From: a virus
DNA length: 34,731 nucleotides
Direction: 5' to 3' (one strand)
IMG/VR virus record: IMGVR_UViG_3300023117_000049
Location: 1 to 34,731 of that record
In this document: one piece after another, positions 1 to 34,731 of the stretch
Layout: each line of letters begins with the position of its first letter
How positions within the stretch are numbered: the stretch's first letter is position 1
Notes under the pieces: model-generated
What the model saw: the letters and a program-made list of their open reading frames with translations, nothing else
Database searches by the model: none
Told to the model about the DNA's origin: nothing
Made by a program: the position numbers and the translations under genes

Positions 1-124
1 CAAGACTGAGCCTCTGCGTAACCAGACTGACTTCGGTGACATCGTTCGTGGCCTCGCTGTATATGGCCGCAAAGTTGTCAAGCCCGAAGCTCTGGCAGTA
101 GCGTTGGTTGGCGATCCTAGCTAA
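1..124 (+). CDS. Probable major capsid protein, C-terminal end (partial)
   Basis: Only the last 40 codons are present, in the frame that starts at base 2 and stops with TAA at 122-124. The translated tail contains VRGLAVYGRKVVKPEALAVA, which resembles the closing strand-helix of several phage coat proteins where a 'GxKVxxPEA' element ends the protein. Codons are strongly biased to those of highly expressed genes (CGT, CTG, AAC, ATC, GTT). A strong terminator directly follows, as is common after capsid genes. It lies just upstream of adaptor genes, the usual place for the coat protein. The identification is an inference from this short end, the codon bias and the position; the family cannot be fixed from 40 residues. 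Confidence 0.5.
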   Translation, partial: KTEPLRNQTDFGDIVRGLAVYGRKVVKPEALAVALVGDPS

Positions 125-140
125 TACCTAACGCGTTACA

Positions 141-160
141 GGGGGCTTCGGCCCCCTTTT
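141..160 (+). terminator. Rho-independent terminator after capsid gene
   Basis: A perfect 6-bp G/C stem (GGGGGC at 141-146, GCCCCC at 151-156) closes a TTCG tetraloop with a C-G closing pair and is followed by TTTT at 157-160. This is the classic stable UUCG terminator hairpin. It lies 16 bases after the capsid stop and 17 bases before the next start. It probably reduces read-through so that capsid transcripts outnumber downstream ones. Confidence 0.9.
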
Positions 161-177
161 ACTTCAAGGAGAAACAT

Positions 178-444
178 ATGACCCCAGCAGAGTTATGCGC
201 CAAGTTGGGTGGTGAAACTACCACAAATCGCATGGTCGCGTTTATCAACGGCAAACGAGAGGTAATCGCCCGTATGAAAGGCGACGAGTACCAGTTGGAG
301 CCTATTGCCGCCGCTTTAGTTGCGGAGCTTAACGCCAAGATCGGTGTCGGTGCGGCAGATGATGATAGTAAGCCAGCGCCCACAAAAGCTAAGCGGGCAC
401 CACGTAAGGCCGCTAAAGTAGAAGCAGACTTGCCTGAAGATTAA
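178..444 (+). CDS. Small hypothetical protein with basic tail
   Basis: This 88-residue protein starts at an ATG with AAGGAG at 167-172, six bases upstream. The first ~60 residues look like a compact alpha/beta unit (MTPAELCAKLGGE, then a helix around IAAALVAELNAK). The rest is a Lys/Ala/Pro-rich tail (about residues 62-88) ending in acidic residues. I do not recognise the family. It sits between the capsid terminator and the connector genes, so a minor head or connector-associated role is possible but not shown. Its transcription would come from terminator read-through, since I see no convincing promoter in the 17 bases ahead of it. Confidence 0.75.
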   Translation: MTPAELCAKLGGETTTNRMVAFINGKREVIARMKGDEYQLEPIAAALVAELNAKIGVGAADDDSKPAPTKAKRAPRKAAKVEADLPED

Positions 445-485
445 ATTCAAGGTATCTTCGTAGCTTATTAATTCAGGGCTATCTG

Positions 486-1112
486 ATGAAAGCGGCCAGC
501 GAATTCTTCTCGCGTATAATCCCTAAAGTACCGGGGTGTTCAACTCCACTAGCTGAACAAGCTGTCGTGGATGCGGCTGTGTACTTATGCGAGCACTCTC
601 TAGTGCTAAAGTACAATACTGATGCTTTTAGCACTGTGTCAGGAACTAGTACGTACGATATTGATGTACCAGCTAGTCACGCTTTATCTAGGGTTGTTTA
701 TGTCACCGTGGATGGAGACGAGATAAACTCCATGCCTTTAGAGAGTTTACCAGTAGTAAGCACAGACAACGCTAAGCCTACTAAGTACTACGTAACTCAA
801 CTTGAGTCCGAAACCCAGCTAAATTTATACGCTACGCCTGACGACGCTTACTCTGTAGTCCTTAATGTAGCGCTACGTCCAAGTACAGACGCTACTTATC
901 TGGCAGATGATTTGTATCATTACTGGATGGAGCCTATAATAGCGGGGGCGCTAGGTCGAATCTACGCTGTGCCGGGACAACCGTTTACCGATTTTACGGC
1001 GGCAGATTATTACCAACGTCGTGCAAAATTGTTGTGTCATAATGCACGAAATGAAGGTAATATAGGCCGTGTTATAGGGTCTTTACAGACTCAACCCAGA
1101 CCTTTTGTGTGA
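486..1112 (+). CDS. Head-tail connector/adaptor-like virion protein
   Basis: This is a 208-residue protein. Its N-terminal helical part includes CSTPLAEQAVVDAAVYLCEH. It is followed by beta strands typified by VSGTSTYDIDVP and a 'R-V-x-V-T-V-D-G' strand, and ends in a helical segment (about 145-190). This order (helix pair, beta insertion, C-terminal helices) is what I recall for small connector/adaptor proteins of podovirus-like phages with the 'PLAEQAIVDA' motif. It is directly upstream of a second adaptor-like gene with an 8-base gap, consistent with the ring of adaptor proteins under the portal. The spacing to the previous gene is 41 bases with a weak AGGG ribosome site. Function is inferred from pattern and order. 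Confidence 0.55.
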   Translation: MKAASEFFSRIIPKVPGCSTPLAEQAVVDAAVYLCEHSLVLKYNTDAFSTVSGTSTYDIDVPASHALSRVVYVTVDGDEINSMPLESLPVVSTDNAKPTKYYVTQLESETQLNLYATPDDAYSVVLNVALRPSTDATYLADDLYHYWMEPIIAGALGRIYAVPGQPFTDFTAADYYQRRAKLLCHNARNEGNIGRVIGSLQTQPRPFV

Positions 1113-1120
1113 GGTGACAA

Positions 1121-1837
1121 ATGACTATTGCAGCTAGTTCGATACTAAGACGTTGCATTGACACTCTTCAAGATACTACGTCGGTGCGATGGCCCGTAGC
1201 CGAATTAGTTAGGTATTTAAACGACGGACAGCGGGAAGTAGTACTTTACCGCCCCGATGCTATGGTTACTACCGCGACGTTTTCTTGTGCGGCAGGTTCC
1301 AAGCAAGAGTTGGATAAAAACAACAACGCGCTTGGTGCCGCTAAATTAATTGAAATTACTCGGAATCAAAATACTTCTGAGTCATTTTATGGGGCTGTTA
1401 GGCTTATAAACAGGGAGATATTGGACGCGCAAAAACCAGATTGGCACAACGAAACAAATTCTGGAGACATTGCGCACTACATGTATGATCCTCGTAATCC
1501 TCTTGAGTTTTACGTGTATCCTCCGGCTAAAACCACGGCGCGTTTGGAAGTAGTGTACTCTAAGTATCCTACCGACATTACTGAACCCGGAGGTAGCGCC
1601 ACTGTTAATAATGTTTCTGGCAATATCAGTGTCCCTGACATTTATAGTAACGTTATTCAAGATTACATTCTTTACCGCGCTTACAGTAAAGATAGTGAGT
1701 ACGCTGGTAACGCACAACGTGCGCAGGCTCATTACGCCGCGTTTGCTAACGCGCTTGGTATTGAGATACAGGCAACTGTACAAGTAGCTCCAAACCCAGT
1801 GTCTAACCCCAATGTACCGCAACGCGTAACCGCGTAA
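1121..1837 (+). CDS. Head-tail adaptor protein (DUF6682-like)
   Basis: This 238-residue protein has an N-terminal pattern SSILRRCIDTLQDTTSVRW, then PVAELVRYLNDGQREVVLYR, the signature of phage adaptor proteins of the DUF6682 type ('RWxxxELxxYLNxGQREIVxxxPDA'). A beta-rich middle (about 50-170) includes NPLEFYVYPPA, and C-terminal helices contain QDYILYRAYSKDSEY. These proteins bridge the portal and tail in short-tailed phages. A GAGGTGA ribosome site overlaps the previous stop. With the gene before it, it would form the connector. The family is recalled from the motif and was not searched. Confidence 0.65.
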   Translation: MTIAASSILRRCIDTLQDTTSVRWPVAELVRYLNDGQREVVLYRPDAMVTTATFSCAAGSKQELDKNNNALGAAKLIEITRNQNTSESFYGAVRLINREILDAQKPDWHNETNSGDIAHYMYDPRNPLEFYVYPPAKTTARLEVVYSKYPTDITEPGGSATVNNVSGNISVPDIYSNVIQDYILYRAYSKDSEYAGNAQRAQAHYAAFANALGIEIQATVQVAPNPVSNPNVPQRVTA

Positions 1838-1858
1838 TTACTTTAGAGGACTAACAAA

Positions 1859-2281
1859 ATGAGTCAGTTTTCCGACTACACAGAAGAGAACATTATCCAG
1901 ACCACGCTCCGTGGTCAGGCGTTCCCTGTTCCATCCGATGTCTACATCGCTCTGTTTACTTCTGACCCGACTGATGCCGGTTCTGGTTCAGAGGTTAACT
2001 CTGCGTCTTGGACAACCTACGCTCGGCAAGATGCCGCTGGCGGCGCGGCCATCGACACAGGCTGGACTGCGCCTTCAAACGGCGTTTCTTCCAACGCGAA
2101 GGTAATCACGTTCCCAGCTAACAACAGTGGTGGTTCTATTACTGTTACTCACATCGGCGTGTTTGATGCGTTGACTACAGGTAACTTGCTGTACCACGCC
2201 CCCTTGGTATCTTCCAAGACTCTGTTGGATGGCGACGTACTTTCCTTCGCTATCGGAGCAATTACCGTAACTGTAGCCTAA
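1859..2281 (+). CDS. Gp80-like phage virion (tail/decoration) protein
   Basis: This is a 140-residue beta-rich protein. The opening (FSDYTEENIIQTTLRGQAF), VYIALFTSDPTDAGSGSEV, TYARQDAA, ITFPANNSGGSITVTHIGVF, GNLLYHAPLVSSKTL and DGDVLSFAIGAITVTVA follow a pattern I recall as a widespread phage family (Gp80-like; often labelled tail fibre or minor structural protein). AGAGGA lies ahead of the start. Codon choice is strikingly different from the next gene: ATC, TTC, CTG, CTC, CGT and AAC dominate and ATA/CTA/TTA are rare, as in the capsid end. This implies a high-copy virion component. The exact role (decoration, tail or fibre base) is unsettled. Confidence 0.65.
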   Translation: MSQFSDYTEENIIQTTLRGQAFPVPSDVYIALFTSDPTDAGSGSEVNSASWTTYARQDAAGGAAIDTGWTAPSNGVSSNAKVITFPANNSGGSITVTHIGVFDALTTGNLLYHAPLVSSKTLLDGDVLSFAIGAITVTVA

Positions 2282-2301
2282 TGACCTAACACGGGAGCGT
2301 T

Positions 2302-3954
2302 ATGAGTACGTTCTATACGCCGGATGGCGCGGCGGTAAACACCGCTCCCGAGTCAGGATTAACACAAGCCTCCGCGAATATCTCGGGGGCTTGTAGTGCT
2401 TCTAGTGTAGGTAATTACATACTATTACCTACCGTTACTGTGCCAGCGTCTGGCACCGTCGCTCCCACCGCTATACGTACCGTTTTACCAGATAGTCAAT
2501 CTACTGGTACGACGTTTTGGGTGCCGCGTGGCGTAAAAACACATCTTAGTTCAGCCGTAAACTTTAGTTCTACCGGAAGCGTAAACGCTTTCGTACTTAG
2601 GACTATACAGGTAGTTTCTTCTGTTATAGCTACCGCCAGTTTAGCGGCTATCCCCGCTGATGCTCTGGGTGAGTCCGATGCGTCGTCTGTGGCGACTGTT
2701 TCCCCCGCCGCGACTAGGGTGCAGTTTTCAACTGCCGCGTCTAGTGCGTCAGGTAGCGCCACAGCTACCGCCGATGTAAATAGATTTGTTGTAGCTAATA
2801 TAGGCTCTAACAACACGGTCTATGTGACAGTCGGCATAAACGGTGTTTTTGAAGCCTACGCACCAGTACCATGCACTGCTAGTTTAGCTATAGACCCAGT
2901 TGGGCTACGTACTGCACCGGCGTTAGCCACTGTTGCCGCTAGCGCTAGCTCACTTGCTAACGCTACACAAGTACAGCCGGGACTAGCACAACCATTGGGC
3001 GTTTCGTCTACGCTTATTATTGATCCGTTTTTGTCTATAAGCCCCGGTGTAGCCATAACTGCGTCTGGGTCAATACAAAGTTCTCCATTTATTAACACAC
3101 CCATCAGTAGCGCTATTTCTGCGTCTGTTACAACTACTGGTCGTGGGTCACAAACTTTTCAAGCGACAACTGACTTAGAACCTAATCTAAGCACTATTGT
3201 AGCTAATATAAATACTAAGTTTTCTTCTTCGGCTGTTATACGAGGAAACACTAGTAATAGCGCTACTGGCGTTATTTTTAAGGTTTCCGAAGCAAACGTA
3301 AGCGCCCAAGCGGGCGTCGCAAACGATGATACTGTTACACACCAACTTACCTGTACACTAAGTGCTCCAAATGCTGTAGTAACAGTGGAGGCTAGGTTGG
3401 CAGAGCGTGGTGAATCTAACATAAGTGCGCCTTCTGGGGCTGTACTGGTCGAGGCGCGGCTGGCAGAACAGGGTCAAGTAACCGCGAGTTCTTCTGCGGC
3501 ACTACTTATTTTAGACAACCAGCTACTTGTAACGCGGTTTGTAGAAGCTCAGCTTACACCGGCGGCCACTGTCTCCTCTACCGGAGTAATTATCAAGGTA
3601 GCAATAGCTAGTCTAAGTGCTCCAAACGCCGTAGTGACAGCGGCGGCGCGGTTAGCAGAACGTGGTGAAGCCGATATAAACGGCGCGAATACAGTCGCAA
3701 ACGTACCCGGAGTTCTTACAAAGCTACCAAATGTTGAAATATCTCCTACTGGGCAAGTAGTTTTAGGAGACGAGAACTTTGTATTTATTGTACAATTTGC
3801 TGAGTCTTCAGTGGCTGGATCAGGAACTGTACTAGCAGATAGCGTTGCTAACATAGATAGCTTAGATCCAGCCCAAAGAACCTTTGTACGGCCACCTATG
3901 ACAACCAACTTTGTGAGGCCGTTCCAGCAATTTACGTTTAGGAGGCCGTCATGA
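2302..3954 (+). CDS. Repetitive Ala/Ser/Val-rich virion protein
   Basis: I do not recognise this 550-residue protein. It is almost wholly predicted beta strand, very rich in Ala, Ser, Thr and Val, and nearly Cys-free. Three copies of a ~19-residue unit occur around residues 353-456 (SAPNAVVTVEARLAERGE, SAPSGAVLVEARLAEQGQ, SAPNAVVTAAARLAERGE). The C-terminus changes character to an aromatic, basic end (RTFVRPPMTTNFVRPF), which could be an attachment segment. It sits between the Gp80-like gene and the fibre-adaptor gene, which its stop overlaps (ATGA). A fibre, spike or elongated surface protein is likely. Codons ATA, CTA, TTA and AGT are frequent, in contrast to the preceding gene, suggesting low copy number or a different origin. 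Confidence 0.6.
   Translation: MSTFYTPDGAAVNTAPESGLTQASANISGACSASSVGNYILLPTVTVPASGTVAPTAIRTVLPDSQSTGTTFWVPRGVKTHLSSAVNFSSTGSVNAFVLRTIQVVSSVIATASLAAIPADALGESDASSVATVSPAATRVQFSTAASSASGSATATADVNRFVVANIGSNNTVYVTVGINGVFEAYAPVPCTASLAIDPVGLRTAPALATVAASASSLANATQVQPGLAQPLGVSSTLIIDPFLSISPGVAITASGSIQSSPFINTPISSAISASVTTTGRGSQTFQATTDLEPNLSTIVANINTKFSSSAVIRGNTSNSATGVIFKVSEANVSAQAGVANDDTVTHQLTCTLSAPNAVVTVEARLAERGESNISAPSGAVLVEARLAEQGQVTASSSAALLILDNQLLVTRFVEAQLTPAATVSSTGVIIKVAIASLSAPNAVVTAAARLAERGEADINGANTVANVPGVLTKLPNVEISPTGQVVLGDENFVFIVQFAESSVAGSGTVLADSVANIDSLDPAQRTFVRPPMTTNFVRPFQQFTFRRPS
3358..3669 (+). repeat. Three degenerate in-gene repeats
   Basis: Within the 550-aa gene, 3358-3414 and 3613-3669 encode nearly the same 19 residues beginning LSAPNAVVT and ending AERGE. 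A third, more divergent copy lies at about 3424-3477 (SAPSGAVLVEARLAEQGQ). The outer two copies differ at scattered positions, mostly synonymous, so the repeat looks maintained at protein level. Confidence 0.75.
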
Positions 3955-4229
3955 AACTAGGTACGGTTACACAACAGCCAGCCGAACGATTGTCGTATAC
4001 CATTGATTATAGTCAGTTTCTTACAGACGGCGATAACGTACAAACTGCGACGGCGGCAGTATCTCCCGTTGGGCTAACAGTTGACACTGTTAGCGTACTA
4101 GATCCAAGAGTTCGATTTTTTGTAGAGGGCGGCACTACAGGCGAGCGTTACAAAGTAACGATTAATGTCGAAACCGCAGATGGACGACAGCTACAAGACG
4201 AGCTAATCTTTAAGATTAAGGAAATCTAA
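3951..4229 (+). CDS. Fibre-tail adaptor-like protein (Gp77-like)
   Basis: This 92-residue beta-sandwich type protein overlaps the previous stop by ATGA. The pattern RLSYTIDYSQFLTDGDNV, then AVSPVGLTVDTVSV, then VRFFVEGGTTGERYKVTINV and 'A-D-G-R-Q-L-Q-D-E-L' matches what I recall as the phage fibre-tail adaptor family (Gp77-like): 'Y-x-x-D-Y-x-x-x-L-x-x-G-D' followed by a 'GGTxGxxYxVTxxxxTxxGR' strand pair. Its position four bases before the giant fibre gene fits a role in docking the fibre to the tail. Family assignment is from memory of the motif. Confidence 0.65.
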   Translation: MKLGTVTQQPAERLSYTIDYSQFLTDGDNVQTATAAVSPVGLTVDTVSVLDPRVRFFVEGGTTGERYKVTINVETADGRQLQDELIFKIKEI

Positions 4230-4232
4230 GCG

Positions 4233-7200
4233 ATGGCGCAAACTCTCCACAACAATGTATTTACCAAACTAGCTGCCTCGTTATCTAACTCTGCAACTAG
4301 TATTTCTCTACTTGACGGCTCTGACTTCCCTACGCCCGCTGTTGGTGATTTTTACTTTGCTACGCTAGTTTCAATTAGTGCAAGTACTGGTAAAGAAGAT
4401 GATTGGGAAATTGTAAAGGTAACTGGCAAGCCCGCTACCAACACTCTCACGGTCACTAGAGGGCAAGAGGGTACAGCGGCTAGAGCATGGGATACCTATA
4501 CCCCCTGCGAGATTCGTATTACTGCTGGCACCGTTGTTATGCCAGATGGTACTCAGAACTTATCTAACAAGACAATCACATCTAGCACCTTAGATAGCAC
4601 TGTTGTTGGTGGCACCACAGCGGCGGCAGGATCGTTTACTGACCTAGACGCTACTACGGTAGACGCGACTAACGTTGAAGTAACGAATCTCAAAGCTAAG
4701 GACGGCACAGCGGCGGGGTCTATCGCTGATTCTACGGGTGTTGTTTCGTTGAACAGTGCCGTATTGACCACCGCCGATATTAACGGCGGTACAGTTGATG
4801 GGGCTACCGTTGGTCAAACCACACCGGCGCTTGGTACGTTTACCGACATGGTTGCTGACGAGCTTCAGCTTACAGGCGGCACTGGCGACCAAGGTAAGCT
4901 GTCGTGGAACTCTGACGAGGACACGGTAGCTTTAGTTATTAGTAGCGGCGAAAGTCTACAACTTGGTCAAGAAGTTGAGTACAACGTACGCAACAACTCA
5001 GGATCTTCTATAGCTAAAGGCGTCCCAGTAATGATTACTGGAACCCTAGGTTCTTCTGGTCGAATCACTATTGGCGAGATGGATGCTTCTAGCGTTGCTA
5101 ACGAGACTAAGTATTTAGGTATTACAGCCGAAGCCATCGGTTCTGGTGCTGATGGCAAAGTAATGTTCTTCGGCAAAGTGAGCGGCCTCGACACAAGCTC
5201 TTACAGCGCTGGCGATCTGTTGTTCTTGGATACGTCCGTAGTGGGCGGCTTAACGGCTACTGAGCCAAACTCGGGCATTAAGATGGGCGTGGCGTACGTA
5301 GTACACAGCCATGCTTCAGCGGGTGTCCTGATGGTACGTCCGACCACCAGTGTGGGTTTGCACGACCTTCACGATGTTTTTGTGGATGCTCCCGGCACCG
5401 GAGAAATCATCCGCTACAACGCGACTAGTGGCCTTTGGGAAACCAAAACACTAGCAGAAGCAGATATTGCGACTGTTACTTATGTAGATTCTCAGATAAC
5501 CAGCAATAACGAGCTATCTGAAATACTTGCTACAGGTAATGCAACCGGCGGTACAGACATCGCGGTAGGCACAGGCGACGACATTACCTTTGCTGATAGC
5601 TCCAAGGCTATCTTTGGTGCTGGGTCTGACTTAGAGATTTATCATGATGGGTCTAATAGTTATATCACTGATGCAGGTACTGGCGACTTGCGTATCAGAG
5701 GCGCTAACGTTGAAATTCAAACGGGTGGTGGGAACAAGTATTTCCAAGGTGCGGCGAATGTTGCAAGTCTTTACCACACAAATAATATAAAACTAAACAC
5801 AACCTCCACAGGCATTAATGTCACGGGTACTGCTGTAACTGATGGGCTAACCGTAGCAGGTAATCTGTCTGTCGATAGCGGCACGATTAAGCTGGATGGT
5901 AATTTTCCTACCGGCACAAGCAACACTGCTTTAGGGCTTAACGCGCTCAATAACACGTTGACCGGAGAGCGCAACGTAGCGGTTGGTAGAGAGGCAGGCG
6001 ATGCCATTACCAGTGGTGAGCGCAATACCTTAATGGGTTATAGGGCTGGAAGCGCGATTACCACTGGCCTGAGAAACGTAGCCATAGGCGAACAGGCATT
6101 TCTCTCAAATACTACGGGAAGCTATAACACTGCTGTTGGAACCTTTGCGCTAATCAATAACACGACAGCGATTGGCAATGAAGCCTTTGGTTATTCGGCG
6201 CTTTTTGAAAACACAACCGGAACACAAAACTCTGCATTAGGTTATGGAGCTTTACTTAGTAATACCACTGGCTCCTATAACACTGCTGTAGGTAGAGGCG
6301 CACTAAATGTAGCTACTACGGCAAATTACAATGTTGCGGTTGGTCGATATTCTTTGGTTACAAACACCACAGGCGCGTCAAATGTGGCTGTTGGAGCCGA
6401 ATCGTTATATAGCAACGTAACAGGCGCAGGGATTACTGGCGTTGGTTATAGAGCAGGATATAACGTAACAGCCGACAATAATACGGCTATTGGCAACCAA
6501 GCTATAGGATCAACAACAGCGGTAACTTCTGGAGCGAACAACATAGCGATGGGCACTTCCGCGCTGTTCAATGTAACCAGCGGTAGCAATAACGTAGGAA
6601 TTGGAATCTCGTCTTTACGAGAAAACACCACCGCTTCAGACAATACTGCCGTTGGCTATCTGTCTTTAAACAATAGTACGACAGCCACACTAAACACTGC
6701 TATTGGATCAAATGCCGGTCGCTTTATTACGACCGGAGGCCAAAACGTAGCCGTTGGCATGAATGCTTTATATTCCCTTACTACAGCCAGTTTGAATGTA
6801 GCTGTTGGTAAAGGAGCATTAAGCACAGAGACTACTACAAGCGGATGTGTGGCGATTGGCGCAGAAGCGGCAAACAGCAATAACGGAGCGATTACCACAG
6901 CCGTTGGTTATCAAGCTCTCAAAGTGAATACCACTGGAGGCTCTAATACTGCTCTTGGTTATCAAGCTCTAAAAAACGCTACAACCGCTTCATTTAACAA
7001 CGCTGTTGGTAGAGCGGCATTAAGTTCAGCGACAACTGGAAGCTACAACATTGCCTTTGGTTATGCGGCATTAGCGACTAGCACAACAGCGCAATTTAAC
7101 GTAGGAATAGGGCACAACGCGCTAGCTTCAACTACTACAGGATCGCAAAACGTCGGTGTTGGCTACACCGCTTTAGAATCAAATACTACTGGTTATTGGA

Positions 7201-9461
7201 ACGTAGCAATAGGCGAGGAAGCAGGAAGACTTAATACTACTGGCTTTGAGCAAGTTGCGATTGGTAAAAGCGCATTACGAGCTAACACTACCGGATCAAG
7301 AAACATAGGTATTGGTTTTCAGGCGCTTACAAACAATACCATTGGCGTACAAAACATAGCTATCGGTAGGAACGCACTCCGAGACAACAATAGCGGCAAC
7401 TACAATGTCGCTATTGGAAACTCCGCTTTATCAGCAAATACCAATAATTATTCCACCGCCGTGGGTTACGCGGCATTTTCCGTCGCCACAACTGCCAACC
7501 GAGCAGTGGCGGTTGGTTACAGTGCAGGCGCTAATGTAACGACTGGAATTAGAAATAACTTTATCGGTGCGTATTCTGGCTATAGCACTACCACAGGACA
7601 GCAAAATGTAGGCGTAGGAGAGCAAGCACTCTACACCTGTACAACAGGTTCTTATAACGCCATTGTTGGTAATGCCGCATTAGCAAACTCAACCACTGCG
7701 TCTTATAACGTGGCTTTGGGCTATTCGGCCTTACTTTTAACCACGATAGGTAACTACAATACTTCGCTTGGCTACCAGACTTTGTACTCTAATACTACGG
7801 GTGCAAATAACGTCGCTGTCGGTGCGCTTGCTTTAGACTCAAACACAACAGGCGATGATAATGTCGCTGTTGGTTACTCTGCATTAGGTCAAGCTACGAC
7901 AGTTACCGGCAACACAGCAGTAGGCCGATCAGCGCTTACCCAAATGACAACCGGCCACAGCAACACCGCTGTCGGTTGGTCAAGCCAATACAGCACAACA
8001 ACCGGAATAAACAATACTTCGTTAGGCTATCAAGCCCTTTATTCATCGACTACTGCTAGTTCTTTAACTGCTGTTGGGCAATCGGCGCTTTATTCTAATA
8101 CTAGCGGCACTGCTAACACTGCTCTTGGTAGAGCGGCTATGCGTTTGAATACTGTTGGTGATGCTAACGTAGCGGTGGGAAATGACGCATTAGAAAATAA
8201 TACTGGCGGGGACAATAATGTTGCTGTTGGTTATCGCAGTTTGCAATTAAATACCACTGGTTTTCAAAACACAGCAGTAGGCGCATTTGCTTTGGACGCG
8301 CTTACAACAGCCGTAGAAAACACTGCGGTTGGTTACAACGCCTTAGGCGCGGCAACTACCGGAAATTCTAATACAGCCTTAGGCAGAAACGCTGGAGGCT
8401 CAATAACTACTGGAATCGTAAACGTAATGGTTGGCGAATCTGCTGGCGCAAGTATTACGAGTGGTAGCTACAACACGGTAACAGGCAAAAATGCCGCCCT
8501 CTATACGACTACTTCTAACTATAACTGCGTTTATGGCTATGAAGCACTTAGGCAGAACGCAGTAGGATCACATAACGTAGCTGTTGGCTTTAGAACGGCA
8601 TATAACAACACCGCATCCGACAATACGGCTGTCGGTAACTATGCGCTTTATAGCAACACTAGCGGTACATATAATGTAGCAGTGGGCTATCAAGCCTTGT
8701 ATAACACCACAACTTCCAGCAATACGGGGGTTGGTTATTGGTCTTTAATTGACTGCACCACTGGCGCTTATAACACTGCAATCGGCAGGATTTCAGCCCA
8801 GAACGTAACGACAGGGCAATTTAATACAGCGCTTGGATATAACGCGCTATCTGGTATAACAGTGGGAAGTTACAACATTGCCATAGGCGGTAATTCTGCT
8901 CTCAATCTGAGCGGCGGTAATGGCAATGTAATGATCGGCTATGACACTGAGCCAGCTTCGGCATCAACTTCTCATTCTATCGTCATCGGTTATAACGTCA
9001 CAGGTGTTACTGGTAGCTACTACATAACGATGGGCTACAGCGTTGGTAGTAGTCGTATTTATAACGACCCTACTGCAAATGCCTCTTGGACGCGAGTTTC
9101 TGATGAGCGATACAAAAAAGAAATCGCTGATAATACAGACTGCGGATTGTCGTTCATAAACGATTTGCGCCCTGTTACATTTAAGTGGAAAGCAAAGTCT
9201 GAGATTGATCCCTCACTTCCTGACTACGATGAAACCGAGACAGAGGCAAAGCACACTTCCAAAATGTATGGTCTGATTGCCCAAGAGGTTAAGCAGGCAA
9301 TGGACAATCATGGAATTACGGATTTTGGCGGCTGGGATCAGGAAGAAAGCACAGGCATTCAAGCCATTTCACAGGAGATGTTTGTTTATCCGCTAATCAA
9401 AGCGGTACAAGAATTGTCTGCCAAGGTAGACGCATTAGAAGCCCAACTAAGTGGAGAGTAA
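4233..9461 (+). CDS. Giant tail fibre with beta-roll repeats and S74 chaperone
   Basis: This 1742-residue protein has distinct regions. Residues 1-105 form an N-terminal attachment domain (AQTLHNNVFTKLAASLSNSA, ... VTRGQEGTAARAW). About 105-330 holds fibre elements such as GTQNLSNKTI and 'TTPALGTFTD'. About 375-410 contains LHDLHDVFVDAPGTGEIIRY, and about 455-560 holds GSDLEIYHDGSNSYI-type strands. Residues 564 to ~1600 are a long array of 17-residue repeats of the YadA-head kind. Residues 1623-1742 form an intramolecular chaperone (peptidase S74). Its catalytic pair is visible in SDERYK: Ser1623 and Lys1628, matching the Ser/Lys dyad of endosialidase chaperones. Cleavage before Ser1623 would release a 1622-residue trimeric fibre. 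The chaperone ends in a coiled-coil helix (VQELSAKVDALEAQL). The fibre presumably binds the host surface. Confidence 0.92.
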   Translation: MAQTLHNNVFTKLAASLSNSATSISLLDGSDFPTPAVGDFYFATLVSISASTGKEDDWEIVKVTGKPATNTLTVTRGQEGTAARAWDTYTPCEIRITAGTVVMPDGTQNLSNKTITSSTLDSTVVGGTTAAAGSFTDLDATTVDATNVEVTNLKAKDGTAAGSIADSTGVVSLNSAVLTTADINGGTVDGATVGQTTPALGTFTDMVADELQLTGGTGDQGKLSWNSDEDTVALVISSGESLQLGQEVEYNVRNNSGSSIAKGVPVMITGTLGSSGRITIGEMDASSVANETKYLGITAEAIGSGADGKVMFFGKVSGLDTSSYSAGDLLFLDTSVVGGLTATEPNSGIKMGVAYVVHSHASAGVLMVRPTTSVGLHDLHDVFVDAPGTGEIIRYNATSGLWETKTLAEADIATVTYVDSQITSNNELSEILATGNATGGTDIAVGTGDDITFADSSKAIFGAGSDLEIYHDGSNSYITDAGTGDLRIRGANVEIQTGGGNKYFQGAANVASLYHTNNIKLNTTSTGINVTGTAVTDGLTVAGNLSVDSGTIKLDGNFPTGTSNTALGLNALNNTLTGERNVAVGREAGDAITSGERNTLMGYRAGSAITTGLRNVAIGEQAFLSNTTGSYNTAVGTFALINNTTAIGNEAFGYSALFENTTGTQNSALGYGALLSNTTGSYNTAVGRGALNVATTANYNVAVGRYSLVTNTTGASNVAVGAESLYSNVTGAGITGVGYRAGYNVTADNNTAIGNQAIGSTTAVTSGANNIAMGTSALFNVTSGSNNVGIGISSLRENTTASDNTAVGYLSLNNSTTATLNTAIGSNAGRFITTGGQNVAVGMNALYSLTTASLNVAVGKGALSTETTTSGCVAIGAEAANSNNGAITTAVGYQALKVNTTGGSNTALGYQALKNATTASFNNAVGRAALSSATTGSYNIAFGYAALATSTTAQFNVGIGHNALASTTTGSQNVGVGYTALESNTTGYWNVAIGEEAGRLNTTGFEQVAIGKSALRANTTGSRNIGIGFQALTNNTIGVQNIAIGRNALRDNNSGNYNVAIGNSALSANTNNYSTAVGYAAFSVATTANRAVAVGYSAGANVTTGIRNNFIGAYSGYSTTTGQQNVGVGEQALYTCTTGSYNAIVGNAALANSTTASYNVALGYSALLLTTIGNYNTSLGYQTLYSNTTGANNVAVGALALDSNTTGDDNVAVGYSALGQATTVTGNTAVGRSALTQMTTGHSNTAVGWSSQYSTTTGINNTSLGYQALYSSTTASSLTAVGQSALYSNTSGTANTALGRAAMRLNTVGDANVAVGNDALENNTGGDNNVAVGYRSLQLNTTGFQNTAVGAFALDALTTAVENTAVGYNALGAATTGNSNTALGRNAGGSITTGIVNVMVGESAGASITSGSYNTVTGKNAALYTTTSNYNCVYGYEALRQNAVGSHNVAVGFRTAYNNTASDNTAVGNYALYSNTSGTYNVAVGYQALYNTTTSSNTGVGYWSLIDCTTGAYNTAIGRISAQNVTTGQFNTALGYNALSGITVGSYNIAIGGNSALNLSGGNGNVMIGYDTEPASASTSHSIVIGYNVTGVTGSYYITMGYSVGSSRIYNDPTANASWTRVSDERYKKEIADNTDCGLSFINDLRPVTFKWKAKSEIDPSLPDYDETETEAKHTSKMYGLIAQEVKQAMDNHGITDFGGWDQEESTGIQAISQEMFVYPLIKAVQELSAKVDALEAQLSGE
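5922..9050 (+). repeat. ~60 tandem 51-bp coding repeats (beta-roll array)
   Basis: The protein repeat is 17 residues with consensus N-[TV]-A-[VLI]-G-x-x-[AS]-L-x-x-[NT]-T-T-[GA]-x-[YN]. Roughly 60 units run without a long break from residue 564 to about 1600. At DNA level the units are diverged: 6105-6140 and 6258-6293 encode the same 12 residues with 10 of 36 bases different, all synonymous. A few units are shortened or lengthened (for example around 6160-6180 and 6470-6530). Such repeats form left-handed parallel beta-rolls in trimeric adhesins. Confidence 0.9.
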
Positions 9462-9464
9462 AAA

Positions 9465-9692
9465 ATGTTAGATGAAACTTTAACCGCAGAACAAATCCAG
9501 AAGCACTACGATGCCGCTATGGATTCTGTAAACCTGTTGAACGCTGGCAAGCCAGCAGAATGGACTGATGAAGAATGGACTGATTGCGTATCACGCAACG
9601 TCGGGCATCTGGAAATCATGGTCGCTAAAGACTACTGGACTGACGCGCAGGACATTACTGTGCTTCAAGCCGCTATTGACGCAAACCAATAA
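9465..9692 (+). CDS. Small acidic hypothetical protein downstream of fibre
   Basis: This 75-residue, acidic, helix-rich protein starts three bases after the fibre stop, with GGAGAG in the end of the fibre gene as ribosome site. Tryptophans are prominent (EWTDEEWTDCVSRNVGHLEI, then MVAKDYWTDAQDITVLQAAI). I recall similar 'RNVxHLEIMxxKDxWT' proteins next to fibre genes in marine phages, but know no function. Its position suggests a fibre-assembly helper or a minor tail component. It has no signal peptide or membrane segment. Confidence 0.75.
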   Translation: MLDETLTAEQIQKHYDAAMDSVNLLNAGKPAEWTDEEWTDCVSRNVGHLEIMVAKDYWTDAQDITVLQAAIDANQ

Positions 9693-9705
9693 GGGAGAGT
9701 TAGGA

Positions 9706-9855
9706 GTGATAAGCCTAGAATTATCTGTAGAAGAAGTGAACGCAATCCTTGGCGTATTGGGCGATTTGCCTACGAAATCTGGCGCATGGCCCTTGATCGT
9801 TAAGATTAAAGAGCAGGCTGATCCTCAGATAGAGCCAGAAGAAGCAGATGACTAA
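9706..9855 (+). CDS. 49-aa conserved small phage protein, GTG start
   Basis: The start is GTG at 9706, chosen because GGGAGAG lies at 9693-9699, six bases upstream, and because the open frame ahead of it lies inside the previous gene out of frame. The product (ISLELSVEEVNAILGVLGDL, then PTKSGAWPLIVKIKEQADPQ) is one helical hairpin with an acidic end. The 'LSxEExNxxLxxLGxLP...xxIxKIKxQA' pattern is one I recall from many phage genomes, of unknown function. Its TAA overlaps the next ATG by one base (TAATG). Confidence 0.75.
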   Translation: MISLELSVEEVNAILGVLGDLPTKSGAWPLIVKIKEQADPQIEPEEADD

Positions 9856-10325
9856 TGGACCCACTGTCCCTTATAGCGATGGCCTCGACTACGTTCAAGG
9901 GCATCCAGACATTAGTAAACAAAGGGGCAGAGATTGAGGCTGTAGCTCAAAAGCTGGGACAGTGGTATTCGTTTGCGGCTGACATCAAGCAGGCAGAAAA
10001 GGAGGCTGAAAAGCCGCCATTGTTCAAAAAGCTGTTTGATGGGCAGACCGTGGAGCAACAGGCGCTAAACAGCGTCATAGCCAAGAAAAAGCTGGAGGAG
10101 CAGGAGAAGCAGATCAGAGAATTGATCGTCTGGGCGTATGGAGTCGAAACGTATCAAGAAATGATAATGCTACGAAGGCAAATCAGAGCTAAACGAGAAC
10201 AGGCAATCTACAAACAACGGCGGCGGCAAAGAATGATGATGGACGGTATAATGATAGCGGTTGCATTGTTATTTTCTGGCGGCATTATTTACGGGACTTT
10301 TGCGATTATTAGGACGGCGGCATGA
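9855..10325 (+). CDS. Coiled-coil protein with C-terminal membrane anchor
   Basis: This is a 156-residue protein. Residues 1-35 are a mildly hydrophobic helix. Residues 40-125 are highly charged helix/coiled coil (IAKKKLEEQEKQIRELIVWA). A strongly basic stretch KQRRRQRMMMDG precedes a single predicted transmembrane helix at about 131-152. The 'WAYGVETYQEMIMLRRQIRA' core is one I recall from marine phages without assigned function. The basic block before the helix favours an N-in, C-out tail-anchored topology, leaving most of the protein cytoplasmic. The gene is coupled to both neighbours (TAATG and ATGA), at the head of a membrane-protein cluster, so a lysis-related role is possible. Confidence 0.75.
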   Translation: MDPLSLIAMASTTFKGIQTLVNKGAEIEAVAQKLGQWYSFAADIKQAEKEAEKPPLFKKLFDGQTVEQQALNSVIAKKKLEEQEKQIRELIVWAYGVETYQEMIMLRRQIRAKREQAIYKQRRRQRMMMDGIMIAVALLFSGGIIYGTFAIIRTAA

Positions 10326-10660
10326 AAAAAGTATTCATAGGTCTAGCGGCGTTCGTTGCGTTAAGCGCAACAGCGCAGACAGTGTATTTTGATAGTGGTG
10401 ATGTGTACTACCTGAAGGAAGGTGAGCAAGTCTTTATCACTGACCAAGAGTGGGTATTCACGGTTGAAAAAGGCGGCTATATGCGCGGCCTGTTTGAGTT
10501 CTTCCGTATACTGCCACTATGCAAGTATTCTGAGCCTAATGATGGTTTTACGTTTGGCGGTTCTCCGACCCCGCCTGACTGCGTGTCTACGCAAGAGGTT
10601 GAGGAAGAGGAAGAGGAAGTCTGTGACAACGACTTCAGCTTTGGCGGCTCCGGTTGCTAA
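10322..10660 (+). CDS. Secreted periplasmic protein with signal peptide
   Basis: The 112-residue product opens with a textbook signal peptide (MKKVFIGLAAFVALSATA) with probable cleavage after Ala18 (ATA|QT). There is no lipobox, so it is not a lipoprotein. The mature part has VYFDSGDVYYLKEGEQVFIT, a short beta unit, an acidic Glu run around residues 93-98 and four cysteines in the C-terminal half (two near PLCKY and PPDCV, two near EVCDN and the final Cys), which could form disulfides outside the cytoplasm. It overlaps the previous stop by ATGA. Its place between membrane genes suggests an envelope function during lysis or exclusion. Family unknown to me. Confidence 0.75.
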   Translation: MKKVFIGLAAFVALSATAQTVYFDSGDVYYLKEGEQVFITDQEWVFTVEKGGYMRGLFEFFRILPLCKYSEPNDGFTFGGSPTPPDCVSTQEVEEEEEEVCDNDFSFGGSGC

Positions 10661-10672
10661 AGGAGATTTGGC

Positions 10673-10888
10673 GTGGAAATGCTAGAAACAATGTTGCGAT
10701 GGATTGTGATGCCAATAGCCGGTTTTGTTTGGCTTATGTTCATGCGGCAACAAGATCACACCACGCAGATTGCTGTTTTAAAGCGCGAAACCGAAATGGC
10801 TCGTCAAAACCATGATCGTGAGATTAAAGACATCAAGGATAAGCTAGACAAGATTCTTGAGAAGCTAGACGAGAAGGCGGATAAGTAA
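10673..10888 (+). CDS. Single-TM coiled-coil protein (Rz/i-spanin-like topology)
   Basis: This 71-residue protein starts at GTG 10673, with AGGAG at 10661-10665 seven bases upstream. One transmembrane helix spans about residues 8-24 (LRWIVMPIAGFVWLMFM), followed by a charged coiled coil (about 31-68) with KDKLDKILEKLDEKA at the end. An N-terminal anchor followed by a coiled coil is the layout of inner-membrane spanins, and the next gene is a holin. It is shorter than Rz (about 150 residues), and no lipoprotein partner is visible nearby. It could equally be a small holin accessory. The gene ends TAATG with the holin. Confidence 0.6.
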   Translation: MEMLETMLRWIVMPIAGFVWLMFMRQQDHTTQIAVLKRETEMARQNHDREIKDIKDKLDKILEKLDEKADK

Positions 10889-11265
10889 TGGCGTGGCAGG
10901 CGTTAATATCACCAATTACTAACCTAGTTGGGGGGTATTTAAACAACAAGCATGAGCAGGCACAGGCTAAGCACCAAGCAAAGCTACAGGTTATCCAGAA
11001 CGACGCTGATTGGGAATCTAAAATGGCCTCCGCGTCTGCCTCTAGCTGGAAAGATGAATTTTGGACTATTGTGCTCGCAGTGCCATTATTTTCTCTTGGT
11101 TGGAGCATCATCGCTGATGATCCTACTATTGTTGATAGGGTTCACGACAGCTTTACTGCTTTGGATACTCTGCCAGATTGGTATCAGTATTTATTGTTTT
11201 TGGCAGTATCTGCGTCATTTGGAATCCGTGGTGCTGACAAGCTCATGAAGTTGAGAAAGCCATGA
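10888..11265 (+). CDS. Holin, GTA-type (Holin_3TM family)
   Basis: This is a 125-residue protein. Residues 1-18 are an amphipathic helix (QALISPITNLVGGYL), 20-50 a charged helix rich in Gln/Ala, and then SSWKDEFWTIVLAVPLFSLG begins the first clear membrane helix (about 59-76). A second follows at about 99-114 (YQYLLFLAVSASFGIRG). The 'W-K-D-E-x-W-T' start, 'L-P-x-W-Y-x-x' and 'ASFGIRG' elements are the hallmark of the GTA/phage three-TM holin family. It would permeabilise the inner membrane and time release of the M15 peptidase encoded downstream. The gene overlaps both neighbours by 1-4 bases. Confidence 0.85.
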   Translation: MAWQALISPITNLVGGYLNNKHEQAQAKHQAKLQVIQNDADWESKMASASASSWKDEFWTIVLAVPLFSLGWSIIADDPTIVDRVHDSFTALDTLPDWYQYLLFLAVSASFGIRGADKLMKLRKP

Positions 11266-11456
11266 ATCCCGAAGAACTAAACAGGTGGCGGATTGTTCCA
11301 CGCTTGCTTATGTTAGCAATGCTGGTAATGACGTACCGAGTTGTTGAATGGTTTATGACTTTATCTGATCCTAGCGCGGAGCAAGCGGCTCTAGTTTCTG
11401 TTATGACAGGCGCACTTACAGGTGCTTTCGGCCTATTTCTAGGCAAAAAAGAGTAG
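11262..11456 (+). CDS. Two-TM holin-like small membrane protein
   Basis: The 64-residue product has two predicted membrane helices, about 11-32 (VPRLLMLAMLVMTYRVVEWF) and 41-61 (AALVSVMTGALTGAFGLFL), with a short loop and a basic C-terminus (GKKE). I recall the 'WRIVPRLxMLxxxxxTYxVVEWFMxL...TGAFGxxLG' pattern as a frequent small phage membrane protein next to holins. It overlaps the holin stop by ATGA. It may be a second holin or antiholin; the sequence does not decide. It ends the first tightly coupled block before the 60-base gap containing the promoter candidate. Confidence 0.75.
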   Translation: MNPEELNRWRIVPRLLMLAMLVMTYRVVEWFMTLSDPSAEQAALVSVMTGALTGAFGLFLGKKE

Positions 11457-11485
11457 TTATCAACATACTCACTAGTTGATACAAT
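11457..11485 (+). promoter_or_regulatory. Candidate promoter with overlapping inverted repeat
   Basis: TTATCA (11457-11462) and TACAAT (11480-11485) are separated by 17 bases, a reasonable sigma70-type -35/-10 pair (4/6 and 5/6 matches). A perfect 7-bp inverted repeat, TATCAAC (11458-11464) and GTTGATA (11475-11481), overlaps both elements with a 10-base centre. It lies in the largest non-coding gap of the plus-strand middle region, just ahead of a gene encoding an HTH protein. No T-run follows, so it is not a terminator. Function as a promoter/operator is inferred. Confidence 0.4.
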
Positions 11486-11503
11486 CTGGCACTACAAAAA
11501 TCT

Positions 11504-11509
11504 GGGGGA
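11504..11509 (+). promoter_or_regulatory. Ribosome binding site fixing GTG start at 11517
   Basis: GGGGGA at 11504-11509 sits seven bases before GTG 11517 but only one base before the in-frame TTG at 11511. The GTG is therefore preferred as start of the phosphoesterase. Confidence 0.6.
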
Positions 11510-11516
11510 TTTGCGC

Positions 11517-12683
11517 GTGGACTATAGCGCTATGCGTCCGTATGTAACGGACAGGCAGGCTGTATTACTTGATTTGTTAGCTAGCGGCTTAAGCTGTGTA
11601 GAAGCCGCTCATAAAATAGGTATAAGTGAGCGCAACGCTAGAAGATTGTTACAGCGAGCAAAAGAACTTGCGGCGAAGCGCGGCTACGCACCAGAGCACG
11701 ATATGACTAAGCCCGTCCCTGACGGGTTTGTTGTCTCTGGGGTATCCACGTACTACAACGACGAAGGCAAGCCCACGGGCCAGTGGGTTAAATCCAAGCT
11801 CGACGCAGAGGATAAGCTGGCCCGTTTGCAGGAAGCCATAGAAGACTTCGCTTCTAACTACAAAGGGCTGGCTGAGCCTACTCCACCGCCCGAGGAAGCC
11901 GCAGAAGACATAGTGCTGGCTATCCCCATAGGTGATCCTCATATCGGCATGTATGCGTGGTCTGAAGAAGCTGGCGAAGACTTTGATATAGACATCGCTA
12001 GGAAAGACCTGCTCTCTGCCGCCGAAAAACTGGTTTCTGTTGCGCCCTGCGCCAGCACCTGCCTAATCGTCAATCTGGGCGATTTTTTTCATGCTGACAA
12101 CATGTCTAACACCACTAGCCGGTCTGGGCACAGCCTAGACGTTGATACTAGGTGGAGCAAGGTGTTAAAGCTCGGTTGTATGCTAATGGTAGACATAATC
12201 AAGCTGGCCCTGCAAAAACACCCCCGAGTAGAGGTTATTAACGCGATTGGCAACCACGACGATCATTCTTCCATCATGTTGGCGGCTTTCTTGTCAGCGT
12301 ATTTCAGCGAAGAACCTAGGGTATTTATACAGCCAACTTCTTCAAAGTTTCATTATTTTTCGTTTGGTAAATGTTTGATCGGCGTCACTCACGGTGATAC
12401 TGTAAAACATGCCGACTTAGGCGAGCTAATGGCCGTCGATAAGCCGGAAGATTGGGGTGCTTCTGAGCATAGATATTGGTATGTTGGACACATACACCAC
12501 AATCGTAAGCTGGAACTGAGGGGGTGTGTAGTAGAGTCATTCCGCACGCTAGCCGCTAAAGATGCTTGGCACGCCGCTAAGGGTTATCGGTCTGGGCGGG
12601 ACATGAACGCTATTGTATTACACAAGGAATTTGGTGAAATAGCTAGATACCGCTGTGATATAAGGATGGCACGATATGGGTGA
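11517..12683 (+). CDS. HTH-metallophosphoesterase
   Basis: The protein has 388 residues from GTG 11517. Residues ~10-55 form a helix-turn-helix (VTDRQAVLLDLLASGLSCVE, then HKIGISERNARRLLQRA). A linker with FVVSGVSTYYNDEGKP and QWVKSK is typical of this phage family. A calcineurin-like phosphoesterase domain fills ~132-388 with the full motif set: GDPHIG (139-144), GDFFHADN (188-195), GNHDDH (245-250), THGD (291-294) and GHIHH (324-328). These supply the two-metal site, so phosphodiesterase or nuclease activity is expected. The substrate is unknown; with a DNA-binding head, DNA is plausible. It follows the promoter candidate and overlaps the next gene by 8 bases. Confidence 0.85.
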   Translation: MDYSAMRPYVTDRQAVLLDLLASGLSCVEAAHKIGISERNARRLLQRAKELAAKRGYAPEHDMTKPVPDGFVVSGVSTYYNDEGKPTGQWVKSKLDAEDKLARLQEAIEDFASNYKGLAEPTPPPEEAAEDIVLAIPIGDPHIGMYAWSEEAGEDFDIDIARKDLLSAAEKLVSVAPCASTCLIVNLGDFFHADNMSNTTSRSGHSLDVDTRWSKVLKLGCMLMVDIIKLALQKHPRVEVINAIGNHDDHSSIMLAAFLSAYFSEEPRVFIQPTSSKFHYFSFGKCLIGVTHGDTVKHADLGELMAVDKPEDWGASEHRYWYVGHIHHNRKLELRGCVVESFRTLAAKDAWHAAKGYRSGRDMNAIVLHKEFGEIARYRCDIRMARYG

Positions 12684-12852
12684 CGTAGTTGATCTAAAGC
12701 TAGTAAAACAAGACGCATACGATAGGTCATGTAGTGAATGTGGTGCTGTAGCGTTTACATGGGAAACTTTCTCAGAAAACGAGGAAAACCACGCGTTAGT
12801 CTGCACGGAGTGCGGCGAGTACTACCTTCTCCACGGGTTGGAAAAAGAATGA
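12676..12852 (+). CDS. 58-aa zinc-ribbon protein
   Basis: This short gene starts with ATG at 12676, inside the phosphoesterase end (8-base overlap), and stops with TGA at 12850-12852, which overlaps the M15 start (ATGA). The product contains two CxxC pairs, SCSECGAV (Cys19, Cys22) and VCTECGEYY (Cys43, Cys46), 21 residues apart: a compact zinc ribbon. The rest is acidic (TFSENEENHA). Zinc ribbons of this size bind nucleic acid or protein. Its overlap on both sides suggests co-translation with the phosphoesterase and the peptidase. No specific family is recognised. Confidence 0.75.
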   Translation: MGDVVDLKLVKQDAYDRSCSECGAVAFTWETFSENEENHALVCTECGEYYLLHGLEKE

Positions 12853-13226
12853 GCTTTTTTAGCGAAGACGAACTCAAGTGCAAGTGTGGTTGCGGCGTGT
12901 ATAAGTTCGACGAGGTGTTTCTCAAAGTGCTGAACTCTATACGCACTGACTGCGATTTCGCCCTCCCTGTGTCTAGCGGGTACAGGTGCGTTAATCACCC
13001 AATAGAAGCTAAGAAAATCGCTTCGGGACGCCCAGCCGGTGCGCACACTACTGGCAAGGCTGTAGATATAGCTGTCTACGGTGAACGGGCACACAAGTTT
13101 TTATCTAGCGCTGTGTTTCATGGCGTAAAGCGCATTGGCGTAAACCAAAAAGGTGCGCATAATCAACGGTTTATACACATAGACATAGTGGAGAACTTAC
13201 CTTCTCCCACTATTTGGAGTTATTGA
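12849..13226 (+). CDS. Peptidase M15 (probable endolysin / murein DD-endopeptidase)
   Basis: This 125-residue protein starts at ATG 12849, coupled to the zinc-ribbon stop. It opens FSEDELKCKCGCGVY, the typical start of peptidase M15-type cell-wall enzymes, then SSGYRCVNHP. Zinc ligands are visible as His66 and Asp73 in AHTTGKAVDIAV and His110 in RFIHIDI. It matches the short single-domain M15_3 type (about 110-130 residues). It would cut peptide cross-links in peptidoglycan. It has no signal peptide, so it needs a holin such as the one encoded 1.6 kb upstream. Longer in-frame extensions upstream lie inside other genes and lack a ribosome site. Confidence 0.88.
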   Translation: MSFFSEDELKCKCGCGVYKFDEVFLKVLNSIRTDCDFALPVSSGYRCVNHPIEAKKIASGRPAGAHTTGKAVDIAVYGERAHKFLSSAVFHGVKRIGVNQKGAHNQRFIHIDIVENLPSPTIWSY

Positions 13227-13227
13227 C

Positions 13228-13539
13228 ATGGCGTCTAAAAAAGATCCTAGGCTTGAACGCGCTGGAGTCTCTGGCTACAACAAGCCCAAGCGAACCCCCA
13301 ACCACCCTACAAAGTCTCATGTCGTCGTTGCTAAACAAGGCGATCAGGTAAAGACTATTCGGTTTGGTCAGCAAGGTGTTAAGACGAATCAGACGGCTGG
13401 ACAGCGCGAAGCGTTCAAATCTCGTCACGCCAAGAACATAAAACGTGGTAAGATGTCAGCGGCTTATTGGGCAGACAAAGTTAAGTGGAGTCCCAGTAAG
13501 ACGAAATCTCCATCGACTAAATGGAAGAAGGGAAGTTAG
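13228..13539 (+). CDS. Basic conserved phage protein (103 aa)
   Basis: The start ATG is one base after the M15 stop; TTGGAG at 13214-13219 is the ribosome site. The product is highly basic: DPRLERAGVSGYNKPKRTPN, then HPTKSHVVVAK and KTIRFGQQGVKT, ending with FKSRHAKNIKRGKMSAAYWA and a Lys-rich tail. I recall this 'AGVSGYNKPKRTPxHPxKSHxVVAK...RHxxNIxxGKMSAAYWADKVKW' protein from many marine phages, as a conserved unknown. The beta element around VVVAKQGDQVKTIRFGQ is the folded core. It is the first of five small basic genes; a nucleic-acid or virion-DNA role is an inference. Confidence 0.8.
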   Translation: MASKKDPRLERAGVSGYNKPKRTPNHPTKSHVVVAKQGDQVKTIRFGQQGVKTNQTAGQREAFKSRHAKNIKRGKMSAAYWADKVKWSPSKTKSPSTKWKKGS

Positions 13540-13541
13540 TT

Positions 13542-13802
13542 ATGCCAAACGTAGGTGGTAAGAAGTACCCGTATACCAAGGCGGGTAAGGAAGCGGCGGC
13601 AAAAGCCGAAGCTAAGAAGGCCCAACCCAAGCCTAAGATGTATACGCAGGCGCAGGTGGACAAGATGCTTGCGGCGGCGCGTAAACAAGCTAAAAATCCG
13701 ATTCCTTCGCCCAAGAAGCAGGCCGCTATGAAAAAGCGGCTCGCAGAGGAAGCGATGGATAAGAAGATGCGAGCGGCGGCTAAGCGCAAGAGGGTTAACT
13801 AA
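13542..13802 (+). CDS. Basic Lys/Ala-rich small protein (86 aa)
   Basis: ATG 13542 is preferred to ATG 13521 because the latter lies inside the preceding gene and because MPNVGGKKYPYTKAGKEAAA is the usual start of this recalled phage family. GAAGGGAAG around 13527-13535 is the ribosome site. The protein is almost all helix-forming Lys/Ala sequence, with MYTQAQVDKMLAAARKQA in the middle and KMRAAAKRKRVN at the end. Its predicted charge is strongly positive. It overlaps the next start (TAATG). Possibly a DNA-condensing or capsid-internal protein; no function known to me. Confidence 0.75.
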   Translation: MPNVGGKKYPYTKAGKEAAAKAEAKKAQPKPKMYTQAQVDKMLAAARKQAKNPIPSPKKQAAMKKRLAEEAMDKKMRAAAKRKRVN

Positions 13803-13921
13803 TGCCTAAAGCAAAGTATTCTGCGAAACAGAAGAAGCTGGCCCGTGTAGCTCCTCCAAGGGACAAAATCACCGGCGCTGATCTTAAAAAGGTGCGCGGT
13901 CGTGGCAAAAAGCAAAAGTAA
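13802..13921 (+). CDS. 39-aa basic protein
   Basis: The tiny gene begins at the ATG overlapping the previous stop (TAATG) and ends with TAA at 13919-13921. The product MPKAKYSAKQKKLARVAPPR followed by DKITGADLKKVRG is very basic. The 'KYSxKQKKLARVAPPRxKITGADxxxxRG' form is one I recall as a conserved tiny phage protein, which supports a real gene. Its end overlaps the following gene by 20 bases in another frame. Confidence 0.7.
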   Translation: MPKAKYSAKQKKLARVAPPRDKITGADLKKVRGRGKKQK

Positions 13922-14078
13922 AGCTAAACCCAAAAAGTCTTCTAGCCCTACGCCTAAAAACAAGGCGTTGTACGCACGCGTAAAAGCGGCGGCTAAAAAG
14001 AAGTTTGATGTATATCCCAGTGCCTATGCCAACGCTTGGCTGGTGCGGGAGTACAAAAAGCGAGGTGGAACCTATTAA
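13902..14078 (+). CDS. 58-aa basic protein, YPSAYANAW motif, GTG start
   Basis: GTG 13902 starts a frame ending with TAA at 14076-14078. AAAAAGGTG upstream (13885-13893) could act as a weak ribosome site, and translation may also be coupled to the overlapped gene. The first half is Lys/Ser/Pro-rich. The second half holds KKKFDVYPSAYANAWLVREY and ends KKRGGTY. The 'K-F-x-V-Y-P-S-A-Y-A-N-x-W' motif is a recurrent small phage domain of unknown function (DUF5872-like, from memory). Its last base is shared with the next start (TAATG). Confidence 0.75.
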   Translation: MAKSKSKAKPKKSSSPTPKNKALYARVKAAAKKKFDVYPSAYANAWLVREYKKRGGTY

Positions 14079-14326
14079 TGGCAAAGCCGAAAGGTGGTCT
14101 GACAAAGTGGTTTAAAGAAGATTGGGTTGATGTCAAAACTGGCAAGGAGTGTGGCAGAAAATCTGCTAAAAACTCCAAGCGTCCCTACCCTTCTTGCCGC
14201 CCAAAAAAGGTAGCGGCTAAGATGACCGCCGCTGAAAAGGCTCGGTCTAAGTCAAGAAAGACCGGCCCCGCACGGATTAAGCACGATGTAACTGCGTCCG
14301 GGCGACGGCGGAAAAAGAAATCTTAA
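14078..14326 (+). CDS. 82-aa basic protein, WFKEDWVDVKTG motif
   Basis: ATG 14078 overlaps the previous stop; the longer frame from 14036 lies inside the previous gene. The product begins MAKPKGGLTKWFKEDWVDVK. A small Cys-containing unit follows (GKECGRKSAKNSKRPYPSCR, two Cys 20 residues apart), then KKVAAKMTAAEKARSKSRKT and a basic end SGRRRKKKS. This 'GLTxWFKExWVDxKTGxxCGR...YPxCRP' pattern is widespread in marine and giant viruses as a domain of unknown function. The paired Cys could bind metal. It closes the basic cassette before the next virion gene. Confidence 0.78.
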   Translation: MAKPKGGLTKWFKEDWVDVKTGKECGRKSAKNSKRPYPSCRPKKVAAKMTAAEKARSKSRKTGPARIKHDVTASGRRRKKKS

Positions 14327-14344
14327 TGTCATTGAGGTTGCGCT

Positions 14345-16084
14345 ATGACCACTTTAAAAATCCGCAATTTCGGAGGCATAGCTCCTAAGCTAAACTCCCG
14401 TTATTTGCCGGAAAATCGTGCCCAACAAGCTCTAAACGTAGATACTACGCGGAATGGCTCGCTTAACCCATTACGTAAGCTAGGCACGGCAGTTAAAAGC
14501 GGGCTTACTTTTACCGCCAAAACCCTGTTTAGAGTACGCCCTAACGATGTTAACGGTGATGGGGATTACTGGGTTGCCTCACCTCACGACATTAGTTTTT
14601 GCCGCTCACAAGTCATTGAAGACACTAGTGAACTTGTTTATTACACGTTTGATACGCGTCCAAGTAACGACAAAAACTACAACCCGTCGTTTTCTGAAAG
14701 TGTCAACGCTATTAGATCCGACACAACTGGAAATACCCAAGGTGTCGTGGGGATTAGTGATACGTGGTATGGGCTAGGCGTCCCTGCACCTACACAAGCC
14801 CTGACAGTAGGGGCGATAAATACTCCTGCTGACGTAGATGGCCTAAGCAGAGAGTTTCGTTCGTACGTTTATACGTACGTTTGGAAAAAAGCAGGGCGCG
14901 AGATGGAATCTGCCCCTTCCCCAGCATCTACCTCTGAAGGGATATATCTGAATGAAGGTACGTTTATGCGCCTTACGGGGTTTCAAAACATTCCGTCAGG
15001 TAGTACTAGGCCAGTTGGTATGTTAGATGCTGATCTGTACGTGCGTATATACAGGTCTGTAGGCGGTGCTTTTTTGCTCACTAATACTAACGCCGACATA
15101 AACATAAACAGCGTCGGTGCGCACGATGATAAAGTTGAAGCGGCGGATTTGGGCGAAGCGTTACCGTCTCTTGGTTGGACCCCACCACCTAGTGATCTTA
15201 AGGGTTTGACCAATATGGCGAACGGCATGATGGCCGGGTTTTCTGGGCAGGATGTCTATTTCTGTGAGCCTTACATACCCCACGCTTGGCCTATTGCGTA
15301 CACGATCAGCGTTGATAGCCCCATCGTTGCCCTAGCTTCTTTAGATACCACACTTGTTGTACTGACAATGGAACGTCCGTATTACGTGCAAGGTAGTTCT
15401 CCTGAGTATTTAACGGTAGTTGCCGCTGACGCAAATCAGGGGTGTGTATCTAAGGACAGCGTAGCGGTCATGAATGGTGAGGTATATTTTGCTTCTCCAG
15501 ATGGATTACTAACTACTAGTCCTAGAGGTACAAGAAACATAACCGAAGGCTTTTTCTCTTACAGGCAATGGAACGATCTGCTAGATCCCACCACAATTAA
15601 GGGGTTTACGCACGATCAAAAGTATTTTGGCTTCCATAGTGGGGGCGGGTTGATATACGACATACCCACCCGAGAGTTTGTTACGACTACATACACTATA
15701 GACGCAGGTTACGTAGATACGAGGCTTGATGAGTTATATGTAGTTTCAGCAAACACTGTTCGCGCTTGGGCAGGGAGTACGTTATCGGGCCGAGATTCTT
15801 ATACATCTGCGGAGTGGAAATCCAAGACATTTGGCTTCCCCAGCGAAATTAGCTTTTCGTGTGGGCAGGTAGAAGCGGAGTCTTATTTAGGCCAAGGAGG
15901 GTCTGGTATACAAGTCCAAATTTACGCCGACGGCGCAAAAATATTAGACGAATATGTACTTAGTAGGAACATGTTTAGGCTACCTTCGGTATTAGCTAGA
16001 GATTGGGAAGTGTACGTAAAAACAAACGATGAGATTTTTAACATCACCCTAGCGCAAAGCGGTGAGGAATTAGCTAGTGCCTAG
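14345..16084 (+). CDS. Virion structural protein (tail tube/nozzle-like)
   Basis: This 579-residue protein starts at ATG 14345 after GAGGTTG. It opens IRNFGGIAPKLNSRYLPENR followed by AQQALNVDTTRNGSLNPLRK. I recall this 'FGGIAPxxxxRxLPxxxAQxAxNxxxxxGxLxPL' start from podovirus-like virion proteins. The rest is beta-rich with propeller-like segments (VALASLDTTLVVLTMERPYY, GEVYFASPDGLLTTSPRGTR, KYFGFHSGGGLIYDIPTREF). In such phages this place is taken by a tail-tube or nozzle-type protein. The stop overlaps the next GTG start by 8 bases. Function is inferred. Confidence 0.65.
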   Translation: MTTLKIRNFGGIAPKLNSRYLPENRAQQALNVDTTRNGSLNPLRKLGTAVKSGLTFTAKTLFRVRPNDVNGDGDYWVASPHDISFCRSQVIEDTSELVYYTFDTRPSNDKNYNPSFSESVNAIRSDTTGNTQGVVGISDTWYGLGVPAPTQALTVGAINTPADVDGLSREFRSYVYTYVWKKAGREMESAPSPASTSEGIYLNEGTFMRLTGFQNIPSGSTRPVGMLDADLYVRIYRSVGGAFLLTNTNADININSVGAHDDKVEAADLGEALPSLGWTPPPSDLKGLTNMANGMMAGFSGQDVYFCEPYIPHAWPIAYTISVDSPIVALASLDTTLVVLTMERPYYVQGSSPEYLTVVAADANQGCVSKDSVAVMNGEVYFASPDGLLTTSPRGTRNITEGFFSYRQWNDLLDPTTIKGFTHDQKYFGFHSGGGLIYDIPTREFVTTTYTIDAGYVDTRLDELYVVSANTVRAWAGSTLSGRDSYTSAEWKSKTFGFPSEISFSCGQVEAESYLGQGGSGIQVQIYADGAKILDEYVLSRNMFRLPSVLARDWEVYVKTNDEIFNITLAQSGEELASA

Positions 16085-19000
16085 TCGCCCTAAACATAGT
16101 CTACCGACTGTTAGCTCTGACATACCCAGAGACTTGCGGTTGTTTATTGACCGCGTAGCGGAAGCTATATCATTAAATGGTGACGATAGGTTTGTAACCG
16201 CTAAAGAACTAGCTAACGCAGGTGTATACGACCCCACAGACACCACAACTGACGCTGGTGGCGACGACCGTAACGTAACGATACCAGTATTAACGCCACC
16301 TCAACCAACACTTACGGCCACTGGTGGGTACGAATACGTGGTTCTTAGCTGGCCTACGCCAGCATACTACGGCCATGCGTCCACTACGGTATATAGAAAT
16401 ACCACTGCGAACCCTGTTTTTGACAGCCCAGACACTGTAGCAGTAACGAGCGTTGCCGGTTTTACCTCAGTGTTTTCTGACTATCTTGGCACTGGCGTAA
16501 CCGCCACATACTGGATTCAGTTTGTAAACATCAACAACGTAGAAGGGCCGGTTTCTGATCCTGCTTCAGCAACAACCGCTATAAATGTAGCGGAAGTCAT
16601 TGATGTTCTTGGAGGTCAGTTAACAAGCTCTGAGTTTGTAGATTACTTATCAACGTTTATGGGTAATGAAAACTACATTGTTAACGCTCCCGGTAACTAC
16701 TCAGTAAAAGTCAACGCTGATGGTGCTTCTGCTGGGTTTGGTTTGTCTACAACCACACGGGATCAAGGTGTTGAGTTTGATTTTGCCGTATTAGCAGATA
16801 ACTTTTTTATTGCGCCCCCCGTAGACTTTAACCAAGCGGCTAGGCCCACAGGTTCTGGCGTTTCCAAAGGAGATGTATGGCGGCTTCCATCAGGCTCAAA
16901 CACGAATAACACACCATACGCCCAGTATTATGTCGCCCTTCGTAATAATCCCACAGTATTTGGACATTGGGAACAGATTGAGCCTGCGCCATTTATTGTA
17001 CGAACGACTGACACCACGATTACTAACGCGGATGGCAGAGTAGTAACTGTACCCAGAGGCGTTTATATCCGTGATGGCTATATCCAGAACGGAACAATCA
17101 CTAACGCCAAGATAGGCGAAGCCGCTATTGATACGGCAAAGATTCAAGACGCCACTATTGTCACCTCAAAAGTAGGGTTTTTAGACGCTGGCAGGATTGT
17201 GTCTGGCGTTTTGAAGTCACCCAATTTTACTAACGAGCCTAACAAAGCGGGTTTTTTCTTGGGTATGGGCGTAACTGGTTCTAGCCCTAGACTAGACTTA
17301 GACGCCGACGGTAATCTACAACTCAACGATGATGGCACTGTAAAAGTTCTGTACGGCGGTAGCCCAAGACAAGAAGATGTGCAGTTTATATTGCGTGGCG
17401 CAGGGGATACGTACCCCGCGCTACAACTCATCAACGGTGTAGTGACGATCAACGCACTTGCTATTCGCCGTGAGCTTAAGTCTGTCAATTTTGGAACGGA
17501 AAACACCAGAGGATTTAAGATTGACCTTGGTATTTCTGATGAAAACCCCGGTGGTTTTGTCCAGTTTCGCGACAACACTGGCGAAGATGTATTTTTAATA
17601 GACGACTCTGATGGCAAAGGCGTCGTTAAGATGACCGGCGCGGCTATCCGCGATGCGATTACGTCATACAATGATGACGGCACTATATTCAATATAAATG
17701 CCACAGTAACAACTCCGGGCTTTCATCTTGGTACAGGTAAGAAATTTGATGGTGGTAACGACAATACGAAGTTCTACTTATACGGTAAGAACGGCAAACT
17801 TCTTTTTGGTATAGACGAAAATACAGAACAGCTTGGCGACCGCATTGCTAACAGTGCTTTTATTAGCAACCAGCTTGCGAACGCACAGAACATCAACCCG
17901 TTCATGACAGAGCCGGACTTCAGCAAAGACGATGTTATTCGTCCCAGAGGCTGGTATCTGTACTCAAGCACAAACGACGGTGATTTGACCTACAACACTG
18001 CGAACGAGCTAACAGGCTACCCTGCTAACACTGTCCTCAAGCTCAAGTCAGAAAACAATAATGATAGCAGTATGGGCGCTTTGTCAGCCGCGATACGGCG
18101 TGATCCCAAAGTTTCTGAGTACTCTGTAGTCATTACATGGCGGGTAGAGAACGCGGCTAGAAATAACGGCGGCTTGTATTTCCGCGCCTTTACTACGTCT
18201 GACGAAGATTTCCCCATTGGGCAAAACGTGGTTACGCCTGCGGCTAGCTATGACTACATTTTTCATAACGATGAACCTACAATAGTTGGAAGAATGCCTA
18301 ACGGTAGAGCCGCTAACCTTATCGTAGTAGAAGATAGCTACAGCGGTAGCGGCAGAGGCGCAGGTAGTAACTACCAAAACGTTGGGATGACCAGCACAAA
18401 CGTACCTTTGTCTGGTGTAGATTTCCACACTACTAAACTAAAAATAAGTTTTACTGGCGCTTACGCTGATACAACCTATTTTTCGCTAGACATTTTGAAC
18501 TGGGTCGGCCTCGGTGCTAGCGCCGCTTTGTATATTGATAAGGTCGTTGTTACGCCGATAGCCCTAGATGTAGACGCAAGCGATGTAACCTATAACGGCA
18601 CCTCATTAAGTGACTCTACGTTCGCGTGGCTTACCGACAAAATACGCTCATCCAACATCAGTACATATTTTGACAATGCCGCGATTACTGAGGCAGTTAT
18701 TGGCAGTGCGTCGGTTGGTACGTTAAAAATCCAAGATAACGCGGTCACAGTCCCACAAGTTTTATCCCTACCAACGTCTAGTTTTGCGCAACATAAAACG
18801 CACTTACTCATAACGCCTACGCCCTTAGTGCTCGACTATGGCACTGAACCTAAATTAGTTCCTTCAAAAATTTTGTTTTTTGTCACAGTAGAGTTAGGCT
18901 CTATCGGTTTCGGCGGGGATTGGGGGGCGGCGGTCATAAGGCTGTGTTGGCGCAACGGGAACGTAGCTCCAGAGAGTACTAACCCGTTTTACTCATATAG

Positions 19001-19211
19001 ACCTTACGCCGATGCCAATGTCCTAGAAGCCTTACAGCAGAACGGGAGAAAAGGTGCGCCACCATCTATTGTGTTCTCAGCAGTAATGAATAAATTTACT
19101 GGCCCACGCACGTTCTTTTTAACATTAGATGTTGCCGGAGAGCACGGTAGCGCTAGTAATTGGTGGCGGGTTACATCCGGTAACTTAACTGTTTTGGCGG
19201 CAAAACGATGA
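16077..19211 (+). CDS. Tail-tip / host-specificity protein (J-like C-terminal architecture)
   Basis: This is a 1044-residue protein from GTG 16077, with GAGG at 16064-16067 upstream. Residues 1-60 are a helical attachment end (DIPRDLRLFIDRVAEAI). About 70-165 is a fibronectin III-like domain (PTLTATGGYEYVVLSWPTPA). About 170-300 resembles the region after FnIII in lambda gpJ-type tip proteins, with FDFAVLADNFFIAPPVDFNQ. About 335-370 holds a helical element (TITNAKIGEAAIDTAKIQDA). Long beta/adhesin segments follow, a second similar helical element lies near 860-890 (AAITEAVIGSASVGTLKIQD), and a C-terminal beta domain comes last. It likely contacts the host receptor. Finding J-like parts without a long-tail module is unusual. 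Confidence 0.72.
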   Translation: MPSRPKHSLPTVSSDIPRDLRLFIDRVAEAISLNGDDRFVTAKELANAGVYDPTDTTTDAGGDDRNVTIPVLTPPQPTLTATGGYEYVVLSWPTPAYYGHASTTVYRNTTANPVFDSPDTVAVTSVAGFTSVFSDYLGTGVTATYWIQFVNINNVEGPVSDPASATTAINVAEVIDVLGGQLTSSEFVDYLSTFMGNENYIVNAPGNYSVKVNADGASAGFGLSTTTRDQGVEFDFAVLADNFFIAPPVDFNQAARPTGSGVSKGDVWRLPSGSNTNNTPYAQYYVALRNNPTVFGHWEQIEPAPFIVRTTDTTITNADGRVVTVPRGVYIRDGYIQNGTITNAKIGEAAIDTAKIQDATIVTSKVGFLDAGRIVSGVLKSPNFTNEPNKAGFFLGMGVTGSSPRLDLDADGNLQLNDDGTVKVLYGGSPRQEDVQFILRGAGDTYPALQLINGVVTINALAIRRELKSVNFGTENTRGFKIDLGISDENPGGFVQFRDNTGEDVFLIDDSDGKGVVKMTGAAIRDAITSYNDDGTIFNINATVTTPGFHLGTGKKFDGGNDNTKFYLYGKNGKLLFGIDENTEQLGDRIANSAFISNQLANAQNINPFMTEPDFSKDDVIRPRGWYLYSSTNDGDLTYNTANELTGYPANTVLKLKSENNNDSSMGALSAAIRRDPKVSEYSVVITWRVENAARNNGGLYFRAFTTSDEDFPIGQNVVTPAASYDYIFHNDEPTIVGRMPNGRAANLIVVEDSYSGSGRGAGSNYQNVGMTSTNVPLSGVDFHTTKLKISFTGAYADTTYFSLDILNWVGLGASAALYIDKVVVTPIALDVDASDVTYNGTSLSDSTFAWLTDKIRSSNISTYFDNAAITEAVIGSASVGTLKIQDNAVTVPQVLSLPTSSFAQHKTHLLITPTPLVLDYGTEPKLVPSKILFFVTVELGSIGFGGDWGAAVIRLCWRNGNVAPESTNPFYSYRPYADANVLEALQQNGRKGAPPSIVFSAVMNKFTGPRTFFLTLDVAGEHGSASNWWRVTSGNLTVLAAKR

Positions 19212-19744
19212 TAAAGAACTACGTGTTCTATGATTTTAAAGGGGAAATAACGGGTTTTATTACCCAAGATGACAGCCTTACTTTACCTAGTGGTAATTTT
19301 ATAGAGGTGTCTGAGAGCGATCTAACTGATGATCCCAGTAAATTCTACATAAAACTCCCCGAAACCATTTACGATCCTGACCCATACCTAGCGCAGTTGC
19401 CCGCAGAACCCCATCCACAAGCTGTGTTTAACTACACGACCAAAGAGTGGCAGGTGACTGATGAGGTAAAAAATGAGGTGGCGCTAACTCAGGTACGGAA
19501 TATTCGTAACGAGCTTCTGGCCGCATCTGATTGGACGCAAAGCCCTGACTCTCCTCTAACCGTTACGAAAAAGACGGAATGGCGTAATTACCGCAACCTA
19601 CTACGTGATATAACAGAAACTTACGAAGATGTTTTAGACGCTAATGACGTAACTTGGCCTACAGCCCCGTCTACACCTACGGACGACTTTGGTGGTGGGT
19701 ATGACCCGAACGACGTTGATGTGGATTTGTTTGATACAAGATGA
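19208..19744 (+). CDS. Phage tail assembly chaperone-like protein
   Basis: This 178-residue protein overlaps both neighbours by ATGA. The N-terminal ~90 residues are a small beta domain (FYDFKGEITGFITQDDSLTL). Residues ~95-165 carry VRNIRNELLAASDWTQSPDS, then EWRNYRNLLRDITETYEDVL and VTWPTAPS. This is the 'RNxLLxxSDWTQxPDxPL...WxxYRxxLRDI...WPxxP' signature of the Phage_tail_APC family found after fibre and tip genes. It probably assists folding or attachment of the tip protein encoded just before. The C-terminus is acidic. Confidence 0.75.
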   Translation: MIKNYVFYDFKGEITGFITQDDSLTLPSGNFIEVSESDLTDDPSKFYIKLPETIYDPDPYLAQLPAEPHPQAVFNYTTKEWQVTDEVKNEVALTQVRNIRNELLAASDWTQSPDSPLTVTKKTEWRNYRNLLRDITETYEDVLDANDVTWPTAPSTPTDDFGGGYDPNDVDVDLFDTR

Positions 19745-20169
19745 CAGCCACACCCGCCAAAAGACTCGTATTTGATCGTAAAGAGCTAATAAGTGCGTGG
19801 GTTGCCGCTAAAACAGAGCAGGTAACAACTTGGGGCGACCACTACGCTATGGGGGTTATGGAAGGCAGTACCGTCGTGGCAGGCGTAGTGTTTAACAACT
19901 TCAACGGGGCCAACGCTACGTGCCATATAGCTGTCGATAAGTCAGGGAAAATACTAATAAAGTTGTTCCAAGCGGCGTATGATTATGCGTTTAATCAGTG
20001 TAAACTTAAGCGATTGACAGGCATGGTCCCAACTAGTATGCCAGACGTAATAGCATTTGACCAAAAACTTGGCCTTAAGTACGAATTTACGATGAAAGAC
20101 GCGCATCCAGATGGGGATATAGTGGTCCTGTGCGGAACCCCTGAATCCTGTAAGCGTTGGAGGACATAG
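19741..20169 (+). CDS. GNAT-like acetyltransferase-fold protein
   Basis: This 142-residue protein follows the GNAT order. An opening helix/strand (VFDRKELISAWVAAKTEQV) is followed by central strands (VMEGSTVVAGVVFNNFNGAN, ATCHIAVDK). A helix follows (LIKLFQAAYDYAFNQCKLKR), then LTGMVPTSMPDVIAFDQKLG, LKYEFTMKDAHPDGDIVVL. The 'A-F-D-Q-K-L-G-L-K-Y-E' near the end is the usual GNAT strand-helix close. The acetyl-CoA pyrophosphate loop (Q/RxxGxG/A) is not clear, so activity is uncertain. Similar proteins appear beside internal virion genes in podoviruses (recalled). It is coupled to its neighbour by ATGA. Confidence 0.7.
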   Translation: MTATPAKRLVFDRKELISAWVAAKTEQVTTWGDHYAMGVMEGSTVVAGVVFNNFNGANATCHIAVDKSGKILIKLFQAAYDYAFNQCKLKRLTGMVPTSMPDVIAFDQKLGLKYEFTMKDAHPDGDIVVLCGTPESCKRWRT

Positions 20170-20173
20170 GAAT

Positions 20174-21208
20174 ATGGGTGGAAAATCAGCATCAGCACCT
20201 GATTATACGGAACTAGCGGCGGCTTCGCGTGAAGCTGTAGCGGCTGGAGAGCGGCTGGGTAACAGACAACTCGACTTTTCAGAGCAACAGTACGCCGAAC
20301 TTAGCCCTATTTTCAGGGAAATCGCCGCAGGTCAGATCGCCGCACAGGACGAGCAATTAGCCCAAGCGCGGGACTATTACCAGTACATGCAAGAGACGTT
20401 CCGGCCAGTTGAGCGCGGAATCGTCGAAGATGCTATGGCTTTCAGCACGGAATCGTACCGTGAGCGGATGGCTGGAGAAGCCGCCGCCGCCGCTGGGCGA
20501 GCATTTACCAACTTGCAACGATCTGCGTCCAGAGCCGATGCCGCTAGAGGACTTAACCCCAACTCCCCTGCCGCTAGAGCCTTGCGCCAACAGGCAAATG
20601 TAGAGATGGCGGCGTCCAGATCACAACAAATGACCGGCGCTAGAGATAGGGCTGAACAACTTGGCTACGCAAGACAGCTTGATGCCGCAGGACTCGGTAG
20701 AGGACTCCCCGGTGCTAGTGCCGGTGCGTATGCTGGCTCTGTTGGGGCCGGAACCGCTGGTGTTAATACCTCTATGGCGGCTGGCAATCAGTACATGGCA
20801 GGCTTAGGCCAAGGCGCAGGCACCATGATGTCTGGATACCAGACGGGTATGCAGGGCTTTGGCAACATAGTTAACAGCCAAACTAGTATCTACAACAACG
20901 CTATGAACGCACAGGGCGAATTCCTTGGGTCTGTCATGGGACTTGGTGGACAACTTGGTGCGGCGGCTATTTCTGATCGACGACTTAAAGAAGACATTAA
21001 GTTCCTCCACGAAGACATGAACAGCGGCCTTAACGTTTACGAGTTTAGCTATGTAGGCGAGCCGAACCGCAGGTTTATTGGTGTGATGGCAGACGAGGTA
21101 GAAGAAGTCTTCCCAGAAGCAGTACATTACGGAGAAGACGGCTACGCGAGCGTCGATTACGCGGCGATTGGTATGAGAATGATAGAAGTATCAGAGGAGG
21201 TCGCGTAA
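20174..21208 (+). CDS. Internal/ejection-type virion protein with S74 chaperone domain
   Basis: This 344-residue protein has an N-terminal helical half rich in Ala, Gln and Glu (SREAVAAGERLGNRQLDFSE). A Gly/Ala/Met-rich flexible section covers ~170-250 (AYAGSVGAGTAGVNTSMAAG). The C-terminal part is a compact peptidase S74 chaperone beginning SDRRLKEDIKFL, with Ser267 and Lys272 as the catalytic pair. It has FIGVMADEVEEVFPEAV and ends VSEEVA. The domain is only ~78 residues and lacks the long terminal helix of the fibre's chaperone. Cleavage before Ser267 would leave a 266-residue product. GGAGG at 20159-20163 precedes the start. It heads the internal-protein block and overlaps the next start (TAATG). 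Confidence 0.75.
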   Translation: MGGKSASAPDYTELAAASREAVAAGERLGNRQLDFSEQQYAELSPIFREIAAGQIAAQDEQLAQARDYYQYMQETFRPVERGIVEDAMAFSTESYRERMAGEAAAAAGRAFTNLQRSASRADAARGLNPNSPAARALRQQANVEMAASRSQQMTGARDRAEQLGYARQLDAAGLGRGLPGASAGAYAGSVGAGTAGVNTSMAAGNQYMAGLGQGAGTMMSGYQTGMQGFGNIVNSQTSIYNNAMNAQGEFLGSVMGLGGQLGAAAISDRRLKEDIKFLHEDMNSGLNVYEFSYVGEPNRRFIGVMADEVEEVFPEAVHYGEDGYASVDYAAIGMRMIEVSEEVA

Positions 21209-22902
21209 TGGGCTGGGCGGCAGGGTTCAGAGCAGGCTCTCAGATGGGCGCGGATATACTTGATACATATCGCGCCGCGAAAAAGAACCGCGAGATGAAA
21301 GAGATCGAAGCGGGTATTCAACAACAACGCGACGATGCTACGGCTGAGCAACAGACTCAACAGGCCAATATACAGGTTATGGCGGGGCAACAGCCCGGAC
21401 AAGCACAACAGCAACAACTTGCCCGCAACGTTGGTCTAGCCCCTGCGATTAATCCACAGCAGTCTATGGTGGCACCTTCCGGTCAGCAGTTGGCTGGCAG
21501 AGCTACGAATGTACCTGCTATGGGTCAGATGTCACCTGTAGGTAGCGAAGCTATGGGACTTGGCCCTGCGGCGAAAGGTCCGATGAGCGAGGCAATGGAG
21601 GAGCGCGAACGTGCCCGCCAGCTACGGAGTCTAGGTTACACCGACGAAGCCAATCAAGCCCTTGACCGCTCACTTCAGTTGCAGGCGATTGACGAGGAAC
21701 GTAGGCGTTTTGAGTTAACAGAAGCACGCGCTATGCGCGGAGAACAGCGTCAGGATAAACGTTTAGGATTTGAGGAGACACGTTTAGGTTTTGATGAAGC
21801 TCGTGAAGAACGTGCGCAAGAGTTGTTCAATCAACAAACTGAGTTGTTTGGTTATCAGATTGCAGACTTACAGCGTCAGGATGAACTCAGGAAAACCATA
21901 GACGGTTTCGCAGGTATGACTGCTAACGAAATTATTACCTCGCCGGAGTACCAAGATTTAAGTCTGAGCGATAAAAAAGTAGTCGCTGGTATGTCAGCAG
22001 AAGTTACGTCTAGCGAGTTAGAAGCGTCTAATGCGTTTATAAAACAGCAACTTAGCGCTATTAAAACAGACGAAGACTTGCTTAACTTTGTAAACCAAGA
22101 CGAGTCTATTACCGCAGGGACTCGCTACGACGTAAAAGTAGGCGAAGATGGTAAAGTAACTTTACAGTACCAGACAGATGGTGGCGAAGCTATAGGGCGA
22201 CCCGTACCGTTTGAAACTGAAAAACAAGCAATCAACTACTTGCGACAATTAGTCCAAGATCCCGGTACTGCGGCTGTGTACTATGAAACTGTTTTTCAAG
22301 GTATGCAACAGAAAGCGGCAACTGCCGCCGCTAATGCAGAAGACAATAGGCAATTTGCGCTTGAGCAAATTACTGATCTACAAACCGAATTCCTTGAGCC
22401 TACCGGCGTTTGGGCGCAGATGAGAAGGACTGACCCAGAGCAATTCCGTAAGGTAAAAGAGTCTGTGTTTGCACCCTTTAAAAATTACCTTAGCCCTGCG
22501 CAGTTTGAAGAATTAACTGAGCAACTACCTGATCCTCAGTCCACGGCGGGTGAGGGCAACTTAGGAGAATCCATAGCAGAAGGGCTTAGTAGCGCTACAG
22601 CAGAAGGCACGGTTTTTGATACAGCGGTAGGCGTTCCAGCCCGCGCAGTTGCAGACGCTACAAAACGTAATATTATTAACCCTGTTAGTCAGCTTGTTAG
22701 CGATGCTGGTTCACGACAAAGAGTCGCCGGTAGACTTAGAAATCAAGGTTCTAAGCTAGACGATATAGCAACTGACGATCTGCTAGCTACATTGGATCTT
22801 TACGATCCGGGCACTAGGGAAAACAGGCTAATAAGGGCTGAATTAGCGCGTAGGCAGTACGCCGCTAACAATGTAGGTATGGCATCTGGGCTAGGCGCGT
22901 AA
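21208..22902 (+). CDS. Internal virion (ejection) protein, coiled-coil
   Basis: This 564-residue protein begins MGWAAGFRAGSQMGADILDT, a Gly-rich amphipathic helix, then a Gln-rich section (about 35-85). A long charged coiled coil spans ~125-240 (LDRSLQLQAIDEERRRFELT and the near-repeat RLGFEETRLGFDEAREERAQ). A mixed alpha/beta middle follows, and then a C-terminal helical part (DDIATDDLLATLDLYD). This layout and its place before the giant protein match ejection proteins of podoviruses such as the T7 gp15 position. No enzymatic motif is seen. AAGGAG overlapping its stop serves the next gene. Confidence 0.65.
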   Translation: MGWAAGFRAGSQMGADILDTYRAAKKNREMKEIEAGIQQQRDDATAEQQTQQANIQVMAGQQPGQAQQQQLARNVGLAPAINPQQSMVAPSGQQLAGRATNVPAMGQMSPVGSEAMGLGPAAKGPMSEAMEERERARQLRSLGYTDEANQALDRSLQLQAIDEERRRFELTEARAMRGEQRQDKRLGFEETRLGFDEAREERAQELFNQQTELFGYQIADLQRQDELRKTIDGFAGMTANEIITSPEYQDLSLSDKKVVAGMSAEVTSSELEASNAFIKQQLSAIKTDEDLLNFVNQDESITAGTRYDVKVGEDGKVTLQYQTDGGEAIGRPVPFETEKQAINYLRQLVQDPGTAAVYYETVFQGMQQKAATAAANAEDNRQFALEQITDLQTEFLEPTGVWAQMRRTDPEQFRKVKESVFAPFKNYLSPAQFEELTEQLPDPQSTAGEGNLGESIAEGLSSATAEGTVFDTAVGVPARAVADATKRNIINPVSQLVSDAGSRQRVAGRLRNQGSKLDDIATDDLLATLDLYDPGTRENRLIRAELARRQYAANNVGMASGLGA

Positions 22903-22914
22903 GGAGCTAACCAA

Positions 22915-25900
22915 ATGGGTGTTAGTTCATTAGCGGATCTCCGCAGTAAAGTAAATCCAACACTTGCGCAAGCCAGTGACGAAGAACTTGTCATTGAGTA
23001 CGCCAAAGATATTGGCCGCGATCCGCAAGAAATTGCCGAATACTTTGGTGTAGAAACGGGCCGTGGCTCAAGTGCTCTTGGCGCTGGTTTCGGTATGGGC
23101 GTCGATCAAGCGCAAGCTATGATTGCCGGTACTGGTGCCGCACTTGCCGATGTTGTGGGCGCAACAGGCGTACGAGACGCCTTAGAAGCAGAAGCAAGAC
23201 AACAGCAGGCGCAATCATACCTAGCACGTAATCCAGAAGTTGCCCAGAGAGTCGAAGACATACAAGGTTTGGGTGACGTTCCCGGCTATGTCTTTGGTCA
23301 GTTGGGCCAGCAGGTGCCCATTGTTGGCGGCATACTTGGTGCTTCTGCGTTGGGTACGCTAGCAGGTGGCCCTGTAGGTGGTTTAGCGGCAGGTTTAGGT
23401 ACGTCATACACCTATGGTGTAGGCTCTCTGTATAACGAAGCCTTGGAAGGTGGCGAGCGAAAAACCGCAGAAGCCTTGACTACGGCAGTGCCGTACGCCG
23501 CCGCAGAAGCACTTTTACCACTTGGTCTTGGTAGGATAGCGCGAGCCGCTGGTAGTGCCGCCAAAACCCGTAGAGGGGCGATAGCCAAAGCAGGGGCAGG
23601 GGGAGCGATTACAGAAGCCGCAACCGAAGCGTTCCAGACCAGCCTAGAAATCGGTATGCGGGATGACCTCTCGCCCGAAGAAATCTACTCTCGTTACCTA
23701 AACGCCGCTGTATCTGGCGGTCTTGTTGGTGGCGGATTCTCCGGTGTTGGCGGTGCGTTTGCTAAACTACCGAAGAAGGAGACTGACCCCGATGCTGACG
23801 TTACTGACACTGACGTTGATACTGGACCTGTTGATACAGCACCAGAGAACAATGTTGTACCGGACGCAGAGGGCGGCGTTAATCTCGCAGGCTCACAAGC
23901 AGAGGTGGACGCTAATCGCGTAGCCCAAGAGCAAGACGCAGAACTGCGTGAGCTAACTAAAGCTGAGTGGCGAGAATCGTTACTACCCCTGACAGGGCGT
24001 AAGCTAACTCGGGGCGACCGTAGAAAGTTAGAAGGTCGCAAGAAAAACCTTGAGTACGATCTTGAGGTAGCGGAAGAACAAGTTGCTCCATCGGTAACGC
24101 CACGGTACAGAGAGCTACCAAAAACTAGACGCCGCCGCGTCAAAGAAATGACCGCTGAGCGCCGCGCAGAAGTACAGCAAGAGCTTAACAACATAAACAC
24201 TCAGCTTGTCGCGGATAACATCTCCCGTATGGCCGAAGCTGATTTGACGGGCTTGGATAACGATGTAACGCCAGTTGAACGAGCAATGGCTGAAGCCGAG
24301 CAACGTGCGCAAGCTGAAGCTGAAGCCGCCCAACGCGTGCAAGGTGATGTAAGTCCAGAAGTAGCGCCAGAAACGCTAGAAGAAGGCATAGACTTAGCTC
24401 AGCAGGTGGCTCCCGCCGCTATGCCAGAAACCGAGGTAGCACCAGAGCCTGCCGTAGAGCCAGTGCAAGCTGTATCCCCCGTAGTAGAAACAGACTTGCA
24501 GGTTGCGCAACCTGCAACAGAACCTACACCCGAAGCCATTAGTCCTGTAGTTGAGGAAGAACTGGTAACGGCTGAAGACATCGAAGGTGAAGTCCAAAAA
24601 GACCAAGACATCGCACGAACACTAGCGGCAGAAGTTGAGTCAGATAACGTAAAAGTAGCTGGCCCTATTACTTTAGAACAGCCTGTTATAGCGGCTATTG
24701 CTCGACACTTGCGAAGTCCTAAAGCGTCTGGCCTGAATGTAGTTTACGAGCCGGGAACGGCTAATCCTGTAGATGTTGCCCCCGAGGTGTCTGCTCAAAT
24801 TGACGGGGTGCGGCAGGCTGTATTTGCTGTAGCGCAAGCTAAGGCTAGTTACGACAACGTGGCTAGCAACATACTGGACAAAGATACAGACGCGGATATT
24901 GTAGGTAAAGAAGATACAGCTACCGCTGTAGCTGAAGCTAATTACGAAAAACGCGAAACAGCACGACAAAACCTAGTGACAGCAGTAGAAAATTTTATAG
25001 CTGTTGCAGGTAGTCCACAAAACGCAAACGCAATTATCGCCGCGTTCAAGACTACTAAAGAAAAACGTGGCAAGAGCAGAGATTTAAACAGCGCAGAGTC
25101 AGAGTTCTTAAGTGGTGTAATGCCTACCAAACGTGGGCTAGCTTATAAAAAACTCGCTGGGTTCCACCAACAGCTTGACATAGGGCTGTCTAGCGCTTTC
25201 CGTGCTTACGCAAATGGTGAGTTAACCGCTTCACCTGACTTTGCACCCAGAAGCGCCCCGGTTCGACAAAACAAACAACAACGCGAAGCAGAGAAAAAAG
25301 CTGGCATACGCTTGTTTGAACGGGATTTACAAGCCGCAGTAGAAGGCGGCGCGTTAGGTAACAGCGCAAGGACTACACCTGACCGAGCTACTGAGCGCAA
25401 AATAGATGACGCTGTGAAAAGCGAAAAAGCTAGGCTGAAGGAGCAACGAGACAACAAAACTTTAACCGTGCCCCAGTACAGAAAAGCCGTAAAGGACGCT
25501 GAAGCAAGAGGGCAGGCCGCTAAAGACGCTGAGCAAGCAAAAATTGACGCTAGATTAGCGGAAACTCAAGGGTTTGAGGCTCTTATTAATAGAGCTTTGG
25601 ACACAGGAGTTGCCAACGTAACAGAAAGACTAATTGCTAAATTAGCGCGTAGAGCCATAAAAGCACGCCGAGGTGCGGTCATCCCTGATCCTGTTATTGA
25701 GTTTGGTGATGAGTCTAGCTTTGACCCAAATAAAACTGCTGGCGGCACCATAACACTCAAGCGTGAAAGTAGCCCAGAAGTTGTTGCACACGAAGCCTTG
25801 CACGCTTTGTTGCAGGGTTTTGTTTACGCCAACAGGAGTACCAGAGTACCGGGGCATGACCCAGAAGTAGTTAAAACAGTAGACCTACTTCGTGGTTACG

Positions 25901-28900
25901 TAAAAACTCTTGTTAGCTTGGACATGGATAAGTTAAACGACCCCCTAACGCCAGCGCAAAAAGCTAAAGCTAGCGAAGCTATAAGCGTGCTTCGTGACTT
26001 AGTAAACCGTGGCGATGCAAATGGGGAAGTAGACGCAGTACTTGAACTTATTTCATACGGCAACACCTTGCGTGATATGAAGATGTTGCTCACCAGAGTA
26101 GAACGTCGTAGAACCGAAAAAACGGCGGATTGGCGTACAACTTTAAGGGGCATATTTGAAGTAATCCGTAGGTTGTTAAACAAACTTACGGGGGCTTCAG
26201 ACACAGCCGCGAACGACGTAATTGACGCCACAGTTGCCTTACTTGAGGGCGTAACAGCTAAGCCTGTAGCTCCCAAAAAAGGCAAGAAACTAATGGTAGG
26301 TAAGCCAGTTAAAAAGCTACCTCTAAATGGCACAGCTAACCCCGCTGAATTTAATATCGACTTACGTAATGAAGTAGCTGGTAAGGATTGGGTAATTTCT
26401 AGCAAAGTTATTTTTGATTTGCTTGGTTGGGACAAACGTATGAAATGGTCAGGCGAAAAATTGTCTGCCTTAAACAAGTACATCAAAAAGAATTTACCTT
26501 GGGTGGAGTCGTTTGTTCGTGGGTGGGAGCCTACTTACGGCGACAAGACCCTTGGTCGCATGATTGATTTCTTAAAGTCAGACAAGCACAACGGCTACCT
26601 ACGTGCAGAAGTATTCGCTGACATAATTATGCGGAGCGACAAAGAACTAGTACAAGATATGTTTGCCTATTTAGACGGCAACAAAAAAGCATTGGAAGGC
26701 AATCCGCATAGGGAGCAGTACGAAGAACTGCTTAACTCTTTGCAAGACTTTTTAGATACGTACATAGAAGCTCTGCCGGAGAAAGAACGGGATAAGTTTA
26801 CTGCTAGACCGCTTAGCGAGTCTTTGCTGTTTGTCGAGACTAAGGAAGACATAGGTAGCCAGACAATCGGCAAGATGCGTAAGATAAGTCGCATACTGGG
26901 CCGCAAACGTGAAATAGAAGACAACATAGAAGAACAGTTGATGTTCGACGAAGATGGCGTACTTAATACCCAAGACGCTATTTATGTACGCGCTGTTAAG
27001 TACGACAAAGACGGCAAGGAAGTTGATAAAGTGTACGCCCGTGCAGACATAGCGGCTAAAACTGGCAATGTCATTACGTTTGAAGATAACAACGGCAACC
27101 TTAATACATACGTAGTGGCAGACCCCGATGCAAGGTACAAAGTAGCTTACACAAACGACAAGAAGCGGTATGTATTTACTACCAATATGTCGGCCAAGCA
27201 GTTGTTGAGAGGTGAAGCTAGGCGCGAAGACAGGGAAAAGTTAGCAAACGCCGTTCGTAATACCGTCGCTACACTCGCTAACTCTTATTCTTCTGGCGAA
27301 TTTATTAGCGCTCTTGCCGCGTCAGGTCGTAAGGCTGATGGTTCGCTAGATATTTCAGAAAGCGCCGAACCTGTTTACGTTTTTGACAGCGTTGAAGAAC
27401 TCAATGCGTACAGCGAAGCAATGGCTGAAATAGATGGGTATGTGCCTAAAGTATACGAGGGCCAACTTATACCCACCGTAGGCGATTCAGTGGCTACAGA
27501 ATCCAGAGTAGGAGACACACTGCGTGTCACTGGGTCGTATGTAAAGTTTCCCCCCAACGAAGTTATTTGGGGTGAGTTAGCTGGCAAAATCGTATCTGGG
27601 CCAGTGTATAGCGCCATGCACGACGCCACAAATAAAGAAAACATATTCCAAGGAGACTTGGCTAGAAAATACAATACAACTGTACGTTGGTTTAAAAAGT
27701 CAAAGACCATATACAACCCAAGTACGATTGTTACTAACGTAGCATCCAACGTTACTCTTATGCTAGCGCATGGTATACGCCCATCTACAGTAGCTAAAGC
27801 CGCCAAACTATTGAAGCGGTACTACGTAGATAAAGACCTTAAAGGTGCTGACCTAGAGCTAATGTCTGCGTTTATGAACTCAGGCGCTTTGTTAGGCAAT
27901 TTTTCTAGCCAAGAAGTTAAAGAAAGTCTTAGCCAAGCATTTGCTGACAACATGTATGAAGATAAAGCTGGCGTACACGGTATAGTGGCGCAGTTGCTTA
28001 GCGTTGAAAAAGCTAAAGCACAAGCCTTCAAAAAACATATCGGTGATATGAAAGGCAAAGCTGATGTTATTGATGACAAAGCGATTGGCTTCTATGCCTA
28101 TGGCGATAACATTTTCCGCATGGCGGCATTTATGGACTACGTTGGCAAGATACAAGCCGACAACGGTAGCGTGCCTGTAAGCAAAGCACAGCTAAAAGAA
28201 GCCGGTATCGCCGCTCGCAAGATGTTTTTAGACTACGATATTGACTCGCGGTACTTGCAACTACTGCGCCAAACCATTGTACCGTTTGCATCTTGGACAT
28301 ACGCCATCATGCCTGTGTTGAGCAAAATTATTGTTACTCAACCTTGGAAGCTCGCTAATATCATGGGCGCTTACGCCATGATCGACACAGTTGCTTCTGC
28401 CCTTGTTGGTGATGATGACGAAGAAACTCGCAGGCGTATGGGAGAGTTGTACAACGAGCGTCTGTTTGGCATTGGGCCACACGCCATGATCCGCGTGCCG
28501 TTTTTTGGCGACGAAAATAACCCTGTTTATATTAAGCTGGGTAACTACATACCGTTACACAGCACGTTCAAGGGTACGCCTAATGGTACGTTCGGTATTG
28601 AAGGGTGGCCGTCTGGCTTAGCGCCCACTGGCCCAATTATTAGTGCGCTTTCTATGGCGATAAATAAAGACTCCTATACTGGCAAAGAAATTTGGGGTTC
28701 CACCGATAGCGCTTACGACCGCATGGTTGAGTTTGGAAATCAAGTAACAGACATAGTATTACCCCCAATTATTGCTTCTAATGCGCGAAAAAAGTATGAA
28801 GAAGCTCTTGAAGGTAAACTTGGCATAACAGGCGGAAGAAACCCGTCTACTGACCCAACAATGGTGGTATTACAAGCGTTCGGTTTGAAGCTGTACCAAC

Positions 28901-29097
28901 CCAACACCGCAGAAGAAGCTATGTGGAAGCAATTAGCCGCTAAAAAAGCCGTGCGCGAGTACCAAATGGCGATGTCTAGGGCACGGCGGGAGATGGCTAG
29001 GTCAGGAACTTATGACGCAGAAGCGCTGGCCTCAGAGCTAGAACGTTTGCGCGAAGATATGCTTCAAGAGATTGATGAAGTTTTCAATAGAGACTAA
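22915..29097 (+). CDS. Giant polyvalent internal virion protein with metallopeptidase
   Basis: This 2060-residue protein has several regions. About 1-110 is a helical start. About 130-185 is a Gly-rich hydrophobic stretch (VPIVGGILGASALGTLAGGP), with a second at ~265-280 (SGGLVGGGFSGVGGAFA), resembling membrane-inserting glycine-zipper segments. About 340-420 is basic, charged helix, and ~470-560 an acidic Pro/Val/Glu-rich linker. A zincin domain contains HEALH (His959, Glu960, His963) with Glu1044 in LELISYG as likely third ligand. About 1590-1890 resembles large polyvalent protein domain LPD38 (NPSTIVTNVASNVTLML, FASWTYAIMPVLSKII). A coiled coil closes the protein. It is probably ejected with DNA; proteolysis of host wall or protein targets is inferred. 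Confidence 0.8.
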   Translation: MGVSSLADLRSKVNPTLAQASDEELVIEYAKDIGRDPQEIAEYFGVETGRGSSALGAGFGMGVDQAQAMIAGTGAALADVVGATGVRDALEAEARQQQAQSYLARNPEVAQRVEDIQGLGDVPGYVFGQLGQQVPIVGGILGASALGTLAGGPVGGLAAGLGTSYTYGVGSLYNEALEGGERKTAEALTTAVPYAAAEALLPLGLGRIARAAGSAAKTRRGAIAKAGAGGAITEAATEAFQTSLEIGMRDDLSPEEIYSRYLNAAVSGGLVGGGFSGVGGAFAKLPKKETDPDADVTDTDVDTGPVDTAPENNVVPDAEGGVNLAGSQAEVDANRVAQEQDAELRELTKAEWRESLLPLTGRKLTRGDRRKLEGRKKNLEYDLEVAEEQVAPSVTPRYRELPKTRRRRVKEMTAERRAEVQQELNNINTQLVADNISRMAEADLTGLDNDVTPVERAMAEAEQRAQAEAEAAQRVQGDVSPEVAPETLEEGIDLAQQVAPAAMPETEVAPEPAVEPVQAVSPVVETDLQVAQPATEPTPEAISPVVEEELVTAEDIEGEVQKDQDIARTLAAEVESDNVKVAGPITLEQPVIAAIARHLRSPKASGLNVVYEPGTANPVDVAPEVSAQIDGVRQAVFAVAQAKASYDNVASNILDKDTDADIVGKEDTATAVAEANYEKRETARQNLVTAVENFIAVAGSPQNANAIIAAFKTTKEKRGKSRDLNSAESEFLSGVMPTKRGLAYKKLAGFHQQLDIGLSSAFRAYANGELTASPDFAPRSAPVRQNKQQREAEKKAGIRLFERDLQAAVEGGALGNSARTTPDRATERKIDDAVKSEKARLKEQRDNKTLTVPQYRKAVKDAEARGQAAKDAEQAKIDARLAETQGFEALINRALDTGVANVTERLIAKLARRAIKARRGAVIPDPVIEFGDESSFDPNKTAGGTITLKRESSPEVVAHEALHALLQGFVYANRSTRVPGHDPEVVKTVDLLRGYVKTLVSLDMDKLNDPLTPAQKAKASEAISVLRDLVNRGDANGEVDAVLELISYGNTLRDMKMLLTRVERRRTEKTADWRTTLRGIFEVIRRLLNKLTGASDTAANDVIDATVALLEGVTAKPVAPKKGKKLMVGKPVKKLPLNGTANPAEFNIDLRNEVAGKDWVISSKVIFDLLGWDKRMKWSGEKLSALNKYIKKNLPWVESFVRGWEPTYGDKTLGRMIDFLKSDKHNGYLRAEVFADIIMRSDKELVQDMFAYLDGNKKALEGNPHREQYEELLNSLQDFLDTYIEALPEKERDKFTARPLSESLLFVETKEDIGSQTIGKMRKISRILGRKREIEDNIEEQLMFDEDGVLNTQDAIYVRAVKYDKDGKEVDKVYARADIAAKTGNVITFEDNNGNLNTYVVADPDARYKVAYTNDKKRYVFTTNMSAKQLLRGEARREDREKLANAVRNTVATLANSYSSGEFISALAASGRKADGSLDISESAEPVYVFDSVEELNAYSEAMAEIDGYVPKVYEGQLIPTVGDSVATESRVGDTLRVTGSYVKFPPNEVIWGELAGKIVSGPVYSAMHDATNKENIFQGDLARKYNTTVRWFKKSKTIYNPSTIVTNVASNVTLMLAHGIRPSTVAKAAKLLKRYYVDKDLKGADLELMSAFMNSGALLGNFSSQEVKESLSQAFADNMYEDKAGVHGIVAQLLSVEKAKAQAFKKHIGDMKGKADVIDDKAIGFYAYGDNIFRMAAFMDYVGKIQADNGSVPVSKAQLKEAGIAARKMFLDYDIDSRYLQLLRQTIVPFASWTYAIMPVLSKIIVTQPWKLANIMGAYAMIDTVASALVGDDDEETRRRMGELYNERLFGIGPHAMIRVPFFGDENNPVYIKLGNYIPLHSTFKGTPNGTFGIEGWPSGLAPTGPIISALSMAINKDSYTGKEIWGSTDSAYDRMVEFGNQVTDIVLPPIIASNARKKYEEALEGKLGITGGRNPSTDPTMVVLQAFGLKLYQPNTAEEAMWKQLAAKKAVREYQMAMSRARREMARSGTYDAEALASELERLREDMLQEIDEVFNRD

Positions 29098-29127
29098 ACT
29101 TAACCCTCAACAAACGGAGACGTTGAT

Positions 29128-29361
29128 ATGTACGGTATGAAGAAAGGCGGTTCTCGCAAAGTAAGCCACAAGTCAGGCGCTATGGCTGACCATGCTGGCG
29201 GTGGTATGGGTGTTGCTCAGAAGATGAGCAAGGAGTCCAATGTGTCTATCGGCGCTCAGAAAATGGTGAACTTCATGTCAGACAGCGGCCACACTGCGCC
29301 TAAGCTGAACAACGACATGGCTCACGATTTCCGTCCGGGCGGTGAAGTCTCTCCCCAGTAA
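29128..29361 (+). CDS. 77-aa hypothetical protein, capsid-like codon bias
   Basis: This protein starts at ATG 29128 with GGAG at 29117-29120. It is Gly/Met/Lys-rich (MYGMKKGGSRKVSHKSGAMA, GGGMGVAQKMSK), then VSIGAQKMVNFMSDSGHTAP and a short disordered end. Every codon for Arg is CGT/CGC, Ile is ATC, Leu is CTG, and ATA/CTA/AGA are absent, unlike the giant gene before it and like the capsid end at 1-124. This suggests high expression, so a small abundant virion protein is possible. I do not recognise the family. It is the last plus-strand gene, ending one base before the opposing gene's stop. Confidence 0.75.
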   Translation: MYGMKKGGSRKVSHKSGAMADHAGGGMGVAQKMSKESNVSIGAQKMVNFMSDSGHTAPKLNNDMAHDFRPGGEVSPQ

Positions 29362-29613
29362 CTACTTCATCTTTGCCTTTTTAGTACGGGCAAATGAGCG
29401 GTTCTTGGACTTCGGGGTAACGCGCAGATTGGATTTGCCGTTACCCCCGCCCTTGGCGATAGGCTTCTTGTGATCTACATCCTTGCCGTCGCCCTTGGTA
29501 ACTTTCCCTTTCTTAGCCATCGTAGCCCGTGCCGCATTACGCGCCGCACGGTTTTTCTTCTGCTTGGGCTTTGAGTGGTAGTTGTCGTACTCTTTACGGT
29601 AGTTTCGCGCCAT
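29362..29613 (-). CDS. Small basic HNH-like nuclease
   Basis: This 83-residue minus-strand protein has a perfect ribosome site (AGGAGG; 29619-29624 on the plus strand) in the end of the primase-helicase gene, which it overlaps by 20 bases. The N-terminal half is very basic (KQKKNRAARNAARATMAKKG). The C-terminal half holds DVDHKKPIAKGGGNGKSNLR, then VTPKSKNRSF: the DH...GG...N...N arrangement of HNH endonucleases (His of the DH pair, then Asn residues in the helix). Cys pairs of longer HNH proteins are absent. It is last in the replication operon; DNA cleavage is expected if active. Confidence 0.7.
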   Translation of the reverse strand: MARNYRKEYDNYHSKPKQKKNRAARNAARATMAKKGKVTKGDGKDVDHKKPIAKGGGNGKSNLRVTPKSKNRSFARTKKAKMK

Positions 29614-32557
29614 GCGAGCCTCCTAAGATGGCCTTTAGGACAGTGCTGTTCTTTACGGCTTCCGACCCGTCCAGCCCATCCAAGAATCTGGGATGTGTTA
29701 AGTCTACCATAATGCAGAAAGCCTGACCCGGATTGTGGCCGGGGCAACCCTTGAATAACGTGACTCTTTCCCGTTCGCTAATCAATGCGCCCATATCACG
29801 CAGTTCCCGCGTTACGCGGTCTATGCCGTCACGGGTGCGCTGTAGCCACCGCTTCAACATCGCGATATTAATCGCTACGTAGCTACCCTTAAGTATATTG
29901 TTGTTAGCGTCGTAAATGATTTTTTCCCTAGCAACAGCGGTTGTCGGGGGCGGCATCTGTACGTTCTCTTTCTGGCTACCTTGTTGTTGAGATGAGTGTA
30001 TAATCTCGTCATTATGTTCTTGAAGAAACTGCCCAAGGGTATCAATAGCATCTACCGCATTCTTGCTCTCATAATCGTGAGTGGCCTGTACGTGGGCAAT
30101 CCAATCCTTAGCAACTTCATCAGCATCGAAGCTAACCAGCCCCAGCTTGATCGCAATCTTTGACATTATCCATCCAGACACGATCATAGGCTCGGCGTAC
30201 TTATCCACAGCTTGAAACACAGGGCCAAACTTGGCGATAAACTTAGGCTTAAGTGTCTTAAACAGCGCCACATCTCCGCCGACATTTATGACAGCCGACA
30301 CCAGTTCTGGGTACGCCCAGCCATAGTTGTGAAATATCTCCTCCACAAACCGCTCTGCGGGGCTAGTACCTGACTCGTCCTTCTCGACAAGCGTGCGGTC
30401 ATCATGTACGTACTCAATACACCTAGCTCGTAGCGCACTGTCATTAGTCTGCGCTAAATCAAATTGCTGGTGGAACGATACGTTGGCAGATACGAAGGTA
30501 GGGCCGGTCCATCGGGCTGGATCACGCAGTTCCCTACGCTGATCCATAGCGTTCTTCTCTACACCAGAGCTTATGTCATACACCATATTGACTGCTTCAT
30601 CAGGATGCACGGTAGTAAGCTCATCTATTGTACAAGGTAGCTGGTTAAGTACGCCCCGTATCTTAAACATGGCGTTGGCAGTGTCTCTACGTTGTAGCAA
30701 CATCTCTTTAGGGTTTCCGAACAGGCTGTTGATGGCGTACAGCGCCAAGGTTTTGCCTGTCGTTGTCTTGGGCGAGTAGATCGACACAAAGCCCGTACAG
30801 TTACCTGCGGCTCGGCTGAGCACGCTACCCATAGCCATAAACATCATCATGCGGAGCATCTTGGCTTCTGGCTTTTGCAGAATCTGCATGGCCTCAACCC
30901 AGTTCTCCTTTGATCCCACTGGCTTTATTAGATCGTCAAACCGCGTAGCCGCACCCTTCAGCCTGCGCTTCACCCCGCTATCAACTTCATTGCCGATAAC
31001 TGTATGTCCACACAGAAAAGTCTCGTCCTTCTGCCAGCCAAAATGTATGTAATCTATCCCCGTGGGGTTTTCGCTCTGTACTTTCGCTAGATAATCCACG
31101 ATAAACAACCTCAATCTTTCTTGTTGTGCCCCCGTCTTGGCGTCAAATATCTGCCTGTGGTGTAGAAACTTAGTGAAGGACGGGCCGTTAACCAGCACAT
31201 CCATTTCGTGGTCTTCTTCAGTCCAGCCTACCATCGGGTATTTGACCGACAGACGGAAGGTAGACAGCCCAGTTTCGGGGTTCTTGTAGATGCCCAGAAC
31301 GTGCATCATGTAGTGCGACACCAATACCCATTCTACTTGTTCAACAGTTGTTGGGTAGCCGTTAGCATCGGTGGACTCGACCTTTTCGCGTACTTCCTTG
31401 TATACGCAGTTGTCGCGTATCACGTAGCCTTGTGGTAACTCTATCTCTTCTTCGCCCTTGTCCGTTTCCACTGTCAACGAGGTGGTAGAGCTAAGACGGG
31501 CGGGACTCTTTATGGTGTCCTTGTGAGGACAGCCGTTGCATCCAGATGGGCATAGGCGCTCAAACGTCTCGCAAGTTGTCGGCCCATGACTACCCCAGCC
31601 ATCCAGCTTGTTCATGTTGGACTTGAGGTCAAAGTCAGGGTGCTCCCCTGCAAGCCGTATTACAGCCTCCTCGGGGTCTGTACAGTGCTTTGCGATGCCT
31701 AGTGATGCCCTCCACAGGGGTTCTTCTACTTGCTCCCCTGCGGCGTCCATGAAGCCCCCGCTAGCGACTAACGCACGTATCTGGGTACAGTGTTCTGCTA
31801 CGCGGTCTAAAACAACGTCGTTAGTGCCCATAATCGCGTCAGCAATAGACGACTTTTTAGGCTTTTTCTGCTCTGGCTCTTTTACTACCCACTTCTTGAG
31901 TATGCCTGCCAACATCATAGGGTCAAAATCTTGACAGTTCTTTACAACTTTGACCGGCTTCCAATCGCTGGACTTTTTATGGTGCGATCCCACAGGGCGC
32001 AACACCATAGACGGGTCGTGAATCTTGGAAGTATCTATGTCTAACCCATGCTCAGCCAGCGCCACACGAAGCGCCTTGGACAACTGCACCCACGTTTTGG
32101 TGGGAAGTTCCTCTGTTAGCGGCCAGTAAACATGCAGTCCCTTGCCAGAAGATACCAGCATAGGGAAGGGCATTTGCATTTGTTCCAGTACATCTTTCAG
32201 TGCTTTTACAGCATCCATCTGATTTGTGTACTGTTTGTCATCGCCAATGTCTAAATCAAACGCTAGTGCTTTGAAATACCTCGCAAATTCTGCTTTCCTG
32301 TACCACTTCTTTTTTCCGTTTTTGTTTACGTATTCGTGGTCTGCGAATGAACCTACCGTGTAATACACCGTCACGTTCGGATGTTTATCACACTGGGCTA
32401 TACGAGCCGCCGCCTTATCATAATCCGCGTAGTCATACGAAGCCTCCTGCCAAAAAAATCCCTCTTTGACGTTACCTTGTGGGTCTGGCTTCCAACAACA
32501 AATTACTAGCTGATCTGACTTGGCGTGAACACGGGTTAAAAATTCTTGTGTCTCCAC
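29594..32557 (-). CDS. Primase-helicase (AEP-like primase fused to helicase)
   Basis: Start GTG 32557 is chosen because AGGGGG lies seven bases upstream and because the longer frame to 32614 runs through a terminator stem. The protein has 987 residues. The N-terminal primase domain carries LAFDLDIGDD (Asp101, Asp103), SSGKGLHVYWPL (136-147) and VLRPVGSHHK (185-194), the three motifs of archaeo-eukaryotic primases. A CETFERLCPSGCNGCPHK cluster (Cys329, 336, 340, 343) is a probable zinc site. The helicase domain has SIYSPKTTTGKTLALYAI (Walker A, Lys602) and LPCTIDELT (Walker B-like), resembling DUF927-type phage helicases. It would prime and unwind at the phage replication fork. The C-terminal ~110 residues include a basic winged-helix-like part. 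Confidence 0.85.
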   Translation of the reverse strand: METQEFLTRVHAKSDQLVICCWKPDPQGNVKEGFFWQEASYDYADYDKAAARIAQCDKHPNVTVYYTVGSFADHEYVNKNGKKKWYRKAEFARYFKALAFDLDIGDDKQYTNQMDAVKALKDVLEQMQMPFPMLVSSGKGLHVYWPLTEELPTKTWVQLSKALRVALAEHGLDIDTSKIHDPSMVLRPVGSHHKKSSDWKPVKVVKNCQDFDPMMLAGILKKWVVKEPEQKKPKKSSIADAIMGTNDVVLDRVAEHCTQIRALVASGGFMDAAGEQVEEPLWRASLGIAKHCTDPEEAVIRLAGEHPDFDLKSNMNKLDGWGSHGPTTCETFERLCPSGCNGCPHKDTIKSPARLSSTTSLTVETDKGEEEIELPQGYVIRDNCVYKEVREKVESTDANGYPTTVEQVEWVLVSHYMMHVLGIYKNPETGLSTFRLSVKYPMVGWTEEDHEMDVLVNGPSFTKFLHHRQIFDAKTGAQQERLRLFIVDYLAKVQSENPTGIDYIHFGWQKDETFLCGHTVIGNEVDSGVKRRLKGAATRFDDLIKPVGSKENWVEAMQILQKPEAKMLRMMMFMAMGSVLSRAAGNCTGFVSIYSPKTTTGKTLALYAINSLFGNPKEMLLQRRDTANAMFKIRGVLNQLPCTIDELTTVHPDEAVNMVYDISSGVEKNAMDQRRELRDPARWTGPTFVSANVSFHQQFDLAQTNDSALRARCIEYVHDDRTLVEKDESGTSPAERFVEEIFHNYGWAYPELVSAVINVGGDVALFKTLKPKFIAKFGPVFQAVDKYAEPMIVSGWIMSKIAIKLGLVSFDADEVAKDWIAHVQATHDYESKNAVDAIDTLGQFLQEHNDEIIHSSQQQGSQKENVQMPPPTTAVAREKIIYDANNNILKGSYVAINIAMLKRWLQRTRDGIDRVTRELRDMGALISERERVTLFKGCPGHNPGQAFCIMVDLTHPRFLDGLDGSEAVKNSTVLKAILGGSHGAKLP

Positions 32558-32564
32558 GCGGTTG

Positions 32565-32570
32565 CCCCCT
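32565..32570 (-). promoter_or_regulatory. Ribosome binding site fixing primase-helicase start
   Basis: AGGGGG read on the minus strand (32570 to 32565) is seven bases from GTG 32557. It lies between the terminator hairpin and the start, so the upstream ATG at 32614 is rejected. Confidence 0.7.
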
Positions 32571-32575
32571 AGACG

Positions 32576-32599
32576 AAAAAGCCCCGCTGGACGCGGGGC
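32576..32599 (-). terminator. Rho-independent terminator after SSB-like gene
   Basis: On the minus strand a perfect 7-bp stem (GCCCCGC, 32599-32593; GCGGGGC, 32587-32581) closes a 5-base loop and is followed by TTTTT (32580-32576). It lies 15 bases after the SSB-like stop and just ahead of the primase-helicase ribosome site, so it should attenuate transcription between the two genes. Confidence 0.88.
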
Positions 32600-32614
32600 C
32601 GTACACCATAACAT

Positions 32615-33469
32615 TTATTCATCAAAAAGATCAGCAATACTGTTAGCTAAATCGTCCGATGCCTTTACTGGTTCTACTTTTGGCTTCTTTTTAGGGGCTG
32701 GCGGTTCTTCTGCAACCTCCTCTTTTGCCTCAAGTTTCGTCTCGGCTTTGGGGGCTTGGAGTGTCGCGCTTGGCTCAATCTGCCGTGTAGCAATCTTCAC
32801 TGAATCATGCTCTGTAAGCCTCTCCAGCGAGTCCAGCTTGTTCTCTGGCACGTAACCCTTGTGCTTGAATTGGATTCGGGGGTAGCTCGCCTCATCGTCA
32901 AATCCAAGCTCTGTAACAACTTCTTCGGGTGTCAATCCGTAGTTCCCCAGTTCTTTGAAGTACTCCCGCAAGCCGCGCATCGCTGATACGGGGATCGTTA
33001 GGCTGTACACCTTGGATGGATCTGCGGCGGCTACAACAGCCAGATGCCGTTGGTCAGCGCACAGCTTAGATTTACTGCCACTAGGTAAAATCTTTGAGCC
33101 TAGCTCGTTGTTGGGACACCCTGCACAGCTAGCACAGACGGGGTTCTCTACAGAAGCGTGAGGTTTTACGCCATCAGTAGAAAAGCAGTCAGGGGCGGTG
33201 TTTTCACCATCATAAGCCCTGCCATAGAATACCTTGGATACGCGGGGGTTAGCGCCCACGATAACAACGTCCAAAGTAGTTCCCACTACAGTTTCTACGC
33301 CAGACTCCACCAGCCGGTAACGTGAAGACCGGATACTGATTCTGGGTATGCTTGAGCCTTCGCCCGAGTTGCCTACAATAGCTCCAGCTACGGCAGACTT
33401 CTTGCCTGATTCATTACGCTGACGGATACGTTCAGCAATATGGTCTGGTACATTCATTACATTAGACAT
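32615..33469 (-). CDS. Candidate single-stranded DNA-binding protein
   Basis: This 284-residue protein starts with ATG at 33469-33467 and AGAGG six bases upstream. The core (about 40-225) is beta-rich with ISIRSSRYRLVESG and TTLDVVIVGANPRVSKVFY. A cysteine set (Cys95, 112, 115, 118, 137; PVCASCAGCPNNELG) suggests a zinc site. Residues ~230-270 are a Lys/Glu/Pro linker and the end is acidic (SDDLANSIADLFDE), as in the protein-recruiting tails of phage and bacterial SSBs. Its place just before the primase-helicase supports a role in replication. The fold is not proven; another zinc-binding replication accessory is possible. Confidence 0.55.
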   Translation of the reverse strand: MSNVMNVPDHIAERIRQRNESGKKSAVAGAIVGNSGEGSSIPRISIRSSRYRLVESGVETVVGTTLDVVIVGANPRVSKVFYGRAYDGENTAPDCFSTDGVKPHASVENPVCASCAGCPNNELGSKILPSGSKSKLCADQRHLAVVAAADPSKVYSLTIPVSAMRGLREYFKELGNYGLTPEEVVTELGFDDEASYPRIQFKHKGYVPENKLDSLERLTEHDSVKIATRQIEPSATLQAPKAETKLEAKEEVAEEPPAPKKKPKVEPVKASDDLANSIADLFDE

Positions 33470-33471
33470 GA

Positions 33472-33861
33472 TTAGCCTCTCTGATTACGACGGAAGTTGA
33501 ATACCTTAATGGTGTTGTAGTTGATCCCCGGTGGCAGTTCGCCGTGGGTTTCAAGGTGGTCACGTACAGCAGTCTTGGATGCCCTAGACTCCACCAGTTC
33601 CCAAGCGTCATGCTCTTTACAAAACGCAAAGAAATCTTCTCTGGAGGCAACGGTTGCCGATTGATGCGAGGACCAGTACGCCGTACCAAGGCTGGTCTTT
33701 ATAGACTCTAGCCCGTCTTCTTGCGCACGTGCCGTAAACCAGTTCTCTAGTAAAATAAGTTTCTCTTTAAGGGAGGCTTTATTAGCCTTGTACTCCCTGT
33801 CAAGTTGGTCTATTTCGCCACGCACTTGGGCGTAGCGAGTAGCCGCTTCTTCGTAGTTCAT
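33472..33861 (-). CDS. Conserved phage protein of replication module (129 aa)
   Basis: This minus-strand gene is preceded by an AGGAGT-type site. The N-terminal ~50 residues are coiled coil (VRGEIDQLDREYKANKASLK). Then come SIKTSLGTAYWSSHQSATVA, FFAFCKEHDAWELVESRASK, TAVRDHLETHGELPPGINYN and a short basic end (FNFRRNQRG). I recall this 'T-x-x-G-T-A-Y ... W-x-x-V-x-x-R-x-x-K-x-A-V ... LPPGVxY' pattern as frequent next to phage SSB or recombination genes, without assigned function. It is two bases from the SSB-like start. A role with ssDNA or the helicase is an inference. Confidence 0.75.
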   Translation of the reverse strand: MNYEEAATRYAQVRGEIDQLDREYKANKASLKEKLILLENWFTARAQEDGLESIKTSLGTAYWSSHQSATVASREDFFAFCKEHDAWELVESRASKTAVRDHLETHGELPPGINYNTIKVFNFRRNQRG

Positions 33862-33878
33862 AGGTTACTCCTAGTAAG

Positions 33879-34731
33879 TTAGTCATCGTCATGGTTTATC
33901 CCTTGTACTAAATCAAGGAATTCCGTAAGCACGTTTTTCTTGTGCTTCAAACGACTATAAAGTTCTTCTTCAAACTTCGTAGCCGCTATGTGCCATACGG
34001 TAGTCTTGCCCTCTGTGCTAAGACGCCGTATACGCGCATTTGCTTGTTCGTACTGCTCAAGTGAGTAAATAGGTGCAAACCAAATTATGTCTTTTGCCGC
34101 TGTTAATGTCAAACCATGCGCCGCGACTTTGGGGTGCGCCAACAAAATTTTGGGTGTGTCAGTGTACTGAAAGTTATTAAATATCTCGTCTCTCTTTTTC
34201 TTACCGACATCGCCGTTTACTAGTGCTACGTCATAGCCATCCGCTAAAAGTTTTTCTTGCAACCAAAGTTGCACTCCTTTGAGGGGTACAAAAACGATAA
34301 CCTTGTCGCTGATTTCGTTAAGTAGCTCAGTCAAAGTAGCGTAACGTTCTTTTGCGTCGATCTTTATAGAGGTATCTTCGCCATACACAACGCCACAACA
34401 AATTTGCAGTAACTTTGACAGCATTACCGCTGTGTTAGCCGCAGTAACCTGCCCTTCGGAGAACGTTGTTACCGCCTTGTCTTGCATCTCTTTAAACGCT
34501 TTCTTCTGCTGGGACGTTAGCTCAGTCGCCCTGTTGACAAAGTTGGTGTCTGGCAGGTCTTTACACTCGTCCAGCGAGAACCGTATTGACGGCTGTAGCA
34601 CTTTTTTGCAGGTGTCCAAGGCGTCTGGCCTCGGTATCCACTTAAACTGCGACACCTTCTTCATCACAGTTTCTTTGAAAGATGTGTAGCTTCTGGCTAC
34701 ATGTGGCGATTCAACAAGCCTCGCTAACGTC
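33879..34731 (-). CDS. SNF2/DEAD-type helicase, C-terminal part (partial)
   Basis: The frame is open to the window edge, with no need of an internal start; about 283 residues are present. It contains the second RecA-like domain of an SF2 helicase: DKVIVFVPLKGVQLWLQEKL (motif IV region), DVALVNGDVGKKKRDEIFNN, then KILLAHPKVAAHGLTLTAAK (motif V) and YEQANARIRRLSTEGKTTVW (motif VI with arginine finger). This matches SNF2-like phage helicases. The N-terminal ATPase half lies outside the window. It would remodel or unwind DNA in replication or recombination. It is the upstream member of the minus-strand operon, 17 bases from the next gene. Confidence 0.85.
   Translation of the reverse strand, partial: TLARLVESPHVARSYTSFKETVMKKVSQFKWIPRPDALDTCKKVLQPSIRFSLDECKDLPDTNFVNRATELTSQQKKAFKEMQDKAVTTFSEGQVTAANTAVMLSKLLQICCGVVYGEDTSIKIDAKERYATLTELLNEISDKVIVFVPLKGVQLWLQEKLLADGYDVALVNGDVGKKKRDEIFNNFQYTDTPKILLAHPKVAAHGLTLTAAKDIIWFAPIYSLEQYEQANARIRRLSTEGKTTVWHIAATKFEEELYSRLKHKKNVLTEFLDLVQGINHDDD

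What the first reader, a model, noticed from the sequence alone, without database searches (positions are those of the whole stretch)
20174..21208. Self-cleaving S74 chaperone on a non-fibre internal protein
S74 chaperones normally fold trimeric fibres. Here a compact version (SDRRLK, Ser267/Lys272) ends a helical Gly/Ala-rich protein at the head of the internal-protein block. It lacks the long terminal helix present in the fibre's copy at 1623-1742. It may control assembly timing or trimerisation of an ejection protein, and the cleaved ~78-residue piece may have a later role.
Basis: partly seen in the sequence, partly recalled or inferred. Interest (0 to 1): 0.62.

Follow-up and report, generated by a model that had tools for sequence, protein, structure and literature searches.

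The report
Self-cutting end on phage ejection protein
A phage protein in the position of those injected into the host with the DNA carries a removable self-cutting tail-end module so far described on external fibres, and hundreds of related viruses carry it at the same join, some inside long chained proteins.

Summary
ORF 20174-21208 (344 aa) is a helical, Gly/Ala-rich protein ending in a Peptidase_S74 domain with the Ser267/Lys272 dyad. It is compact: 78 residues from Ser to the end, against 120 in the window's own fibre, and it lacks the C-terminal coiled coil. It sits directly after an acetyltransferase gene and before two large proteins, the P22 gene 7 slot (gp14-gp7-gp20-gp16).

It is not a one-off. 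Relatives in Alphaproteobacteria phages, phiGT1/Mx8-type phages, P22-like Vibrio phages and many IMG/VR contigs share it. With a model blind to the first six columns, 217 of 217 S74 domains keep Ser...Lys. Relatives without S74 stop at the predicted cut (34 of 39 within 5 residues). The residues before the cut are a Gly-rich hydrophobic tail. In 46 further proteins of 1,155-1,792 aa the S74 domain is internal, twice in 12 of them.

Best reading: a self-removing C-terminal pro-domain of a gp7-slot ejection protein, probably gated by assembly. Cleavage and oligomeric state are untested. Scattered annotations name the combination, but I found no paper on it. New variant of a known kind; the internal-S74 polyproteins are the most novel part.

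The parts
20174..21208 (+). S74-bearing gp7-slot (putative ejection) protein, 344 aa
   Evidence: homologues
20207..20701 (+). helical core, aa 12-176
   Evidence: AF2 with A6, pLDDT mostly 70-91
20726..20962 (+). Gly/Ala-rich low-confidence stretch, aa 185-263
   Evidence: pLDDT under 50
20927..20971 (+). last 15 residues before the predicted cut (aa 252-266), Gly-rich hydrophobic tail; C-terminus of the predicted mature protein
   Evidence: family mean 85% hydrophobic or Gly, 2% charged
20972..21205 (+). compact S74 self-cleavage domain, aa 267-344, no C-terminal coiled coil
   Evidence: Pfam; pLDDT about 95; lengths
20972..20974 (+). codon of predicted catalytic Ser267; predicted cut Ile266|Ser267
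   Evidence: T5 and MYRF precedent
20987..20989 (+). codon of predicted catalytic Lys272
19741..20169 (+). GNAT acetyltransferase-like gene directly upstream (P22 gp14 / IVPA slot)
   Evidence: phrog_4470 E 6e-24; adjacency across families
21208..22902 (+). next internal-block protein, 564 aa (gp20 slot by order)
   Evidence: no Pfam or PHROG match
22915..29097 (+). giant protein, 2060 aa (gp16 / DarB-like slot by order)
   Evidence: no Pfam or PHROG match
9099..9458 (+). full-length S74 domain of the window's fibre (120 aa, with coiled coil), used as comparison

Best explanation
The gene encodes a virion protein in the position of P22 gp7 (first ejection protein), made as a precursor with a C-terminal S74 pro-domain. 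After the subunits come together, Ser267, activated by Lys272, attacks the Ile266-Ser267 bond and the 78-residue domain leaves. The mature 266-residue protein then ends in a Gly-rich hydrophobic tail, the same end that S74-free relatives encode directly. The S74 domain keeps this tail soluble and capped, or holds subunits in register, until assembly. Because it lacks the coiled coil that drives trimerisation in fibres and MYRF, cleavage is probably gated by assembly of the ejection protein itself. Shown by sequence: domain, dyad, gene slot, junction, coil loss. Inferred: cleavage, timing, capping, location in the particle.
For: (1) Catalytic dyad: 217/217 domains keep Ser and Lys when searched with a model lacking those columns; they are the only fully invariant columns. 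(2) Junction: of 39 S74-less homologues with no other C-terminal domain, 28 end within 2 and 34 within 5 residues of the predicted cut, e.g. BcepIL02 gp66 ...GIMAF* against Parlo ...GLMAF|SSKDYK. (3) S74 is gained or lost repeatedly on the tree: 9-10 changes, at least 4-6 forced by supported branches. (4) Tail: the 15 residues before the cut are 85% hydrophobic or Gly and 2% charged, against 48% and 17% in the whole protein; S74-free relatives end in the same kind of tail, 85%; fibre junctions are 54% and 12%. (5) Slot: GNAT gene adjacent in most loci of three families (15, 59 and 93 loci); same order in P22. (6) S74-bearing Vibrio proteins are linked by sequence to the P22 gp7 family. (7) Homologues are virion proteins: JC1 gp64 by MS (PMC9144972), phiM5 gp27.
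Against: No cleavage data exist for any ejection-type S74 that I could find. The coiled coil needed for trimerisation and cleavage in MYRF is missing here. The window's helical core shows no detectable similarity to P22 gp7; the profile comparison aligned only S74. Exact junctions could also reflect how the domain was fused. The S74-less sequences are phylogenetically clumped. Location inside the virion is not shown.
Confidence: 0.6

Rival explanations
1. The S74 domain is a permanent oligomerisation or docking domain that stays on the ejection protein; the dyad is inherited but cleavage is slow or absent.
For: The trimer-driving coiled coil is missing, and in MYRF trimers are needed for cleavage; the domain sits inside longer proteins in some relatives.
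Against: Ser and Lys are the only invariant columns in 217 domains, which is unexpected if unused; S74-less relatives end at the cut site.
Confidence: 0.2
2. It is an external tail protein (short fibre, needle or plug) using S74 in the classical way to fold a trimer.
For: S74 is described on fibres, tailspikes and appendages; many records label relatives 'tail fiber domain-containing protein' or 'putative tailspike'.
Against: Helical, Gly-rich protein with no beta-rich stalk; gp7 slot; sequence link of S74-bearing Vibrio relatives to the gp7 family; PHROG labels 'DNA ejection protein' and 'virion structural protein'.
Confidence: 0.12
3. S74 here is mainly a mobile C-terminal cassette with no strong function; its exact junction reflects recombination hot spots (S74, GEFV-type domain, or a stop plus PAPS-reductase-like gene).
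For: Three alternative C-termini and a near-exclusive PAPS-reductase-like neighbour in S74-less A1/A3 phages (23 of 27 rows, against 0 of 78 S74+).
Against: Perfect dyad conservation across very divergent lineages; S74-bearing members outnumber S74-free ones in the sampled families.
Confidence: 0.08

Closest known systems
Peptidase_S74 / intramolecular chaperone auto-processing domain of phage fibres (endoNF 3GW6, T5 pb1, GA-1 and phi29 gp12) and of MYRF
   Same: Pfam profile, Ser-Lys dyad (Lys five positions after Ser), C-terminal position, predicted fold of the core
   Different: Attached to a helical Gly-rich internal-block protein; 62-81 residues without the C-terminal triple coiled coil in this clade and its phiGT1/P22-like relatives; no upstream beta-helix; found also internally and in tandem
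P22 gp7 (DNA ejection protein, phrog_598)
   Same: Same gene slot after gp14-like gene and before two larger ejection proteins; Gly-rich hydrophobic C-terminus; a processed protein (20 N-terminal residues removed by host OpdA, record note)
   Different: gp7 has no S74; the window's core is not detectably related to it, though S74-bearing Vibrio proteins are
Bcep22-like (Lessievirus) virion proteins BcepIL02 gp66 / JC1 gp64
   Same: Homologous core (phrog_8003), same slot, found in virions (PMC9144972)
   Different: No S74; stop codon at the predicted cut; PAPS-reductase gene follows
Serratia phage Parlo gp78, Ochrobactrum POI1126 gp26, Sulfitobacter phiGT1 gp17
   Same: Ejection-slot proteins with C-terminal S74, already annotated with this domain in GenBank
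   Different: The Parlo/POI1126 clade has a longer S74 (89-142 aa) with a coiled coil; phiGT1 gp17 belongs to a different core family (A2)

Membership tests
Peptidase_S74 (PF13884) | Match to the 58-position profile above the curated cut-off | tested here: met
   40.6 bits against 22, aa 267-318, profile 1-58
Peptidase_S74 (PF13884) | Catalytic Ser and Lys five positions apart | tested here: met
   Ser267, Lys272; 217/217 relatives
Peptidase_S74 (PF13884) | S74 core fold | tested here: met
   Predicted only: pLDDT about 95; Foldseek hits to S74 proteins, rmsd 1.2-1.5 over 66-67 columns
Peptidase_S74 (PF13884) | C-terminal triple coiled coil (typical of characterised members, outside the Pfam profile) | tested here: not met
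   78 aa from Ser to end, no C-terminal helix in the model; fibres 87-132 aa. A variant feature, not part of the profile definition
Peptidase_S74 (PF13884) | Self-cleavage before Ser, in trimers | not testable with these tools
   No expression data; no multimer prediction offered
S74-dependent trimeric fibre or tailspike | Beta-rich (triple beta-helix) stalk before S74 | tested here: not met
   Helices 12-176 and a disordered Gly-rich stretch 185-263
Podovirus ejection protein, P22 gp7 slot | Gene directly after the GNAT/gp14-like gene and before two larger internal-block genes | tested here: met
Podovirus ejection protein, P22 gp7 slot | Sequence homology of the core to P22 gp7 | tested here: inconclusive
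   Window core: none detected. S74-bearing Vibrio relatives of the slot: yes
Podovirus ejection protein, P22 gp7 slot | Present in virions | tested here: inconclusive
   Shown for homologues or same-slot proteins (JC1 gp64, phiM5 gp27), not for this phage
Podovirus ejection protein, P22 gp7 slot | Leaves the virion with DNA | not testable with these tools
   needs infection experiments

The most novel reading that the evidence does not exclude
S74 is a general processing module of podovirus ejection proteins. In some lineages it turns them into a self-cleaving polyprotein: 46 distinct complete ORFs of 1,155-1,792 aa carry an internal S74 about 245-390 residues from the N-terminus, and 12 carry a second, giving EP1 | S74-middle | S74-rest, with an SLT lysozyme domain in the last part of some. 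All keep the dyad. Assembly-triggered cuts would release two or three ejection proteins from one chain inside the particle.
Probability: 0.35. Interest if true: 0.82.

Novelty: new variant of a known kind. Interest (0 to 1): 0.62.

Why it matters
Ejection proteins must stay soluble while the particle is built and become membrane-active only on infection. A self-removing C-terminal domain would be a simple, testable switch for this. It would also extend S74 from beta-stranded fibres to helical internal proteins, show that the domain can work without its coiled coil, and suggest that some phages encode their ejection apparatus as a self-cleaving polyprotein. The 2022 review of ejection proteins holds none of the terms searched for it ('cleaved', 'protease', 'trimer', 'endosialidase'; its only 'chaperone' is in a reference title).

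Tried and rejected
Truncation or frameshift as the cause of the short S74: rejected, since all 12 complete members of the window's clade and 60 of the phiGT1 clade are equally short. S74 moved to a separate ORF in S74-less loci: rejected; apart from damaged genes (L084, L212, L223) no S74 remnant lies within 600 nt downstream. S74 acting on a partner fibre: in nearly all 26 related phage records searched only one S74 domain was found, usually in this protein, so a trans role is unlikely. Structure: Foldseek and VIA-align against the PDB gave no significant match; long helices dominate the list, so this is not evidence of a new fold. phmmer against the PDB found no relative of the protein. The PAPS-reductase exclusion is striking by count but rests on only 4 independent pairs with support, sign test p 0.125-0.5. 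Paper searches on S74 with ejection or internal proteins, and on ejection polyproteins, found no description; subscription papers and supplementary tables (phiGT1 Table S3, phiM5 proteome) could not be read. A GNAT search upstream of the polyproteins hit only 11 of 64, so their slot rests on ct7L0027's annotation.

Full report
What is there. ORF 20174-21208 codes for 344 residues. Its last 78 residues are a Peptidase_S74 domain: E 3e-10, full profile, above the curated cut-off. The motif is AAI|SDRRLK, Ser267 and Lys272. The gene lies between a GNAT acetyltransferase-like gene (19741-20169) and two large proteins of 564 and 2060 aa. The window is a linear IMG/VR virus record. AF2 with 59 homologues gives a helical core, a disordered Gly-rich stretch and a confident S74 domain without a C-terminal helix. 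The whole protein matches PHROG 8003 'virion structural protein' (E 4e-35), and its C-terminal part matches PHROG 4287 'DNA ejection protein'.

It belongs to a large set. Homologues or same-slot proteins with a C-terminal S74 occur in Ochrobactrum POI1126, Sinorhizobium PBC5, Serratia Parlo, Klebsiella SJM3, Erwinia PEp14, Rhizobium RHph_I3_18, Sulfitobacter phiGT1, Myxococcus Mx8, Pseudomonas PAE2, Pseudoalteromonas H6/1 and several Vibrio phages. IMG/VR and GTDB scans with three core alignments gave over 200 loci. I call the three families A1 (window), A2 (phiGT1/RHph_I3_18) and A3 (POI1126/Parlo/Bcep22).

The active site is under constraint. To avoid circularity I searched with an S74 model from which the first six columns had been removed. 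All 217 domains found have Ser at column 1 and Lys at column 6; these are the only fully invariant columns, the next best being a Gly at 98.6%. A filter requiring the match to begin near the start of that model may have excluded some degenerate domains.

Relatives without S74 end at the cut. In families A1-A3, 39 homologues lack S74, are not damaged and have no other added domain. Of these, 28 end within 2 residues and 34 within 5 of the position just before the catalytic Ser of their S74-bearing relatives. Examples are BcepIL02 gp66 ...GTIAGAGIMAF* against Parlo ...GSIAGMGLMAF|SSKDYK, and L111 ...GSIAGMGLMAF*, 71% identical to Parlo. On the A1+A3 tree the S74 label needs 9-10 changes, at least 4-6 of them forced by supported branches. 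So the coding sequence of S74-free phages stops where a self-cleaving relative would be cut. A domain fused neatly at the old C-terminus would also give this, so it supports but does not prove cleavage.

The mature end is a Gly-rich hydrophobic tail. The 15 residues before the cut are on average 85% hydrophobic or Gly and 2% charged; the whole proteins average 48% and 17%, and the last 15 residues of S74-free relatives are also 85% hydrophobic or Gly. Fibre junctions average 54% and 12%. P22 gp7 also ends in such a tail (...AAIGGGIGLLGSLF). In one alignment its last residue falls directly before the Ser of Vibrio S74-bearing relatives; a second alignment placed the tail differently.

Link to P22 gp7. 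In P22 the order is gp10, gp26, gp14, gp7 (DNA ejection), gp20, gp16. The core of the Vibrio PVA1 S74 protein, without S74, matches 'DNA transfer/DNA ejection' proteins of Sortsne and IME279 and a same-slot protein of ZP9 (E 7e-8 to 7e-4), which match P22 gp7 (E 3e-10 to 7e-9). Direct BLASTP of gp7 against PVA1 gives 5e-8 for that single comparison. The window's own core shows no detectable similarity to gp7, so for the window the assignment rests on the slot: a GNAT gene is adjacent in 15 A1, 59 A2 and 93 A3 loci. Virion presence is known for JC1 gp64 (9 peptides, 45% coverage; PMC9144972) and phiM5 gp27 (record note).

The compact form. Ser to C-terminus is 72-81 aa in A1, 62-76 in A2, 64-79 in the P22-like and other cases, 89-142 in A3 (which has a coil), and 87-132 in twelve fibres, which run on into a C-terminal helix, in most a clear coiled coil. 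In MYRF the C-terminal triple coiled coil is the main driver of trimerisation, and cleavage needs trimers (PMC8326128). In T5 pb1 a residue from the neighbouring chain completes the active site, and the uncut domain masks the receptor site (PMC4690869). Coil-less S74 must therefore be brought together by something else, most simply by assembly of the ejection protein. This is inference.

Internal and tandem S74. Relatives of the fused protein of phage ct7L0027 are common in IMG/VR: 46 distinct complete ORFs of 1,155-1,792 aa (ct7L0027's own included) with an internal S74, and 12 with two. L294 has two S74 domains and an SLT lysozyme domain. In the 12 doubles the pieces would be 280-311, 234-526 and 735-929 residues. 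If they cut, these are self-processing ejection polyproteins.

Other C-termini. Some relatives carry a GEFV-type domain in place of S74. In A1/A3 the S74-free genes are usually followed directly by a PAPS-reductase-like gene (23 of 27 rows), which never follows an S74-bearing one (0 of 78). Most simply, this is a recombination cassette that replaces S74 at the junction; the phylogenetically independent support is weak.

What is known. The combination appears in scattered annotations (Parlo, H6/1, phiGT1, SopranoGao). A review of ejection proteins holds none of the terms 'cleaved', 'protease', 'trimer' or 'endosialidase', and 'chaperone' only in a reference title (PMC8954989). Searches of the held papers found no description of its role. 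I therefore call it a new variant of a known kind.

Noticed in passing
L294, L296, L297, L299, L306, L345, L348, L351, L355, L356, L361, L368 (complete ORFs of 1,271-1,659 aa): Two S74 self-cleavage domains inside one long putative ejection protein; 34 further distinct proteins have one internal S74.
   Followed up: partly
L018, L008, L052, L099, L106, L111, L107, L093 and others, directly 3' of the ejection-protein gene: A PAPS-reductase/PP-loop-like gene follows the S74-free ejection protein gene in A1/A3 phages and never an S74-bearing one.
   Followed up: partly
L003, L056-L059, L234, L235, L237, L240, L241, L244, L247: A third type of C-terminus on the same core, with an L..GEFV.P / LSNGEAVLN motif, also in Nitrosospira prophages.
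   Followed up: no
L007:6653-7942: A gene with radical-SAM/SPASM-like Cys motifs sits between the acetyltransferase and the S74 protein.
   Followed up: no
window 22915-29097: 2060-aa protein without Pfam or PHROG match, in the slot of the giant DarB-like proteins of related phages.
   Followed up: no
window 2302-3954: 550-aa ORF in the head block without a PHROG match.
   Followed up: no
L084, L212, L223, L246: Apparently broken or frameshifted genes of this family with S74 in the next ORF or as a remnant; may be sequencing errors or decay.
   Followed up: no
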